The notes beneath the pieces were generated by a model. The model had not been told where the DNA came from. It made no database searches and saw nothing but the letters and a program-made list of their open reading frames with translations. DNA of 64,000 nucleotides from assembly GCF_000016165.1 (NCBI RefSeq), contig NC_009253.1:2080332-2144331 (forward strand), in the 5' to 3' direction. This DNA comes from Desulforamulus reducens MI-1. GTDB taxonomy: Bacteria; Bacillota; Desulfotomaculia; Desulfotomaculales; Desulfotomaculaceae. The translations under genes and the position numbers were made by a program. Below are positions 1-64,000 of this stretch, in pieces; position 1 is the stretch's first letter, and each line of letters begins with the position of its first letter.

Positions 1-863
1 TTTTTAAGGACTTTAGGAATAGCCACTGCTGGACCCAATCCCATTACTGTAGGTTCTATTCCCTCACTGCAAATGTTGACTAATCTTAAAAGCGGCTTGA
101 TACCCAATTCCCTTGCTTTCTCCTTAGACATTAGGATAGTTGCTGCTGCTCCATCATTGATACCAGAAGCATTGGCGGCGGTAACTGTTCCTCCTTTTTT
201 AAAAACCGGGGGTAATTTACTCATTGCTTCAAGATTGGCATCAGCTATTAAATGCTCATCTTTTTCAAAATAAGTTACCTGTCCTTTTTTTCCTTTAAGC
301 TCTACCGGCACTACCTCTCGTTTAAAAGTTCCCTCTTCAACTGCTTTGCTGGCACGTTGGTGACTAATAAGGGCCAGTTGGTCACATTCATCGCGGGTAA
401 TTCCATATTTTTCGGCAACATTTTCTGCGGTTATGGCCATATGAGCACCCGTAAAAGGGCAGAATAAAGCATCACGAATCAGGCCATCCTCAACAGTTTG
501 TGCATTCATCCTGTAACCCATCCTTGCATTTGGGAGCAAATAAGGAACGTTGGTCATACTTTCTGTACCTACCACCAAAGCAATGTCTGTATTACCAAGC
601 ATGATATTATGAGCGGCAATTTCAAGGGCCCGCATACCAGAGGTACAATTTTGGTTAACATTAACTGCACTACTCTTAACATCTAGTCCGCAGGCCATTC
701 CTACCCATCGTGCTGGCAACGAGCCTTGCATATGAGGATAAACCTGCCCCAGGGTAATTTCATCAACCATGGATGGATCAATTCCTGCCCGCTTGATGGC
801 TTCCTTCCCTACAGTAATATCAACTCCCATATTGCACCACAGTTCCTAACCCCTTAAATCCAT
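1..863 (-). pseudogene. Decayed acetyl-CoA acetyltransferase (thiolase), N-terminally damaged; 3' end outside window
   Basis: The minus strand reads as a thiolase-family protein from about 830 down to the left edge. The acylated cysteine lies in NQNCTSGMRAL, and the loop regions TESMTNVPYLL and GPAVAIPKVLKK are recognisable. The 5' end is broken. A good ribosome site (AGGAGGT) precedes an ATG at 863, but an in-frame TAG follows after five codons, and the usual thiolase N-terminal strand with the VRTP motif is absent. A neighbouring frame holds a short piece (GFKGLGTV) that fits the missing segment, which suggests a deletion plus frameshift. The protein would condense or cleave acyl-CoA in fatty-acid or butyrate-type metabolism. 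Only the part inside the window can be judged, so the state of the 3' end is unknown. Confidence 0.75.
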
Positions 864-1171
864 TACTCATACCTCCTGTTTTTTGTAGTAATTACTTCTA
901 CAAGTAGCTTTTAATAGCAAAAATCTCTCACTTTCTATAACGCAACTAATGTGCCAGAATATTAAGATATATAAAACCTTTATTTTTCTGGGTTTAACAA
1001 AGAACAGCATACCTATGTAATGTTTTAATATTTGTTTATTGGCCACAAGAACGGTAAATTTGGCAAGAAATATAATTACGGTTTTTAGAAAATATTGGGG
1101 CACTAAGTTTTTTGGGGCAAATTTTTGGCCATATTTCTATAGCTTTTTAATTATGTACCTCAATTAAGTGT

Positions 1172-1202
1172 AAAAAAAGAAAAAGGACCACTTGGTGGTC
1201 CT
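1172..1202 (-). terminator. Intrinsic terminator-like hairpin
   Basis: A perfect inverted repeat (AGGACCAC-TTG-GTGGTCCT, 1184-1202) is followed on the minus strand by a U-rich run. No gene ends immediately upstream on that strand except the small peptide gene at 1328-1459, which has its own closer hairpin. Confidence 0.55.
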
Positions 1203-1279
1203 CAGACTTTCAAGAAACGGGCTCTTTATTAGTATACCGAATGAAACATATTTATTAAACCTTTTAAATAACAAGTTCT

Positions 1280-1314
1280 AAATAAAAACACAGCATTTTG
1301 CTGTGTTTTTATTT
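1280..1314. terminator. Bidirectional intrinsic terminator
   Basis: The stem AAATAAAAACACAGC pairs with GCTGTGTTTTTATTT around a short loop. It has T-runs on both sides and lies 14 bp after the stop of the small peptide gene at 1328-1459. The 11-bp motif ATTTAGACTAA occurs twice in tandem just to the right (from 1311 and 1326). Confidence 0.7.
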
Positions 1315-1327
1315 AGACTAATTTTAT

Positions 1328-1459
1328 TTAGACTAATAGGTTTTTATGCCTTAACAAAGTATCTATAATAGCATTGCTATCCAGTGTTACATTGGGAACT
1401 ACCCATAGGGCCAAAGCCACAATAGCCATTGACAACACTGTAATTATTATCTTTCTCAA
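1328..1459 (-). CDS. Small hydrophobic or secreted-type peptide, 43 aa, TTG start
   Basis: This is too short to be recognised by family. Translation from TTG at 1459 gives RKIIITVLSMAIVALAL followed by WVVPNVTLDSNAIIDTLL. The peptide therefore has a basic N-terminus, one hydrophobic segment (about residues 3-20) and a short polar tail. A GAGGAAGGG ribosome site lies about 11 nt upstream. An extended -10 element (TGTTATAAT) sits at 1512-1520 and an intrinsic terminator follows the stop, so it looks like a complete small transcription unit. It could be a membrane peptide or the precursor of an exported signal peptide. A shorter start (ATG, 33 aa) is possible. The function is unknown. Confidence 0.5.
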   Translation of the reverse strand: MRKIIITVLSMAIVALALWVVPNVTLDSNAIIDTLLRHKNLLV

Positions 1460-1511
1460 CTTTTAGTCATCCCTTCCTCATTTTGTCTAAGTTAGTTCCA
1501 TTAAGTTTAAT

Positions 1512-1520
1512 ATTATAACA
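1512..1520 (-). promoter_or_regulatory. Extended -10 promoter element for the 43-aa peptide gene
   Basis: The minus strand reads TGTTATAAT, a consensus TATAAT with the TGn extension. No good -35 is visible. It lies about 55 bp upstream of the TTG start at 1459. Confidence 0.4.
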
Positions 1521-1557
1521 AAAACCTTATGTCATTTCCGCTAACCTGAAGTTTATA

Positions 1558-1598
1558 CAAGTTATAAAATTTTGTAAACATTTTATAACTTGTTTTTT
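1558..1598 (+). terminator. AT-rich intrinsic terminator-like hairpin
   Basis: The 12-bp perfect stem CAAGTTATAAAA / TTTTATAACTTG (1558-1569 with 1581-1592) has an 11-nt loop and a T-run on the plus strand. No plus-strand gene is seen directly upstream. Confidence 0.5.
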
Positions 1599-1675
1599 AT
1601 GATTTCTAGCGTCCAGATGACATGTATAAGATCCTATGACTTGGAGAATTTTATCTTAATACTTATAGAATGTGG

Positions 1676-1780
1676 GTGATTAAATTGTTAAAAATGGGAA
1701 CCGTATTCTATGCACTGATTATTGGCTTTATCCTCCTGTTTCTGTTTGCCCTTGCAGCAACAAAAATAAAAATACGCTAA
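1676..1780 (+). CDS. Single-span membrane peptide, 34 aa
   Basis: A GTG start at 1676 (alternatives TTG 1685, ATG 1694) gives a peptide with one strongly hydrophobic helix (YALIIGFILLFLFALAA) and a basic C-terminal tail (TKIKIR). The ribosome site is weak. The charge layout fits a membrane peptide with its C-terminus in the cytoplasm. It sits between a terminator-like hairpin and the decayed TPP enzyme. No family is recognised, and chance coding cannot be excluded. Confidence 0.35.
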   Translation: MIKLLKMGTVFYALIIGFILLFLFALAATKIKIR

Positions 1781-1809
1781 GCAGGGGCTTCATTCACTAC
1801 TATATTCAA

Positions 1810-2975
1810 TTAGTTTATTTTAGTCCCCGGAACCATAGTATCACTACTAATCACATCAATAATCGCTGGTTTCCTAAAAGATAACACACTTGTAAATACT
1901 TGCTCCAACTGATCGCATTTTTCTACCCGATACCCTACTCCACCACAGGACTTTGCAAACAAAGCAAAATCAGGGTTAAGCAAATCAACTCCCTGTGGGT
2001 ATTAAATTGCCAGTGAGCATTCTATTCTTTTCTTCAATTAAACCTCCATTGTTAACAATAATAATAACAATAGGCATATTGTATTTTACAGCAGTTGTAA
2101 AGTCTGCCAACAACATGCCAACACCACCATCGCCAACCAGTGCCACAACTTGTCGGGAAGGTTTTGCAATCTTGCATGCTAGGGCGGCTGGCAGCCCAAA
2201 ACCCATCGTCCTCCATTTTCCAGATAGAATAATCCTCTGTTCCTTTGGCACGAAATCCCTGCCGAACCAAATGGTATGATCTCCTGTATCAAGGCAAACA
2301 ACAGCATTATCTTCTAGGGACTTAGACATGGCACTGGCAATCTTAGCAGGTGGTACAGGTTGACCTTGACCAGAGGCCTCCTTATAAACCTGTGTATGCC
2401 AAGCAACATGGGCTTTTTTTATCCTTTCACGCCAGCCCTCACGATTCTTTTGGGTCAATCTGGAACTAATTTGCGGTAATATTTCAGTAGCATTGCCAAC
2501 TATACCATAGTCCACTTGACTTCCCAAACCCACATTGGCCGGAATGGTATCCAATTCAATAACGGGAATATGTTTGGGAGTATAATCGTCGGGCCACCAA
2601 TTCACCCCAATTCGAAAGCAAATATCTGCTTCTTTCAATATGCTTTCGACATAGGCGTTTCCGGCATGCCCCAGACCACCCACGGCCAAAGGATGGTCAC
2701 CGGAAATGACGCCCATACCTCCTAATGTATGCAATACTCCCGCTCCCCATTTCTCAGCCAGTTCTAAAATCTCATTTCTCCGGTTAATTTAGCATAGGCC
2801 GAGGCGCCATCAGTGAAGCCGTTTCCTCATGTCTTACAGCATAGTATTTGATCGTATTTTGTCTGGCCAAGGCATCTAACAGATAGAATATACCATCCCC
2901 CACAACACCAAAAACATTTTTCACACCCCATGCCACCAATTAATCTACCATAACCTAGGCAACTGTTCTAGACAT
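1810..2975 (-). pseudogene. Decayed thiamine-diphosphate enzyme (pyruvate oxidase / acetolactate-synthase type)
   Basis: The remnant begins with AGGAGGT and ATG at 2975. It reads MSRTVA-stop-VMVD-stop-LVAWGVKNVFGVVGDG, a typical TPP-enzyme N-terminus with two in-frame stops. After EETASLM it shifts frame through SAYAKLTG. It then resumes in another frame at NEILELAEKWGAG, skipping roughly 150-170 residues of the usual ~550. The central and C-terminal parts (2734 to 1985) are intact, with the TPP/Mg motif GDGGVGMLLADF...NNGG. A one-base G insertion at GGGAGTTGAT (about 1990) shifts the last ~60 codons, which end KPAIIDVISSDT. At least four lesions make function very unlikely. The intact enzyme would probably have decarboxylated pyruvate. 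Confidence 0.88.
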
Positions 2976-3113
2976 TCGTCAACCTCCTATGGATTTTGAC
3001 TTTAGTCTTACCAATCATATCTTACCCATTCAAAACTTTATAGCAATGTAGTTTCACACTGGGCCTGACCATTCCATATAGTAAATCATCAACTTAAAAG
3101 GAGGTCTGGTCTT

Positions 3114-3197
3114 ATGTCTCGTACAGCACTATACATTTGTCTTGGATTTTTGATTTTTTTAATTTTAATTGTTTTGCTGCTATTTCTCTTTTTTTAA
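3114..3197 (+). CDS. Hydrophobic membrane peptide, 27 aa
   Basis: A strong ribosome site (AAAAGGAGG, 8 nt spacing) precedes ATG at 3114. The peptide is MSRTALYICLG followed by an almost unbroken Leu/Ile/Phe stretch to the end, so nearly all of it would lie in the membrane. A hairpin with imperfect AAACC(A)CGC / GCGGTTT pairing and a T-run follows at about 3199-3238. It resembles the class of tiny sporulation or toxin-like membrane peptides only in general character. No family assignment is made. Confidence 0.5.
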   Translation: MSRTALYICLGFLIFLILIVLLLFLFF

Positions 3198-3240
3198 GGA
3201 AACCACGCAAAACATAAACCTCCTTTATGGCGGTTTTATT

Positions 3241-3349
3241 TGCAAATCAGAAAGTATAAAATTTTCCGACTTGCATAAGGGCAACTAAGGCTTACACCGT
3301 CGCCTAAAGGCTCTCGTGCCCTATAGGGTATGGCGTAAGCCAAGTTTTT
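3241..3349 (-). repeat. Dispersed structured repeat, copy A
   Basis: This ~110-bp element recurs at 21291-21386, 46794-46899, 37556-37633 (partial) and 48174-48250 (degenerate). Read on the minus strand it starts CTTGGCTTACGCC, contains the palindrome CCCTATAGGG and the small hairpin GCCTTTAGGC, and closes with GGTGTAAGCC. A second hairpin (GCAAGTCGGAAA / TTTCTGATTTGC) follows. It starts immediately after the stop of the SDR gene and could end its transcript. Confidence 0.85.
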
Positions 3350-3350
3350 T

Positions 3351-4286
3351 CTATAGCAAAGTCCCTTGGTACCAACTGATGGTATCCATAATCCCCTTTT
3401 CCAATGATACCTTAGGTTGCCAGTTTAGAACCTGTCGTGCCAGTTGTGTATCCACACAATAGGCAAACTGTTCCCCCTGTGCATAGGGCCTTTCACCAAT
3501 TCGTAAAAGCTCGGTGCGTCCTAGCGAGGTGGCAACGGTCATTGCCACCTCCTTCAGCGGATAGGATTGACCCATGCCAATATTCAATATCCCACCCCTT
3601 GCCCTTGGGGTATTGGCTGCCAGCCATAATGCCTCTACCACGTCGTTTACATGAATAAAATCCCTATACTGCTCGCCGCCAGTCATGGCAAAGGGCTGCT
3701 CCAATAATAAACTCTTTATTAACTGACTCAAAAAAAATTGTTCTCCCTGCCCTGGTCCGTAAACCAGGGCCAGCCTTAAAGTAACCACCGGCAACTTGAA
3801 ATAGTTATAGCAAAGACAACCTAAGGCCGTGGCAGCAGCCTTTGCTGTGCCGTAGGCAGAGGTCGGGTACAATGCCTGGTGTTCCCGGTACGGTGTAGGC
3901 CCCCTCCCGTATTCGGCAACACTCCCTACCAATATAACAGACTGGCAATTTACACCCTGCAAGGAACGTAGAAGGTTCATGGTCCCCAATAAGTTGATTT
4001 CATAGGCCTGTAACACATCTCTCCAGGAATGTCCATTAGGTCTTAACCCCGCTAGGTGGCACACAATTTCTGGTTGAAAGTATTGAACCACAGCTTTCAT
4101 CTGGTCATAATCAAGAATATTTGCCTGTAAGAATTCTTCATGGTCATTTTTTAAAGTTCCCACGAGTTTACTCTTGCGAAGTACACCTACCTGCATATTC
4201 TCCTTACATAAACGACTAACCAGATGGGTTCCTATAAAACCACTGGCCCCCGTCACTAGAACTCTCTTTTTTACTCCCAATTTCAT
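3351..4286 (-). CDS. NAD(P)-dependent sugar-nucleotide epimerase/dehydratase (extended SDR)
   Basis: A 311-aa extended short-chain dehydrogenase/reductase. The N-terminal Rossmann motif is GASGFIGTH (residues ~13-21), the NAD-site motif is HLAGLRP, and the active-site Ser and Tyr-x-x-x-Lys lie in SVAEYG and SAYGTAK. The late motif RDFIHVNDVVEA is typical of NDP-sugar epimerases. It is the last gene of a minus-strand operon with RfbG, RfbF and a GT2. The likely substrate is therefore the CDP-4-keto-6-deoxyhexose made by RfbG, which it would reduce or epimerise. The exact product cannot be read from sequence. The start at 4286 has AAGGA 7 nt upstream. Confidence 0.85.
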   Translation of the reverse strand: MKLGVKKRVLVTGASGFIGTHLVSRLCKENMQVGVLRKSKLVGTLKNDHEEFLQANILDYDQMKAVVQYFQPEIVCHLAGLRPNGHSWRDVLQAYEINLLGTMNLLRSLQGVNCQSVILVGSVAEYGRGPTPYREHQALYPTSAYGTAKAAATALGCLCYNYFKLPVVTLRLALVYGPGQGEQFFLSQLIKSLLLEQPFAMTGGEQYRDFIHVNDVVEALWLAANTPRARGGILNIGMGQSYPLKEVAMTVATSLGRTELLRIGERPYAQGEQFAYCVDTQLARQVLNWQPKVSLEKGIMDTISWYQGTLL

Positions 4287-4328
4287 TCACGTCCTTGGAA
4301 AACCCCTTATGCCCCCGACAAAACCACG

Positions 4329-5324
4329 TCACTCCATGGTATACTTGACTGGTCTTCGATCCATCAGAAACTTGCGGTACCATTCGATGGTAACGGACAG
4401 CCCCTTAGTCAGGTCCCACCGGGTATGCCAATTTAATCGTTCTTTGGCCTTGCTACTATCACTATATTGGTGAAGTATTTCCCCGTTCATATGTTTCCTA
4501 ATTTCCGGCACGAACTCCTTACCCGCTATCCTTATTATTTCTTGCACAATTTCCAGTACTTGATAGGGCTGCTGAGGTGCAAAATTAAAGGCCTCACCCA
4601 TAACATTGGAACGATGCAGATTTTTTGCCAGAGTTAGGTAGGCATCCACAGCATCTTCTACATAGAGGTATTCCCGGAGGGGGCTGCCATCACTACGCAG
4701 TACAGGCGGTCGACCTTCCAGCACCGCCTTGATGGTCCCTGGAATGATGCGATTAAAATTCAAGTCCCCCCCACCGTATACATTGGCCAATCTGGTTATG
4801 GCAACAGGTAGTCTATAAGTATGATAATAACTCTGGGCAAGCAAATCGGTGCAGGATTTAGAGACATCATAGGGGTGTTTTCCCCTTAAAGGTTGATCTT
4901 CTCTATAGGGTAACTCTTTACTGTCACCATATGCCTTATCGCTGGAAGCAACCACAACCCTTTCAACGGTGGGAGACAGTCGGCAGGCCTCTAGAACTAT
5001 CCAAGTCCCTCTCAAATTTGATTCAAAAGTTGACAAAGGTGACCGGTTGGCAATGGTAACAATGGTTTGGGCAGCCAGATGAAACACCGTATCAATTTCA
5101 TACTCTGCCATAACCCTGCTCATAAATAGAAAATCGGTAATATCACCATGGGCAACAACCATCCTGTTGATGGTCTGTTCCTGCAGTAGATTTCCGTAGC
5201 CCAAACGATCCCGAACAATCCCTACCACATTAGCCCCTTCATCAACTAGCCTGCGAGTCAACCAACTGCCAATTATTCCTGAGCATCCGGTTATCAGCAC
5301 ATTTTTATTTTGCCAAAGATTCAT
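4329..5324 (-). CDS. rfbG: CDP-glucose 4,6-dehydratase-like SDR
   Basis: Converts CDP-glucose to CDP-4-keto-6-deoxyglucose with bound NAD, the first committed step to CDP-linked deoxyhexoses. The Rossmann motif is GCSGIIGSWL, followed by HLAAQTIV, the catalytic stretch SSDKAYGDSKELPY, and YDVSKSCTDLLAQSY with the YxxxK pair. These stretches are characteristic of RfbG-type enzymes. The ATG at 5324 (MNLWQNK) is chosen because TGGGAGG lies 9 nt before it. An upstream in-frame start would overlap the ribosome site. It overlaps the rfbF end by 20 bp. No RfbH (3-dehydrase) is present nearby, so the pathway here differs from the classic abequose/tyvelose route. Confidence 0.85.
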   Translation of the reverse strand: MNLWQNKNVLITGCSGIIGSWLTRRLVDEGANVVGIVRDRLGYGNLLQEQTINRMVVAHGDITDFLFMSRVMAEYEIDTVFHLAAQTIVTIANRSPLSTFESNLRGTWIVLEACRLSPTVERVVVASSDKAYGDSKELPYREDQPLRGKHPYDVSKSCTDLLAQSYYHTYRLPVAITRLANVYGGGDLNFNRIIPGTIKAVLEGRPPVLRSDGSPLREYLYVEDAVDAYLTLAKNLHRSNVMGEAFNFAPQQPYQVLEIVQEIIRIAGKEFVPEIRKHMNGEILHQYSDSSKAKERLNWHTRWDLTKGLSVTIEWYRKFLMDRRPVKYTME

Positions 5325-6102
5325 TTTTCCAAACCTCCCAGGGAGCATGCCCTACCTGCCAAAGTTTATTTAGCTGCTCCATATCTCGGTATGTGTCCAT
5401 ACAATGCCAAAAACCTCTGTGTTTAAATACTTTTAATTGACTATCCATGGTTAAATGTTCCAAGGGTTCCCGCTCTAAAACACAATCATCCTGATTAGTT
5501 AGATAGTTAAAGATTTCTCGACGAAAGACAAAAAAACCACCATTTATCCAACCACGGGTAACCTGTGTTTTTTCACTAAAGGTTTTAACAGTATCCCCTT
5601 GCACAGCCAATTCACCAAACCGAGATAAAGGCCGAACTCCTGTTACCGTGGCTAAGCAACCATGGGACCTGTGAAAATGATATAGTTCAGCTAAATCAAC
5701 ATTACAAAGACCGTCACCGTAGGTGACCATAAAATCCGCTGCATCACCAATATATTTTTCTATTCTTTTTAACCTACAACCAGTCATGGCCTCAATTCCT
5801 GTATCGGCCAGGGTTACCTGCCAGTCCAAATCCTGTTTCCTATGTATTTGTATTTCCGAACGTGAGTCAAAACTGATTGTTAGGTCATTATTCATTAAAT
5901 CGTATTGAATAAAGTATTGTTTAATCATTTCACCTAAATACCCCAGACACAAAATAAAATCTTTGAAACCGTAATGGGAATAATATTTCATGATATGCCA
6001 AAGTATTGGTTTTTTCCCCACGGTTACCAGTGGCTTCGGTCTGAAAGCCGTTTCTTCTTTAAGCCGGGTCCCTTTTCCCCCACATAAAATCACTACTTTC
6101 AT
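5305..6102 (-). CDS. rfbF: Glucose-1-phosphate cytidylyltransferase
   Basis: Makes CDP-glucose from CTP and glucose-1-phosphate. The nucleotidyltransferase signature is VVILCGGKGTRLKEET at the N-terminus, with the downstream KP of FRPKPLV. The sugar-binding part has VTYGDGLCNVD (metal/nucleotide Asp) and INGGFFVF. At 265 aa it matches the usual ~257-aa RfbF. The ATG at 6102 is preferred over an in-frame GTG at 6111, because the AGAGGTG ribosome site covers that GTG. It overlaps the upstream GT2 gene by 44 bp and rfbG by 20 bp, so translation is probably coupled. Confidence 0.93.
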   Translation of the reverse strand: MKVVILCGGKGTRLKEETAFRPKPLVTVGKKPILWHIMKYYSHYGFKDFILCLGYLGEMIKQYFIQYDLMNNDLTISFDSRSEIQIHRKQDLDWQVTLADTGIEAMTGCRLKRIEKYIGDAADFMVTYGDGLCNVDLAELYHFHRSHGCLATVTGVRPLSRFGELAVQGDTVKTFSEKTQVTRGWINGGFFVFRREIFNYLTNQDDCVLEREPLEHLTMDSQLKVFKHRGFWHCMDTYRDMEQLNKLWQVGHAPWEVWKNESLAK

Positions 6103-6805
6103 AAAAGACACCTCTTTTACGGTAGAAAGCCATATTCTTGATAAACTCCCACACCGTTCTTATTCGAACACTGGAATGACCACCCATACGACGGTGAAAT
6201 GCTACCGGAACTTCTCCTATGGAAAAATTTAAGTATTGGGATTTTAGTATAACTTCCGCATCCAAAAACCAATCCTTTGCACAAAGATTTAATTGTTCGT
6301 AACATGTACGACTCATGATTTTGGGTGATCCATTGATATCCCCAACATTTACCTTAAATGTATATACAAATGCTCGATTAAATATGTGTGATGTCAATTT
6401 CCGAATTGGGCCATCCTCCCGCTGGCATCGATTAACCTTGCAAAGGTGATATTTCCCCTCTAGTAAAGTATTGAAAACCTTTGAAACATCAGAGGGATCA
6501 ATCTGACCATCTCCCCCCATGAAGCCCAGGTAATCACCACAGGCCCAGCGTAGACCGTTGATGATTCCCCAGCCATAACCATGATTTATGGATACTGTAA
6601 TTACTTTGATACCAGAATTCCTCTTAGCTAAGTCATCCAAAAGCCATCCGGTCTTGTCTGTTGAACCATTATTAACCAAAATTAATTCATATTTGATTTG
6701 TTCTTTTTCTAACACTTGTTGAAGTTCCAGTACCACCCTTTCAACATTTTCTTCTTCGTTATAAAAGGGAATAATCATAGATAATTTGGGATGATAGGTA
6801 ATCAT
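6059..6805 (-). CDS. Family 2 glycosyltransferase
   Basis: A 248-aa GT2 of the DPM/undecaprenyl-phosphate transferase type. It has SMIIPFYNEEENV at the N-terminus, the nucleotide-binding LVNNGSTDKT, and the metal site GGDGQIDP in place of the common DADLQ. No C-terminal transmembrane pair is visible, so it is probably cytoplasmic or peripheral. It is the first gene of the operon with rfbF-rfbG-SDR. A GGAG ribosome site lies 10 nt before the ATG. It probably moves a sugar to a lipid or polymer acceptor in cell-surface glycan synthesis. The acceptor is not inferable. Confidence 0.82.
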   Translation of the reverse strand: MITYHPKLSMIIPFYNEEENVERVVLELQQVLEKEQIKYELILVNNGSTDKTGWLLDDLAKRNSGIKVITVSINHGYGWGIINGLRWACGDYLGFMGGDGQIDPSDVSKVFNTLLEGKYHLCKVNRCQREDGPIRKLTSHIFNRAFVYTFKVNVGDINGSPKIMSRTCYEQLNLCAKDWFLDAEVILKSQYLNFSIGEVPVAFHRRMGGHSSVRIRTVWEFIKNMAFYRKRGVFYESSDFMWGKRDPA

Positions 6806-6907
6806 AGGGTTGCTCCTTTATCTCACTATTTTCCCAATAGAGTTTGACCAACATTTTTCAGTTCTATACTGGTTATACTAGCAAATATATGAAAAATAAA
6901 ACCATGG

Positions 6908-8323
6908 GTGATTCCTTTGACAAATTCCCTTGGATCTTTAGGCTGGAAAACCTTCTTTCTATGGCTTGTCCTTCTAATACCAGGTATTGTCGGTTTTTTA
7001 AAAGGACAAGGCTTCAATGATTTATACAAGAACTACTGGGGACAACTTTTACCGTCAGCAAATCTGCATGTAACCGAGGCAGTTGTCCTCATCTTTATTT
7101 TTGTCCCAGTGTTTCTTCTATATTGGCGGGCCATCAAAATCAGCCGAAGGTCCCGTCTGGTTGAGGTAACAGCATGGACCACCCTTTTTACTGTGACACT
7201 TATGCTCCTCTTCCCCTTTGCCTGTGATGATATCTATTACTATATTGCCAGCGGTCAACTACAGGCTACTTATGAAATGAATCCCTATTTTAAAACCGCC
7301 CATCAAGTTAGCCATTGGTCTATGGACCCCTTTCTCCGTACCACAGGGTGGGGCTTTTTATTAAGCCCCTATGGACCAATTTGGAATATGACTTCCTCCT
7401 TGTTAGTAGTATCGGCCAACGATCAATTTTGGCTTGCCGTGGGACTTTTTAAAGCTTTTGCGGGCTTACTGCACATGATCAATTTCTTTCTAATAGGTTT
7501 TATTGCCAAGCAGCTTGACCTACACCCTAGCCAGGCCATGACGATCTATGGTTGGAATCCCCTTATACTATTTGAATTACCCGGCCATGCCCATAACGAT
7601 GTTCTTTTACTATTATTTTTAATTATTGCCTTTGTTTGTCTGGCAACAAAGTGGAAGCTTTTGGCCCTTCCTTTTTTAACCCTGTCCGCCATGGTCAAAT
7701 ATACCTCTGTTTTGCTAGGTCCTCTTATCATGCTATGGTTACTTCACAAAAAAAAATATCTTCCTTTGGTGTTTGGTACTTTTCTATCCATATTGCTAAT
7801 ACCCTTGGTGTGGATTCCCTATTGGAATGGTTTAGACACTTTGGAGGGTTTATTTCGACAAATAAACTTTTATTCCATTAAATCGCTGCACTATTTATTG
7901 CTGAATAGTCTGCCCCAATGGTTTCCTCATATGTTAAAGACCCAGGCCTTTCTATTAAGCTCTTGGGTAATGCTGGTACTTTTTGGTATAACCTATTTTC
8001 TTTTATTATTTTTCCTTTGGCGACAAAAAAAACAATTAGATATAATTGGACTAGCCCGCTTTGGGTGCATTGCATTTCTTTTATATCTCTTTTTTGTTAA
8101 TAAATGGTTTCAACCCTGGTATTTTAGCTGGATGATCCCTTTAGTGGCCCTAACCCGTTGGCCCTGCGCAATATCCTTAACGGCACTATTATTATCCTGC
8201 ACAGCAGAATTATCACGTGTACCACAATTACTTTTTGAAAATAACGGATTTCTGGTACAGGTGTTAACCGTTATCATTATCTGGTTACCGTTGGTTACTT
8301 ACAGACAAATTAAAAATTTCTAG
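6908..8323 (+). CDS. Polytopic membrane protein, probable GT-C family glycosyltransferase
   Basis: A 471-aa protein with about 11-13 predicted membrane spans. A large early loop carries an acidic pair next to aromatics (ACDDIYYYIASGQ), and a later span holds GHAHNDVLLLL. Both features resemble polyprenyl-phosphate-mannose or glucose dependent GT-C enzymes. Transcribed away from the CDP-sugar operon, it may add the sugar on the outer face of the membrane. The start is uncertain: GTG at 6908 is the first possible after an in-frame stop, and a TTG at 6917 has a better-spaced GGGTGAT. No adjacent terminator is obvious, only an 8-bp inverted repeat at about 8313-8340. Confidence 0.7.
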   Translation: MIPLTNSLGSLGWKTFFLWLVLLIPGIVGFLKGQGFNDLYKNYWGQLLPSANLHVTEAVVLIFIFVPVFLLYWRAIKISRRSRLVEVTAWTTLFTVTLMLLFPFACDDIYYYIASGQLQATYEMNPYFKTAHQVSHWSMDPFLRTTGWGFLLSPYGPIWNMTSSLLVVSANDQFWLAVGLFKAFAGLLHMINFFLIGFIAKQLDLHPSQAMTIYGWNPLILFELPGHAHNDVLLLLFLIIAFVCLATKWKLLALPFLTLSAMVKYTSVLLGPLIMLWLLHKKKYLPLVFGTFLSILLIPLVWIPYWNGLDTLEGLFRQINFYSIKSLHYLLLNSLPQWFPHMLKTQAFLLSSWVMLVLFGITYFLLLFFLWRQKKQLDIIGLARFGCIAFLLYLFFVNKWFQPWYFSWMIPLVALTRWPCAISLTALLLSCTAELSRVPQLLFENNGFLVQVLTVIIIWLPLVTYRQIKNF

Positions 8324-8444
8324 GGATAGGCCATAGAAATTAAAACAAATTAGCGTAATTTATTTTTAAAAAAGATTCTTAGAAGGAATTAGTCACCTAC
8401 AGTCGAATATGTACTTAACATGTAAAAAATGGAAGGTGACCTTT

Positions 8445-9119
8445 ATGAATGATGCGGTCAGTATCAAAGGAACAAGGCACGGGCTGTTAATTTTAGTAGA
8501 TCCTAACAGCGATTTTGAGGAGATAAAACAAAATTTATATAAAAAAATGGAAGCAGCCCGTGGATTTTTTAAAGGTGCAAAATTTGCTTTTTCTCAGGTT
8601 GATAACGAGCAATCAAGGGCCCTCGAGGAAATTTGTCAGCAATATGGTTTGATTTATCAGCCAGATATAAAAGATAAAATTAACAATAGCCCTGTAAATT
8701 CAGTAAAGACTCCCTTGGACAAAGCCCAAGAAACAGATATAAAAGCTTCTGATACAAAAGACACAGATACCTTATTAGTAAAAAGAAGCCTCCGTTCGGG
8801 CCAGCAAATCCACTACCCCGGACACGTGGTTGTGCTGGGCGATGTCCATGCCGGAGCTGAAATCCTAGCCTATGGCAATGTACTGGTAATGGGTGCCTGC
8901 CGTGGTGTTGTTCATGCCGGGGCAAATGGTAACCAAGCTGCCCGTGTCATTGCTCATCGGTTATGCCCTGCCCAACTCAGAATCGGCACTTCCATTGCCT
9001 GTGCTCCCTCTGACTCCCAGGACCATGCTAATTACCCAGAGATTGCCTATCTTTCCAAGGATAGTCAAATCATTGTGGAATACTACAACAGCAGGCGGCC
9101 TGCAGGAAGGACCGCTTAA
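8445..9119 (+). CDS. minC: Septum site-determining protein MinC
   Basis: Inhibits FtsZ ring assembly at the wrong sites. The N-terminal domain (about 1-105) includes TRHGLLILVDPNSDF. The C-terminal beta-helix (about 118-224) has the ladder SGQQIHYPGHVVVLGDVHAGAE and GACRGVVHAGANGN typical of MinC. ATG at 8445 is chosen because GGAAGGTGA lies 5 nt before it. No minD or minE is adjacent, which is unlike many Firmicutes where minCD are paired. The gene stands alone with a strong terminator after it. Confidence 0.93.
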   Translation: MNDAVSIKGTRHGLLILVDPNSDFEEIKQNLYKKMEAARGFFKGAKFAFSQVDNEQSRALEEICQQYGLIYQPDIKDKINNSPVNSVKTPLDKAQETDIKASDTKDTDTLLVKRSLRSGQQIHYPGHVVVLGDVHAGAEILAYGNVLVMGACRGVVHAGANGNQAARVIAHRLCPAQLRIGTSIACAPSDSQDHANYPEIAYLSKDSQIIVEYYNSRRPAGRTA

Positions 9120-9171
9120 TTAAATATGAGATCTTTGTCTTTAAACAATAAGAGTCATTGATTAAATGGAG

Positions 9172-9216
9172 AAAGCCCCCGCTCCTTCCGAAAGTGGAAT
9201 GAGCGGGGGCTTTTTT
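9172..9216. terminator. Strong bidirectional terminator between minC and nudF
   Basis: AAAGCCCCCGCTC pairs with GAGCGGGGGCTTT around a loop that can itself form TTCC/GGAA, followed by T6. It lies between convergent genes and serves both. Confidence 0.92.
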
Positions 9217-9218
9217 AA

Positions 9219-9755
9219 CTATCTATATTTCTTTTCAACCGCTAGGAGGCCTGCAATGGTTTTGCCATCCTGGATTTTCCCCTCAAATATCATCTGAATA
9301 GCTTGATCAAAGGGAACCTCTTCAACTTTTACAAATTCATCTTCATCGGGGCTTTGCTCCCCTTCAGTAAGTCCTGTAGCCAAAAATAGATGCATTCGTT
9401 CAGAAGAAAAACCAGGCGTTGTATAAAAATCACAGATTTTTTGAATGGATCTAGGCTTATAACCAGTTTCTTCCTGCAATTCCCGGAGGGCACATTGTTC
9501 CGGATTTTCATCTTGATCCATCTTCCCAGCAGGTAATTCCATCAGTACTTCCCCCACTGGATAACGATATTGTTTAACAAGTAAAACTTTATTGTCTTCC
9601 TTCACGGCCACCACAGCCACCGCCTGGGAAAACTCCACAACTTCCCGGCTGCCTTCCCTACCATTTGGCAGAGTTACTTGATCCACCCGTAGATTGAGAA
9701 TTTTTCCTTCATAGACCAGCTTTGAGGCTATGGTTGTTTCCACTAAATCCTTCAC
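9219..9755 (-). CDS. nudF: ADP-ribose pyrophosphatase (Nudix hydrolase)
   Basis: A 178-aa Nudix enzyme of the NudF/ADP-ribose type. The Nudix box runs GKMDQDENPEQCALRELQEE-TGY. The upstream beta-strand region VKQYRYPVGEVLMELPAG and the FYTTPGFSSERMHLFLA segment are typical of ADPRases. It hydrolyses ADP-ribose to AMP and ribose-5-phosphate in the cytoplasm. The GTG start at 9755 has AGAGGAG about 10 nt upstream. Confidence 0.93.
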   Translation of the reverse strand: MKDLVETTIASKLVYEGKILNLRVDQVTLPNGREGSREVVEFSQAVAVVAVKEDNKVLLVKQYRYPVGEVLMELPAGKMDQDENPEQCALRELQEETGYKPRSIQKICDFYTTPGFSSERMHLFLATGLTEGEQSPDEDEFVKVEEVPFDQAIQMIFEGKIQDGKTIAGLLAVEKKYR

Positions 9756-9799
9756 AATTACACAACTCCTCTATTCGTTTTACCTAAGCATTATTCCCG

Positions 9800-10003
9800 T
9801 TGGAGAATATTTTTCCTTCTGGAAAAATCTATTTCGTATTCAATAGATATCTTGGATTATTACAATCAGGAATGTTACCAAACCAGGCCATTGCTACTCT
9901 GGGAGGTATCAAACAAGCAAACCCTTATACATGCAACGGAAACCTTCGTTTTGCTGTTTTGGGTTACCCTGATGACGTTGCAAAATGGCTAAAGCTTTTC
10001 TAG
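9800..10003 (+). CDS. Hypothetical protein, 67 aa
   Basis: An open frame in the gap between divergent nudF and the end of the sensor kinase, overlapping the kinase stop by 4 bp. The middle (LLQSGMLPNQAIATLGGIKQAN) and end (LRFAVLGYPDDVAKWLKLF) look protein-like. There is no convincing ribosome site, and no family is recognised. It may be a fragment of a lost gene. It is the only content of this 240-bp gap. Confidence 0.3.
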   Translation: MENIFPSGKIYFVFNRYLGLLQSGMLPNQAIATLGGIKQANPYTCNGNLRFAVLGYPDDVAKWLKLF

Positions 10004-11481
10004 TTTTGCCCTGTGGATTTTCCACCTTGTTCTTTCGGAATGGTAAATATAAAGGTTGTTCCTTCCCCTTCTCTGCTTGTTAGGCAGACCGTCCCACCGT
10101 GAAGTTCTATTAATTGCTTAACAATGGACAGGCCTAGGCCTGTCCCCCCAGCTGATCGAGAACGGGACTTATCTACTTTATAAAATTTATCCCATACCAA
10201 ATTTCTTTCAGCTTCCGGGATACCCGGGCCGTTATCGCTGATTTGTACTTTAATTTTATCAGGGAAATCCTTTAGCTCAATGGTAACCTCTGATCGCGAG
10301 AACCGAAGGGCATTGTCAATTAAATTGATCAAAACTTGGCCTAAGCGATCTGTATCCAGATAAAGGATTACTGGTTGTTCTGGCACGGAAAGGTTTAATA
10401 TAATTCCCCTTTGCTTGGCAAGATGCTGCATTCTGGATACTACATTGAAAAATATCTCTGAGGCATTCACCTTTTCCTTATATAAGTTAACCTGTCCAGT
10501 CTCTATTTTTCTCATATCTAAGAGTTCGTTAGACAACCGTTTTAACCGTAAGGACTCTTCATATATGTTAATTAAAAAGTCCCTTTGTTTATCTTTGTCT
10601 TCAATTACCCCATCTAGCAAAGCCTCTGCATTTCCTTGTATAATGGTTAGCGGTGTTCGAAGTTCGTGAGATACTCCTGCAACAAAATCTCTTCGGGTAT
10701 CGTCAATTCGCCTCAATTGATTAATTTTCTCCTCCAAATCATGGGAGAGGGTGTTCAGCGAATCCGCTAGCATGCCAATTTCATCTTTAGACTTTATGTT
10801 GATACTCCTACTATAATCCCCACGGGACATTGCATTAGCTACGTCTTTCATTTTAAGCAAGGGTCTTGAAAGTGAACGGGATAGTAACCAGCTAAACAAT
10901 GTTGCTAACACTAGGCCAAAAAGAAGACTGTATACACTCATACTCTGTAAAGCCTTAATGTTCGTATCAATGGCTTGACGTGGTGTGCTTAAAACCAACA
11001 CTTCTCCAATGATTTCTTCTTTTTTTACAGGAACCGCCACAGTGATAACATCCACACCAAACATTGGATGATGACCTTTAAAAATAATCTCCTTACCAGC
11101 AAGAATATCTTTCATGTTTAGACCAGTTAATATACCATACATACCATAACCATTTCCATGCATGCCCATTTGGTGTTTGGGTCCCCTGCTCCAGCCTCCA
11201 CGTGTTTTATAAATAATTTGCCCATCTCTGTTAACAAGGAATGCAGTGGCCCCTTGTAAATTATCTGCTAAATACTCCATTTCCTGTGCCACTGCCATTG
11301 GTTCGTCTATTTGTATTTTAACTGCCAATTTCCTGGTAGCCTCTAATAATTGCTCAATTTGTTGATCATAATAAGTGCTCTTTAGCAACCACATTTGTGT
11401 CAATGTAGAGGCGCCCATTGCTAATAAAACCAATAGAGATGTTGCTAACCAGAGTTTTTTTACTATACTGCCACCAATCAT
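10000..11481 (-). CDS. Membrane sensor histidine kinase
   Basis: A 493-aa kinase: TM1 about 8-30, extracytoplasmic sensor about 31-180, TM2 about 182-201, HAMP about 203-255, HisKA with phospho-acceptor H272 in SHELRTPL, and HATPase with N (NLIDNALRFS), G1 (DNGPGIP) and G2 (GGTGLGLSI) boxes. The sensor contains a Gly/His/Met-rich stretch (residues ~94-116, with KHQMGMHGNGYGM) and a second His pair (GHHPM). It phosphorylates the response regulator encoded just upstream, with which it overlaps by 4 bp (ATGA). The His/Met-rich loop could bind a metal such as copper, which is inference only. Confidence 0.93.
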   Translation of the reverse strand: MIGGSIVKKLWLATSLLVLLAMGASTLTQMWLLKSTYYDQQIEQLLEATRKLAVKIQIDEPMAVAQEMEYLADNLQGATAFLVNRDGQIIYKTRGGWSRGPKHQMGMHGNGYGMYGILTGLNMKDILAGKEIIFKGHHPMFGVDVITVAVPVKKEEIIGEVLVLSTPRQAIDTNIKALQSMSVYSLLFGLVLATLFSWLLSRSLSRPLLKMKDVANAMSRGDYSRSINIKSKDEIGMLADSLNTLSHDLEEKINQLRRIDDTRRDFVAGVSHELRTPLTIIQGNAEALLDGVIEDKDKQRDFLINIYEESLRLKRLSNELLDMRKIETGQVNLYKEKVNASEIFFNVVSRMQHLAKQRGIILNLSVPEQPVILYLDTDRLGQVLINLIDNALRFSRSEVTIELKDFPDKIKVQISDNGPGIPEAERNLVWDKFYKVDKSRSRSAGGTGLGLSIVKQLIELHGGTVCLTSREGEGTTFIFTIPKEQGGKSTGQN

Positions 11482-12179
11482 TTAGTTACCTCAAATTTAT
11501 AACCCACACCCCAGACCGTTGTAATGGCTTGCTTTGTCCCTTCCATATTGAGTTTATCCCTCAGGCGATTTATATGAGTATCAACAGTACGTAAATCGCC
11601 ATAAAAGTCATAACCCCAAACGTTTTCTAATAAATTCTCACGGCTAAAAGCACGACCCGGAGTTTTGGCCATAAAATAAAGTAAGTCAAATTCCTTGGGG
11701 GTTAAGGCAATTTCACTTCCCCGTACCTCCACGGTTCGATTATCAGGATTAATGGTCAATTCTGAGAAACTCAGTATCGCTGTACGATCTTCTTGGATGA
11801 TTGGCTGTGCAGCTACTCGTCTTAAAATAGCATTGATCCTAGCTACCAGTTCTCTAGGGCTAAAGGGCTTAACAATATAATCATCTGCCCCAACCTCCAA
11901 TCCAATAATCCGATCGATTTCATCTCCCTTGGCAGTTAACATAATAATTGGGATGTTGGAAATTTTTCTAATTTCCTTACATAGGGACAAACCATCTGGA
12001 CCAGGTAACATTATATCCAGAACGACCATATCAAAGTGAGAACTTTTAATACTATCTACTACCCGATTGCCGTTGTCCAACTCGTCTACTTCAAAGCCTT
12101 CCTTGACCAAATAAACCTTTATTAGATTTCTGATTTTCTCCTCATCATCAACAATTAACAGCTTGGGCAAACTAATCAC
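11478..12179 (-). CDS. OmpR/PhoB-family response regulator
   Basis: A 233-aa regulator. The receiver domain has the acidic pair (VDDEEK), phospho-acceptor Asp in VVLDIMLPG (about residue 54), and the Thr/Lys switch residues (MLTAKG, YIVKPF). The C-terminal winged helix (about 130-230) has ENLLENVWGYDFYGDLRTVDTH and the end motif VWGVGYKF. It pairs with the overlapping histidine kinase and probably controls transcription in response to an envelope or metal signal. Confidence 0.94.
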   Translation of the reverse strand: MISLPKLLIVDDEEKIRNLIKVYLVKEGFEVDELDNGNRVVDSIKSSHFDMVVLDIMLPGPDGLSLCKEIRKISNIPIIMLTAKGDEIDRIIGLEVGADDYIVKPFSPRELVARINAILRRVAAQPIIQEDRTAILSFSELTINPDNRTVEVRGSEIALTPKEFDLLYFMAKTPGRAFSRENLLENVWGYDFYGDLRTVDTHINRLRDKLNMEGTKQAITTVWGVGYKFEVTK

Positions 12180-12403
12180 CTTTTTCTATAACTTGAATAC
12201 GCTTTTATTATACCACGCCATGAACCCTACAAAAAATCAGAGTATAAAAGGTTCCACTGTATACTGCGTTGTGTAAGGTATTTAAGCATAAAACTATTTC
12301 CTGTAAATTATCTATAAATTTTGTCAACTGAATAACTATTGTATTTGTATGGTAATTATGGCATATTAAGACTATATCAAACATTATTCTAGGGAGGCGA
12401 AAA

Positions 12404-13165
12404 ATGAAAACCATTGTTATACACAGTATTCATAAAGGCGAAGGTAAAACAAAGGTTGCTAAAGAATTAGCCGGTTATTTACAGTTGCAGGGAAATAATG
12501 TCCTGTTGGCTGATCTAGATTTTATTACAGACTCTCATAGGAGGGCCTTGGGCTTACCCAGTTCACCCAACCTTGAAGATATGTTAAAGGATATTGATGC
12601 CCAGGCTAATCATAAACCTTATTTTGATATAAAATTCTCTGCAGAAGAAATGGATAACTACTTATTAACTCATAGTTCTGGGATACGAGTTTTATCTTCA
12701 GAAAATGCTCAATACCTTTCTGAGGATGAACATATCGCCCAGAAATTAAGAACAGTAGTTAGAAACCTTAAATCCCTTTCCTTTGATGTTTTAATCGTTG
12801 ATACCGACAGCACCGAGCGTGATTATAATCAGGCAATTTTTAATGAAGCGGATCAGGTGCTAATTGTTATGGATAATTTTAGATATAACGTCAAGGATGT
12901 AAAAATTTTTATTCATAAGATGCAACAAATGGATTTCTCCACACAAAACTTCAAAATTATCTTTAATAAAGTTCCCAGTCCAGTTCAGGTTACCACTGAG
13001 GACATTGAGAAAGATACCGGTCTACAAGTAATTGGCATCGTTCCTGTACTTGACAGACCTTGCCAGCCTTCTTCGGGAACCGAAGATATCTGCTTGAATG
13101 TGGCAGACCCAAAGAACGTCGACTTTATTACTGCTATAAAAGAAGTAGTTGACGGATTAATTTAA
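12404..13165 (+). CDS. ParA/MinD-superfamily ATPase with BY-kinase-like P-loop
   Basis: A 253-aa SIMIBI-class ATPase. The P-loop reads HKGEGKTK, closer to the GEGKS/T loop of CpsD/Wzc-type proteins than to the KGGVGKT of ParA/MinD. The switch regions are LLADLDFI and VLIVDTDSTERDYN. The later part has FKIIFNKV and VIGIVPVLDRP, as in MinD/FlhG-like proteins. There is no tyrosine-rich tail, so a kinase role is unlikely. A clear ribosome site (AGGGAGG) precedes the ATG. It converges on the winged-helix/coiled-coil gene, and the two share one very long terminator stem. A role in positioning a cell component is plausible but inferred. Confidence 0.75.
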   Translation: MKTIVIHSIHKGEGKTKVAKELAGYLQLQGNNVLLADLDFITDSHRRALGLPSSPNLEDMLKDIDAQANHKPYFDIKFSAEEMDNYLLTHSSGIRVLSSENAQYLSEDEHIAQKLRTVVRNLKSLSFDVLIVDTDSTERDYNQAIFNEADQVLIVMDNFRYNVKDVKIFIHKMQQMDFSTQNFKIIFNKVPSPVQVTTEDIEKDTGLQVIGIVPVLDRPCQPSSGTEDICLNVADPKNVDFITAIKEVVDGLI

Positions 13166-13215
13166 AAATATAAATGGGATGCAATTTGTTGCATCCCATT
13201 TATATTTTTAAATTA
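13158..13215. terminator. Perfect 27-bp-stem bidirectional terminator spanning two stop codons
   Basis: 13158-13184 is a perfect inverted repeat of 13189-13215 with a TTTG loop and A/T-runs on both flanks. It includes the stop codon of the ParA-like gene and that of the convergent coiled-coil gene. Confidence 0.93.
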
Positions 13216-14592
13216 CCATCCCAAAATACTACTTACTCTCTTGGCAATTCGTACCAGAGGTCGGCTTAAGGACTCTTCCAGTTCCCTTTTTTCAGATTGT
13301 AATTTGCTAAGTTCTTGCTTCGTTAAACGCAGGGTTCTTTGTAGGTCTTCCCCACCTTCCAGCGCTTCCTTCAAATCATTGCTTAAAATATTAATATCCT
13401 GCTGTAACTTGCGTTCCTCAATATTTGATAATTGTTGATATTTTTCAATCTTCTGCTTAAGATCAACAATTTCTGTTTGCAGTTCTGCCACTCTAGTACT
13501 GTAACGTTCCTTTAATTCAGCTAAACGAGCTTTATTCTCCCGATCCCGCTCTTTATACTGTTGTAATTTACTAAATAGACCCTCCAGACTTATTTGATTT
13601 TTTTCTGCAATTTCTTTGATTCTTGCGTTTTCTTTCTCCTTCTCTTGACATTTTCGTACCCATAATCGACATTGATATAATATACTATTGGCTTTATTTT
13701 CGTTTCTCTCTAATTCATGACGATATCTTAAAATCTCTTTTTTTCGCATGTTTAATAACAAATCTTTTTCGGAAAGTTGAGTAGCTAACTGATTGTACTG
13801 TTCCACCATGGATGACCTTTGGGCCAGCGCCGCCGCTGCTTCTTTTTGTGCAGAACCTATTTCTTTTAATTGAAACTGAAGTTGCTCATTTTTTTTAAAT
13901 AATTTTAACCGATCAGTTTGCCATTGCTCCTTTTGCTTAATAATGATATTAATATATCGCTTTACCAAGTGATCATATAGAGAATGTGCTTGTTGGTTAT
14001 AAATCCATACATCAGAACTTACCCTTTCAAAGTAGGGAAATTTATTTAAAACCTGTTGAACAGCTGGCTTACTGGTGGCACGCCATTCATTTACACATTC
14101 AAACAATTGCTGTGTTGAAAGACCCCCTTGATGCATTTTTAAAGCTTTAATTATTAAATGTTTTAACGAATACTGTTCTGCTTCCACATTCCATTCCGTT
14201 AAACCCCAACTGCCATTTTCCAGTTGAATAAAACGTCCATCAGGCATCAAGGCTGCTTCTTCTGCTAACTTTCTCACTCTTTTTTTCCGTGCAACGGAAT
14301 TGGTAACAACTTGGCGAAGAGCCACGGGTTGCTGTTTTTTAATAAGAAATGCATAAAAATGATCATTATCGGGATATCCCTGTAATTTTAAGCACCATTT
14401 ACCATTTTCATCTTTGCAGAAGCATGCATGTTGTTTTAAGCATAATCGAATTCTCTCAATAACCTTATCCGTTGAGTAATCCTGAAGCATCTTTTTCTTT
14501 ACGTAGGGTGCTATTTCTTCAACGGATAAACCATCAAAAAAGAAAAGAGTCTTTTTTAGTACATCCGTAAGAGAATTTAGCTTTGTGGTCAC
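13213..14592 (-). CDS. Triple winged-helix-like domains plus long coiled coil, function unknown
   Basis: A 459-aa protein without a recognised family name. The first ~205 residues appear to hold three successive modules of about 60 residues. Each has helices followed by a hairpin ending in a tryptophan motif (GKWCLKLQ, GSWGLTEW, SDVWIYN). Each resembles a winged helix of the HARE-HTH/RpoE-delta kind. From about 215 to 445 it is a continuous charged coiled coil with heptads (e.g. RELEESL near the end). The last residues (RPLVRIAKRVSSILGW) could form an amphipathic membrane- or protein-binding helix. The layout recalls RacA/Noc-like DNA-to-membrane tethers. It is convergent with a ParA-like ATPase. 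Confidence 0.7.
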   Translation of the reverse strand: MTTKLNSLTDVLKKTLFFFDGLSVEEIAPYVKKKMLQDYSTDKVIERIRLCLKQHACFCKDENGKWCLKLQGYPDNDHFYAFLIKKQQPVALRQVVTNSVARKKRVRKLAEEAALMPDGRFIQLENGSWGLTEWNVEAEQYSLKHLIIKALKMHQGGLSTQQLFECVNEWRATSKPAVQQVLNKFPYFERVSSDVWIYNQQAHSLYDHLVKRYINIIIKQKEQWQTDRLKLFKKNEQLQFQLKEIGSAQKEAAAALAQRSSMVEQYNQLATQLSEKDLLLNMRKKEILRYRHELERNENKANSILYQCRLWVRKCQEKEKENARIKEIAEKNQISLEGLFSKLQQYKERDRENKARLAELKERYSTRVAELQTEIVDLKQKIEKYQQLSNIEERKLQQDINILSNDLKEALEGGEDLQRTLRLTKQELSKLQSEKRELEESLSRPLVRIAKRVSSILGW

Positions 14593-14882
14593 AGGTCTCC
14601 ATCACCTTCCTGTACTATATTTCATTGGCAAAATAGGTATTTTATGCCTTTTCTTACTGTATTATTCACTTTCTGGCGGAAGTTACCTGCCAATTATTGT
14701 AATTTTTTTCCTACATATTCCTCTGCAACACTACAGAAATTTAGTTATTTTTATATACATAATGACTACCCTGTCGTGAAAGGTATAAATATTTTTGCTC
14801 CTGTCAAATAGTTTTATATTTATATTAGGTTGCCATTGGTTACGATCATATCCATTATATAGTGATTTTTATACTAAAATGC
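14593..14882. other. AT-rich gap, no gene supported
   Basis: The region between the coiled-coil gene start and the guaB terminator is AT-rich and holds only short hydrophobic open frames without ribosome sites. It probably carries the promoter of the coiled-coil gene. No clear -35/-10 pair was chosen. Confidence 0.5.
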
Positions 14883-14920
14883 AAAACCCCCACGGACATT
14901 TTCTTGTCCGTGGGGGTTTC
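14883..14920. terminator. guaB terminator
   Basis: AAACCCCCACGGACA pairs with TGTCCGTGGGGGTTT around a short loop. It is the strongest hairpin near the guaB end, about 50 bp after the stop on the minus strand. Confidence 0.88.
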
Positions 14921-14970
14921 TTTAGCAAGACATAGTTACGAAGGCCCTTCGCTTACTTCAAATTAAATAA

Positions 14971-16461
<1,491 letters not shown>

Positions 16462-16471
16462 TTATTCATAC

Positions 16472-16500
16472 ATTATAGCACAGGATATTTAAAGGTTCCA
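16472..16500 (-). promoter_or_regulatory. Probable guaB promoter
   Basis: The minus strand shows a consensus TATAAT (16472-16477) with a weak -35 (TGGAAC) 17 nt upstream, about 47 bp before the guaB start. No purine-riboswitch core was seen between them. Confidence 0.45.
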
Positions 16501-16528
16501 GAAATTATCTTTAATTTGATTTTAACTA

Positions 16529-16918
16529 TTACCTAAACCTAGCCATCTGATGCGGTATAACCCTCCCAGTAATCCATCTCTTCAATTTTTGCTTTATTAT
16601 TCTTTGAATTGGTTTAATCAAAATACTTAAGCCAATAAAGTCGGTTAGTAAGCCAGGTGTCAAAAGTAATAATCCGCTTGCCAAAATGAATAATCCGTCT
16701 AACAGTGAATCGGCGGGTAAGTGTCCTAAGAAAAGCTCATATTTTATTTTTGTAAATGTAGATAACCCTTGCCGCCTAATCAAAAATAAACCCAGCAGCC
16801 CCAATGCTACTATAAGAGACAATGTAACCCATAGACCTAATCTCTTACCCGTCTCAATAATAATAAATAATTCTATAATCGGTACGATTAATAAAAGCAC
16901 CAACAATCTAGGGAACAA
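16529..16918 (-). CDS. fxsA: FxsA family membrane protein
   Basis: A 129-aa membrane protein with about three to four spans. It begins PRLLVLLLIVPIIELFIII, the FxsA hallmark (P-hydrophobic-ELxx), and continues with RRQG and LLLTPGLLTDFIG, a strongly conserved FxsA segment. The E. coli homologue is known for suppressing F-plasmid exclusion of phage T7. The native role is unclear. It is separated from the upstream small gene by a terminator hairpin. Confidence 0.88.
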   Translation of the reverse strand: MFPRLLVLLLIVPIIELFIIIETGKRLGLWVTLSLIVALGLLGLFLIRRQGLSTFTKIKYELFLGHLPADSLLDGLFILASGLLLLTPGLLTDFIGLSILIKPIQRIIKQKLKRWITGRVIPHQMARFR

Positions 16919-16964
16919 ACCAATCCCTCCCCGTTACTATAACTGATTAAGTAATACCTTAAGA

Positions 16965-16997
16965 AAAATCAGACTCTCCCATCCGGGCTTGAGTCTG
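16965..16997 (-). terminator. Terminator of the 75-aa gene at 17012
   Basis: On the minus strand CAGACTC pairs with GAGTCTG around a ~14-nt loop and is followed by ATTTTTCTT, just after the stop at 17012. Confidence 0.7.
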
Positions 16998-17011
16998 CAC
17001 ATACAACTAAA

Positions 17012-17236
17012 TCAATCTTGCCCCATGATCGAGCCGATTCCATGGGTCCAGAAATGTTCTTTTAAATAGCCTATGCATTTTGGTGTAACATCAAACTCTT
17101 CTGCTAGTTCTTCATCCGATTTATTATTCTTAATTCCTTCTATGAGTGTATCAAAATCCACACCAACTTCCTTTGCCTTCGTCTCTAGACTTGGCTCTGT
17201 ACTCCAAGGTACCCTTGATCTAAGGTATTCTTCCAT
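17012..17236 (-). CDS. Small conserved-looking helical protein
   Basis: A 75-aa acidic, helical protein (MEEYLRSRVPWSTEP...). Its core (DFDTLIEGIKNNKSDEELAEEFDVTPKCIGYLKEHF) looks like a short helix-turn-helix with a spaced pair of helices. It may therefore bind DNA, although no known family name is assigned. The second ATG (17236) is preferred because GGGAGGG lies 8 nt before it. It has its own terminator. Confidence 0.65.
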   Translation of the reverse strand: MEEYLRSRVPWSTEPSLETKAKEVGVDFDTLIEGIKNNKSDEELAEEFDVTPKCIGYLKEHFWTHGIGSIMGQD

Positions 17237-17312
17237 ATTCATTTCCCTCCCTACCGATTGCTAAAAATAGTTTTTCTCAGTAGGGTAACTATTATCCAGA
17301 ATTTATAATTTA

Positions 17313-17340
17313 AATAAATAAAAACCGCCCTAAGACGGTG
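17313..17340 (-). terminator. Terminator overlapping the end of the histidine-phosphatase gene
   Basis: On the minus strand ACCGTC-TTAG-GGCGGT is followed by TTTTTATTTATT. The hairpin includes the gene's TAG stop. Confidence 0.7.
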
Positions 17341-17956
17341 TGTTTTTTAAATGGCAAGTATCGTTATACAATTCTAAAATCGCCTTTTCATAACCATGGT
17401 ACTCAACAATGGTTAATGATACATTATCCAAACGTAGTTTCCAATAATGCTGAAAATCCATCCCCAAAGCATGGGCAACAATCATACGAATGACACCGCC
17501 ATGAGCTGCTACCACCACAGTTTTACCAGCATGACGGTCTATTATTTCGTGCACAGCCTTTGCACAGCGCTCTGCAACATCCTGCAAACTCTCACCGCTG
17601 GGTATTTGGGTTGTAAATGGGTTAGCCCACCATTGTGAACTAAGTTCACCATAGTTTTGGGCTATTTCCTCAAAGGTAAGACCTTCCCATTCACCAAAAT
17701 TTATTTCTCGGAGATCTGGCAGGTAATAAATCTGACATTGATGTTTCTTTGCCAGTATTTCTGCTGTTTCCATAGCCCTTGATAAATCACTGCTATAAAA
17801 TGCGTCAATTTTAAGCTGACTTAACTTAGTCGTTAGGGTTTCCACTTGGCTTCTGCCTAAAACTGATAACGGTACATCGGAATGTCCTTGAAATCTGCCA
17901 TCGGCATTCCACTGGGTTTCTCCATGTCGTACCAAATACATTCTGGTTTTTTTCAT
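17330..17956 (-). CDS. Histidine phosphatase family protein (CobC / phosphoglycerate-mutase-like)
   Basis: A 208-aa phosphatase with the catalytic YLVRHGETQWN at the N-terminus, the LSRAMETAE region, EINFGEWEGLTFEEI, and the second catalytic histidine in VAAHGGVIRM. The ATG at 17956 is used because GGAGGG is 6 nt upstream. Alpha-ribazole phosphatase (CobC) is suggested by the neighbouring cobU on the same strand, although an IS110 element now separates them. The family also includes broad phosphoglycerate-mutase-like phosphatases, so the substrate is not certain. Confidence 0.82.
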   Translation of the reverse strand: MKKTRMYLVRHGETQWNADGRFQGHSDVPLSVLGRSQVETLTTKLSQLKIDAFYSSDLSRAMETAEILAKKHQCQIYYLPDLREINFGEWEGLTFEEIAQNYGELSSQWWANPFTTQIPSGESLQDVAERCAKAVHEIIDRHAGKTVVVAAHGGVIRMIVAHALGMDFQHYWKLRLDNVSLTIVEYHGYEKAILELYNDTCHLKNTPS

Positions 17957-18039
17957 TGACGTCCCTCCTCGTATAATAGTAATAGATTCACTGGACAAAC
18001 CTAATTTCCATAAATGGAATAAGGTGGAGTCCATGTATG

Positions 18040-18070
18040 AGAACCGGTTCTCGATAACGGGTATCGAGAC
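18040..18070. repeat. Short hairpin in gap upstream of the phosphatase gene
   Basis: TCTCGATA and TATCGAGA form an 8-bp perfect stem with a five-base loop, flanked by an imperfect GGT/ACC extension. The role is unknown. The surrounding 17957-18240 stretch has no supported gene and no cobalamin-riboswitch core. Confidence 0.45.
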
Positions 18071-18137
18071 CAGCTAAAATGATAACCAATTCCACACTGG
18101 GTGCAATAATGGTACCAGTCAGTCGCGCGGCTATTGT

Positions 18138-18224
18138 TTATGTGGATAAGGTCATTGTCTAAACTGAGTCTAAGTACCCTAAATATGGTGGTGATGTTTA
18201 GAAAACATACAAGATTATCCACAG
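18138..18224. repeat. Imperfect inverted repeat carrying two perfect DnaA-box 9-mers
   Basis: TGTGGATAA at 18141-18149 and TTATCCACA at 18215-18223 are both exact DnaA-box sequences in opposite orientation. The flanks also pair (TCTAAAC near 18160-18166 with GTTTAGA from about 18197), so the two boxes form the arms of one imperfect inverted repeat. It lies in the 700-bp non-coding stretch between the histidine phosphatase gene and the IS110 transposase. Confidence 0.5.
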
Positions 18225-18289
18225 TCAATCCCTGATCAGGGAGAGTAGATACTAATAACTACAGCTCCATAATTTAAGATATTGTGATT

Positions 18290-18655
18290 CTTAATGCCGG
18301 CCCCCTGGAGATTTCTTTTGAGGTTTCCTGACCGGGTCGGTTTTCTATTGCCTTTTTTACACTTCCAATTATTGTCTGGCAGTTCAGACCTCCCCATGGG
18401 ACAATGGGATTAACAGGTTGTTCTCGGGATATTTCTTTCCCTCCTTGCGGACCTTTTGGTACTGCTTAATAAGCCTGCTACCCATGATCCATCATCGATG
18501 ATCTAACCGCTGGTTGCACCTCTTTCCATGAAGGGGGAGTAGCACCCCGAATTGTCTTCATGTTAATGATGAGTGCTGATGACGAGGCAGCTTTCGATGG
18601 TTCCCATGGGCACCCAGGTCTGAGACCAACCTGATTTTTTAGAACAGGGAGGTGA
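18290..18655 (+). ncRNA. Candidate bridge-RNA region of the IS110 element
   Basis: The ~400-bp stretch before the transposase start has no coding frame but several complementary segments, for example a GATCATCGATGATC-like palindrome near 18495-18510 and GGGGGAGTAGCACCCC near 18533. In IS110-group elements the left end is known to encode a bridge RNA that pairs with target and donor DNA. The RNA limits and loops cannot be set from sequence reading alone. Confidence 0.35.
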
Positions 18656-18659
18656 TCCT

Positions 18660-19895
18660 ATGTCACAAATGTTGGTGGGAATAGACGTTAGCTTACAGTC
18701 TCACCATGTACAATTTATGGATGGAGACGGAGGGGCATTGGCTTCTTTTTCTATTCACAACAATCGGCAGGGGGCCGACACCCTCATTCAAAAGATTGTT
18801 GATACATCTGATAGAATCAAAAGTCAATCCCTTCGAATTGGTATGGAGGCAACTTCAAATCTGGGTTGGCACCTTGCTCACTATTTGCAAGAACAGCTTC
18901 AAACCACTTGCCCCCAAAAAGATACACAGATTTACGTTCTTAATGCACGAAAAGTGGCCCGTTTCAAAAAGGGGTATGACACCCTCCCAAAGAACGACCG
19001 CATCGATGCCTGGGTAATTGCAGACCACCTTCGTTTTGGTCGACTACCTCATGCCATGAAAGACATTATTCAATACGAGGCTTTGCAGAGGCTTACAAGG
19101 ACACGATTTCACCTGATGCAAAATATCACTCGGGACAAAACCTATTTTCTTAATCAGGTCTTCTTAAAGTTTAGTGGTTTACGCCAGGATAACCCATTTT
19201 CCAATCTTTTTGGCAGCACCTGTCTTGCTGTTATCCAAGAACTAGAACCGGAACAAATTGTAGCCATGTCTATGGAAGAACTGGTTGATTTCTTAAAGGA
19301 TAAAGGGAAAAACCGTTTCGATAATCCGGAGGAAATTGCTCTTTATCTTCAAAAAATTGCCCGGTCTTCTTATCGACTGAACAAGGCGATGGCTGACCCT
19401 GTGAATATTTCTTTGGCCACTATGCTTAATGTAATTAAACATATGGAATCGGAAGTGAAAAAACTGGACAAAGAAATCGCCAAAATCATGAAGGGCCTTC
19501 CCCAAACTTTAACTTCCGTTAAAGGGATTGGAGATGTTTTTACCGCCGGAATCATGGCAGAAACCGGAGATATCCAACGCTTTAAAGACCATAATGCTCT
19601 GGCTAAATATGCCGGTTTAACTTGGAACCAACATCAATCAGGTGAATTTGAAGCCGAAGATACCAGCAGAACCAGGACCGGGAACAAGTATCTTCGTTAT
19701 TACTTAATTCAGGCTGCTGATTCTGTACGGAAGCATGTTCCTGAGTACAAAGACTTCTACCAAAAGAAATATGATGAAGTACCAAAACACAAACATAAAA
19801 GGGCTCTCGTCTTAACCGCTAGAAAACTGGTACGGTTGGTGTTTTCGCTACTAAACACCAGGCAACTGTACACTTCACCAGAGAGGAGGGGGTAA
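18660..19895 (+). CDS. IS110-family transposase (DEDD + serine)
   Basis: A 411-aa recombinase of the IS110 family. The N-terminal RuvC-like DEDD domain has D9 in VGIDVSLQ, E63 in GMEATSN, and D113/D116 in KNDRIDAWVIADH. The C-terminal Tnp_20 domain has LTSVKGIGDVFTAGI, YAGLTWNQHQSG, and the serine motif DTSRTRTGNKYLR at about residue 335. All key residues are present, so the enzyme looks intact. It excises and inserts the element by recombination guided by a bridge RNA in this family. The ribosome site GGGAGGTGAT lies just before the ATG. Confidence 0.95.
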   Translation: MSQMLVGIDVSLQSHHVQFMDGDGGALASFSIHNNRQGADTLIQKIVDTSDRIKSQSLRIGMEATSNLGWHLAHYLQEQLQTTCPQKDTQIYVLNARKVARFKKGYDTLPKNDRIDAWVIADHLRFGRLPHAMKDIIQYEALQRLTRTRFHLMQNITRDKTYFLNQVFLKFSGLRQDNPFSNLFGSTCLAVIQELEPEQIVAMSMEELVDFLKDKGKNRFDNPEEIALYLQKIARSSYRLNKAMADPVNISLATMLNVIKHMESEVKKLDKEIAKIMKGLPQTLTSVKGIGDVFTAGIMAETGDIQRFKDHNALAKYAGLTWNQHQSGEFEAEDTSRTRTGNKYLRYYLIQAADSVRKHVPEYKDFYQKKYDEVPKHKHKRALVLTARKLVRLVFSLLNTRQLYTSPERRG

Positions 19896-20079
19896 CGTCT
19901 TTACCCTAAAATCTACTCTCTTTTCCATTTACACCATTTAAAGGGAATTTTTCTTTGCTTAACTGGTGGGCTTATTTTGTATACCCTTTTTTAGGGTATA
20001 GGGTACACTTTTGTTAAATTAATTTCCAATTTTTTAGAATCATTCTCTTGACATATCACCGCTGGGCTTAGTCATAGTC

Positions 20080-20637
20080 CTAATTACCTTTTAATGAAAG
20101 GGGTAGTCCTGCAGCCACAAAATAAACCTCACTGGCCCTTTGGGCAAAGATCTGATTGGCTAGGCCACTTATATCCCTAAATACCCGCCCCAAAGGATAC
20201 TCCGGCACAATACTCAAACCTACCTCATTGCTTACAACTATGACTGTTGCATTAGTCTTTGAACAAACAAGCGCCAGCTCACTGGCTTCCTGCAAAATTT
20301 GTTTTTCTTTTTCAGCTAAATGGGCTTCATTAATATTCTGGTTTTCTAACAAAAGATTGGTTATCCAAAGAGTGAGACAGTCCAGTAATATTACATCATA
20401 ACTGTCCCCCAATTCATTTATGACCTGCGTTACCTTTATGGGTTCCTCCCGGGTGTCCCAGGCATCGGGCCTTCTTTCCTGGTGTAACCTTACACGCCTC
20501 TTCATTTCATTATCATTAACGGTTGCTGTGGCCAGGTAAAGAACCCTTTGTCCCTGTATCTTAGCTATTTTTTCAGCATACTGACTTTTACCGCTTCGGG
20601 TTCCTCCCAAAACCAAAATAAGTTTGTTCTCTTTCAA
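20080..20637 (-). CDS. cobU: Adenosylcobinamide kinase / adenosylcobinamide-phosphate guanylyltransferase
   Basis: A 185-aa bifunctional enzyme that phosphorylates adenosylcobinamide and transfers GMP to it, late in cobalamin assembly. It has the P-loop LGGTRSGKSQYAE near the N-terminus and the conserved VSNEVGLSIVPEYPLGRVFRDISG with GMP-binding context. The end AGLPLSLKG is the usual CobU terminus, so it is complete despite the IS110 element 20-180 bp downstream. The next gene on this strand beyond the IS is CobC-like, consistent with one pathway. Confidence 0.95.
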   Translation of the reverse strand: MKENKLILVLGGTRSGKSQYAEKIAKIQGQRVLYLATATVNDNEMKRRVRLHQERRPDAWDTREEPIKVTQVINELGDSYDVILLDCLTLWITNLLLENQNINEAHLAEKEKQILQEASELALVCSKTNATVIVVSNEVGLSIVPEYPLGRVFRDISGLANQIFAQRASEVYFVAAGLPLSLKGN

Positions 20638-20747
20638 GACCGCTCTCCTTTTCCATTGCTTTCTTTTCTTTAATTCATTATCATGGATATGATTATGGTT
20701 CTTGCCAAAGTCTCTAAAATCCTGCTATTCAATATAAGGGTGATAAA

Positions 20748-21269
20748 ATGTTAACTCGTATAAGACAATTCTGGTTCGCTATTTTTAGTAAAATGGGTTC
20801 AGAGGATATTCAGTTTGTGCAAAGTCATTTAACCTTAGAGGAACAATCTTTGTTTTTTCAAATGGATCGCCCCACACAAACCCACTGTTTAAGGGTAGCT
20901 AATACTTGCCTTAAATTGTTAGGCTATAACTCTGGTCTTGATCAAAAAATATTAATTAAAGCGGCTTTGCTCCATGATATTGGTAAGCCTGCTAATTTAA
21001 TCACAACCATTGATCGGGTATTGATTGTACTGCTTGGTGCCTTGACAAGAAAACCTATTGAAGACCTTTTAAAAGTTTTAAAGGGTCGGGGGCGTTTTTC
21101 AAAAGTGCTATCGGCTCACGCTATGCATCCACAGAAGGGTGCAGTAATGGCTAGAAATTTTGGATTACCTCAGGAAATTATTAATTTAATAGAAAAACAT
21201 CATCAACCGATACAGTCAGCCGATCCCTCTGAACTGGCCATCTTAAAAAAAGCCGATGAACTAAATTAG
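20748..21269 (+). CDS. HD-domain phosphohydrolase
   Basis: A 173-aa protein with HD-superfamily metal ligands: the first His in QTHCLRVA, the HD pair in LLHDIGKP, a His in the AHAMHP loop, EKHHQPI, and the terminal Asp in KKADELN. Such enzymes cleave nucleotide or cyclic-nucleotide phosphates. No other domain is present, so the substrate is unknown. The gene is divergent from cobU. Repeat copy B and a terminator follow. Confidence 0.82.
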   Translation: MLTRIRQFWFAIFSKMGSEDIQFVQSHLTLEEQSLFFQMDRPTQTHCLRVANTCLKLLGYNSGLDQKILIKAALLHDIGKPANLITTIDRVLIVLLGALTRKPIEDLLKVLKGRGRFSKVLSAHAMHPQKGAVMARNFGLPQEIINLIEKHHQPIQSADPSELAILKKADELN

Positions 21270-21290
21270 TCGGCCTTATGAACTAAAGAA

Positions 21291-21386
21291 AACTTGGCTT
21301 ACGCTTACCCTATAGGGCATGAGAGGCGTAAGCCTTAGTTGTCCTTATGCATATCGGAAAGTTTTATACTTTCCGATATGCATAAG
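21291..21386 (+). repeat. Dispersed structured repeat, copy B
   Basis: Reads AACTTGGCTTACGC, TACCCTATAGGGCA, GGCGTAAGCCTTAGTTG, then the hairpin TATCGGAAAG / CTTTCCGATA. It lacks the small GCCTTTAGGC hairpin found in copies A and C. It lies directly after the HD-domain gene. Confidence 0.85.
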
Positions 21387-21410
21387 AAAAAACCGCTTAA
21401 TGCGGTTTTT
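21386..21410. terminator. Bidirectional terminator between HD gene and coiled-coil gene
   Basis: AAAAACCGC-TTAA-TGCGGTTTTT adjoins repeat copy B and overlaps the stop of the minus-strand coiled-coil gene. Confidence 0.88.
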
Positions 21411-21675
21411 ACATATCCATCAGATAATTGTCCAGAAGGTTTTGCAATTCCACAATCCTTCGGTTTTGCTGAAGTAAATTTTTGGCATAACGATAATTAT
21501 CAATATGTAGCTTTCTATTTTCCTTTTCTAATTTTGCTACAAATAATGACTTTTCCTTTTCAACTTTCTCAATAAGATTCATTAAGACCCGCCTACTTAG
21601 TCTAAGTTGTTCAATCTTTTCTTCTAATTCCTTAATTCGGCTCTGCAGATACTGAACATCCGCGCTACTGTTCAA
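21409..21675 (-). CDS. Short coiled-coil protein
   Basis: An 88-aa protein, almost entirely one charged coiled coil (YLQSRIKELEEKIEQLRLS through ENRKLHIDN and a Leu/Asn-rich tail). It has no catalytic motif, signal or membrane span, and the family is not recognised. It lies just upstream of the aminotransferase gene's 3' end on the same strand, with a terminator behind it. It could be a small scaffold or regulator. Confidence 0.65.
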   Translation of the reverse strand: MNSSADVQYLQSRIKELEEKIEQLRLSRRVLMNLIEKVEKEKSLFVAKLEKENRKLHIDNYRYAKNLLQQNRRIVELQNLLDNYLMDM

Positions 21676-21737
21676 AACTGCACCACTCCTTCAATTCACT
21701 TAAATTAGTATATGCATAGGAGTGGTACCATAGACAT

Positions 21738-22907
21738 TTAACTAGCGAAGGTAAAGTTATTGCGAACTCTTTCTAAAGCCTCCAACAACACTTCTTCCCT
21801 TTGAACCAAGGCAATTCGAACATAACCCTGACCCAGTTCTCCAAAAGCATTTCCTGGCACCATTAAAACACCTGTTTTATCTAAAAATTCCAGACAAAAA
21901 TCCATAGAAGATTGAAAACCAGCGGGTAGTGGTGCCCAGATAAACATAGAGGCTTGGGGCTTAGGCATCAGCCAACCCAACTCGCCAAATCCCTCAACAA
22001 GAAGATCCCGTCGTCTTTGATAAGTTGCCGCAGTTTTCGCTACACAGGTCTGGTCTCCTGTTAAGGCCGCTATCCCAGCTTCTTGCACTGCTGAAAAAAC
22101 ACCATAGTCAATGTTTGATTTAATCCGCCCTAGCGCACTTAATACATCTGGATTTCCTACAGCAAAGCCAATACGGCAACCCGCCATGTTATAGGTTTTT
22201 GATAATGAGTAAAATTCAATCCCAACTTCCTTGGCACCTGGTACTTCTAGAAAACTCATAGGCTTAAAGCCATCAAAGGCTAACTCAGCATAGGCAACAT
22301 CGTGACATACCACAATATTATGTTCCTTAGCAAAAGCAACAACCCGTTTAAAAAATTCTTCATTGGCTGAAGCTGCCACTGGATTATTAGGATAATTAAT
22401 TGTCATCATTTTAGCTTTTTTAGCAATGTCTGTGGGTATATTGCTAAGATCCGGCAGGTACTGATTCTTCTCCAGAAGAGGCATTGGATATAACTGGCCT
22501 TCGGCCAGCAGGATGGATGCAGAATAGATGGGATATCCCGGGTCAGGTACTAGGGCTATATCACCAGGGTTAATAAAAGCTTGTGCCACATGGGCTAATC
22601 CATCCTGAGACCCCATTAGTGTCAAAATCTCGGTGACAGGGTCCAAATCAACATTAAACCTCTTCTTATACCAATTTGCCAAGGCTTTATGAAGCTCATA
22701 TTTACCGCCTATGGGATACGTATAATTCGTTGGCTTTTGTACAGCCTTACTAAGGGTTTCGATGATATGAGGAGCCGGAGGAAGGTCCGGACTTCCTATA
22801 CTTAAATCAATCACCTTAATTCCCAAATTTTCTTTTTCAGCTCTGGCATTGGCTAATTCTGTGAATATTCCAGAAACCAGTGCTTCCATTCTTCTTGCCA
22901 ATTTCAT
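21738..22907 (-). CDS. PLP-dependent class I aminotransferase (LL-diaminopimelate aminotransferase-like)
   Basis: A 389-aa fold-type I aminotransferase. It has IDLSIGSPDLPP, the Tyr-Pro region TYPIGGKYELHKA, NYPNNPVAA, and the PLP lysine in YSLSKTYNMAGCRIGFAVGN, a segment typical of DapL/AlaT-like enzymes. The conserved Arg is in GYVRIALV. It could make LL-diaminopimelate directly from tetrahydrodipicolinate. Together with dapA and dapB elsewhere in the window that would complete a short lysine route, but the family is broad. ATG 22907 is preferred over TTG 22916, which would sit 2 nt behind the ribosome site (GGAG). Confidence 0.8.
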   Translation of the reverse strand: MKLARRMEALVSGIFTELANARAEKENLGIKVIDLSIGSPDLPPAPHIIETLSKAVQKPTNYTYPIGGKYELHKALANWYKKRFNVDLDPVTEILTLMGSQDGLAHVAQAFINPGDIALVPDPGYPIYSASILLAEGQLYPMPLLEKNQYLPDLSNIPTDIAKKAKMMTINYPNNPVAASANEEFFKRVVAFAKEHNIVVCHDVAYAELAFDGFKPMSFLEVPGAKEVGIEFYSLSKTYNMAGCRIGFAVGNPDVLSALGRIKSNIDYGVFSAVQEAGIAALTGDQTCVAKTAATYQRRRDLLVEGFGELGWLMPKPQASMFIWAPLPAGFQSSMDFCLEFLDKTGVLMVPGNAFGELGQGYVRIALVQREEVLLEALERVRNNFTFAS

Positions 22908-22938
22908 TGAAATCAACTCCGTTCAGTAAGTCCTATAT

Positions 22939-23766
22939 TTAAAATAGTTTCTGGTGAGCATTTTTTAATAATTGCACCGAATCAAATGGGGCCACTGCAC
23001 CACCCAAAATATTGCATGTATCATGGGCAGAGCCATGGTAATCTGATCCACCAGTAGGGACTAAATTGTATTTTTTTGCTATCTCGGCATAGTACTCAAC
23101 CATTAATGGTGTATGGTTTTTATGCCATACCTCTAATCCCTTTAATCCTTCATTAACCAAATCTAACAGATATGTATTAATTTTAGACAACCCGGGGTGA
23201 GCTAAAACAGGAACTCCCTTCGCCCTCGTTATTAAACGAATTGCCTCCTTAGGGGAAAGCTTTTCCCTGGACACAAAGGCTGGTTTACCCACTCCTAGGT
23301 AGTTTGTAAAGGCCTCCTGCAGAGTTAATACATATCCCCTCTCCACTAAGGCTCGGGCAATATGCGGCCTCCCAACGGATCCGCCAGAAGACAATTCTAA
23401 TACACGCTCTAATTCAATTTTTATATTAAGTTTATTTAATTTGTCAACCATTTTTTTAATCCTAGTCATTCGATCCCCTTGCAATTCTTTCAATTTCGCA
23501 ACGAATTTTTCATTACAAGGATCGATTAAATACCCTAAAATATGAATTTCTTTTCCCTCAAAAAAGGTATTAACTTCCACTCCAGAAATTACTTCCAGAT
23601 TAAATTTTTCTGCGGCTCGCTCTGCTTCAAGAACTCCATCCATTGTATCGTGATCCGAAATAGCAATGGCACGAAGGCCAATTTCTAAGGCTTTATGAAC
23701 CACCTCAGAAGGGGTATCTGAACCATCTGAAGCCGTTGTGTGAATATGTAAATCGGCATACTGCAT
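22939..23766 (-). CDS. PHP-domain metal-dependent phosphoesterase
   Basis: A 275-aa PHP protein of the YciV/RNase AM-TrpH group. Metal ligands are visible in YADLHIHTTASDGS, ISDHDTMDG, GVEVNTFF, VLAHPGLS and GGSDYHG. Such enzymes remove nucleotides from short RNA or 3',5'-bisphosphates. The ATG at 23766 follows GGTGAT at a 4-5 nt spacing. It sits between the aminotransferase and the M19 dipeptidase on the same strand. Confidence 0.87.
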   Translation of the reverse strand: MQYADLHIHTTASDGSDTPSEVVHKALEIGLRAIAISDHDTMDGVLEAERAAEKFNLEVISGVEVNTFFEGKEIHILGYLIDPCNEKFVAKLKELQGDRMTRIKKMVDKLNKLNIKIELERVLELSSGGSVGRPHIARALVERGYVLTLQEAFTNYLGVGKPAFVSREKLSPKEAIRLITRAKGVPVLAHPGLSKINTYLLDLVNEGLKGLEVWHKNHTPLMVEYYAEIAKKYNLVPTGGSDYHGSAHDTCNILGGAVAPFDSVQLLKNAHQKLF

Positions 23767-23841
23767 GAATATCACCGTCTTTTTTCTATACATTATTACC
23801 ATTCATTTATATTCAATATAACAGCTTTCCTTTGTATAGGA

Positions 23842-24783
23842 TTAACCGCATACCTCTTTAAATACCCTTAACCAGTTCTCACCCATTATCTTTTCGATTT
23901 CACCAGTGGTGTAACCCTTTTTTATAAGGGCATTTTCTAAATTAGGAACTGCTATACTTGCATCATGTAGACCCTCTACAGTCGCATCAATGCCGTCAAA
24001 ATCAGAGCCTAGTCCGATACAAGAGATTCCTCCCACCTCATAGATATGGTCAATATGCTCAATGAGCCGTTCAATAGACGGTTTACTTAGATCAATAAAC
24101 TGAGGCACATAGGTAACCCCTATAACTCCTCCGCTTTCGGAAATAACTCGAATTTGTTGATCGGTTAAGTTTCTGGGATGGTCACAGATAAATCTGCTGT
24201 TGGCATGGGAAGCAGTAATGGGTGCCCGTATCTCTGATATAACATCCCAAAACCCTGCTTCAGATAAATGGGATACATCAATCATCATACCCAATTCTAC
24301 CATTTTTTGAATCACCTGTCGTCCAAAAACGGTTAATCCTGATGCCTCGGGGCCTAAACCCACTCCATCCCCTAATTCATTCCTACCGTTCCAGGTTAAA
24401 GTCAGGCCCCTAATCCCCTGTGTATAGTAGCTTTCCAGTTGCTCAATTTTCCCCTTTAATGCTTCTCCACCCTCAATGGTAAGGACAGCACAAATCTTTT
24501 TTGAATCATAAGCATGTACAATATCAGCGTAATTGCGGGCATGCAATAAAGAAGACGCATTCCTTTGGATTTCTTTATTAAACAACTTTAGAATTTCCTT
24601 CGTGTATTGCGCTGGGTCATGGTAATTATCAGGTCCAATAAAAATGGCGAAAAACTGAACATTTATACCACCTCTATATAACCTAGGTATATCTATGTGA
24701 CCCCGTTGGGAAAGAGTTCCTAAATCTCTTCCTTGTGGGGTGAGGACAGTCAAGGTGTCACAATGGGCATCTACAATCAGCAT
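23842..24783 (-). CDS. Membrane dipeptidase-type M19 peptidase
   Basis: A 313-aa family M19 zinc enzyme (renal dipeptidase type). It starts IVDAHCDTL (HxD zinc ligands), continues with LTIEGGEAL (bridging Glu), MIDVSHLSE and ASHANSR (His ligands), and has IGLGSDFDGID. It hydrolyses dipeptides, often with D-residues. The second ATG (24783) has the better spacing from AGGAGG. No signal peptide is present, so it is cytoplasmic. Confidence 0.92.
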   Translation of the reverse strand: MLIVDAHCDTLTVLTPQGRDLGTLSQRGHIDIPRLYRGGINVQFFAIFIGPDNYHDPAQYTKEILKLFNKEIQRNASSLLHARNYADIVHAYDSKKICAVLTIEGGEALKGKIEQLESYYTQGIRGLTLTWNGRNELGDGVGLGPEASGLTVFGRQVIQKMVELGMMIDVSHLSEAGFWDVISEIRAPITASHANSRFICDHPRNLTDQQIRVISESGGVIGVTYVPQFIDLSKPSIERLIEHIDHIYEVGGISCIGLGSDFDGIDATVEGLHDASIAVPNLENALIKKGYTTGEIEKIMGENWLRVFKEVCG

Positions 24784-24837
24784 CATGCCCCTCCTTTCCT
24801 ACCACCTTCGTTATCAATTTAATACCACTAGTAAGCA

Positions 24838-24869
24838 AGAAACCTGTTTGCTATTTTTGCAAACAGGTT
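24838..24869 (-). terminator. spoVS terminator
   Basis: AACCTGTTTGC pairs with GCAAACAGGTT around a 7-nt loop, about 28 bp after the spoVS stop, with a moderately U-rich tail on the minus strand. Confidence 0.75.
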
Positions 24870-24896
24870 GTACCGAACTAACTAATTATTGTTTAA

Positions 24897-25157
24897 CTAG
24901 CGAGGTTCCACGATAAGCTTTATAGCTGTTCTTTCATCTCCGTCAATAACTACATCGGTAAAAGCAGGGATGCAAATCAAATCGACTCCACTGGGGGCTA
25001 CAAAACCTCTGGCAATTGCAATTGCTTTCACTGCCTGATTTAATGCACCAGCACCGATTGCTTGCATTTCGGCACAACCACGTTCTCTGAGCACACCTGC
25101 CAGTGCTCCGGCTACAGAATTTGGATTGGACTTTGCTGAAACTTTTAAGACTTCCAT
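24897..25157 (-). CDS. spoVS: Stage V sporulation protein S
   Basis: An 86-aa Alba-fold-like protein starting MEVLKVSAKSNPNSVAGALAG and containing IGAGALNQAVKAIAIARGF, nearly identical to the universal SpoVS pattern. In Bacillus it is needed for spore coat assembly and affects septation. The length is exactly typical. It follows ymdB as in other Firmicutes (rny-ymdB-spoVS). Confidence 0.97.
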   Translation of the reverse strand: MEVLKVSAKSNPNSVAGALAGVLRERGCAEMQAIGAGALNQAVKAIAIARGFVAPSGVDLICIPAFTDVVIDGDERTAIKLIVEPR

Positions 25158-25285
25158 GCTGAAAAACCTCCTTAGTTAGTTTGGATAATTGCTCTAATTC
25201 CTGTATTAATTTTATTCTGCAGAATCCTAAAAATTCCTTCTATTGTATAAAAATTTAAAATTTTTAGATTGAGTATTATATGTAG

Positions 25286-26065
25286 CTATTCCAAATGAAA
25301 AATCCTTTCAATGTTGGTGGCAATCCCATTATCAGGGTTGACATCTATTACCACTGCATTTAATTGATAATCAGTTTCTGCCACTTCAAACCTCCGTGGC
25401 ATTTGAGTCATAAATTTTTCTATCACAAGGTTTGTACTGACACCAATTACCGAATCCCTAGGGCCAGTCATTCCAATATCCGTGATATAAGCACTTCCCT
25501 TAGGTAATATCCGCTCATCTGCTGTTTGTACATGGGTATGGGTACCGCAAAGAGCAGTAACCCTGCCATCTAAATACCAGCCCATAGCTACTTTTTCTGA
25601 TGTTGCTTCTGCATGAAAGTCTACAAAAATAAGGTTTGTTTTACTATTAATTTCTTCTAGTATCTTATCGATTTTCCTAAAAGGGCAATCCAATTCCTGC
25701 ATAAAAATTCTACCAGAGATATTGATCACTGCAATACTATGACCCGAATTGGTTTCATAAATATTATACCCTGCTCCTGGTGTACCAGGAGGGTAATTTG
25801 CAGGGCGAATAATTTTTCTTTCCTTCTCTATATAGGCTATAATTTCTTTTTTATTCCATACATGGTTACCCATGGTAAAAACGTCTACCCCAGTAGCAAA
25901 AAGCTGCTTTGCAATTTCTTTTGTAATTCCGTGGCCCCCCGCAGCATTTTCACCATTGGCAATAACAAAATCAATGTTTAGTTCTTTACGCAGTGCTTGT
26001 AGGTTATCTAAAATTGCCCTTCTACCTGGTCGGCCTACGATATCTCCTATCATTAAAACACGCAA
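25286..26065 (-). CDS. ymdB: YmdB-type metallophosphoesterase
   Basis: A 259-aa phosphodiesterase of the TIGR00282/YmdB family. The metal-binding motifs are MIGDIVGRPGRRA, ANGENAAGGHGI, MGNHVWNKKE, VDFHAEATSEK and GTHTHVQTAD. The B. subtilis homologue acts on 2',3'-cyclic nucleotides and influences biofilm versus motility fate. It lies between rny and spoVS in the conserved order, with one extra gene (26083-26613) in front. Confidence 0.95.
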   Translation of the reverse strand: MRVLMIGDIVGRPGRRAILDNLQALRKELNIDFVIANGENAAGGHGITKEIAKQLFATGVDVFTMGNHVWNKKEIIAYIEKERKIIRPANYPPGTPGAGYNIYETNSGHSIAVINISGRIFMQELDCPFRKIDKILEEINSKTNLIFVDFHAEATSEKVAMGWYLDGRVTALCGTHTHVQTADERILPKGSAYITDIGMTGPRDSVIGVSTNLVIEKFMTQMPRRFEVAETDYQLNAVVIDVNPDNGIATNIERIFHLE

Positions 26066-26082
26066 TTTTACAGAATGCCTCC

Positions 26083-26613
26083 CTATTTGTTAAAAACAAG
26101 GACTCGTCCTTCATCTCTGAAAGCATATAAACGTTTATTTTCAGACTTATTTTTTATACTTTCTAGCATATGCTCAATCAGTTCTTCCTGAATAACCAAA
26201 TCCTCATCCACTAAACTCTCATTATCATCTGTAATCAAACTATTTTTTATGTACTGACGAAATAGCTCAACCATAAGAGCTATTTCCTCTTGCACTAGTG
26301 TATCCACATCTCGTAGAATCTCAATCATGGTCAGATTATCTGTTATATTATAATCTAGCTTCACCACCTCTGGTGTTTTACCTTCCAGGATATTATACAT
26401 TTCGATACTGCTTAGAATATTATCCTTCAACTGATATAACTCCTGATCAGATATGATACCTGAATGAATAAATGTAAAATTTAAATTATGTTTATCTGGA
26501 TCATAATTTATCTTTGCCACTTCAGGATACCGAATAAGGATAGATATCAATAAACTGACACTATTTGTAATATCCTCGCTGCCCTTATAGTGAAAAACCA
26601 AAAATGTCACCAC
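26083..26613 (-). CDS. Hypothetical protein between rny and ymdB
   Basis: A 176-aa acidic protein without transmembrane segments. It starts MVTFLVFHYKGSEDITNS, has a mixed alpha/beta first half and an acidic helical second half, and ends RDEGRVLVFNK. It overlaps no neighbour but runs in the same direction as ymdB, 17 bp upstream, so it is probably co-transcribed. The family is not recognised. Confidence 0.72.
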   Translation of the reverse strand: MVTFLVFHYKGSEDITNSVSLLISILIRYPEVAKINYDPDKHNLNFTFIHSGIISDQELYQLKDNILSSIEMYNILEGKTPEVVKLDYNITDNLTMIEILRDVDTLVQEEIALMVELFRQYIKNSLITDDNESLVDEDLVIQEELIEHMLESIKNKSENKRLYAFRDEGRVLVFNK

Positions 26614-26720
26614 CTGTTAATTATCCAAATAATTAATAATTCTTTTATAAAATATACTTTCCTGCCGCTAATTATATTTTTAATAAATTATTTTTGTGGT
26701 ATATTTGGTGATTAATTCCA

Positions 26721-26755
26721 AATAATAAAACGACCCTCTGGGTCGTTTTATTATT
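26721..26755. terminator. rny terminator
   Basis: AATAATAAAACGACCC-TCT-GGGTCGTTTTATTATT is a perfect inverted repeat overlapping the rny stop codon. Confidence 0.92.
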
Positions 26756-28289
26756 TAGCATATTCAACATACCTGGTTTCCCGAATAATAATAACTTTAA
26801 TTTGACCGGGATAATCCAGTTCATTTTCAATCTTTTTAGCAATATCCCTTACTAGGCGAATAGCAGCCAGATCATCTATTTTATCTGGTTTAACCATAAT
26901 TCGGATTTCTCTTCCTGCCTGAATAGCAAAGGATTTTTCAACACCTTCAAAGGTGCCTGCAATTTCTTCCAATTTCTGCAATCGCTTAATATAGGATTCC
27001 AAAGTCTCTCTTCTAGCACCAGGGCGTGCGGCTGATATTGCATCAGCAGCTTGTACCAAGACAGCTTCTATGGTTCTTGGCTCTTCATCTCCGTGATGTG
27101 CTGCGATGGCATGAATAACTTCTGGACTTTCCTTATATTTTTGACAAAGGTTTACACCGATAGCTACGTGAGGTCCTTCCACCTCATGGTCAACAGCTTT
27201 CCCAATGTCGTGCAATAACCCAGCACGTTTCGCAAGTTTAACATCTATACCCAGTTCTGCTGCCATGAGTCCTGCTAGGTGACAGACCTCAATGGAATGT
27301 TTTAAGACATTCTGCCCATAACTGGTACGAAACTTCAGACGTCCAAGTAGTTTTACCAGCTCAGGGTGAAGGCCATGGACACCTGTTTCAAAGGTAGCCT
27401 GTTCACCTGCTTCACGTATCTGTACTTCTACATCTTTCTGAGCCTTCTCAACCATCTCTTCAATTCTGGCAGGGTGTATACGTCCATCGGAGATTAGCCT
27501 TTCAAGTGCCAATCTTGCCACTTCTCGACGAATGGGATCAAAACCTGAAAGGATAACTGCCTCAGGCGTATCATCAATAATTAAATCAATACCTGTTAGG
27601 GTTTCAAAGGCCCGAATATTACGACCTTCCCTACCGATTATACGACCCTTCATTTCGTCATTTGGCAATGGTATAACAGCAACAGTGGCCTCTGCAACAT
27701 GGTCTGCTGCACATCTTTGAATAGCTGACGAAATAATGTCCCGTGCCTTCTTATCCGCTTCTTCTTTAGCACGGTTTTCAAAGTCTTTAATCATCACAGC
27801 CATATCGTGTTGAAGCTCTTTCTCCACATCATTTAACAGTATCTGGCGAGCCTCTTCCGATGAAAGCCCCGATACTCGCTCCAACTCAGCTAACTGCCGA
27901 TTTAAAACATTAGTAAGCTCAGCCTTGGTATTTTCAATGTCAGCTTCTTTGCGACTTAAGGATTCCTCTTTCTTTTCCATGGAATCCATTTTCCTGTCTA
28001 GAGTCTCCTCTTTTTGCAGAAGCCTTCTTTCTAACCGTTGCAGTTCATTTCTACGGTCCCTTATTTCTCTTTCCATTTCGTTCCGTAGTTTTAGAACTTC
28101 TTCCTTTGCCATAACAATGGCTTCCCGTTTTTTGCCCTCAGCATTCTTCTCAGCCTCTTCAAGAATTCTCTTAGCCTGGGCTTCAGCCGATGTTATTTTA
28201 CCCTCGGCAATATTCTTTCGAATAAAAAAACCAATTACAAGTCCAACCAAAGCGGAAATAATAACCACTAAAATTATTTGAAACTCCAC
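26751..28289 (-). CDS. rny: Ribonuclease Y
   Basis: A membrane-anchored endoribonuclease of 512 aa that starts mRNA decay. It has an N-terminal TM (about 3-23, [18 protein letters not shown]), then a long coiled coil (about 30-195). The KH domain has [15 protein letters not shown], and the HD domain has LLHDIGKA with downstream [11 protein letters not shown]. The second GTG (28289) is used because the first overlaps the AGGAGGTG ribosome site. The usual Firmicutes neighbour ymdB lies downstream. Confidence 0.97.
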
Positions 28290-28339
28290 TGTTTTCACCT
28301 CCTGTCTTATGAATACTGCCCTTTTAAATCGAACATAAA

Positions 28340-28538
28340 ATAAAAAACCGAGTAATACTCGGTCGAAAATAAACAGATATCTGGTTTGTCCAAATCACGG
28401 GCAGGCTTACTATACCTCAAGATATTGGAACCCAACTAAAAAGCCAAAATCCCGACAAGAATAGTGGTTACGCTTTAAGGAATATTGGATTTTTTATATA
28501 TAAACTGTTGCCAGATATCAAATTCTATTTTCTCCCAA
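28340..28538 (-). ncRNA. Candidate ~195-nt structured RNA between recA and rny
   Basis: A consensus promoter (-35 TTGACA, 17 nt, -10 TAAAAT) faces this non-coding stretch, and an intrinsic terminator ends it. The ends pair through a perfect 9-bp stem (GATATCTGG from 28519-28511 with CCAGATATC from 28384-28376). Inside, CGGG and GGCTT pair with AAGCC and CCCG to form an apical arm containing the small hairpin TTGG-GTT-CCAA. The unpaired left side is long. This closing stem, bulge and apical arm layout resembles 6S RNA, but that identity is not shown. Confidence 0.6.
28341..28363 (-). terminator. Terminator of the recA-rny intergenic RNA
   Basis: On the minus strand ACCGAGTATTACTCGGT is followed by TTTTTTATTTT. 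It lies about 60 bp before the rny start. Confidence 0.85.
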
Positions 28539-28543
28539 ATGTA

Positions 28544-28572
28544 ATTTTACTAGTTTTTTGGGCCACTGTCAA
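28544..28572 (-). promoter_or_regulatory. Strong sigma-A promoter for the intergenic RNA
   Basis: TTGACA (28567-28572), 17 nt spacer, TAAAAT (28544-28549), starting about 45 bp after the recA stop. rny could also be read from here, but a terminator intervenes. Confidence 0.75.
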
Positions 28573-28618
28573 GATTCCGCCCCCCTGGCAACCCGTAGGC
28601 GGACTTAGTTGAATTCTA

Positions 28619-29662
28619 TTAAAATAGATCTTCCTCTGATTGATCTGTGGGTATCCCCTCTACGGAGGGGAGAGAATCGCTAAGGGATAACTTTTCTCGA
28701 ACCTTATTTTGAATCTCCTGACATAATTCTGGGCGTTCTTTAAACAACTCTTTTGCATTTTCGCGCCCCTGACCTAATCTTTCATCTCCGTAGGAATACC
28801 AAGCCCCGCTCTTATTTACAATTTTCAATTCGGTGGCAACATCTAGGATACTACCTTCCTTGGATATTCCTGTACCATACATAATATCAAATTCTGCCTG
28901 TTTAAACGGAGGTGCCACTTTATTCTTAACAATTTTCACCCGAGTGCGGCTACCTACAATATCTGTACCCTGCTTAATGTTTTCTTGTTTACGAACCTCC
29001 ATTCGAACAGAAGCATAAAACTTTAAGGCCCGACCGCCAGTGGTTACCTCTGGCGATCCATAAATTACGCCAACCTTTTCACGAATTTGGTTAATAAAGA
29101 CAACGATGGTTTTTGATTTACTTACTATACCAGTCAATTTCCTTAAAGCCTGAGACATTAACCTTGCTTGAAGCCCTACATGGGTATCTCCCATGTCCCC
29201 TTCAATTTCCGCCCGAGGAACTAAGGCCGCCACAGAGTCTACAACCACAACATCCACAGCGCCACTGCGCACCAACGCTTCGCATATCTCCAATGCCTGT
29301 TCACCTGTATCCGGTTGGGAAACCAGTAAGTTTTCCGTATCAACCCCCAAATTACGTGCATATACCGGATCCAAGGCATGTTCAGCATCAATAAAAGCTG
29401 CCATGCCGTTTTGTTTTTGGGCCTCTGCGATTACATGAAGGGCCACTGTGGTTTTACCAGATGACTCTGGGCCATAAATTTCTACTACACGGCCTCTGGG
29501 TAGTCCACCTACCCCCAGAGCGATATCCAATGATAACGCTCCACTAGATATAGCTTCTATATTTAATTTGGTTGAATCCCCTAATTTCATGATAGAGCCT
29601 TTACCAAATTGTTTTTCAATGTTTGCCAGAGCTATTTCAAGGGCTTTTATTTTATCGGACAT
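28619..29662 (-). CDS. recA: Recombinase RecA
   Basis: A 347-aa strand-exchange ATPase. Walker A is GPESSGKTT, Walker B lies in [19 protein letters not shown], loop L1/L2 contains [18 protein letters not shown], and [13 protein letters not shown] is present. It also drives LexA self-cleavage in the SOS response, and its own promoter carries a LexA box. recX, often downstream, is absent here: the 330-bp gap to rny holds a candidate RNA gene instead. Confidence 0.98.
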
Positions 29663-29679
29663 AGATATCCATCCTCTCT

Positions 29680-29693
29680 AAAACATATGTTCG
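29680..29693 (-). promoter_or_regulatory. LexA (DinR) SOS box upstream of recA
   Basis: The minus strand reads CGAACATATGTTTT, matching the Gram-positive SOS box CGAACRNRYGTTYG at all but the last position. It lies just downstream of the recA -10 element and 18 bp before the ATG. Confidence 0.88.
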
Positions 29694-29704
29694 CCTTTTA
29701 TCTA

Positions 29705-29734
29705 ATTATAGTTGATGAATAAATAACTAGTCAA
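29705..29734 (-). promoter_or_regulatory. recA promoter
   Basis: TTGACT (29729-29734), 18-nt spacer, TATAAT (29705-29710) on the minus strand, with the SOS box immediately downstream so LexA would block initiation. Confidence 0.8.
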
Positions 29735-29835
29735 TAAAAAAGTTCGAAAGTTCGTTGACAAAGTTGAGACTGCAAATAGATATAACACCTCGTTTTAACC
29801 TCAAACTTCGCACTGGACTTCCGAACTTTTTATTA
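29733..29835. repeat. Long imperfect palindrome between recA and the DEAD-box gene
   Basis: Two arms of about 36 nt (29733-29769 and 29800-29835) share AATAAAAAAGTTCG, AAGT and AAGTTNGAG in inverted order, with about 30 nt between them. The outer arms end in A/T runs, so it can terminate transcription of the DEAD-box gene, whose stop lies at its right edge. The size and inverted ends also resemble a small MITE relic. Confidence 0.65.
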
Positions 29836-31431
29836 CTTTCTGGCACGGGCAGGTTCGACAAATATTCTCCTGCCTTTAAAATGCTGCCTATGCAAGCAAC
29901 TGATTACACAGTTGGCCCAATCTTCAGGAACCTCAACGAAACTAAAATTTTCATATATGTTAATGTTACCAATTTGACCACCTGAGATGCCAGATTCATC
30001 TGATACTAGCTTAATAATCTCTGGCGGGGTTACCCGGTCTTTTCTTCCAAGTGTAAGAAATAACCTTACCATACCAGGCCTTGCACCGGTATTGCCGAAA
30101 TTAACAGTGTTAAGATTAACATCCTCACTGTTAGGTTCCAAATCCATGGAAAGTTTGAGAGCTGCCGCGGCAATATCCATCGGATCATACTCATCTACTA
30201 GTGCATCAACAACCGAACGGTAGTAACCTAATTTTCCTTCATTAATAATTTGAATCAATCTTTCCTTAATACTTTCCTTTTGACGTTCTACCACATCGGC
30301 AATACTGGGTAGTTTTTGTCTCTTAATGTGGGTTTTAGTTATGTTTTCAATTTGGCGTAGTTGACGGTATTCTCGAGGGCTAATGATCGTAATGGCAACA
30401 CCTGATCTACCGGCTCTACCTGTTCGACCAATCCTGTGGACATAAAACTCTGGATCCTGAGGAATATCATAGTTGATTACATGGGAAACACCCTCAATAT
30501 CCAATCCCCTAGCTGCTACATCGGTGGCTACCAACAGTTCAACCTCACTTGAACGAAACTGTCTCATGACAGTATTTCTTTGTTGTTGGCTGAGGTCCCC
30601 ATGGAGGGCAGCAGCAGCAAACCCTCTGGCTTGCAAGCCAGCAACCAATTCATCAACACCTCGTTTGGTACGGCAAAAAAGGATACCCTGAGAAATATCA
30701 CTTATATCAAGTATTCTGCAAAGCGCTTCTAACTTATTTTTTTCCGGTGCCTCATAAAAGACCTGTTCAATTTGAGGTACCGTCAGATTGGTTTTACTAA
30801 CAGTGACATATTTGGGATCTGTCATATATTGCTGAGCCAGCCTAATGATTTCCTGAGGCATAGTGGCAGAAAAAAGCAAGGTCTGTCTTTCTGCCGGAGT
30901 ATGTCTAATGATCTCCTCTATGTCTTCGATGAAACCCATATCCAGCATTTCATCTGCCTCATCTAGTATCACCATGTCAACCTGATCAACCTTTAATGTC
31001 TGACGCCGAAGGTGATCCAACAATCGTCCAGGAGTACCCACAACCACTTGTACGCCTAGTCGTAGAGATCGAATTTGGCGCTCGATGGATTGTCCACCAT
31101 ATATGGGCAATACCTTTATGCGGCTAAAACGACCAATCTTACTAATCTCTTCTGCAACTTGAATGGCCAGTTCACGTGTAGGTGTAATGATAATGGTTTG
31201 AACTTCTCTTTTTCTAGGATTCAACCGTTCAATCATGGGAATACTAAAGGCTGCAGTTTTACCTGTACCAGTCTGAGCTTGACCAATCATATCATAACCT
31301 GCCAAAACCTGCGGCACAGCCAGCTGCTGAATAGGAGTTGGTTCTTCAAATCCCATTTCCTTTAAACCATCAACAATTCTGCGATCCAATTCAAGATTTC
31401 CAAAAAGCTTTGTCTCTTTTCTGTGATTCAT
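29833..31431 (-). CDS. DEAD-box RNA helicase (CshA/DeaD-type) with C-terminal RNA-binding domain
   Basis: A 532-aa helicase. Q motif region FEEPTPIQ, motif I AQTGTGKTAAF, Ia PTRELAIQ, motif II DEAD in ILDEADEMLD, motif III SATMP, motif V VATDVAARGLD, motif VI HRIGRTGRAGR. The C-terminal ~75 residues (MVRLFLTLGRKDRVTPPEII to VEPARARK) match the DbpA-type RNA-binding domain that recognises structured RNA, often rRNA. It unwinds RNA in ribosome assembly and mRNA turnover. Start ATG 31431. Confidence 0.95.
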   Translation of the reverse strand: MNHRKETKLFGNLELDRRIVDGLKEMGFEEPTPIQQLAVPQVLAGYDMIGQAQTGTGKTAAFSIPMIERLNPRKREVQTIIITPTRELAIQVAEEISKIGRFSRIKVLPIYGGQSIERQIRSLRLGVQVVVGTPGRLLDHLRRQTLKVDQVDMVILDEADEMLDMGFIEDIEEIIRHTPAERQTLLFSATMPQEIIRLAQQYMTDPKYVTVSKTNLTVPQIEQVFYEAPEKNKLEALCRILDISDISQGILFCRTKRGVDELVAGLQARGFAAAALHGDLSQQQRNTVMRQFRSSEVELLVATDVAARGLDIEGVSHVINYDIPQDPEFYVHRIGRTGRAGRSGVAITIISPREYRQLRQIENITKTHIKRQKLPSIADVVERQKESIKERLIQIINEGKLGYYRSVVDALVDEYDPMDIAAAALKLSMDLEPNSEDVNLNTVNFGNTGARPGMVRLFLTLGRKDRVTPPEIIKLVSDESGISGGQIGNINIYENFSFVEVPEDWANCVISCLHRQHFKGRRIFVEPARARK

Positions 31432-31459
31432 TCATTTCCTTCTTTCTAGCTGATATAAA

Positions 31460-32695
31460 TTATTTTCCTTGCAAAAAGTGCTTTGCCATCTTCAGCGCTG
31501 CATTAACAGTACCACTACGGATGGCTTTTCTTTCCCCAGGAAAGCGATATTCTCTGTAACAAACGCCAGTTGGCGAGGACAGTGCAATATAAACTAGTCC
31601 CACGGGCTTTCCCTCACTGGACGTAGGGCCCGCAACACCTGTGACAGCCAGGCCAATACTACTTCCAAGCTCTCTGCGAACACCCTCAGCCATAGCTATA
31701 GCTGTTTGGCGACTAACCGCTCCAAATTGCGCCAGGGTGTCAGCAGGAACTCCAAGGATCCTTTCCTTAACTTGTTTTGTGTAGGCCACAACACCACCAA
31801 CCAGATACCGGGAGGCCCCTGGTATATCAGATAAACGAGCTTCAATTAATCCACCGGTACATGATTCTGCCACTGCAATGGTAAGCCCCGCATCAATGAG
31901 CATCTGACCTACCACCTGCTCAATCTTTTCATCATCCTCGGCAAAAATATATTGAAATAATCGTTTACGGACTTGTTCAGATAGATTTTGTACTAGGCCT
32001 GTGGCCTGTTCAAGGGTTGCACCTTGTCCGGTTACCCGAACTTCAACAACACCCGGGTTTACCAAAAAGGAGATTTCAGGGTTTCCCATACCACACAGGT
32101 CATCTATTAACTCTTGAACAGTACTCTCTCCAATACCAGTTAAACGAAATGTTTTCGATGTACAAAGGGTCCCTCGATGGGGTAAGCTGTTTAAATAGGA
32201 TACCACAGAGTTGTCAAACATGGTCTCCATTTCCCATGGTGGCCCTGGTAAAATGATAATGGCCTTTTTATCAACTTCAACAATGGCTCCCGGAGCAGTG
32301 CCTCTGGTGTTTGGTAAAACTCTAGCACCTTCTGGGAAATAAGCCTGTTTAGTGTTATTGTCAGGCATTTCCATGCCTCTTTTGGCAAAATGCTCTCGAA
32401 TAGCTTCCAGAGAGGCTTCGTCCAACTTCATATCCAGTTCCAGTACTTCTGCCACGGTTTCTTTGGTAAGGTCATCAATGGTAGGTCCTAAGCCTCCTGT
32501 AATGAATATGAGATCAGCCCGTTCCAAAGCCTGCAGCAGTACTAAACCCATGCGACCCCAGTAATCCCCAACTGTTGTGTGCTGTATAACCTCAATGCCC
32601 ATTTCTGTGAGGCGTCTGCCTAAATACTGGGCATGAGAATTTAAAACTTCACCAACCAATAATTCTGTACCGGTAAAAATAATTTCCGCTTGCAC
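31460..32695 (-). CDS. cinA: CinA-like protein (nicotinamide-nucleotide amidase domain)
   Basis: A 411-aa protein with two domains. The N-terminal MoCF-like/COG1058 domain has AEIIFTGTELLVGEVLNSH and TGGLGPTIDDLTKE. The C-terminal CinA/PncC domain (about 255-410) has VAESCTGGLIEARLSDIPGAS, the nucleotide deamidase signature, and GVAGPTSSEGKPVG. It probably repairs the NAD by-product nicotinamide mononucleotide. In Bacillus it is co-transcribed with recA in competence. The GTG at 32695 is preferred, as AAGGTGA lies 5 nt upstream. Confidence 0.94.
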   Translation of the reverse strand: MQAEIIFTGTELLVGEVLNSHAQYLGRRLTEMGIEVIQHTTVGDYWGRMGLVLLQALERADLIFITGGLGPTIDDLTKETVAEVLELDMKLDEASLEAIREHFAKRGMEMPDNNTKQAYFPEGARVLPNTRGTAPGAIVEVDKKAIIILPGPPWEMETMFDNSVVSYLNSLPHRGTLCTSKTFRLTGIGESTVQELIDDLCGMGNPEISFLVNPGVVEVRVTGQGATLEQATGLVQNLSEQVRKRLFQYIFAEDDEKIEQVVGQMLIDAGLTIAVAESCTGGLIEARLSDIPGASRYLVGGVVAYTKQVKERILGVPADTLAQFGAVSRQTAIAMAEGVRRELGSSIGLAVTGVAGPTSSEGKPVGLVYIALSSPTGVCYREYRFPGERKAIRSGTVNAALKMAKHFLQGK

Positions 32696-32778
32696 TTTAA
32701 TCACCTTTTCCACACATTATCTTATATATATTCGCCGGCACTATCTAATTCCCTTCAGATTTTTTTATAATACAAAAA

Positions 32779-32817
32779 CAACAAAGAGACCAAACATAGT
32801 TGATCTCTTTATTGTTT
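32779..32817 (-). terminator. Terminator of the FtsH-like gene
   Basis: AACAAAGAGACCAA pairs with TTGATCTCTTTATTGTT, with a U-rich tail on the minus strand. Confidence 0.8.
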
Positions 32818-32832
32818 CCAGAAATATTCAAT

Positions 32833-34326
32833 TTATGCAGCCGTCTGGGAATGTAGCAAGCTTCTAAAATCTTCTCCAGAAATTTTTTCTTTCTCCAGCA
32901 AAACATCCATGGTTAATATTAGGAATTCTTTGTGACTGGTTATATAATTCATAACCCTCTGTTCCTGCTCTTTGAGAATTTCAGATACCACGTTATGCTT
33001 AAGATCTCCGGGTAAATTTTCTAAACTCACAACACCAAGTCTCGACATACCTGATCTAATTATGGTTTCTGCCGTCTGCAAAGCTTTCTCATAATCATTA
33101 GATGCACCTGTGCTTCGATTGCCGTAAATAACTTCCTCGGCCACTGCACCGGCCAGCATAACAGCTATTTGATTCTCCAAATAATCCTTAGTATATAGAA
33201 AGGTATCATCCTCGGGGGTTTGTCGCATATAGCCTAGAGCTCCCCCTCGGGGCGTTACAGTAAGGGCAGACACAGATCCGGGTCTGGACAGTTCACTCAT
33301 CAAAGCATGACCGGTTTCGTGGACCGCCACCCGTTTCAGTTCTTCAGGATTAGGTCGACGGTCTAACTTTTCGCCCATAATAACCTTATCAACTGCTTCA
33401 TGGAAGTGTCGGTGATAAATTTCCTTTAACCCTTCTCTCATTGCCAAGATAGCAGCTTCATTGGTCAGACTCTCTAGGTGTGCCCCGGAAAAACCAAAGG
33501 TTTCCCTAGCCACCTGTAATAGGTCCACATTTTGTGCCAGTGGCTTATTACTGGTGTGAAGCTTTAAGATTTCTAATCTGCCATTTTTATCCGGCAAATC
33601 AACCTTAACCTGACGGTCAAATCTTCCTGGACGTAACAATGCAGGGTCCATCATATCCACTCGGTTGGTGGCAGCCATAATTAGAAGTCGTACATTATCA
33701 TCAACTTTTAGACCATCCATTTCTACCAACAACGCATTTAAAGTTTGATCATATTCCATATGGCTGGCATTTTGTCCTCTTTTAGACGCCAATACCTCAA
33801 CTTCATCTATAAAAATAATCCCACTCTTCTTCTTTTGTTTGATGGCAGATTCCCTGGCCGTTTGAAATATCTTGCGAACCCTTTGTGCTCCCACACCAGC
33901 ATACATTTCTACAAAATCAGAACCACTGGCCGAAACAAAAATTGAATCAGTATAGCTGGCAGCAGCTCGGGCCATTAAGGTTTTACCGGTACCTGGAGGG
34001 CCTGTCATAATAATTCCCTTCAGAGGGCGAATTCCTAAACGCTTAATTTCTTGATAGTTCTTTATAAAATCAAGGGCTTCCTTCAATTCTTTAATGGCAG
34101 AAGACTGTCCTCCAATGTCTTCAAAGGATATTTCCTGACGTTTCGGTATAGTGGATGCTTTACCAATCCCAGACTTTAGCCCCGTTTTGGCATTAGTTAG
34201 ATAATACAGTGCTCCTCCAAAGGCAAGCAAAAAGATAAAAGGGGTAATATCATATCCTGCTACCACTCCAAATACTAGTAGTGCCGCACCTAAACCTAAA
34301 CTAATTTCTTTCAGCAATTTGGCCAC
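32833..34326 (-). CDS. FtsH-like AAA+ zinc metalloprotease lacking the extracytoplasmic domain
   Basis: A 497-aa protein, shorter than typical FtsH (600-650). The N-terminus is a tight pair of membrane spans (about 9-23 and 28-44) with only a few residues between them, where FtsH has a ~75-residue external domain. The AAA module has Walker A GPPGTGKT (109-116), pore loop FVEMYAGVGA, Walker B IIFIDEVEV, and SRH with RPGRFDR. The M41 peptidase site is VAVHETGHAL (336-340) plus a third ligand in TGASNDYEKA. All catalytic residues are present. It overlaps the 3' end of the membrane protein gene at 34301 by 26 bp. Confidence 0.87.
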   Translation of the reverse strand: MAKLLKEISLGLGAALLVFGVVAGYDITPFIFLLAFGGALYYLTNAKTGLKSGIGKASTIPKRQEISFEDIGGQSSAIKELKEALDFIKNYQEIKRLGIRPLKGIIMTGPPGTGKTLMARAAASYTDSIFVSASGSDFVEMYAGVGAQRVRKIFQTARESAIKQKKKSGIIFIDEVEVLASKRGQNASHMEYDQTLNALLVEMDGLKVDDNVRLLIMAATNRVDMMDPALLRPGRFDRQVKVDLPDKNGRLEILKLHTSNKPLAQNVDLLQVARETFGFSGAHLESLTNEAAILAMREGLKEIYHRHFHEAVDKVIMGEKLDRRPNPEELKRVAVHETGHALMSELSRPGSVSALTVTPRGGALGYMRQTPEDDTFLYTKDYLENQIAVMLAGAVAEEVIYGNRSTGASNDYEKALQTAETIIRSGMSRLGVVSLENLPGDLKHNVVSEILKEQEQRVMNYITSHKEFLILTMDVLLEKEKISGEDFRSLLHSQTAA

Positions 34327-34870
34327 CTCCTTGGGTGGTAACCGTTTTACCGTGATCTTGTCTGGGAATTATTTGATATAAATAGTGTCCGTCTGTTTTG
34401 GAAAATTGGATATAAATATTATTTTCATCTACAAAAACTTTTCCTTCTGCGCCTTGCTTCCGTGCTGCTTCTTCGACCTTCTGGGCTGCCTCTGGATAAT
34501 TACCCATTACTTGCGCCTGGTAGATGATATGGTGACTTTCATAAAAAGCTTGATTTAGAGCATTATCAGATTTACTCATAAATTTAATCTGATAATGTTT
34601 TTGACCCATGACTTCATTGATTAATTGATTAATTTCCTGGTATGCCACCATTAAGTTACTTGTATCTTTCGATAATTCTACTTTAACTAAAGACTTTGAT
34701 GTACCCTCTTTAATTGTAAAATCCTCTACCAGTTCGTTTTCGGCTAGCACTTTGCTTAAGGGTTGCTGATAACTATATTCCTTATAAGCCCATTGTCCAG
34801 CAAAAACTAGAGCAAGTCCTAAAACAAAGGTCATAAAAATAACCGGAAGCTTAAGGCCGTGCCATTGCAT
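34301..34870 (-). CDS. Single-pass membrane protein, partner candidate of the FtsH-like protease
   Basis: A 189-aa protein with an N-terminal anchor (about residues 8-27, PVIFMTFVLGLALVFAGQW) and a ~160-residue external domain of alternating helices and strands (e.g. NQLINEVMGQKHYQIKF, KVEEAARKQGAEGKVFVDENN). No known family is recognised. Its 3' end overlaps the FtsH-like gene by 26 bp, so the two are translationally linked. The protease lacks its own external domain, so this protein may supply it or recruit substrates. The third ATG (34870) is used, since the first two overlap or abut the AAAGG ribosome site. Confidence 0.7.
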   Translation of the reverse strand: MQWHGLKLPVIFMTFVLGLALVFAGQWAYKEYSYQQPLSKVLAENELVEDFTIKEGTSKSLVKVELSKDTSNLMVAYQEINQLINEVMGQKHYQIKFMSKSDNALNQAFYESHHIIYQAQVMGNYPEAAQKVEEAARKQGAEGKVFVDENNIYIQFSKTDGHYLYQIIPRQDHGKTVTTQGGGQIAERN

Positions 34871-34960
34871 AGCCATCATCCTTTCCAGTTTAGTACTGAT
34901 TTAATGCTATATCATTATAGCACGTTAGTATATACGATTCTTTATGAAACCGTTGGAAAT

Positions 34961-34993
34961 TAAAAAAACAGGAAAGCAAAATGCTCTCCTGTT
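34961..34993 (-). terminator. pgsA operon terminator
   Basis: On the minus strand ACAGGAGAGC-ATTTT-GCTTTCCTGT is followed by a seven-U run, at the end of pgsA. Confidence 0.93.
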
Positions 34994-35539
34994 CTAGTAC
35001 TCTTCTTTTTTTAGCAGGTGCCATCCTTTGGCCATATAGTCGATTCCAGACCAAAGGGTAAAGAAAACCGCCACAGCCATTGCAATTTTCCCCAAATCAA
35101 ACCCTAAAAATTGAAAGGTTATATTATGCAAAAACATAGCCACAATAGCAACAATTTGGGTTACCGTTTTCCACTTCCCCAGTTTACTGGCAGAGATGAC
35201 CACACCCTCTGTTGCTGCTATTGCCCTAAGGCCGGTCACCATAAATTCACGTCCTATAATGATTATAGCAACCCAAGCTGACAATTTGTCCAACTCCACC
35301 AGGACAATAAGAGCCGCCGATACCAAAAGTTTATCCGCCAGTGGATCCATAAATTTACCAAGGGTGGTTACTTGTTTATTTTTTCTCGCAATGTAACCGT
35401 CAAGACCATCGGTACTAGCAGCTAAAATAAAAACCCCAGCAGCTATTATATCGCCATATTTAATTCTTAAAGTAACCACTGCCAAAAAAACAGGAATTAA
35501 AAACATTCTTGCCAGAGTCAACCGGTTCGGTAAATTCAT
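34994..35539 (-). CDS. pgsA: CDP-diacylglycerol-glycerol-3-phosphate 3-phosphatidyltransferase
   Basis: A 181-aa membrane enzyme that makes phosphatidylglycerol phosphate. The CDP-alcohol phosphatidyltransferase motif D-x2-DG-x2-AR-x8-G-x3-D-x3-D is seen in STDGLDGYIARKNK...GKFMDPLADK. It starts NLPNRLTLARMFLIP, a typical PgsA N-terminus. It overlaps rimO by 4 bp (ATGA), so it is translated with it. Confidence 0.96.
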   Translation of the reverse strand: MNLPNRLTLARMFLIPVFLAVVTLRIKYGDIIAAGVFILAASTDGLDGYIARKNKQVTTLGKFMDPLADKLLVSAALIVLVELDKLSAWVAIIIIGREFMVTGLRAIAATEGVVISASKLGKWKTVTQIVAIVAMFLHNITFQFLGFDLGKIAMAVAVFFTLWSGIDYMAKGWHLLKKEEY

Positions 35540-36870
35540 TGGGCCAACTCTCCCATCAAATCATACTCTAATGCCCTATTAATCTTTACTTTAACAAAAT
35601 CACCAATCCGTAATGGTCTTGAACTGGTAAATTCTACGGTACCATCAATCTCCGGCGCATCATAGGAAGAACGACCGGTATAAACCCCTTTGCTTTGGTC
35701 CGTTACCTCTTCAACTACAACTTCTATTTCTTGGCCAATTCTTTTCTGATTTTGCGAAAGGGATATCTCCCTTTGCAATTTCATCGCCCTATGATAACGT
35801 TCTTGTTTTATTCTGCCATGAATTTGATTAGGCATTTCTGCTGCCGGGGTTCCTTCCTCCTGAGAATATGTAAATACACCAGCCCTATCAAATTTTACTT
35901 CTTCCATAAAATCTAGTAGTTCTTTAAAATGTTCCTCAGTTTCCCCTGGGAAACCAACAATGAAAGATGTCCGAATAACAATACCTGGTATTTCAGTTCG
36001 TAACTTTTGAATAAGTATCCGTGCTTGTTGTTTCGTAACAGGGCGTTTCATAGCCCTCAAAATATCATTTGCTGCATGCTGCATTGGTAAATCAATGTAT
36101 TTACATATATTGGGGTTTTCCGCCATAGCCTTAATTAATTGATCCGTAAAACGATTAGGGTAACAATATAGTAATCGAATCCATTGAAGACCCTGGATGG
36201 GTCCCAATCTTTCTAATAACTGGTCCAGTCGATATTCACCGTATAAATCCAACCCGTAACGTGTGGTGTCTTGGGCAATTAAAATAATCTCTCTCACGCC
36301 CTTTTCCACCAAATCCTTAACTTCTGCTTCAATGGATTCAATGGGCCTGCTACGGAATTTACCTCGGATATCCGGTATAGCGCAGTAAGCGCACCGGTTA
36401 TCACAACCCTCTGCAATTTTTACGTAGGCAGTATAAGAGGGTGTACTTAACAAACGGGGCGAATGCTCATCATAGATATATAAAAGGTCCTCGACTCGGG
36501 TGTGTCTATCCTTGCCTTCCAAAGCGTGATTAACTACTTCTACAATATTACTGACATGTCCTGGACCAAGGATAACATCAATTTCTGGAATTTCTTCCAG
36601 TAGTTCCTTTGAATATCTTTGTGCTAAACAGCCTGTAACAATAAGCGCCTTACATTTGCCCCTCTCCTTATATTGTGCCAATTCAAAGATATGCCGTATG
36701 GATTCTTCCTTGGCGGATTCAATAAAGCCGCATGTGTTAACAATTAAAGCATCGGCATTTGCTTCGTTATTGGTTATTGTAAAATTATTTTCCCGGAGTA
36801 GACCTAGCATAACCTCTGAATCCACCAGGTTTTTTGGGCATCCCAAGCTTAATAATCCGATAGAGGGCAT
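35536..36870 (-). CDS. rimO: Ribosomal protein S12 methylthiotransferase RimO
   Basis: A 444-aa radical-SAM enzyme that adds a methylthio group to an aspartate of ribosomal protein S12. It has the N-terminal UPF0004 domain with three cysteines (SLGCPKNLVDSE, VNTCGFIESA, TGCLAQRY), the radical-SAM cluster motif GCDNRCAYCAIP, and a C-terminal TRAM domain (about 375-440). The gene order rimO-pgsA-(FtsH-like pair)-cinA-recA fits a conserved Firmicutes string. Confidence 0.96.
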   Translation of the reverse strand: MPSIGLLSLGCPKNLVDSEVMLGLLRENNFTITNNEANADALIVNTCGFIESAKEESIRHIFELAQYKERGKCKALIVTGCLAQRYSKELLEEIPEIDVILGPGHVSNIVEVVNHALEGKDRHTRVEDLLYIYDEHSPRLLSTPSYTAYVKIAEGCDNRCAYCAIPDIRGKFRSRPIESIEAEVKDLVEKGVREIILIAQDTTRYGLDLYGEYRLDQLLERLGPIQGLQWIRLLYCYPNRFTDQLIKAMAENPNICKYIDLPMQHAANDILRAMKRPVTKQQARILIQKLRTEIPGIVIRTSFIVGFPGETEEHFKELLDFMEEVKFDRAGVFTYSQEEGTPAAEMPNQIHGRIKQERYHRAMKLQREISLSQNQKRIGQEIEVVVEEVTDQSKGVYTGRSSYDAPEIDGTVEFTSSRPLRIGDFVKVKINRALEYDLMGELAQ

Positions 36871-36943
36871 AACATTTCCTTTCGTTGTTAGAAGAATTTT
36901 TCGTAATAAGTATAAATCAGTGCTACTAACCTGTCAAAGAGAA

Positions 36944-37444
36944 CTAAATGGTTCTATAATTTGTAAACTCAACTGGTATATCCAGTTCCGTCCCCTTAAC
37001 AACATTGATTGCTAGTTGCAAATCATCCCTGTTCTTTCCAGAAACCCTTACCTGATCACCTTGTACAGATGCTTGAACTTTTACCTTACTATCTTTTATA
37101 GCTTTAACAATCTTTTTAGCAATATCTTGTTCTATGCCCTGCACTAGGGTCACTACCTGTCGTACAGTATCTCCAGCAGCAGATTCTACTTTACCATATC
37201 GAAGAGCTTTTAGGTTGATTCCCCGCTTAATAAGTTTACTTTCCAGTATATCAATTACGTTACGAAGTTTAAAATCGTCATCACTAATTAAAGTTATCTC
37301 GGGTTTATTTTCAAAAATAATTCTACTTTTACTTCCTCTAAAATCAAAACGGGTTTCTATTTCCCTTAACGCCTGATTCACAGCATTAAGTACTTCCTGC
37401 ATATCCACACGGCTGACAATATCAAAACTATTCTCTTTAGCCAT
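36944..37444 (-). CDS. YajQ family nucleotide-binding protein
   Basis: A 166-aa protein of the YajQ/UPF0234 family. It has [24 protein letters not shown], the duplicated ferredoxin-like folds, and [33 protein letters not shown]. Members bind cyclic di-GMP or other nucleotides. The ATG at 37444 is used, with AGGAGGGG 6 nt upstream. A consensus promoter (TTGACA-16-TATAAT) lies in front. Confidence 0.93.
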
Positions 37445-37482
37445 ATACAACCCCTCCTAGTTGCTATCACTTAAATAATAAA

Positions 37483-37510
37483 ATTATATCATAATGGATA
37501 ATGTTGTCAA
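37483..37510 (-). promoter_or_regulatory. Consensus sigma-A promoter of the YajQ gene
   Basis: TTGACA (37505-37510), 16 nt, TATAAT (37483-37488), both exact, about 39 bp before the start. Confidence 0.85.
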
Positions 37511-37555
37511 AAAACCATTTGTTTTCATGGCCTATCAGAAAACAAAAAACTTTAC

Positions 37556-37633
37556 GAGACACCAGGGCAACTAAGGCTAACACTGGCTCTTAACAGTTCT
37601 CGTACCTTATGGGGTATGGCACCAGCCAAGTTT
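37556..37633 (-). repeat. Dispersed structured repeat, copy D (partial, diverged)
   Basis: Matches copy A in the part GGGCAACTAAGGCT...CTCGTACC...GGGGTATGGC...CCAAGTTT but lacks the second hairpin and has an altered centre. It lies just upstream of the DprA-like gene and faces it in opposite orientation. Confidence 0.7.
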
Positions 37634-37665
37634 CCTTTGTTATAATAATTCTGGAGGTCTTTAAA

Positions 37666-38244
37666 ATGTATCATTATCTCGGCTTTTTTCCAGAAAACAA
37701 AGAAATCATTGCCATTATCGGTCCCAGAAGGCCTATAAAAGGGTCTTCTGCATCAGAAATACTTCAGCACCAACGTGACTGTGATATAGCCTATCATCTG
37801 GCCCAGCAAGCTGCTAGAAAAGATGTTGTGGTTCTCTCTGGTTTAGCCACAGGTATTGACACAGCAGCTCATTTAGGTTGTCTTGATGCAGGTGGAATAA
37901 CAGTGGCCGTTGTACCTTTCGGATTGTCCGCACCTATTTCTCCAGCCGAAAATCGTAGTCTTTTTCACCAAATAGTACACAAAGGCGGGTGCATTGTCAG
38001 TCAATTTAAGCCAAAGCAACCAGCAGCTAAATGGACCTTTATTGTCCGGGATAAAACACAGGCAGAACTTTCGTCAAAAATCGTTGTAGTGGGCACCTTT
38101 CCTCCGAATGGACTCATTGTCGGAGGGACAAGGCACTGTGCCCTATGGGGAAGAAAAATGGGCAAGCCATTATTTCACTATAGAGAATTCAATGGTCAAT
38201 ATGTGATTTACAAAGATCAGCAGGTTAGCATTGGTGAAATTTAA
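37666..38244 (+). CDS. Stand-alone DprA/Smf-like Rossmann protein
   Basis: A 192-aa protein with the DprA core: IAIIGPRRP, then SGLATGIDTAAHLGCLDAGG (the SGxARGIDxxAH signature), VVPFGLSAPISPAENRSLF, and IVRDKTQAELSSKIVVVGTFPPNGLIVGG. It lacks the N-terminal SAM-like and C-terminal winged-helix parts of full DprA (about 300-370 aa), and the usual RNR motif reads RDK. It could be a single-strand DNA binder that loads RecA or a related DprA-like nucleotide-binding protein. GGAGG lies 8 nt before ATG 37666. Confidence 0.72.
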   Translation: MYHYLGFFPENKEIIAIIGPRRPIKGSSASEILQHQRDCDIAYHLAQQAARKDVVVLSGLATGIDTAAHLGCLDAGGITVAVVPFGLSAPISPAENRSLFHQIVHKGGCIVSQFKPKQPAAKWTFIVRDKTQAELSSKIVVVGTFPPNGLIVGGTRHCALWGRKMGKPLFHYREFNGQYVIYKDQQVSIGEI

Positions 38245-38408
38245 ATCTTAGACCGACTTATCATCTGTTTAGAAAGTTATAGTATAGGGAAATAATAAAC
38301 CTATCATAAAATTAGGTAATAGTTAAAAATGTCAAATTTTTTTGTCAATGGGTTGCAATTTTTTTCACATTCCCATACCATATATGTAAATCTGGAAGGA
38401 GTGGTTAA

Positions 38409-38672
38409 ATGTTAACGGTCAGGAGACTTTCATTGGAAGAAATTTTGGATCTTGAATGGCTCGCTTTATTAGTAGATCAAGTATTGGAATATAATTATTA
38501 TACTGTCCCTCTGGAGGAAAAACACTTAAAGATGATTCAGTTGTCTGTTAACGGTTCTTTGGACATGGAAACTATTGCAAGCTATATTGTGGATTACCTT
38601 TCTCCCGAAGCCATTAATTTTAACTATCAATATAAAGATCATTCATCACTAAGCCAAGACGAAGTTGGGTAA
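38409..38672 (+). CDS. Small acidic hypothetical protein
   Basis: An 87-aa protein (MLTVRRLSLEEILDLEWLALL...) with helical, acidic character and no membrane span or known motif. A strong ribosome site AAGGAG lies 8 nt before the ATG. It is in the same direction as the DprA-like gene, 165 bp apart. The family is unknown. Confidence 0.6.
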   Translation: MLTVRRLSLEEILDLEWLALLVDQVLEYNYYTVPLEEKHLKMIQLSVNGSLDMETIASYIVDYLSPEAINFNYQYKDHSSLSQDEVG

Positions 38673-38694
38673 AACTAAAATTTCTATAAATACC

Positions 38695-38723
38695 TTGGCC
38701 AACAAACTTAATTATGGTATACT
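38695..38723 (+). promoter_or_regulatory. Possible promoter of the 52-aa membrane protein gene
   Basis: TTGGCC (38695-38700), 17 nt, TATACT (38718-38723), with a weak -35, about 33 bp before the TTG start. Confidence 0.45.
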
Positions 38724-38755
38724 TTACCCCAAATGGTACAAGGTGGTATCAATAA

Positions 38756-38914
38756 TTGAGCAAACATTTAAATTTTAAAATCATATTTAGCGCCATTGGT
38801 TTTTTTTTAATTGGGTTAAGTATGTTCTTTCCTGATCGTTCCTGGTTAATTATATCTGGTGCAATTATATTTACCATTGGCATGGTGAGAAAACCCAAGA
38901 GAAATAAGCGGTAA
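38756..38914 (+). CDS. Small two-span membrane protein, 52 aa, TTG start
   Basis: The TTG at 38756 follows AAGGTGG by about 9 nt. The protein has a first span about 9-24 (IFSAIGFFLIGLSMF), a turn FPDRSW, a second span about 31-43, and a strongly basic end (VRKPKRNKR). A promoter-like pair precedes it and a clear terminator follows, so it looks like a real single-gene unit despite its size. No family is recognised. Confidence 0.55.
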   Translation: MSKHLNFKIIFSAIGFFLIGLSMFFPDRSWLIISGAIIFTIGMVRKPKRNKR

Positions 38915-38945
38915 TACCCGGCAAAGTTGCACGGGTATTTTTTAT
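38913..38945 (+). terminator. Terminator after the 52-aa gene
   Basis: AATACCCG pairs with CGGGTATT around an 11-nt loop, followed by TTTTTA on the plus strand. Just beyond it (38948-38985) is a short stretch related to the dispersed repeat hairpin (AATCGGAAAG...CTTTCCGA, CCAAGTT). Confidence 0.85.
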
Positions 38946-39099
38946 CTTCAAATCGGAAAGTAACTTTCCGAGCCAAGTTAAAGCTCCAAAATAACCAATT
39001 TTTGGTTATACCGCTTGAGCTGCTATGTTGCCTGAATGCCTAATCACTCGGAAAGCGTTATCACTGCTGTATACTCCAATAAAAAGCTAGATTTTAGGG

Positions 39100-40755
39100 T
39101 GCAGTTAATAAGACCCATCTTTTTTGGATCAGTGATATCATATTTGATTAATTCGATTAGTCTCGAGTTTGTTTAACCTGAACTTACGGCAACCCATGCC
39201 TGTATGCAAAGGAATTCTTGTAATTTTTCCTTAGCATTCTTCAATGCCTTTTGCAGCCAGGGATTAGGGGCTAACTTTATATGGCGGTAACGGTTGTTGC
39301 CTACAATGTTCCCAGGTACATTCAGTATTTTACGGCGGATAGTGGGCACTTCAGCACGGCTGTCTTTGCCATCCAATAAGGCCAAGCGAAACCAGTTGAG
39401 AAGGTTATACGATAATACTTTGAGCCACATAAAGGCTTTGTTTCGATCCATCTCTGCTTGGCTCATTTTTTCAAAGCCTAAGCCAACCTTGAGTTCATCA
39501 ATTTTGTTTTCGATATTGCAACGCTTATTGTATTCGTGCCATACCTCCTCTGGGTTGTGCTCGTCACTAGAAGTAATTATCACCTGGTAGTCGAATGTCT
39601 TCAGGTCAAAGTTAAGTTGATCGCCGCATGCCTTAGGTTCTTGAGTTTCACGGATAAATACAAACCTGCGGGCTTTGGACCATTTAGGTAATGGAATGGT
39701 GATTTCTGCTGCAGCATAATGGTTGCTCAAAGACTGCCACTGGTTCTGGTCATCAAGGTATTTAATGACCTTTCTCATATTACTGGTGAGTTTAGCCTTA
39801 CAAATATACTCGATGCCCTGTTCTTCCAGGTAGGCAAAGTTATCCTCATCAAAGAAACCTTTATCTATGCGGATACCTTTTACGAGGATATTCTGGGCAG
39901 CTAAGATCTCTAATGTCTCTTTAAGGAATTCCATAAATTGGCCATTGCTGGCGACGTTCCCACTATATAACCCGGCATTGACTAGTTCGCAAGTTCCAGA
40001 GATAAATGCTACCTTTACCTTGTAGGAAGGCCTCCCGTGGTACCGAGGATTGTAACCGACTTTTGATCCTTCCTGTTTCCCAAAAACAGTGAGGACACTG
40101 TCATCAATATCTAGCCAGACTTCACGGGGCTGATCGGATTTGGCCTTTAAGGACAGCATTTCCTGATTCACCAGAGGCAATTGGTTTAATGCCTCCTGCT
40201 CACAGATAAGAGATAGAAAGTTCCGCAAAGTGCTTTCGTCAGGCACTTGTGTTACTTCTTTAATTTTCTGGTATCCAGGGTCAGTTTGCAGAGCATTCAT
40301 ATGAGAAAACCGTAATAATCCCAAGGAAAGGGCATCAATGATTGTATCTAACAACCCTGTATCAGAGTATTTACAGTTATGATGTCGCTTAAGGGAAACC
40401 CCTTTAAGCATACCCTTGAAATCAATGGCTTGCTTAAACGCCTCTAGTATGCCAAAATTTCCATAAGCAGTTACAGAAGTATTGTCAAAGCTAATCGGAA
40501 GATCACTTTTGCTAGTCAGGCGTTGAAGAGAATGTAATTTCTTCTGATATTTACGTTCCAAATCACGTCGTTGTTGACGGGTCAAAGTTTCAAGTTGATT
40601 TGTGGTAATAAATTGTGATACCATCATTTCAGAGGGTCACCATCCTTTTGGAATGTTTTGTTTGGACGCTAAACAATTCCGTAGAAGGGGCGGTGTACCC
40701 TCTTTTTCTGTCAAATTTTTTACAACAAAAAATGGTTATTAGACCTTGATGTTAT
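39100..40755 (-). mobile_element. IS1380-family insertion element (ends approximate)
   Basis: The element contains one IS1380-type transposase. Weakly similar ends (AATAAGACCCATCTTTTTTG near 39105 and, inverted, AATAACCATTTTTTG near 40735) may be its terminal repeats, but they are not convincing and no target duplication was identified. It lies between small accessory genes. Confidence 0.5.
39173..40627 (-). CDS. IS1380-family transposase
   Basis: A 484-aa DDE (IS4-fold) transposase of the IS1380 family. It has the first catalytic Asp in VWLDIDDSVLTVFG, GYNPRYHGRPSYK typical of the family, a second Asp in IRIDKGFFDED, and the YREK-like signature YNKRCNIENKIDELKVGLG with the catalytic Glu. 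The frame is intact and full length for the family. The ribosome site is weak. The terminal repeats could not be firmly placed. Confidence 0.93.
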   Translation of the reverse strand: MMVSQFITTNQLETLTRQQRRDLERKYQKKLHSLQRLTSKSDLPISFDNTSVTAYGNFGILEAFKQAIDFKGMLKGVSLKRHHNCKYSDTGLLDTIIDALSLGLLRFSHMNALQTDPGYQKIKEVTQVPDESTLRNFLSLICEQEALNQLPLVNQEMLSLKAKSDQPREVWLDIDDSVLTVFGKQEGSKVGYNPRYHGRPSYKVKVAFISGTCELVNAGLYSGNVASNGQFMEFLKETLEILAAQNILVKGIRIDKGFFDEDNFAYLEEQGIEYICKAKLTSNMRKVIKYLDDQNQWQSLSNHYAAAEITIPLPKWSKARRFVFIRETQEPKACGDQLNFDLKTFDYQVIITSSDEHNPEEVWHEYNKRCNIENKIDELKVGLGFEKMSQAEMDRNKAFMWLKVLSYNLLNWFRLALLDGKDSRAEVPTIRRKILNVPGNIVGNNRYRHIKLAPNPWLQKALKNAKEKLQEFLCIQAWVAVSSG

Positions 40756-40889
40756 TGGGTTTTTAAACTTTACTTTCCGTATCTAAGTTTATAGTATACC
40801 TTATTTATTTTTTCAAATCATGATAAACAGGAGTAAAAACAAAATGAAAACGGAAAAATAAAATAAAATCATCTGGAGGTGATTGTTTT

Positions 40890-41078
40890 ATGATGCGTAA
40901 TAACACGTGGAGATATCCTAATCTTGGCTTCTGGGTAGTTCATGTTGCATCTTTGGCTGCAATGGGATATTTAGCATACAAAGCCAAGGATTGCAGTTGT
41001 GACATTGATTATTCAGAAAACCAATCCTTCTCCAACAAAATGCCCCAGAATCAGGAACCTCAGGTTGACCAGTTTTAA
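40890..41078 (+). CDS. Small membrane-anchored protein
   Basis: A 62-aa protein with an excellent ribosome site (GGAGGTGA, 7 nt before ATG ATG). It has one hydrophobic segment (about 12-28, LGFWVVHVASLAAMGYL), a Cys pair (DCSCDID) and a polar Gln/Asn-rich tail. It stands alone between the IS1380 element and a perfect terminator. No family is recognised. Confidence 0.6.
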   Translation: MMRNNTWRYPNLGFWVVHVASLAAMGYLAYKAKDCSCDIDYSENQSFSNKMPQNQEPQVDQF

Positions 41079-41195
41079 AGTATAACTTGATATTTTTTTT
41101 TAGAAAAACATAGTTTGTATAATCCTCTAATGTTTTAAATCCCGAGGCAACCTTCGTATCTCTAGTACATTTAGGGAGGTCAATACTTCCTATAT

Positions 41196-41233
41196 ACTAA
41201 AAATAACCCGACTTAAGTCGGGTTATTTTTAGT
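41196..41233. terminator. Perfect palindromic terminator
   Basis: A 38-bp fully palindromic sequence, ACTAAAAATAACCCGACTT and its complement, with A/T ends. It works in either direction between the two small plus-strand genes. Confidence 0.9.
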
Positions 41234-41268
41234 ATAATATAGGTTAAAATACGCAAGAGGTGATCATA

Positions 41269-41574
41269 ATGCATATTCTTTGGTTATTAATGGGAGTCTT
41301 GGGCGCTTTATGGATATTTTGGGATACACGTAAACAGGGTTATTCCTTTGAATCTTCTTTTCGGTGGGCACTAGGTACTTTTTTTGTACCCGCAGCAGTC
41401 ATCCCTTTTTACCTCTTCCAATCCAACATAAGAGAAAAGAGGCATAAAAGCTATAATAAGGGACCTGTGGATATTACCGCAAATATTCTTTTGAAATGTC
41501 CCCATTGCGGAATTTTCTACGAAGGAAATCCAGAAAGGTGTCCCAACTGTAAAGCCCTTGTTAAAGATGAATAA
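41269..41574 (+). CDS. Membrane protein with C-terminal zinc ribbon
   Basis: A 101-aa protein with two membrane spans (about 2-18 and 39-52). It ends in a zinc-ribbon with two CPxC knuckles (CPHCGIFYEG, CPNCKAL). The ATG at 41269 follows AGAGGTGA. The ribbon would lie in the cytoplasm. It is convergent with rodZ, with only 15 bp between the stops. Confidence 0.7.
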   Translation: MHILWLLMGVLGALWIFWDTRKQGYSFESSFRWALGTFFVPAAVIPFYLFQSNIREKRHKSYNKGPVDITANILLKCPHCGIFYEGNPERCPNCKALVKDE

Positions 41575-41589
41575 GGAGCTTAGTCTCCC

Positions 41590-42348
41590 CTATCCCTGTG
41601 TTAATTTAGGATCTTCGCCAGCGTTAAATGGTATTCTTACAACCTTACCATTTTCTCCGAGACGGCCAAGGTTCTTTCCGTTGACATTCACTTCTACTAC
41701 ACCGGCATTTCCCACATGAAGAAAGATCTTCTCCTGAGCTTTAAAGTCTTTCATTTCCCCTGCTCCTACCAAACCACTAAAGACGGTATTACCATCCGCT
41801 TCAACTTGCATCCAACTTTGTTTTTCAGTAACTTTCAAAACAACCCTTACCCCATCCATTTCCTGTGGGGTGCGGGGTTTTGTGGGTACATTAATTTGAC
41901 TAGGTGTCTTTTCTGCTGAACTATTTAAATTATCCTGTGCTGTCTTAGGTAAATCCGGCTTGTTATCTTTTGTTTGACCACTGTTATTATAAAAGGTGTT
42001 AAAGGCTAGCAATGATACAATGGCCAGTCCTGCTGCAACATATCTCCACATTTTGTTCCCTGAAATAACAGGTTCTGGGTCAGCTTGTTTTTTTTCTTCA
42101 ACAGGAGGTTGATTATCCTGTGTGATTTGGCCATATTCTTCCATGATTTCTTCTGTATTAATCTCAAGATATTTTGCATAGGTTCTTAAGAAGGCCTTTG
42201 CATACACAGGCCCAGGCAAAATATCAAATTCTTCATTTTCTAAGGCTTCAAGATATTTCGCTCTAATCTTGGTTGCCTCTTCTAAGTATTCAAACGAGTA
42301 ACCCTTTTCTTTTCTTGCGCTCCTTAAAGCTTCCCCTACTGCCACCAT
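41590..42348 (-). CDS. rodZ: RodZ-like cell-shape protein
   Basis: A 252-aa membrane protein. The N-terminal HTH_25 domain (GEALRSARKEKGYSFEYLEEATKI) is followed by the typical LENEEFDILPGPVYAKAFLRTYAKYL, a span about 100-118, a Pro/Thr/Asn-rich linker, and a DUF4115 domain (SWMQVEADGNTVFSG). RodZ links MreB filaments to the envelope. The start at 42348 has GGAGGTGACG in front. The mnmH 3' end overlaps it by 59 bp. Confidence 0.92.
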   Translation of the reverse strand: MVAVGEALRSARKEKGYSFEYLEEATKIRAKYLEALENEEFDILPGPVYAKAFLRTYAKYLEINTEEIMEEYGQITQDNQPPVEEKKQADPEPVISGNKMWRYVAAGLAIVSLLAFNTFYNNSGQTKDNKPDLPKTAQDNLNSSAEKTPSQINVPTKPRTPQEMDGVRVVLKVTEKQSWMQVEADGNTVFSGLVGAGEMKDFKAQEKIFLHVGNAGVVEVNVNGKNLGRLGENGKVVRIPFNAGEDPKLTQG

Positions 42349-43417
42349 CGTCACCTCCGATTTTCGCTGGTATACCATACTCGGGTAAAGATGTTACCCA
42401 ATTCGCAATTATACCTGTGGCTTCATTTAAATCATCACAATCAACAGATAAATCATATTCATCGTTGGGTGAATCAGGATATTTATATAGAGGATCGTAA
42501 TACTTTGTTAAAAGGTAAGGAATAACCTCCTCAAACTTTCTTTCATCGATCTTTTGATTTAATTCTTCTACAGTTTTGTTTCCAAGAGACTTCTTTAATA
42601 GGGCTGTACTTAACTTCAGCATTTCAATATTATTATCAGGGCCCTTTGTATATTCATCTATAATCCTTTGCACCCGCTTCTCTATTGAAGCATACATTAA
42701 AACTCGATAACCCTGTGACATGGCGTTGAAAACTGAAGTTGGTACGATTAGTTTACCCACTCTGCGACTTTCACACTCTACAGCTACCATTCCTTTATCT
42801 TCTGCTCTTATAAGGGTTTGTACAATACTTGACTCAAAATCCTTTTGGGAAGGTGATTCTGGCAAACCAATCTTACCATAGGCTGATCCTCTATGACAGG
42901 CAATAGATTCTAAATCTAAAACAGGTATGCCAAACCTATTTAAGTTATTTAAAACAATGGTTTTCCCTACTCCGGTTAAACCATGTAAAACAATGCATTT
43001 ATGCGGTATCAAGTCCTGATCTAAATAAGCATGTATATGCTTACGATAAGCTTTATAACCACCCTGTATCCGATAAAGGTTTATGCCTAGGGTATTTAAG
43101 ATCGAGGCTGCATATTTGCTACGCATTCCTCCACGCCAACAGTAAAGAAAAACCGTTTTATCCTTAGCCAATTTTGAAATATCATCATATAGTGCCGGAA
43201 GTTTTGGGCTTGCAATTTCTAAACCCAATCTTTTGGCGGCTTCCGTCCCAACCTGTTTGTATACTATGCCAACCTTTGCCCTTTCTTCATTTGTAAATAA
43301 AGGAATGTTTATTGCACCAGGAATCGAACCTTCTGCAAATTCTCCCTCTGACCGTAAATCAATAAAACAAGCATCATTTTGTTGTAAAGCTTGATTAATG
43401 AAAATATCTTTTAGCAT
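42290..43417 (-). CDS. mnmH: tRNA 2-selenouridine synthase
   Basis: A 375-aa enzyme that replaces sulfur with selenium in the wobble 2-thiouridine of some tRNAs, using selenophosphate. The rhodanese domain has the catalytic Cys93 in LYCWRGGMRS, followed by a P-loop HGLTGVGKTIVL (146-153). It points to selenium use by the organism; selD and selA are not in this window. The end (GGDDGGSRGSFKERKKRKG) overlaps the start of rodZ by 59 bp in another frame, which is unusually long. Confidence 0.93.
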   Translation of the reverse strand: MLKDIFINQALQQNDACFIDLRSEGEFAEGSIPGAINIPLFTNEERAKVGIVYKQVGTEAAKRLGLEIASPKLPALYDDISKLAKDKTVFLYCWRGGMRSKYAASILNTLGINLYRIQGGYKAYRKHIHAYLDQDLIPHKCIVLHGLTGVGKTIVLNNLNRFGIPVLDLESIACHRGSAYGKIGLPESPSQKDFESSIVQTLIRAEDKGMVAVECESRRVGKLIVPTSVFNAMSQGYRVLMYASIEKRVQRIIDEYTKGPDNNIEMLKLSTALLKKSLGNKTVEELNQKIDERKFEEVIPYLLTKYYDPLYKYPDSPNDEYDLSVDCDDLNEATGIIANWVTSLPEYGIPAKIGGDDGGSRGSFKERKKRKGLLV

Positions 43418-43474
43418 ATTGTCTTACTTCCTTGTCGCATCTATTCTAGTTTTTCTTTTTTTATCCTGCAAAAA

Positions 43475-43520
43475 GAATTAGATAAAAAACCCTATGACTT
43501 TAGGATTTCCTATCTAATTC
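43475..43520 (-). terminator. Hairpin between ftsK and mnmH
   Basis: GAATTAGATA pairs with TATCTAATTC. Inside, the minus strand reads CCTA-AAGTCA-TAGG followed by GTTTTTTAT, a smaller terminator-like hairpin. It probably ends the ftsK transcript, although regulation of mnmH is also possible. Confidence 0.6.
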
Positions 43521-43599
43521 GCCAAAATTCTATCGCCACTCTACATTTAGGCATATTTAGGTAATGTTAATCAAAGTCAGTATAGCATGCACATCAATA

Positions 43600-43626
43600 A
43601 TGGTCAACTTATGCAAGTTGACCATT
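43600..43626. terminator. Hairpin after ftsK
   Basis: ATGGTCAACTT-ATGCA-AGTTGACCAT is a strong stem 8 bp after the ftsK stop, but its U-tail is poor. Confidence 0.55.
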
Positions 43627-43634
43627 ATATAAAG

Positions 43635-45917
43635 TTACTCTTGTTTATTTTCTTTAAAAGTTTGTATGTATTGTTCCATGGTCATTAAAATGGTCCTTGG
43701 TTTACTACCCTCATAACCCCCTACAATGCCTTTTTTCTCCATTATGTCAATTAACCTCGCTGCCCTCGCATACCCAATATGGAGTCGACGCTGTAACATG
43801 GAGATTGATGCATGACCAGTTTCTATTAAAATGCGAACAGCCTCAGGTAAAAGATCATCTTCAACCTCTGCCTCTTGTTTTGCCTTTGGGTCTTCTTTAA
43901 CCACCGTATCATCATAGATAGGTTCAGATTGCTTTTTCAAAAAAGAGACGACATCCTCCACTTCCCTATCAGACAAAAAGGCTCCCTGTACCCTTATTGG
44001 TTTTGAAGCACCCACCGGAAAGTACAACATATCACCCTTACCCAATAGCTTCTCTGCCCCTGCCATATCAAGAATGGTTCTTGAATCCACCTGGGATGAC
44101 ACTGCAAAGGAAATTCTGGAAGGAATGTTTGCTTTTATCAAACCGGTAATGACATCCACTGACGGACGTTGTGTGGCTACAACTAGATGAATGCCAGCAG
44201 CCCGAGCCATTTGTGCTAAACGACATATGGCATCTTCTACATCAGCCGGAGCAACCATCATTAAGTCAGCCAACTCATCAATAATTACTACCATTAAAGG
44301 TAAGCGATTCTGACCAGTACCGGGTTCGTTTTCACTAAACAGGTTGTTATACATGGTGATATTACGAACCCCAGCCTTGGCAAACAACTCATATCGCTTT
44401 TCCATCTCCCGGACGGCCCATCGTAGTGTGGTGGCAGCCTTCTTAGGATTGGTTACAACCGGAGAAACCAGATGAGGTATACCGTTATAGGTGGCTAGTT
44501 CAACCATCTTCGGATCTATCATGAGAAATTTGACTTCATCTGGTGTGGCTTTAAAGAGAATGCTGGAAATCAGCGTGTTAATACAAACACTTTTTCCCGC
44601 CCCGGTCGCACCGGCAATTAGCAGGTGCGGCATTTTTGTCAAATCAGCCATTATCGGCGTCCCTGCTATATCCTTGCCCAGAGCCACCGTTAAGCTGGAA
44701 CTTGCATTACTAAATTCTTTTGCTTCCAGTAAGTCTCTAATATGAACCATGGAAATTTCTTTATTGGGAACCTCAATTCCCACCGCTGCTTTACCAGGTA
44801 TGGGTGCTTCTATACGGACATCCGGTGCAGCCATAGATAAAGCAATGTCATCGGCCAAGCCAACAATTCGACTTACTTTTACACCAGCAGGAGGCTGTAT
44901 TTCATAACGAGTGATGGCTGGACCACGGGACACCTGTGTAACCTTAGCCTTGATCCCAAAGCTTTCTAAGGTCTCTTCCAGTTTAGCAATATTATCAGTG
45001 ATATCCTTTGCACTGGAGATATTTTTACTTGCCTTCATAGGACGAGACAGTATGCTTAATGGTGGTAGATTAAATGAGCTCATATCATTCAAAGATAACT
45101 GACTATAGGTGATATCGGCTTCATCCCTTTCTGGTTCTAAGGGAGACGCTTGTTCTAAAACAGTAGTTTTGGGTCTTTTATTAATAACAAAATTAAGGGG
45201 ACCTGTTTTTTCTTTATTATTCATATCCTCTTTATTTTGATCAACAACCGGAAAGTCAATCTCATCCTGAGAACCATTAATAATGACTGGCGTAATTGTT
45301 CTTTCCTTAGGTTTTTCTGACTCCATACTTTCCTCAACTTCTGTAAACAAAAAATCATTTAACCTTTTCCCGGTGTGTTCAACACATTCCTTGGCCTTAA
45401 AGGTTGTTTTCTGAGCAAGCACTGCCATAGAAATATTGGTCATCAGTAAAAGGGATACGATAAATCCCGAAGTTAATAGAATATAAGTACCTGCTTTTCC
45501 GAAGGATTGTATTAACAAAAAGGCCAGCATTGAGCCAATAAGCCCACCACCAGTACCAGCTGTAGCCGCATCGGTAATTCCCATTAAAATTTCTATAAAG
45601 GTACCTTTTATGGGACTAAAAAGACTTAAAGATGTTAGGATGAGAAAAAATAATAGTATTGCTCCATAGGCTTTAATATTCACTGGGGTACGCCTTCGGT
45701 CTATGATAAGCTTTATACCAAAAAAGCCAAAGAGAAACATCAAAGCGACCCCTCCACAGGTACCAAAGAGACCCTTTAATACGCGTCCCACAAAACCCCC
45801 GATTGCCCCCAAGGGTGTATTGGCAAAACTAATCAGTCCTAGCACAGCAATTGATATTAAACCTATGCCAAAGATTTCATATTTTAAATCATTCTTTAAT
45901 TTCTTTAATAAATCCAA
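43635..45917 (-). CDS. DNA translocase FtsK/SpoIIIE
   Basis: A 760-aa DNA pump with four N-terminal spans (about 15-165), a low-complexity linker (about 180-330), a motor domain and a winged-helix gamma domain (about 700-755, IRILIETGHASISMLQRRLHIGYARAARLID). Walker A is IAGATGAGKSVCINTL, Walker B VVIIDELADLMM. It moves chromosome DNA through the division or sporulation septum. The start is TTG 45917 because GGAGGTG lies 7 nt upstream. A further upstream frame lacks a ribosome site. Confidence 0.94.
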   Translation of the reverse strand: MDLLKKLKNDLKYEIFGIGLISIAVLGLISFANTPLGAIGGFVGRVLKGLFGTCGGVALMFLFGFFGIKLIIDRRRTPVNIKAYGAILLFFLILTSLSLFSPIKGTFIEILMGITDAATAGTGGGLIGSMLAFLLIQSFGKAGTYILLTSGFIVSLLLMTNISMAVLAQKTTFKAKECVEHTGKRLNDFLFTEVEESMESEKPKERTITPVIINGSQDEIDFPVVDQNKEDMNNKEKTGPLNFVINKRPKTTVLEQASPLEPERDEADITYSQLSLNDMSSFNLPPLSILSRPMKASKNISSAKDITDNIAKLEETLESFGIKAKVTQVSRGPAITRYEIQPPAGVKVSRIVGLADDIALSMAAPDVRIEAPIPGKAAVGIEVPNKEISMVHIRDLLEAKEFSNASSSLTVALGKDIAGTPIMADLTKMPHLLIAGATGAGKSVCINTLISSILFKATPDEVKFLMIDPKMVELATYNGIPHLVSPVVTNPKKAATTLRWAVREMEKRYELFAKAGVRNITMYNNLFSENEPGTGQNRLPLMVVIIDELADLMMVAPADVEDAICRLAQMARAAGIHLVVATQRPSVDVITGLIKANIPSRISFAVSSQVDSRTILDMAGAEKLLGKGDMLYFPVGASKPIRVQGAFLSDREVEDVVSFLKKQSEPIYDDTVVKEDPKAKQEAEVEDDLLPEAVRILIETGHASISMLQRRLHIGYARAARLIDIMEKKGIVGGYEGSKPRTILMTMEQYIQTFKENKQE

Positions 45918-46075
45918 GGCGTGGCACCTCCAAGTAATATATACTACAGAAATTTCCAAAACCCTTTTATCCTTGCAATAAGAGAATTTCCCGAATAAAG
46001 AAAAGGATACCAAAACATATTAACATATGAAATATCTTTTAATCTACCTTTAGTAAAGAAAGGAGGGTTCACCCC

Positions 46076-46288
46076 ATGCCCCATACAAAGGGAAAAACAA
46101 CGGCTCGGGAATTGCTTGACTTAGAAAGTCATTTGATGCTAGAAACCAACATGGTTGGGCAATTTAATCATTTTGCTCAGGAGGCTAGCAATCCCCAGCT
46201 ACAACAAATTTGCCAGAACATTGCACGTAGCCGCATGGATTGTTTTCAACGATTAGTACAGCACACCAATATTGGAAATATCCAATAA
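46076..46288 (+). CDS. Small helical protein, spore-coat cluster
   Basis: A 70-aa helical protein with a clear ribosome site (AAGGAGGG). The segments SHLMLETNMVGQFNHFAQEASN and RMDCFQRLVQHTN resemble half of a four-helix ferritin-like/CotF bundle. It is followed 17 bp later by the CotF-like gene on the same strand, so the two may form a coat protein pair. Confidence 0.65.
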   Translation: MPHTKGKTTARELLDLESHLMLETNMVGQFNHFAQEASNPQLQQICQNIARSRMDCFQRLVQHTNIGNIQ

Positions 46289-46305
46289 CTGAAAGGAGGT
46301 TTATC

Positions 46306-46752
46306 ATGCAAGGAGACCAAGTTACCGATAAAAACCTGTGTTTAGCTATGCTTAACCAATTAAAATGGGATGCTTCTTGTTTAACATCTAAAATTCTGGA
46401 GTGCTCCGATGCACAGCTTCGCCAGGATTATATTAACATCCTGAACAGAACCTTTGAAGAACAAGTACAGGTATATAACTTTGCCAATCAGCAGGGCTGG
46501 CATAAGCCTATGATGGCTGAACAAAATATGGTTACTCAAGTACAGAGCGGTGCACAAAAAATGCTGAATGAGCAACAACAAAGTATGGCTACCCAGCACC
46601 AACAAGCACAATATCAGGCCATCCAAAATCAACCAAACATGCTGAATAACAACCAAGGAGTGGGTTATCAAACCTACGCACAGCCCTATTACAACCCACA
46701 ACAGTATCCATACAATTATGGCGAGACTCAGCAGCAGTTCTTTCCAAGGTAA
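46306..46752 (+). CDS. CotF-like spore coat protein
   Basis: A 148-aa protein. The first ~75 residues form a short CotF-type bundle (DQVTDKNLCLAMLNQLKWDA, LRQDYINILNRTFEEQ, FANQQGWHKPM), where the ANQQGWYxP-like motif is typical. The rest is Gln/Asn/Tyr-rich (QQQSMATQHQQAQYQ, YYNPQQYPYNYG), as in coat proteins that cross-link. GGAGG lies 8 nt before ATG 46306. It is assembled in the spore coat. Confidence 0.82.
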   Translation: MQGDQVTDKNLCLAMLNQLKWDASCLTSKILECSDAQLRQDYINILNRTFEEQVQVYNFANQQGWHKPMMAEQNMVTQVQSGAQKMLNEQQQSMATQHQQAQYQAIQNQPNMLNNNQGVGYQTYAQPYYNPQQYPYNYGETQQQFFPR

Positions 46753-46786
46753 ACAAAATGGCACCTAATCAGGTGCCATTTTGTTT
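46751..46786. terminator. Terminator after the coat gene
   Basis: AAACAAAATGGCACCT-AATC-AGGTGCCATTTTGTTT is a perfect inverted repeat overlapping the coat gene's stop. Confidence 0.92.
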
Positions 46787-46793
46787 GCAAAAC

Positions 46794-46899
46794 ATTAGCT
46801 TACGCCATACCCTATAGGGCACAAGAGCCTTTAGGCGACAGCGTAAGCCTTAATTGCCCTTATACAAGTCGGAAAGTTTTATACTTTCTGATTTGCTAA
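46794..46899 (+). repeat. Dispersed structured repeat, copy C
   Basis: It has the full set: TTAGCTTACGCCATACCCTATAGGG, GCCTTTAGGC, GCGTAAGCCTTAATTGCCC and the hairpin AAGTCGGAAAG / CTTTCTGATTTG. It lies between two terminators downstream of the coat gene. Confidence 0.88.
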
Positions 46900-46902
46900 A
46901 GA

Positions 46903-46935
46903 AAGCCCCTCCTTTTCCTTTTAGGAGGGGCTTAT
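46903..46935. terminator. Terminator facing ylzJ
   Basis: AAGCCCCTCC and GGAGGGGCTT pair across an 11-nt loop. It terminates either direction and is the nearest one after ylzJ on the minus strand. Confidence 0.8.
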
Positions 46936-47005
46936 TCGAGCATATCAAAAAGCATAGCATTTTCCTATGCATAGTTAAACTAGCTCTCGTGAAGTTTCGT
47001 TTTTT

Positions 47006-47215
47006 CTAAGTGGTTACCAAACCAGGATAAACGTCCTTACGTAAAAAGTGGGTCGGATCCGTACTATTAATCCTTACCACTCGTCTTTGACCTGTTTCAA
47101 TCTTTTCCAACAAAACCGGTATTCCTGCCACTTCGGATGCCTCATAAGCTGCATAGGTATTATTATTGAAACCTTCTAATACATATTCTAAGGGGAGTGA
47201 TGTCCATAAAATCAT
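47006..47215 (-). CDS. ylzJ: YlzJ-like protein
   Basis: A 69-aa protein starting [17 protein letters not shown], the hallmark of YlzJ, and continuing with [29 protein letters not shown]. The start ATG overlaps the tepA stop by 4 bp (ATGA), and the two genes are adjacent in other spore-formers. The function is unknown. Confidence 0.85.
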
Positions 47216-48042
47216 TGCAACTGACACCTCTCCTTACCTTTCTGCTCCTCAATTAATTCCTTTAGTTTACACATAGCTTGACCAACACCACCAACAGCAT
47301 CGATTAACCCGGTTTCCACAGCATCTTTACCAATAACCACTGTGCCAATATCCCTGGCAAGTTCTCCGGTCTTAAACATTAATTGTCTAAATTTTTCTTC
47401 TGTTACTCTTGAATGTTCGGTTACAAATCGGATAACTCTGTCCTGCATTTTATCCAGATAATCATAGGTTTGAGGTACGCCTATGACTAACCCATTGAGC
47501 CTGATTGGATGGATTGTCATAGATGCGGTAGGCGCAATGTAACTATATTTACTTGATACAGCAATGGGTACGCCTATGCTATGTCCTCCTCCCAACACCA
47601 AAGTTACGGTAGGTTTTGTCATTGTTGCAACAACTTCTGCAATGGCTAAACCTGCTTCCACATCTCCACCCACTGTATTAAGAACCAATAATACGCCTTC
47701 AACATTATCATCTTGTTCAATTCCTACCAACTGAGGTATGATATGTTCATATTTTGTAGTTTTATTTTGGGCGGGCAACATAATATGTCCTTCAATCTGA
47801 CCCACTATTGTGACACAATGAATATTGCTTTTTATATTTTCCGGGATTGTAGGCGTTCCCAATTCTTTAATGTTTTCCAAAGTTCCTTTAGCTTGTCCTG
47901 TTACACGCTTGGGCGTGCCAGGAACTCCAGGGGCCGCAGGATTTGGTTGGGGCATAGGTGGGATACCGGGAGGCTGCAGGGGATTCGGATTGAAGGGGAC
48001 TTGTCCGGGATTATCAGCAGTATAACTTGGTCTCATTACCAT
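47212..48042 (-). CDS. tepA: Translocation-enhancing ClpP-like protease TepA
   Basis: A 276-aa ClpP-fold peptidase. A Pro/Gly-rich N-terminal extension (about 10-45) precedes the ClpP-like core with [16 protein letters not shown], the nucleophile Ser in [12 protein letters not shown] and a His in [11 protein letters not shown]. The family degrades signal-peptide or spore proteins. The ATG at 48042 is chosen for spacing from GAGGAG. Repeat copy E lies in the gap upstream of it. Confidence 0.87.
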
Positions 48043-48173
48043 TAAAAGAGTCACTCCTCTTGTTTTTCTAGTACCTTGGTACTAGTATGCTTGCATATTC
48101 TCTGTAAAATGTATGGTTATGTTAAATTTGGAGAAGTTTTTTATACATTTTTTATTCCTTAAGAAAGCTTGGT

Positions 48174-48250
48174 TAACAAGAACTTTTACAACAGCCTAAG
48201 GCTCAGTTACCTTAAGCATATCGGGACTGTTATACTTTCCAATATACCAT
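48174..48250 (+). repeat. Dispersed structured repeat, copy E (degenerate)
   Basis: Retains CTTGGTTAAC, AGCCTAAGGCTCAGTTACC, TTAAGCATATCGG and GTTATACTTTCCAATATA of the consensus. It adjoins the rnj terminator. Confidence 0.55.
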
Positions 48251-48253
48251 AGA

Positions 48254-48290
48254 AAAAACCCCTGTCCTTTTGATGTAGGACAGGGGTTTT
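48254..48290 (-). terminator. rnj terminator
   Basis: AAAACCCCTGTCC pairs with GGACAGGGGTTTT around a 10-nt loop, directly after the rnj stop. Confidence 0.92.
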
Positions 48291-48294
48291 AACC

Positions 48295-49959
48295 TTATAC
48301 TTCCATGATGATCGGTAAGATCATTGGCCTTCTCCTAGTTCTTTCGTATAAAAACTTGCCTAAGTCATCTCTAACTTGAGACTTAATTGCTGCCCATTCC
48401 GAAATTCCACGGGTACAACATTTATCTAAGGCTAGTTTAACCTTATTTTTTGCTTCTTCCATCAGAATTTCCGATTCGCGAACATAGACAAATCCCCTCG
48501 AAACAATGTCAGGTCCTGCTAGAACCTTATTGTTTTGTTTATCCATGGTTACAACCACGATTAAAATACCATCCTGCGATAATTGCTTTCTATCTCGCAA
48601 AACAATATTTCCAACATCCCCAACGCCTAGCCCGTCCACAAGAATTTTTCCCGAAGTCACTCTTCCTGCCATTCTGCCATACCTACGGGAAAACTCAAAG
48701 ACCTGGCCATTTTCGCCCACAAAAATATTTTCTCCAGGGATTCCAAGTTCACGGGCCAACTCCGCATGCTTCTTCAGCATTCTATATTCTCCATGAACAG
48801 GTATAAAGAATTTAGGGCGAACTAAATTAAGCATTAACTTTAATTCTTCTTGACTGGGGTGACCAGAAACATGAATCCCGGAAACAGCTTCATAAATTAC
48901 CTTAGCACCCAACTTAAAAAGTTGATCAATAATCCGAGCAACTAATTTCTCATTGCCGGGTATCGGGGTAGCAGAGATGATGACAGTATCTCCCGGCATA
49001 ATATCAACTTGCCGATGGTCATTCATAGCAATTCGGGTTAATGCAGACATAGGTTCACCTTGACTGCCTGTGGTAATAAGGACAACCTTATTTTTGGGCA
49101 GTCTAGCGGCTTCATCTAATTCGATTAAAGTACCCTCCGGTATATGAATGTATCCCAATTCACTGGCTACTTGCATGACATTTACCATACTTCGTCCCAC
49201 TACTGCCACATGACGGTCATACTTATGGGCAACTGAAATTGCCTGCTGAAGTCGGTGGACGTTGGATGCAAAGGTTGCAATAATGATTCTTTCCTGGGCA
49301 TGCCTGAAGGTTTCGTCAAAGGTATTACCAACCACCCTCTCAGACATGGTATAGCCCGGCCGCTCAACATTGGTACTATCCGACATCATTACTAATACAC
49401 CCTTTTCTCCCAGAGCTGCAAATCTTGGAAGATCAATGACCTCGCCATCTACCGGTGTTTGGTCAATTTTAAAATCTCCTGTATGCAACAATGTCCCCAC
49501 AGGTGTATGAATAGCAATGGCCATTGCATCCGGTATACTATGAGACACTCTGATAAATTCAATCCTGAAAGGCCCTATATGAATGGTATCTCTTGGTTTT
49601 ACCGTATGCAATTTCACCTGATCCAACAAATTATGTTCCTTTAATTTTCCTTGTACTAGCCCTAGGGCCAGCTTAGACCCATATACAGGAACATTGATTT
49701 GTCGTAAAACATATGGTAGCGCACCTATGTGGTCCTCGTGACCATGTGTAAGCAAAATACCCAAAACCTGTTCCTTATGCTCCAATAGGTAAGTAATATC
49801 CGGGATTACAATATCTATACCCAGCATTTCCTCTTCTGGAAACATTAAACCACAGTCAATAAGTACAATATTTTCCCCAAATCTCACCGCAGTCATATTT
49901 TTACCGATCTCGCCTAATCCCCCCAAAGGAATTACAGCTAATTTTGGTTCTTTAGCCAA
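48295..49959 (-). CDS. Ribonuclease J
   Basis: A 554-aa metallo-beta-lactamase/beta-CASP RNase with endo- and 5'-exonuclease activity in rRNA and mRNA processing. The metal motif is LTHGHEDHIGALPYV, with HTGDFKIDQTPVDG and SGHPSQEELK. The start PLGGLGEIGKNM is typical of RNase J. RNase J1 versus J2 is not decided by sequence reading. It precedes the spoVF-type operon in opposite order to its transcription, as in B. subtilis (ymfA/rnjB). Confidence 0.95.
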   Translation of the reverse strand: MAKEPKLAVIPLGGLGEIGKNMTAVRFGENIVLIDCGLMFPEEEMLGIDIVIPDITYLLEHKEQVLGILLTHGHEDHIGALPYVLRQINVPVYGSKLALGLVQGKLKEHNLLDQVKLHTVKPRDTIHIGPFRIEFIRVSHSIPDAMAIAIHTPVGTLLHTGDFKIDQTPVDGEVIDLPRFAALGEKGVLVMMSDSTNVERPGYTMSERVVGNTFDETFRHAQERIIIATFASNVHRLQQAISVAHKYDRHVAVVGRSMVNVMQVASELGYIHIPEGTLIELDEAARLPKNKVVLITTGSQGEPMSALTRIAMNDHRQVDIMPGDTVIISATPIPGNEKLVARIIDQLFKLGAKVIYEAVSGIHVSGHPSQEELKLMLNLVRPKFFIPVHGEYRMLKKHAELARELGIPGENIFVGENGQVFEFSRRYGRMAGRVTSGKILVDGLGVGDVGNIVLRDRKQLSQDGILIVVVTMDKQNNKVLAGPDIVSRGFVYVRESEILMEEAKNKVKLALDKCCTRGISEWAAIKSQVRDDLGKFLYERTRRRPMILPIIMEV

Positions 49960-50160
49960 AACCGCACCTCCTAAAATATATCTAGTGTCAATTAAAATTG
50001 CTACAAATAAAGTAATTTTACGGTGAGAAACTAGGAGAAGGCGGGGAAATATGTGATTTTATACTGACGTGGAAAACCGTTCCTTAACACCTACGCAATA
50101 AATTATACTCAAATTAATCCCTAACGGCAATATAATTACCCGTAAGTGCCAAAATAATAC

Positions 50161-50190
50161 AAAAGGATACACAAAAAGTGTATCCTTTAT
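50161..50190 (-). terminator. dapA operon terminator
   Basis: AAAGGATACAC-AAAAA-GTGTATCCTTT follows the dapA stop and ends the dpaA-dapA operon. Confidence 0.9.
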
Positions 50191-50192
50191 TC

Positions 50193-51083
50193 TTACAATA
50201 AATGGAGGTTATTCATAATATTTTTTACAGTTTCGATTTCCTTGGCCGTCGCCTCAACTAAGGGTAATCTCACACCACCTACCGCAAGCCCCTTTAGGTT
50301 TAAGGCTGCTTTGACCGGAACTGGATTGGATGTTATAAACAACCCCTTAAAGATCGGGAAAAGTTCTTTATGGAGATTAGCCGCAAGGGTTGTATTCCCA
50401 GAAGTAAAGGCATCAATCATCTCCTGTATTTGCTTACCGGCAATATGAGCCGCCACACTAACAATCCCCTTGCATCCTAAGGACAGCATTGGTAGTGTCA
50501 AAGAGTCATCTCCGCTAAAGATGATAAAATCCTCAGGTAGGATGCGACGTAATTCAGATACCTGATTGATATCCCCAGCCGCTTCTTTAATGGCCACAAT
50601 GTTTGGTACATCCTTGGCCAGTCTTTCCACTGTGGCGGGCAAAACATTAATTCCAGTCCGCCCCGGAATATTGTAAAGCATTACTGGCAAGCTGGTACAT
50701 TCAGCGATAGTGCGAAAATGCTGATAGAGTCCTTCCTGGGATGGTTTGTTGTAATAGGGAGCCACCAGCATAACTCCATCACAACCAACCTTTTCAGCTT
50801 CTTTGGTTAGGATAATACTGCTGGCGGTATCATAACTTCCGGTCCCAGCAATAACCGTTGCCTGCCCTCCAACTTCTTCTACCACTGCTTTAAATAATTG
50901 AATCTTTTCATCCTTGTTCAGGGTAGGAGATTCTCCAGTGGTTCCACTAACAACCAAACCATCTGAACCATTTTCCACCAGATATCTGCTTAGTTTTTTA
51001 GCCTGGGTATAATTCACGGACATATCTGGATGAAAAGGTGTCACCATGGCCGTAATAACCCTGCCAAAATCCACTGTTGACAT
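50193..51083 (-). CDS. dapA: 4-Hydroxy-tetrahydrodipicolinate synthase
   Basis: A 296-aa enzyme condensing pyruvate with aspartate semialdehyde. It has [23 protein letters not shown], and the Schiff-base lysine in [11 protein letters not shown]. Its product feeds diaminopimelate/lysine and, in the mother cell, dipicolinic acid. It is the last gene of the dpaA-dpaB-asd-dapG-dapA operon, the same order as the B. subtilis spoVF operon. Confidence 0.97.
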
Positions 51084-51108
51084 TGACTTTCACATCCCCT
51101 CAATAACC

Positions 51109-52335
51109 TTATTCCCTTTGACCTAACTTAAACTTTCGATGCAAGGCACGTATGGCTTTCTTCATGTTTTCCTTTTCAACTAAGACCCAGATTGTTGTAT
51201 GGGAGTCGGAGGACTGCAGTATTTCAACCCCTTCTTCTGTCAATGCCTGAATAATGCTGGCCATAACACCAGGAACCCCCGTCATCCCTGCGCCAACCGT
51301 AGATACTTTGGCACAATTTGGTTTCACTTGCGGAAAAACACTTAGATTTTCCAATACATCAACAGCCTTCTTTGCAACTTCATCCTTCACTGTTAACATT
51401 ATTAACTCTGGACTGACATTAATAAAATCTATACTGATATCTGCTAAGGCCAGTGCCCGGAATATTCGCAATGCTGGATCTTCCACTGCAATATCCTTGG
51501 CAATTATTTTTAACTGTGTAACCCCTGCAATATGGGTAACACCACATGCCAATCGATCCCTTGTAATATCTATGGTTCCATAAACTCCATGATGACTGGT
51601 CACCAGGGTTCCTGGGGAATCCAAAAAGGTAGATCGAACACGAAGAGGGATATTTTTTTGCATTGCTATTTCCACTGCCCTAGGGTGAATAACCTTTGCT
51701 CCTTCATGGGCCAGCTGGCATATTTCATTATAAGTTACTGAATCTAAAATCCTTGCGTCCTCCACAATCCGGGGGTCCGCTGTCATAATACCTTCCACAT
51801 CTGTATAGATATCAATATACTCTGCATTGAGGGCTACTCCCAATGCAGATGCTGTGGTATCACTGCCACCGCGGCCTAGGGTCGTTATGTCGCCACCTTG
51901 ACAGATGCCTTGAAACCCTGTTACTATAACAATTTTCCCTTGTTCCACATGCTTAATAACATTTTGAGGCTCAACTCGAATAATCCGTGCATCATTGAAA
52001 TTATCATCTGTTATGATACCCGCTTGAGCCCCTGTTAATAAAACTGCCTGATGTCCCATGCGCTGGAGTGTATTAGCCATTGCTACCCCAGATATAATCT
52101 CACCACAGGACATTAACATATCCATTTCTCTGGGTGGAATGTCACGGTTTATGGATAATGCAAAATTGAGTAACGTATCTGTGGCATAGGGTTCACCCGC
52201 TCGACCAATGGCAGATACCACAACAACCGGTGAAAACCCCTCATCTACAGCAGCAATAATTTTGTTTGCTACTAGCTCCCTAAGTTCCTGGGTAACCAGA
52301 GAAGTTCCACCAAATTTTTGGATAATAAAACGCAT
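51109..52335 (-). CDS. dapG: Aspartate kinase
   Basis: A 408-aa kinase with FIIQKFGGTSL, the GGSDTTAS loop and two C-terminal ACT domains (about 265-400, e.g. ILQSSDSHTTIWVLVEKE). It phosphorylates aspartate, the first step to lysine and dipicolinate. The ACT domains allow feedback control by amino acids. The symbol follows its place in the spoVF-type operon. It is immediately followed by dapA and preceded by asd with a 2-bp gap. Confidence 0.96.
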   Translation of the reverse strand: MRFIIQKFGGTSLVTQELRELVANKIIAAVDEGFSPVVVVSAIGRAGEPYATDTLLNFALSINRDIPPREMDMLMSCGEIISGVAMANTLQRMGHQAVLLTGAQAGIITDDNFNDARIIRVEPQNVIKHVEQGKIVIVTGFQGICQGGDITTLGRGGSDTTASALGVALNAEYIDIYTDVEGIMTADPRIVEDARILDSVTYNEICQLAHEGAKVIHPRAVEIAMQKNIPLRVRSTFLDSPGTLVTSHHGVYGTIDITRDRLACGVTHIAGVTQLKIIAKDIAVEDPALRIFRALALADISIDFINVSPELIMLTVKDEVAKKAVDVLENLSVFPQVKPNCAKVSTVGAGMTGVPGVMASIIQALTEEGVEILQSSDSHTTIWVLVEKENMKKAIRALHRKFKLGQRE

Positions 52336-52337
52336 AT

Positions 52338-53360
52338 TTACTCCTTCTTCATTAAGCTGTCATATTTTAGCACTAATTCAGCAATTTGAACGGCGTTGGT
52401 GGCCGCACCCTTGCGAATCTGGTCACCCACCACCCAAAGATTCAGACCCTTATCAATGGTATTGTCTTCACGAATACGTCCTACAAACACTTCATCACGG
52501 TCTGATGTAAACAGAGGCATAGGATAAACCTTATTGGTCACATCATCCTGAACAATGATCCCAGGTGCATTGGCCAATATTTCTCTGGCCTGGTCAGCTG
52601 TAATTTTTTCTTCTGTTTCGATATTAATGGACTCCGAGTGGCTACGGTAAATTGGTACCCGAACAGTGGTAGCAGTGATTTTAATATTGTCATCATGCAT
52701 AATTTTTTGTGTTTCTTTAACCATTTTCCACTCTTCTTTGGTGTAATCCATTTCTTGAAATACATCAATATGTGGAATTAGATTAAAGGCAATCTGATGT
52801 GCAAATTTATTAGGAGGATATTCCCTTCCGTCAAGGGTTGCTTTCACCTGTTCAGTTAATTCTTCAATTCCCTCCTTACCAGCTCCAGATACAGCTTGAT
52901 AAGTTGATACAACAACCCGCTTAATGCCAGCAGCATCATGAAGGGGTTTTAAAGCAACTACCATAATAATGGTAGAACAGTTGGGATTGGCGATGATTCC
53001 TTTGTGTTTTTTAACATCCTCCGGGTTTACTTCCGGCACCACCAAAGGAACCTCGGGATCCATTCGATAATTACTACTGTTATCAATAACTACGCAACCA
53101 CGTTCAACCGCTGCTTTCCCAAACTCTAAACTTGCTTTTCCACCAGCAAACAAAGCTACATCCATCCCGTTAAAGGAATCGGGGGTGGTTTCTTCAACCA
53201 GATACTTATGACCTTGGAACTCTATTTCAGTCCCTGCAGAGCGGGAAGTGGCACAAAGTCTTAACTTATTAATAGGAAAATTGCGCTCTTTTAATATATT
53301 TAAAATTTCTTTCCCTACTGCTCCAGTAGCACCAACAATAACTAGATTAACTGTATTCAA
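52338..53360 (-). CDS. asd: Aspartate-semialdehyde dehydrogenase
   Basis: A 340-aa enzyme reducing aspartyl phosphate. The N-terminal Rossmann motif is VGATGAVGKEIL, the catalytic Cys is in NPNCSTI, and the substrate-binding QAVSGAGKEG and RVPIYRSHSES are present. It sits in the operon between dpaB and dapG. Confidence 0.97.
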   Translation of the reverse strand: MNTVNLVIVGATGAVGKEILNILKERNFPINKLRLCATSRSAGTEIEFQGHKYLVEETTPDSFNGMDVALFAGGKASLEFGKAAVERGCVVIDNSSNYRMDPEVPLVVPEVNPEDVKKHKGIIANPNCSTIIMVVALKPLHDAAGIKRVVVSTYQAVSGAGKEGIEELTEQVKATLDGREYPPNKFAHQIAFNLIPHIDVFQEMDYTKEEWKMVKETQKIMHDDNIKITATTVRVPIYRSHSESINIETEEKITADQAREILANAPGIIVQDDVTNKVYPMPLFTSDRDEVFVGRIREDNTIDKGLNLWVVGDQIRKGAATNAVQIAELVLKYDSLMKKE

Positions 53361-53409
53361 ACAAGTTTCCCCTCCTTGAAGATCCTTAGATACCCCCGAC
53401 CGGCTTCTG

Positions 53410-53994
53410 CTAGTGTTGAACTAGCACGGGCTGTATTTGTTTTCCCTGCAGTGCCTGTTCAATGGTATCGATAATAAGATCGATTCTGTATTTTAAGGAA
53501 TTTGGTTTTCCGGCAGGACTATCCTGACCAAATGGTACCATATATATGTTCTTGGTGTTAATAAGCAATCCCAGATTTTTTGCGTTGATACCCAATCCAT
53601 CATTGGTGGATATGCCAAGGATAACTGGTTTCTGATTACGCAAATGTGCTTTCGCAGCCATTAGTACCGGTGTATCCGTGATACCATTGGCTAATTTGGC
53701 CATTGTATTCCCTGTACAGGGAGCTATTATAACAATGTCCACTAGTTTTTGGGGTCCCACAGGTTCAGCACCGGTAATGGTATTGATTGGTTCCTTACCA
53801 GTTATGTCGGCTAACATATCCCGCCATTTTTTAGCTGTGCCAAAACGGGTATCTATGGTATCAACAGCAATACTAACAATGGGATAAACTTCTGCACCTT
53901 CATTTACTATTTCTTGGATTTTGGGCATTATTTCATCTAAACAGCAATGAGATCCTGTAAGAGCAAAACCAACGCGAAGTCCTTTTAAACGCAT
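53410..53994 (-). CDS. dpaB: Dipicolinate synthase subunit B
   Basis: A 194-aa flavoprotein-fold protein (SpoVFB). It has VGFALTGSHCCLDEI, IAPCTGNTMAKLANGITDTP and AKAHLRNQKPVILG, very close to the family pattern. With DpaA it makes dipicolinic acid in the mother cell. The ATG at 53994 follows GGAGGTG. Confidence 0.97.
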   Translation of the reverse strand: MRLKGLRVGFALTGSHCCLDEIMPKIQEIVNEGAEVYPIVSIAVDTIDTRFGTAKKWRDMLADITGKEPINTITGAEPVGPQKLVDIVIIAPCTGNTMAKLANGITDTPVLMAAKAHLRNQKPVILGISTNDGLGINAKNLGLLINTKNIYMVPFGQDSPAGKPNSLKYRIDLIIDTIEQALQGKQIQPVLVQH

Positions 53995-54017
53995 ATTCCG
54001 CACCTCCGTAAGCCTTT

Positions 54018-54920
54018 CTACTGTCCGCTCTTTCGTTGCAACTCTTGGGCCAACAAATTAGGTATTACCCTGGAAAGAATTTGCCCAGCGGTTTTTGGTG
54101 CCACTTTACCGGGAAGTCCCGGTGCTAAGAGGGCTTTAATACCTAATCTCGCTGCAGCCTCAAAATCTGTCCCACCGGGTGGGGAGGCAACGTCAATTAT
54201 CACTGCATCCTCCCTTGTCTTGTTTAAGATGCAGTTTGTTAAAATCAATATGGGAACAGTATTAAAAATAATCTCTGCCTGGGTTATTGCATCAGGTAAT
54301 TCCTCAAAGGATATTGACTTCATACCCATCTCGTATGCCCTGGCCCTATGAGTTGCCGACCTTGCCACAACAGTGACCTTTGCCCCCATACCGTGAAGTA
54401 ATCTTGCAATACTTGCTCCGGTACGTCCAAATCCTAACACAAAGGATTCACTGTTATGAATGGTGATTGCAGTGTTCTCCATAGCCATCTGAACAGCCCC
54501 CTCCGCTGAGGGAATGGAGTTTAAAATTGCAACTTCATCCAGATCAAGTACCGTAATAAGTTTTACATTGCTTCTTTGTACAATTTCTTTCAACTTAGGT
54601 CGGGCAAAACCAACAAAAATTGGAGCCTGGGGAGGTAGCTTAACAAGCAACGCTTCCGAAAGTACCAGTGGTTTCTCTTCATATACACAATAGAGATTGC
54701 CACTCTCAAGGATACCTGGTACCGGTAATATGACTGCTTGAACTTCCTCCAGCGCTTCTTCTAGGCTTTGGTAAAGTGTGACATGGGGAGGATCGTTTTT
54801 AACAGGTAACCCCACTACCCTCACATAGGCACCCAGACGAGATAAAGTAGAAACCAGTACAATCTCCCTGGCATCACCACCTAGAACAGCCACTTTTACT
54901 CCTTTTAAATCGGGCTGCAT
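54018..54920 (-). CDS. dpaA: Dipicolinate synthase subunit A
   Basis: A 300-aa NAD(P)-binding enzyme (SpoVFA) oxidising dihydrodipicolinate. It has VAVLGGDAREIVL, a second Rossmann motif VLGFGRTGASIARLL, and VIIDVASPPGGTDF. It is the first gene of the spoVF-like operon, preceded by a mother-cell promoter. Confidence 0.96.
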   Translation of the reverse strand: MQPDLKGVKVAVLGGDAREIVLVSTLSRLGAYVRVVGLPVKNDPPHVTLYQSLEEALEEVQAVILPVPGILESGNLYCVYEEKPLVLSEALLVKLPPQAPIFVGFARPKLKEIVQRSNVKLITVLDLDEVAILNSIPSAEGAVQMAMENTAITIHNSESFVLGFGRTGASIARLLHGMGAKVTVVARSATHRARAYEMGMKSISFEELPDAITQAEIIFNTVPILILTNCILNKTREDAVIIDVASPPGGTDFEAAARLGIKALLAPGLPGKVAPKTAGQILSRVIPNLLAQELQRKSGQ

Positions 54921-54955
54921 TTTTCACCCTCCTCTCTGCCATCTGTGACACACTA

Positions 54956-54985
54956 CATGATATGAAAGATCGGAAGGGGTGGTGC
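54956..54985 (-). promoter_or_regulatory. SigK-like (mother cell) promoter of the dipicolinate operon
   Basis: GCAC (54982-54985), 17 nt, then CATATCATG (54956-54964), close to the SigK/SigE consensus AC-N16/17-CATANNNTA. It lies about 36 bp upstream of dpaA, the expected mother-cell control. Confidence 0.65.
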
Positions 54986-55029
54986 TTGTACGTAAGGCCT
55001 ACAGTCAGTGCGGAAAATGCCATATTTAG

Positions 55030-55827
55030 TTATTCAAACAATATGTTTTCTAATCCATAGACCATATGGTCCAAACTCATAACCTTTCTTACTGCCAATA
55101 TGAGTCCCGGCATAAAGGATTCTCTAGCAATGGAATCATGGCGAATGGAGAGGGTTTGCCCAGTACCACCAAAAATTACCTCCTGGTGAGCCACAAAACC
55201 AGGTAATCGAATACTGTGAATTTTCATTCCCTCAAAGTCCCCACCCCGGGCACCATCAATCTTTTCGAACTCACTGGGCATACCCTGGGACATGTTCCCC
55301 CTTACTGAGGCAATGGATTCTGCTGTCTTAAGGGCAGTCCCTGAAGGAGCATCCATTTTCTGGTCATGATGAAGCTCAATAATTTCCACATTGGGAAAGT
55401 ATTTCGCTGCTTCGGTTGCAAATTTTATCATTAGGAGCGCCCCAATGGCAAAGTTTGGTACAATGAGGCCTCCTATTTTCTTTTCTGAAGCTGATTTTAT
55501 GAACCCTTCTATTTCCGATGCAGCCATTCCAGTGGTTCCAATAACCGGTCTTACACCATGCTTCAATGCCAATTCTATATTTTCCTGAACAACACCAGGA
55601 CGTGTAAAATCAATTAAAACATCCGGCTTTAGCTCTAGTAGGACTTGCTCGATATTATTAGATATTTGAATATTTACCTCTGGCTTACCCAGGAATGATC
55701 CAATGGATCCATGAAATTCCTTGCAATCCATAGCTCCCACTAATTCCATTCCTTCTGCATTTAATACTGCCTTGCAGGACTCCTGGCCCATTTTACCTAG
55801 AGCACCTGCTACTACAACTTTAATCAC
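55030..55827 (-). CDS. dapB: 4-Hydroxy-tetrahydrodipicolinate reductase
   Basis: A 265-aa enzyme reducing the DapA product to tetrahydrodipicolinate with NAD(P)H. It has VVVAGALGKMGQES, the family signature ELHHDQKMDAPSGTALKTAE, and the metal/substrate segment GARGGDFEGMKIHSIRLPG. It has its own promoter and is not in the dpaA operon. Confidence 0.97.
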   Translation of the reverse strand: MIKVVVAGALGKMGQESCKAVLNAEGMELVGAMDCKEFHGSIGSFLGKPEVNIQISNNIEQVLLELKPDVLIDFTRPGVVQENIELALKHGVRPVIGTTGMAASEIEGFIKSASEKKIGGLIVPNFAIGALLMIKFATEAAKYFPNVEIIELHHDQKMDAPSGTALKTAESIASVRGNMSQGMPSEFEKIDGARGGDFEGMKIHSIRLPGFVAHQEVIFGGTGQTLSIRHDSIARESFMPGLILAVRKVMSLDHMVYGLENILFE

Positions 55828-55876
55828 AAAACCACCACCTTTATATTTATGCAGGTCAAAGACTGTTTTGAATTTA

Positions 55877-55906
55877 ATTATCCATTACCACATTTAGGAT
55901 TGTCAA
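55877..55906 (-). promoter_or_regulatory. dapB promoter
   Basis: TTGACA (55901-55906), 18 nt, GATAAT (55877-55882) on the minus strand, about 50 bp before the ATG. The rest of the 200-bp gap to ymxH holds nothing else clear. Confidence 0.6.
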
Positions 55907-56020
55907 GTTAGATACATCCAGTGTATTGTATACCTGGTGTTCATAGTAGGAATATTTTGTCTTTTGAACAATAATATAGCAATATACTGTCAATAATATG
56001 CCTCTTTCGTTCTTTGTAAT

Positions 56021-56042
56021 AAAAAAATCCCTGATTGGGATT
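56021..56042 (-). terminator. ymxH terminator
   Basis: On the minus strand AATCCC-AATCA-GGGATT is followed by TTTTTAT. It is short but well placed at the gene end. Confidence 0.7.
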
Positions 56043-56310
56043 AATAAGAATATTTTTGTAACACAGGATTACACTGATCCATCTCTATAATAATAACTTC
56101 TTCTCCTATTTTGCGGATACTATCCCAAGGGATTATCATATGTTGCTTATCCATCCACATCGTAACAAAGTTCGTTCTCCTTGGTAAAATAATGGAAACC
56201 ACTGTGCCGGATTCAACATCAATGGTAACATCGGATTCCCCCACGATTCCCAGTCTTGCACCATTATTAATATTGACAATTTCTTTTCCAACCAACTCGC
56301 CTAACCGCAA
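56041..56310 (-). CDS. ymxH: YlmC/YmxH family sporulation protein (PRC-barrel)
   Basis: An 89-aa PRC-barrel protein starting RLGELVGKEIVNINNGARLG and ending VIIIEMDQ, typical of YlmC/YmxH. The start is TTG 56310 after AAGGAGG. It lies next to the dapB/dpaA region, as in other Bacillota. Confidence 0.88.
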   Translation of the reverse strand: MRLGELVGKEIVNINNGARLGIVGESDVTIDVESGTVVSIILPRRTNFVTMWMDKQHMIIPWDSIRKIGEEVIIIEMDQCNPVLQKYSY

Positions 56311-56322
56311 AGGAATCCCTCC

Positions 56323-56664
56323 TTATCTAAATCTTAGCCTTTTAAGCCCATAAAATATACGATTAAAAAAGGGACTCAGGACTGCTAAGATAAAGGATAT
56401 GGCTGCCATAGGTTCCAGTGATACAACAGAAATTGAAACTCTGGAGGGTACATCAATTTCTAAAAAAGTAGTTAGCATTACAAGGGACAAATAAATACCG
56501 CCCGCAGTCCCCACGAGTCCTGCCAAGGATTCAGAAAGTGCCGAGGATTTACTTTCCCCTATTGCATCCCATTCTTTACGCATTTGTTTTACTCTCATTC
56601 GCTCTTTCATAGAAAAAATTACAAAAAAAGTAGCAAACAGTCCAACAATGATGCTTCCTAACAA
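56323..56664 (-). CDS. Small membrane protein
   Basis: A 113-aa protein with about three spans (about 1-17, 46-63 and 82-98) and basic ends. TTG 56664 is chosen for its spacing from GGGAGG; a GTG at 56673 overlaps that site. No family is recognised. It is 12 bp upstream of ymxH and probably co-transcribed with it. Confidence 0.65.
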   Translation of the reverse strand: MLGSIIVGLFATFFVIFSMKERMRVKQMRKEWDAIGESKSSALSESLAGLVGTAGGIYLSLVMLTTFLEIDVPSRVSISVVSLEPMAAISFILAVLSPFFNRIFYGLKRLRFR

Positions 56665-56742
56665 TACTCCCACCTCCCTAGTAAATTCTATGGAAGTGGT
56701 TGGGTAAATATGACATAATATCTACATTCAACCAATTTGATT

Positions 56743-56772
56743 AAAAACCCCCTCTTATGAGGGGGGGTTTTT
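56743..56772 (-). terminator. Peptidase-gene terminator
   Basis: AAAAACCCCCTC-TTAT-GAGGGGGGGTTTTT spans the end of the M16 peptidase gene. Confidence 0.88.
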
Positions 56773-58039
56773 AATCTTTTAGGGTTTCCAGAACCTTCTT
56801 CAAATCACCGCAATCCTGCCAGGGACCAATAGCGGCCATGGAGAATTTATCCGGCTGAAACAATTCTTCAGCAACCCTCACGGTATCTTCTAGTGTAACA
56901 CGATTTAATTTTTCTACAATTTCTTCAGGGCTGTAGACCTTACCCAAATATAGCTCGGACTTGCCCAACCTGCTCATATGTGTATTAACACTTTCCAATG
57001 AAAGCAAAAGGTTTCCTTTGAGTTGATCCTTGGCCCTTTGCAATTCCTTTTGGGATATGCCATTCTGCTTAATATCTTTTATTTCCTTAAAAATAAGTTC
57101 CATGGCATTGTTTACATTCTGCTTGCTTAGGCCAGCATAAACTCCGAAAATACCCGTGTCATGGTAGGAACTATGGTACGAATATACTGAGTAAACCAAC
57201 CCCCTCTGTTCCCTTATTTCTTGAAACAGTCTAGAGGAAAGACCTCCGCCCAAAACAGTGTTGATAACCTGGGCAATATATAAACTATCATCATCCAGAC
57301 GCAACCCCGGTGCCCCGATTACCATATGTACTTGTTCCGTTTCTTTGCTCCGACAATTTACTTCAATGCTGTGAGTGGGTTTTTCAAGTTGCCTTCTCAC
57401 TTGATTTCCGCTCATATTGCCAAATAACGGTGCAAGTTTGTTTATCACCTGCTGGTGTGTGATATTACCTGATACCGAGACCACAATACGATTGGGAGCA
57501 TAGTTCTCTTTCATAAATAAACGTAAATCCTGATAGGAAAAACTGCTGACAGTTTCTGTAGTACCAATGATAGGTCTGCCCAGTGGGTGTCCTGCCCATA
57601 TGGTCTTAGCAAACATGTCATGAACCAGTTCATCTGGTGCATCCTCATACATTTTAATTTCTTCCAAGATAACATTCTTTTCTCGCTCTACGTCCAGTTC
57701 GGATATATTTGAGTGAAATAACATATCTGTTAGAACATCGACTGCTAGATTAAAATGTTCATCCAATACCTTGGCATAGTAACAAGTGTACTCTTTTGTG
57801 GTAAAGGCATTCAATTGCCCTCCCACTGCATCCAATTCTTCAGCAATTTGTTTGGGTGTTCGATGCTTTGTTCCTTTAAACATCATATGTTCAATATAGT
57901 GAGAAATTCCAGCTGTTTCATCACTTTCATCCCGGGAACCAACATCCACCCAAATCCCCATGGCCACTGAGCGGACATGGGATACTTGTTGTGTTAATAT
58001 TCTTACTCCATTTGGTAGTACTTCTTTTTGATAAAACAC
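56771..58039 (-). CDS. M16 family zinc peptidase (MlpA/YmxG-like)
   Basis: A 422-aa peptidase. The inverted zinc motif HxxEH is in ISHYIEHMMFKG, with the downstream glutamate in EREKNVILEEIKM. The second half is the non-catalytic M16 repeat with GLVYSVYSYHSSYHDTG. It lies in the conserved ylxY-mlpA-ymxH string. The GTG start at 58039 has GGGGGTG upstream. Confidence 0.93.
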   Translation of the reverse strand: MFYQKEVLPNGVRILTQQVSHVRSVAMGIWVDVGSRDESDETAGISHYIEHMMFKGTKHRTPKQIAEELDAVGGQLNAFTTKEYTCYYAKVLDEHFNLAVDVLTDMLFHSNISELDVEREKNVILEEIKMYEDAPDELVHDMFAKTIWAGHPLGRPIIGTTETVSSFSYQDLRLFMKENYAPNRIVVSVSGNITHQQVINKLAPLFGNMSGNQVRRQLEKPTHSIEVNCRSKETEQVHMVIGAPGLRLDDDSLYIAQVINTVLGGGLSSRLFQEIREQRGLVYSVYSYHSSYHDTGIFGVYAGLSKQNVNNAMELIFKEIKDIKQNGISQKELQRAKDQLKGNLLLSLESVNTHMSRLGKSELYLGKVYSPEEIVEKLNRVTLEDTVRVAEELFQPDKFSMAAIGPWQDCGDLKKVLETLKD

Positions 58040-58167
58040 TACAACACCCCCTGGAAGCGCAATTATGGAACCTTCTCCATGATTTACAAAAAACCCTTTT
58101 TATATTTAAGATTATAGACAATTATGGAGTATCAATGTAAGTATCCCCCTTTTAAGCTAGCCTATGA

Positions 58168-58917
58168 CTATTTATATGTCTTTCTTTTTTCAGATTCAAC
58201 ATTTTGCGGAATACCTTCAATAATCTCTCCCACTTTAACAAATTCAAAGCCTTCACTTTTCAATTGTTTGATCATTTCGGGAAGTGCTTTAACTGTGGGG
58301 TCTGTTGGATGCATTAACACAATTGCTCCGTTATGGGCCTTACTAACCACCCTTTGTTTAATTATTGCCGGAGCCGGCCTCTGCCAGTCAATGGTGTCGA
58401 TACTCCAGAGTATAAAGGAATATCCCTGTTCCTGGGCGGCCTTTAATACTGCTGGACCCTTTTCTCCATAGGGGGGTGCATATAGCTTTGGTCTTTTATG
58501 AATTGCATCATAGATCAGTTTCTCTGCCCTTTGCATATCACTTATATTGCCATTTTTACTCAGGCGATCTGGATGAGGATGTGAATAACCATGGGAGCCA
58601 ATTTCATGCCCTGCACCATCCATTTTCTTAAGTAACTCAGGAAAGTCTTCCACCCAGGTGCCACCGGCAAAGAAGGTAATTTTAATGTTTTCATCCTCAA
58701 AAATCTCTAGCATTTTAGGTATGTATTCTTCTCCCCAAAAAACATTACAGGCTAAAGCTATTTTCTTTTCCTTATCACTGCCTTGATATATAGGTGCAAA
58801 AACCCTTTCATGTTTTTCATTGGTAGCTAAAACACCTAAACCAATTAAAAAGAGGACAATCAGTAGCCAAAGAACCGTCTTATATAACCAGCCCCTTCGA
58901 ATAAATAATATTCGCAT
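58168..58917 (-). CDS. Polysaccharide deacetylase-like protein (YlxY/PdaB group)
   Basis: A 249-aa CE4-fold protein with an N-terminal span (about 12-29). The usual TFDDGP motif with the catalytic Asp is replaced by LACNVFWGEEY, while the His motif SHGYSHPHPD, PPYGEKG and VLMHPTDPT are kept. This matches the YlxY group, where the metal site is incomplete, so deacetylase activity is doubtful. It is probably a spore or cell-wall protein. It is preceded by a GGGGGAG ribosome site. Confidence 0.85.
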   Translation of the reverse strand: MRILFIRRGWLYKTVLWLLIVLFLIGLGVLATNEKHERVFAPIYQGSDKEKKIALACNVFWGEEYIPKMLEIFEDENIKITFFAGGTWVEDFPELLKKMDGAGHEIGSHGYSHPHPDRLSKNGNISDMQRAEKLIYDAIHKRPKLYAPPYGEKGPAVLKAAQEQGYSFILWSIDTIDWQRPAPAIIKQRVVSKAHNGAIVLMHPTDPTVKALPEMIKQLKSEGFEFVKVGEIIEGIPQNVESEKRKTYK

Positions 58918-58988
58918 ATTCTCCCCCCTAAGTTTTCCTCTTCTTCAAACTGTATGCCTCTAGATGCAGGATTATTTCTGAACAAATA

Positions 58989-59015
58989 TAAAACCCCTCA
59001 AAATGAGGGGCTTTA
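58989..59015. terminator. Terminator between sleB and the deacetylase gene
   Basis: AAACCCCTC-AAAAT-GAGGGGCTTT follows the sleB stop by about 30 bp. Confidence 0.85.
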
Positions 59016-59047
59016 TATCATTCGTTGTTTCGCCTTATGGGGGTTAT

Positions 59048-59776
59048 TTAATTAGCAAAAACATGATTACCAATTTTCAAGGAAATAGGTCTACTCCAAA
59101 TCCACCGGCTAGTGGCAGTTTTGGGATTCCAATAGTAGATAGCACCCCTTGTGGGATCCCAGCCTTTGATAGCCGCTTCTACTGCACGAAAGGAGGCTTC
59201 ATTAGGCTGCAAGTAAAATTGTCCATCATTTACAGCTGTAAAGGCCCAGGGTTGAAAAATCACATCCTGAACAGTACGTCCAAACTGACCCGAGAGTACC
59301 CTATTTAAGACCACTGCCGCAACTGCAACCTGCCCCTCGAAGGACTCTCCTCTGGCCTCACCATGCACCACCCTTGCTAAATCATAAATATCTTGCCTTG
59401 ACAACGGAAGAGAACCCCGCGATGTAGTTGCAGTGGCCACAGAAGCCGTCCTGGGCCTCTGGCCACTATTTCCACTAACCTGCGCAATCATAGTCCTGGC
59501 AGTGGCCCGACCAACCACCCCATCGACTTTCAGTCCATTTCGAGCCTGAAATTGCTTTACTGAATTGTAGGTTTGCCACCCAAAAATTCCATCACTTTTT
59601 CCAGCTTTATAGCCTAGATAGTTTAGGTTATTTTGTAATTGTTGTACATCATAACCTTGTATACCAAGTTTTAAGGTTCTGTCACCCAGATAAGCTTCTG
59701 CCTCCCCCTGAAAAAGCAGCATCCCAAATAGAATTGGCACGATTAACAATATGGATAGCCATGTTTTCTTATCGAT
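59048..59776 (-). CDS. sleB: Spore cortex-lytic enzyme SleB
   Basis: A lytic transglycosylase that cuts cortex peptidoglycan at germination. It has a signal peptide (about DKKTWLSILLIVPILFG to GEAEA), a peptidoglycan-binding domain (GIQGYDVQQLQNNLNYLGY), and a Hydrolase_2 catalytic domain (ARVVHGEARGESFEGQVAVAAVVLNR, with catalytic Glu). The reading frame has no ATG/GTG/TTG at the signal-peptide start: the codon at the right distance from GAGGTGG is ATC at 59776. The next usual start (TTG 59749) would leave a signal peptide without its positive N-region. The annotated start is therefore tentative. Confidence 0.9.
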   Translation of the reverse strand: MDKKTWLSILLIVPILFGMLLFQGEAEAYLGDRTLKLGIQGYDVQQLQNNLNYLGYKAGKSDGIFGWQTYNSVKQFQARNGLKVDGVVGRATARTMIAQVSGNSGQRPRTASVATATTSRGSLPLSRQDIYDLARVVHGEARGESFEGQVAVAAVVLNRVLSGQFGRTVQDVIFQPWAFTAVNDGQFYLQPNEASFRAVEAAIKGWDPTRGAIYYWNPKTATSRWIWSRPISLKIGNHVFAN

Positions 59777-59909
59777 ACTACCACCTCTTTTATAAGCTCT
59801 AGTCTACTCTACCAGATACTATCATTTTATAGATACTTTGGGAGGTTGGCAAAGTTCGAATAGCAGGTTTAGCCCATATTGTTTATAATAAGCCCTCACG
59901 AAAAACATA

Positions 59910-59959
59910 TAGCCGGCAAACGGAAGTTTAATCAAAAGAAAACTCCATTTTACCGGCTA
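59910..59959 (-). terminator. pnp terminator
   Basis: TAGCCGGTAAAATGGAGTTT and an inverted, slightly diverged partner form a long imperfect hairpin with a U-rich tail, just after the pnp stop. Confidence 0.75.
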
Positions 59960-59967
59960 ATGTGATT

Positions 59968-62190
59968 TTATTCCTTGGTAGCTTTTGGACGACTAAAAGG
60001 TCTTCGTTCTCTTTTTTCTGGTTGTTCTGAAGTGCTTTCGGCTGGTGCCAGTCCCATATCCCTCATGGCTTCTTTTTTAGAAAGTTTCAACCTGCCCTGT
60101 TGATCATAACCAATGGCTTTAACGGCTATTACTTCCCCTTCTTTAACAATATCTTCGGTTTTCTCAACCCTTTGGAAAGCCAACTGTGAAATATGGACCA
60201 GTCCCTCTTTGCCTGGTAGCCCCATAACACCGGGAATTACTTCTACAAAGCAACCAAAATCGGTTACTCTAGTTACTTTACCATTGTATAGCTTGCCAAC
60301 TTGAACTTCGGCTGTTATAGACTGAATAATTTCCAACGCCCGTTTACCCTTCTCTCGGTCAACAGCCGCAATAAATACTCTTCCATCATCCTCGATATCA
60401 ATATCTGCACCAGTTTCTTCGACCAATTTCTTAATAATTTTGCCACCAGGTCCAATGATATCCCTGATTTTATCGGGATGGATACTTGTACGGATAATGG
60501 CCGGAGCATGCACAGAGATTTCAGCTCTAGGAGTAGACAGAACCTCCAACATTTTTCCTAAAATAAACATCCGGCCACGATGGGCTTGTTCCAGAGCTTG
60601 TTCAAAGACTTCTCTGGTGATACCAGGGATTTTAATATCCATCTGGAGAGCCGTAACACCATTGGCGGATCCAGCAACTTTAAAGTCCATATCCCCTAAG
60701 TGGTCTTCTAAGCCCTGAATATCAGTGAGGACAGTAAACTGATCTTCCTCCATGATTAACCCCATGGCTACACCAGCAACAGGTGCTTTTAATGGAACAC
60801 CAGCATCCATTAAGGAAAGGGTACTGCCACATACACTTCCCATTGATGTAGACCCATTTGATTCAATGGCTTCAGATACCACCCGAATGGTATATGGGAA
60901 TACTTCTTCAGGCGGTATCATTGGTTCCAGTGCCCTTTCTGCCAAGGCACCATGACCAATTTCACGACGGCCAGGAGATCTCATGGGCTTTGTTTCACCG
61001 GTGCTAAAGGGTGGGAAATTATAATGATGCATATAACGCTTACTTTCTTCAACACCAAGGCCATCTAATATCTGCTCTTCACTAATGGACCCTAGGGTAG
61101 CAACAGACAGAATTTGTGTTTGTCCTCTGGTAAACAATCCAGTTCCATGGGTACGTGGCAGTACCCCAACTTCTACTGAGATAGGGCGGATTTCATCGAT
61201 TGCCCTACCATCAATGCGAAGTTTATCATGGGTAATTATCCGACGGACAACTTTCTTTTCGGCCTTTTCAATCAACATAGTAACTTCTTTAGGGTTCTCA
61301 GGAAATTGTTCTAAGAATTTTTCTTGCAGTCCTGACATAACCTCATCCATATAGACTTCTCGTTGCTTTTTGGTTAGCTTCTCCCTAGAACAATGCAGAA
61401 CGGCTTCCCGAATTGCTTCTTCAGCAATTGTTAAAATAGCTTCTGACATATTGGAGTCAAATTGTGGTTCAGGAATCTCCATTTTCTCAAAGGCTAATCC
61501 CATGCCCAAAGCTTCTGTTCTAAAGTCTTCAATAAATTTAACAATTTCTTTTACTTTTTCGTGTCCATACATAATGCCTTCAAGCATTTCGCTCTCGGGT
61601 ACTTCTTTGGCACCTGCCTCAACCATCATTACAGCATCATCTGTGCCTGCCACAACAAGGTGCATATCACTGTTTTCTGCTTGGCGAACCATTGGATTAA
61701 TGACAAACTGTCCATCCACTCTTCCAACAATGACCCCACCAATGGGCTTTTTCAAGGGGATTTTGGAAATATGTAAGGCGGCTGATGCCCCAATCATAGC
61801 AGCTATTTCAGGTGCATTATCCTGATCCACTGACATTACTGTGGCCACTACCTGCACTTCGTTTCTCATGTGCTTAGGAAAAAGTGGACGAATTGGGCGG
61901 TCAATTAAGCGACCAGATAAGATTGCTTTTTCGCTAGGACGACCTTCCCTTTTAATAAATCCTCCGGGGATTTTGCCAACAGCATAGAGTCTCTCTTCAT
62001 AATCCACTGTTAGCGGGAAGAAATCAATATCCCGGGTGTTTTTAGCCACTGTAGCCGTTACCAGAACAACAGTTTCTCCATAAGTTACCAGCACAGCCCC
62101 ACTGGCCTGCTTGGCCATTCGACCTGTTTCCAGAGTGAGGGTTCTTCCCCCCAAGGATATTTCCCTGATTAATACTTGATTTTCAGACAC
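59968..62190 (-). CDS. pnp: Polyribonucleotide nucleotidyltransferase
   Basis: A 740-aa phosphorolytic 3'-exoribonuclease and polymerase. It has two RNase PH cores (first with [16 protein letters not shown], second with [27 protein letters not shown]). The C-terminal KH domain ([24 protein letters not shown]) and S1 domain ([18 protein letters not shown]) are intact. The start is GTG 62190, with GGAGGT 7 nt upstream. It is downstream of rpsO as usual. Confidence 0.97.
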
Positions 62191-62306
62191 TCTTCTTACC
62201 TCCAAAGTTCTGTACTTGACAAATCTTAGCAATTCGACATTTTTAATAGTATTTCCTTCTTAATATGAGAAAAATACAAGTTCTTTATTTTTAAACCAAT
62301 ATAAAA

Positions 62307-62344
62307 ATAATAAAAGTGGGCAAGATAGCCCACTTTTATTATTT
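62307..62344 (-). terminator. rpsO terminator
   Basis: AATAATAAAAGTGGGC-AAGATA-GCCCACTTTTATTATT spans the rpsO end. It is strong and bidirectional. Confidence 0.92.
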
Positions 62345-62608
62345 ACGTAATCCAAGTTTTTCTAAGATAGTACGATACCGATCAAAGTTACGGTCACGCA
62401 GGTAGTTAAGTAATGCACGACGTTGACCTACCATTTTTAAGAGACCACGACGGGAGTGGTGATCCTTCTTAAAGGACTTTAGGTGCATGGTTAATTGATT
62501 AATACGCTCGGTTAATAGAGCAATTTGAACCTCAGGAGAACCTGTATCACCTTCGTGAGTCTTAAAATTCTCAATAATTTCATTCTTCTTTTCTGGGGAT
62601 AGAGCCAA
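62339..62608 (-). CDS. rpsO: 30S ribosomal protein S15
   Basis: An 89-aa protein, the usual length. It has [34 protein letters not shown] with the S15 signature, and [23 protein letters not shown]. The TTG start at 62608 is fixed by GGAGGTG 6 nt upstream. An ATG upstream would add residues not found in S15. Confidence 0.98.
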
Positions 62609-62617
62609 GATGTTCAC

Positions 62618-62690
62618 CTCCTTATTCTTATTATCCCTGTTATCCAAGACAACCGCCGGAGTAAGCAAATCCCCTAGATAACAGTTCCTT
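62618..62690 (-). promoter_or_regulatory. Possible S15 autoregulatory leader
   Basis: The RNA before rpsO can form a perfect 8-bp stem CTGTTATC (62684-62677) with GATAACAG (62644-62637) enclosing about 32 nt with G/C-rich pairing segments. It ends just before the AAGGAGGTG ribosome site. rpsO leaders bound by S15 are known in Firmicutes with varied structures. This matches in position, not proven in motif. Confidence 0.45.
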
Positions 62691-62696
62691 GGGATA

Positions 62697-62918
62697 TTAT
62701 TTCCCAATTATGGTTATCACCAAACGGCCATTTTCAATATCCTTTGCAACAATATCAAACATTCGACCTGATTTGGCAAAAAAACCTCTAAATCTTGTGG
62801 CTGTTGGTATACGGCCGGGAATCCCTCTGGCTGCAACAATAATATCAGATGTTGCTATTCTATCCTGACGCAGGTCCTTTAACCGCTTACGGGCATGTTC
62901 CGTAATAATTATACGCAT
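62697..62918 (-). CDS. Small protein resembling DUF4258
   Basis: A 73-aa protein. [31 protein letters not shown], then a strand-rich end [10 protein letters not shown], resembles the short DUF4258/RelE-like fold. ATG 62918 is used for spacing from GTGGAG. It follows the 76-aa helical protein by 12 bp on the same strand. It may be part of a small two-gene unit between ribF and rpsO. Confidence 0.6.
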
Positions 62919-62930
62919 ACCATGCTCCAC

Positions 62931-63161
62931 TTAGCAACTGTTATATTGATAAGTGCGGTTATCATCCTCTTCTTGGGCCAAAAAGGCATAGAGTGCGTCT
63001 TGAAATGCAGTAATTCTTACATTATCCATATTGGAACGAACATAGAGAGATTCTAACTCTCGCTTAAGAGATTGAAACTCTTCGCTTACACATATTAATG
63101 CAATATGATTAAGCCAGCGTTTTACCTCCTCATCAGGCGTATCAATCTTTGGATACCCCAC
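62931..63161 (-). CDS. Small helical protein upstream of the DUF4258-like gene
   Basis: A 76-aa protein from GTG 63161 (GGAG 9 nt upstream), GYPKIDTPDEEVKRWLNHIALICVSEEFQ... with mostly helices and a polar tail (EEDDNRTYQYNSC). No family is recognised. Gene order and size resemble a toxin-antitoxin pair with the next gene, but nothing else supports this. Confidence 0.6.
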   Translation of the reverse strand: MGYPKIDTPDEEVKRWLNHIALICVSEEFQSLKRELESLYVRSNMDNVRITAFQDALYAFLAQEEDDNRTYQYNSC

Positions 63162-63283
63162 GGACAACGTCTCCTTTCCTAATAATATCGGGACGTTTGC
63201 CGCATTTATTGTAGCACAACCACTGCCGGATGTAAACGTTAGGTACAATAAATATATGGGGATTTCTTCTTAATTATTCTAAT

Positions 63284-64000
63284 TTACTCTGGATGGTCAA
63301 ATCTGGCACTTAATACATCAGCCTGAATTTGATTAATCAGATCGTGGACAGAGTTAAACTTTTTTTCATCCCTTAGTTTACGAATATATTGAACTTTTAT
63401 TTTCTTACCGTAGATGTCACCACAGAAATCTAATAAATGAACTTCAATATTGGTTCGTGGATTGTTGCCGTGAAAAGTAGGCTTTGTTCCAACATTAGCT
63501 ACCCCCAAGTATGTCTCACCATCCAATTCTACATGAACGCTGTAGACCCCTTTGGCAGGTACCATCATACCATCAGGACAATCAATATTGGCCGTAGGAA
63601 AACCCAAGGCGTTTCCTCCCCTGCGATCCCCCGTCACCACAATCCCTTCTGTGAAGGGGTAATACCCAAGGTATCTCTTTGCAGCAATAACGTCTCCTTC
63701 TGCTAATTTGTTTCTTATGAGAGTACTGCTAACTACTTGTTCTCCTACCTTAACAGGTGGAATTACACTGAGTGAATAGCCGTACTCAAGGGCATAACTG
63801 CGAAGATCTTCTGAGGTACCGCTGCCTTTATAACCAAAGGAATAGTTGTATCCAACAACAATTCCTCGAACGTTCATTTCCTTAACAAGAATTTCTTTGA
63901 GAAATTCCTCTGGGCTTAAATGAGCAAGTTCCTGGGTAAAGGGTAACAGTATTAAAATATCCACACCTAGTTCCGCCATGATACGCTGCTTTGATTCCTG
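63284..64000 (-). CDS. ribF: Riboflavin kinase / FAD synthetase (5' end outside window)
   Basis: A bifunctional enzyme making FMN and FAD. The C-terminal riboflavin-kinase domain (about the last 125 residues) has GDRRGGNALGFPTANID and PTFHGNNPRTNIEVHLLDF. The FAD-synthetase part has PEEFLKEIL, VVGYNYSFGYKGSGT and SSTLIRNKLAEG. The frame runs unbroken to the window edge, so the N-terminal nucleotide-binding motif is not seen. It is upstream of rpsO as is normal. Confidence 0.95.
   Translation of the reverse strand, partial: QESKQRIMAELGVDILILLPFTQELAHLSPEEFLKEILVKEMNVRGIVVGYNYSFGYKGSGTSEDLRSYALEYGYSLSVIPPVKVGEQVVSSTLIRNKLAEGDVIAAKRYLGYYPFTEGIVVTGDRRGGNALGFPTANIDCPDGMMVPAKGVYSVHVELDGETYLGVANVGTKPTFHGNNPRTNIEVHLLDFCGDIYGKKIKVQYIRKLRDEKKFNSVHDLINQIQADVLSARFDHPE

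Follow-up and report, generated by a model that had tools for sequence, protein, structure and literature searches.

A structured leader RNA upstream of rny in Desulforamulus reducens and its relatives, best explained as a transcription attenuator of RNase Y

Results

The region between recA and rny in Desulforamulus reducens MI-1 contains a structured RNA that has no entry in Rfam 15 and did not appear in the literature searched. From its sequence and conservation, it is likely to represent a new RNA family, and the best explanation for it is control of RNase Y by transcription attenuation in cis.

Layout of the leader

Positions are given within the window, the 64,000-nucleotide stretch of DNA that was analysed, and the features of this locus lie on the minus strand. 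The recA ORF (28619 to 29662) is the neighbour upstream of the leader and lies outside the element, and the rny ORF (26751 to 28298), identified from its sequence and the gene order, is the proposed controlled gene. A first-pass annotation had read the gap as free of protein frames and lacking recX, and it was found that there is indeed no ORF of at least 60 aa in the gap and that recX is missing between recA and rny here. The promoter and intrinsic terminator that it had proposed were both confirmed, the promoter at positions 28572 to 28544 (TTGACA-17-TAAAAT, sigma-A type, 11 of 12 matches to the consensus) and the terminator at positions 28364 to 28346.

The leader RNA of about 195 nt (28340 to 28537), recognized by the covariance models R1 and R2 described below, begins with a near-invariant 5′ terminus, UGGGAGAAAAUAGAAUU (28521 to 28537), which is the 5′ strand of helix P1a and pairs with TGTTTATTTTC (28365 to 28375; 92% of cells paired). 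The perfect 9-bp closing stem of the first-pass annotation is present as helix P1b, formed by GATATCTGG (28511 to 28519) and CCAGATATC (28376 to 28384) and supported by covariation in 77 sequences, so that P1 in the window consists of AGAAAAU-GAAU/..UUUUCU plus the P1b strands. Between the P1b strands lies an interior domain (28385 to 28510) with an AU-rich UUUAUAUAUAAAA motif and variable arms, which is expandable or dispensable in relatives. The terminator, GACCGAGUAUUACUCGGUU (28346 to 28364), has eight pairs and a loop of 3 followed by U6; its core is ACCGAGU/ACUCGGU (28347 to 28363), its U-tract is TTTTTTAT (28340 to 28347), and the rny Shine-Dalgarno sequence is about 35 nt past the U-tract.

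The 198-nt RNA from 28537 to 28340 was predicted to fold at -51.4 kcal/mol, compared to a shuffle mean of -39.5 (z = -2.97), and 1 of 200 shuffles folded as well. The numbers of promoter-like sites (2 found, 1.7 expected from shuffled sequence) and terminator-like sites (1 found, 1.0 expected) in the gap were no higher than shuffles would give, and therefore the credibility of these signals rests on their conservation.

Distribution and linkage to rny

When 60 relatives were searched by DNA sequence, the element was recovered from the genus and, as pieces, from the order; all of the matches were upstream of rny, except for one short fragment, L029. Model R1 was built from the genus alignment with a hand-drawn P1 and terminator, and R2 is a broader model. 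With R1, one copy was found in 79 of the 113 genomes of the order, and a second copy only in one fragmented genome, whereas R2 found the element in 95 of the 113, nearly always as one copy per genome.

The 77 copies of the order that were inspected first all have rny directly downstream on the same strand. This linkage holds with or without recA nearby, as no recA was found in the upstream flank that was fetched for L063, L066, L069, L074, L076, L078, L080, and others. Many other loci of the order have about 750-975 bp between recA and rny, a length compatible with a further gene such as recX, and there too the RNA adjoins rny. As a separate observation on recA, that of an uncultured Desulfotomaculum (L133:307-3129) is split near codons 213-217 by about 2.8 kb encoding a 678-aa protein that resembles a group II intron reverse transcriptase/maturase with an HNH end, and the recA match in Desulforamulus aquiferis (L113) likewise starts at residue 213.

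A promoter of the form TTGAC(A/T)-17/18-TA(C/A/G)AAT was present in 100 of 102 copies (TTGACA in 99 of those 100), with a spacing of 17 in 89 and 18 in 11, and mostly 6 nt ahead of the leader. A named scan found the promoter together with the 5′ motif in 55 contigs; those classified belong to Desulforamulus, Pelotomaculum, Desulfoscipio, Desulfofundulus, Desulforudis, Desulfotruncus, Desulfallas, and relatives, and a few metagenome bins among the 55 bear other labels. A promoter and 5′-motif scan of viral contigs gave nothing, and a phage or mobile origin was rejected.

The distance from the end of the U-tract to the rny Shine-Dalgarno sequence has a median of 34 nt and is only 0-4 nt in L091, L098, and L173. 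A spacer this short usually leaves no space for a second promoter, so that rny would be reached by read-through. Two properties of a cis-acting leader were thus found: linkage to one gene, which was rny in all 77 copies and at L155-L169, and the succession of promoter, terminator, and gene without another promoter, the absence of which is deduced from the short spacer.

Covariation of the closing helix

RNAalifold run on the first MAFFT alignment gave the terminator alone because P1 was misaligned, and this was cured by the hand-drawn P1 in the covariance model. In an alignment of 77 sequences, which was fitted to the tested structure and is therefore biased towards it, 92.7% of cells were paired when P1, the terminator, and a 4-bp inner helix were taken together. 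Double-sided changes were seen in 262 cells, compared to 76 in shuffles, and the covariation score was 0.310 relative to 0.131 when shuffled and 0.02-0.07 in slid controls. Every P1b pair changes on both sides, with about 90% of cells paired, whereas the inner C-G, G-C, and G-C pairs of the terminator are invariant in 77 of the 77 sequences of the order.

The P1 strands were also swapped between species. Own strands gave -22.0 kcal/mol relative to -15.7 ± 0.4 for swapped strands within the order, and -20.6 relative to -12.3 ± 0.7 outside the order; in each case, 0 of 5000 permutations were as good, in tests that leave shared ancestry in. The compensatory base changes in relatives that the first-pass annotation had named as a check were therefore found, and P1 covaries strongly.

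The short 92-nt leaders of L155 and L156 keep the promoter, P1, and the terminator and have lost the interior. It was also observed that the interior loop takes insertions of about 100-200 nt with P1 and the terminator intact (L015/L174:1481-1855, L173:1369-1719, L171:1490-1895, and L017).

The conserved terminator stem in other classes

Matches to R2, mostly weak, were found in 17 genomes of other classes, and 15 of the 16 loci that were opened adjoin rny (L155-L169), the exception being L170. Further rny genes were taken by protein search, disregarding the RNA, and their upstream regions were then read; this sample of the phylum without Bacilli and Clostridia was not random but consisted of the 30 best-scoring rny genes and 40 picked across families. 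Among 71 readable upstream regions, strict scanning gave a terminator in 54, and a CCGAG..CUCGG-type pattern was present somewhere upstream in 52 (the match in L188 is doubtful). Outside the order, a promoter of the same kind and a CCGAG/CUCGG-type hairpin precede rny in 41 of 54 genes, the stem being nearly the same as within the order (consensus ACCGAG-UUUCUA-CUCGGU). The length of homologous leaders varies between 35 and 399 nt; in other classes the promoter and terminator are retained, and almost nothing is left of the interior.

A minority of the sampled rny genes are without the canonical stem, and several of these bear another terminator-like hairpin, such as the hairpin and U-run AACTGGTCTGACCAGTT in L227. 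Within the window's own order, L190-L192 share an alternative hairpin, ACCGUUGCUUAAGAGCACGGU, and that of L193 is nearly identical. Two further arrangements were noted: L186 (G032) has about 180 nt more after the leader terminator and then a second hairpin, AGTCGTTTAAAGCGACT, before rny, and L194 and L195 (G035 and G025) have a TTGACA promoter and leader with a different GC-rich hairpin, GGTTGGGGGACCGGCCCAACC, before rny.

In a pattern search of the 3.6-Mb D. reducens genome, the CCGAG/CUCGG stem with a U-run was found at one other site (G000:C1:3421919-3421942, L268), which reads CCGAGCCTTTTGGCTCGGGCTTTT. Terminator stem sequences usually drift freely, and the retention of this stem across classes therefore suggests that its sequence itself is in use, which is directly testable. 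Judged by sequence, the element is part of a phylum-wide arrangement of a promoter, a closing helix, and a sequence-conserved terminator.

Predicted pairing of the 5′ end with the terminator

For the stage before the 3′ arm of the terminator exists, folding predicted pairing between the CC of the 5′ arm and the transcript's 5′ terminus in 99 of 100 sequences, and when the terminator was forbidden, a contact with that terminus was predicted in 98 of 100. The GG:CC pair is invariant and therefore has no covariation support. Within the class of the window, the terminator state was predicted to be more stable by about 5 kcal/mol, and a longer pairing between the 5′ end and the terminator was no better there than in shuffles.

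In leaders from outside the order, GGGAGAAACU, which makes up the first ~10 nt, is complementary to AGUUUCUACUC of the hairpin. The predicted duplex had a mean energy of -9.0 compared to -6.2 for shuffles, and in 63% of cases this stretch ranked among the best 10% of leader windows. Own pairs of 5′ end and terminator gave -9.4, whereas swapped pairs gave -8.2 ± 0.3, with 0 of 5000 as good in a test that again leaves shared ancestry in, and compensated pairs were found in L231 (AAAGAAACU with AGUUUCUUU), L212 (CAGGAAAAU with GUUUUCUUG), and L236 (GUAGGAAC with GUUUCUAC). A possible alternative structure that would exclude the terminator is suggested by complementarity and co-variation in other classes; in the own class, only the invariant GG:CC extension of P1 would compete with it. 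The pairing in the sister classes can be seen as resembling an anti-terminator. A universal anti-terminator of this kind was rejected, as it was supported outside the order but not within it. The attenuator design appears well supported, and the exact switch of the window's own class is probably a different or a weaker one.

Alternative explanations

The first-pass annotation had likened the element to 6S RNA (RF00013), a comparison that fails. With about 190 nt and a long closing stem the leader is similar to 6S RNA, yet RF00013 did not match in 28200-28700 at E values up to 10, whereas two genuine 6S RNAs lie elsewhere in the same genome (94.5 and 82 bits; L001:1501-1690 and L002:1501-1685, or G000 C1 811548-811737 and 1397655-1397839). 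The Rfam covariance search that the annotation had called for gave no family reaching threshold in the recA-rny gap, the best of 4227 models in Rfam 15 being MicF with 28.7 bits relative to a gathering score of 79. Eight homologous loci of the order had no Rfam match at E < 1, RF00013 included, and 10 loci from other classes gave a single sub-threshold match, SorX (E = 0.38). The MicF, SorY, and SorX matches, which mostly share a terminator-like 3′ end, were rejected as sub-threshold chance; the sole Rfam match in the window is a tRNA gene (63037-63110, minus strand). The element is, moreover, always tied to rny, and we give practically no credence to a third 6S RNA or a 6S-like RNA polymerase-binding RNA.

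The annotation's wider claim of an unannotated RNA gene held in part: a structured RNA missing from the annotation is present and has its own promoter and terminator, and rather than being free-standing it is probably the 5′ leader of the rny mRNA, because it is always attached to rny, space for another promoter is usually missing, and the interior shrinks elsewhere. A trans-acting small RNA gene that stays beside rny by chance, with rny expressed by terminator leak, would fit the strong, nearly consensus promoter, the efficient-looking terminator, and the well-folded ends, and a terminated leader may act in trans as well. Such a gene is nevertheless unlikely given the perfect linkage to rny across many families, a variable interior (leaders of 35 to 399 nt, with the middle lost in L155/L156), and the finding of no copy away from rny but the weak, chance-like match L170. 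It is still less probable that the leader is a riboswitch in which a small molecule bound by the interior chooses between termination and read-through. The junction-like fold, the conserved AU-rich interior motif, and the terminator ahead of a gene are suggestive of one, but the interior is poorly conserved, expandable, and absent in the 92-nt and shorter forms, in which P1 and the terminator remain, no conserved ligand-binding core was found, and the linked gene encodes an RNase rather than a metabolic enzyme or transporter. Control of termination by ribosomes on a short leader ORF is very improbable: a TTG lies a few nt past the GGGAG motif in most copies, and a start codon was found in 64 of 95, but it is absent in the other 31, the peptides vary in length and sequence, and the reading was rejected as no conserved short ORF with a start and ribosome site was found in the 95 copies.

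Discussion

The evidence for the attenuator reading comprises the promoter, the terminator, P1, the linkage to rny, the missing space for another promoter, and the complementarity of the 5′ end and terminator in sister classes. Building on these, we infer termination in the cell, its regulation, and RNase Y as the signal, as follows. RNA polymerase would start at the strong promoter and make a leader closed by helix P1, meet the hairpin ACCGAG..CUCGGU and its U-run, and mostly terminate to give an RNA of about 195 nt, so that rny would be reached by read-through transcripts only. The 5′ terminus of the transcript would compete with the terminator, in sister classes by pairing of GGGAGAAACU with the terminator's AGUUUCUACUC, and in the own class by the terminal GG, which would extend P1 and capture the CC of the terminator 5′ arm. 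Most likely, RNase Y output would be set by RNase Y activity: with the 5′ end and P1 intact, some polymerases would read through, and with excess RNase Y, the AU-rich leader would be bound or cut, the 5′ end lost, and the terminator would win, so that rny synthesis drops.

The layout is the same as that of the terminator/antiterminator leaders of Firmicutes (T-box, riboswitches, and pyrR-type attenuators), which have a promoter, a structured leader, an intrinsic terminator before the gene, and an alternative pairing. In contrast to these, the rny leader has no known sensor domain, its terminator sequence is among its most conserved parts, and the pairing partner would be the transcript 5′ terminus. 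The E. coli rne 5′ UTR (Rfam rne5) is likewise a conserved structured leader before the gene of a main mRNA-decay endoribonuclease, although sequence and enzyme are unrelated; there, RNase E binds a stem-loop, and autoregulation acts by mRNA decay with no intrinsic terminator.

RNase Y initiates mRNA decay in many Firmicutes. In B. subtilis, it is reported to reduce its own synthesis by cleaving its own mRNA in the 5′ UTR and ORF; the 5′ UTR is 164 nt long, from a sigma-A promoter, and the cuts fall in the ORF up to about nt 100 and, on the 5′ UTR side, mostly in the first 50 nt (PMC10303841). This autoregulation acts by mRNA decay, and the text describes neither a terminator nor a conserved structured leader (PMC10303841). 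The gene, the long 5′ UTR from a sigma-A promoter, and the RNase Y cleavage near its 5′ end are parallels to the present system, whereas mRNA decay there differs from a terminator-bearing structured leader here. Cuts of the B. subtilis kind would decide between termination and read-through if the 5′ end competes with the terminator. We put forward, tentatively and as the less probable outcome, that across the phylum the very 5′ end of the nascent mRNA serves this attenuator as anti-terminator strand and that termination before rny would report removal of that end by RNase Y (with RNase J), which would make the leader a homeostatic sensor that gauges RNA-decay capacity through the integrity of the 5′ end.

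No report of rny attenuation was found in the literature searched, the structured-RNA discovery papers that were checked do not mention rny, RNase Y, or Desulfotomaculum, and the control of RNase Y level found there was that in B. subtilis only, as mRNA decay. The leader is very probably an as yet undescribed switch controlling a main mRNA-degrading enzyme and, if the reading is true, would define a new RNA family, with transcription attenuation as a second means of RNase homeostasis.
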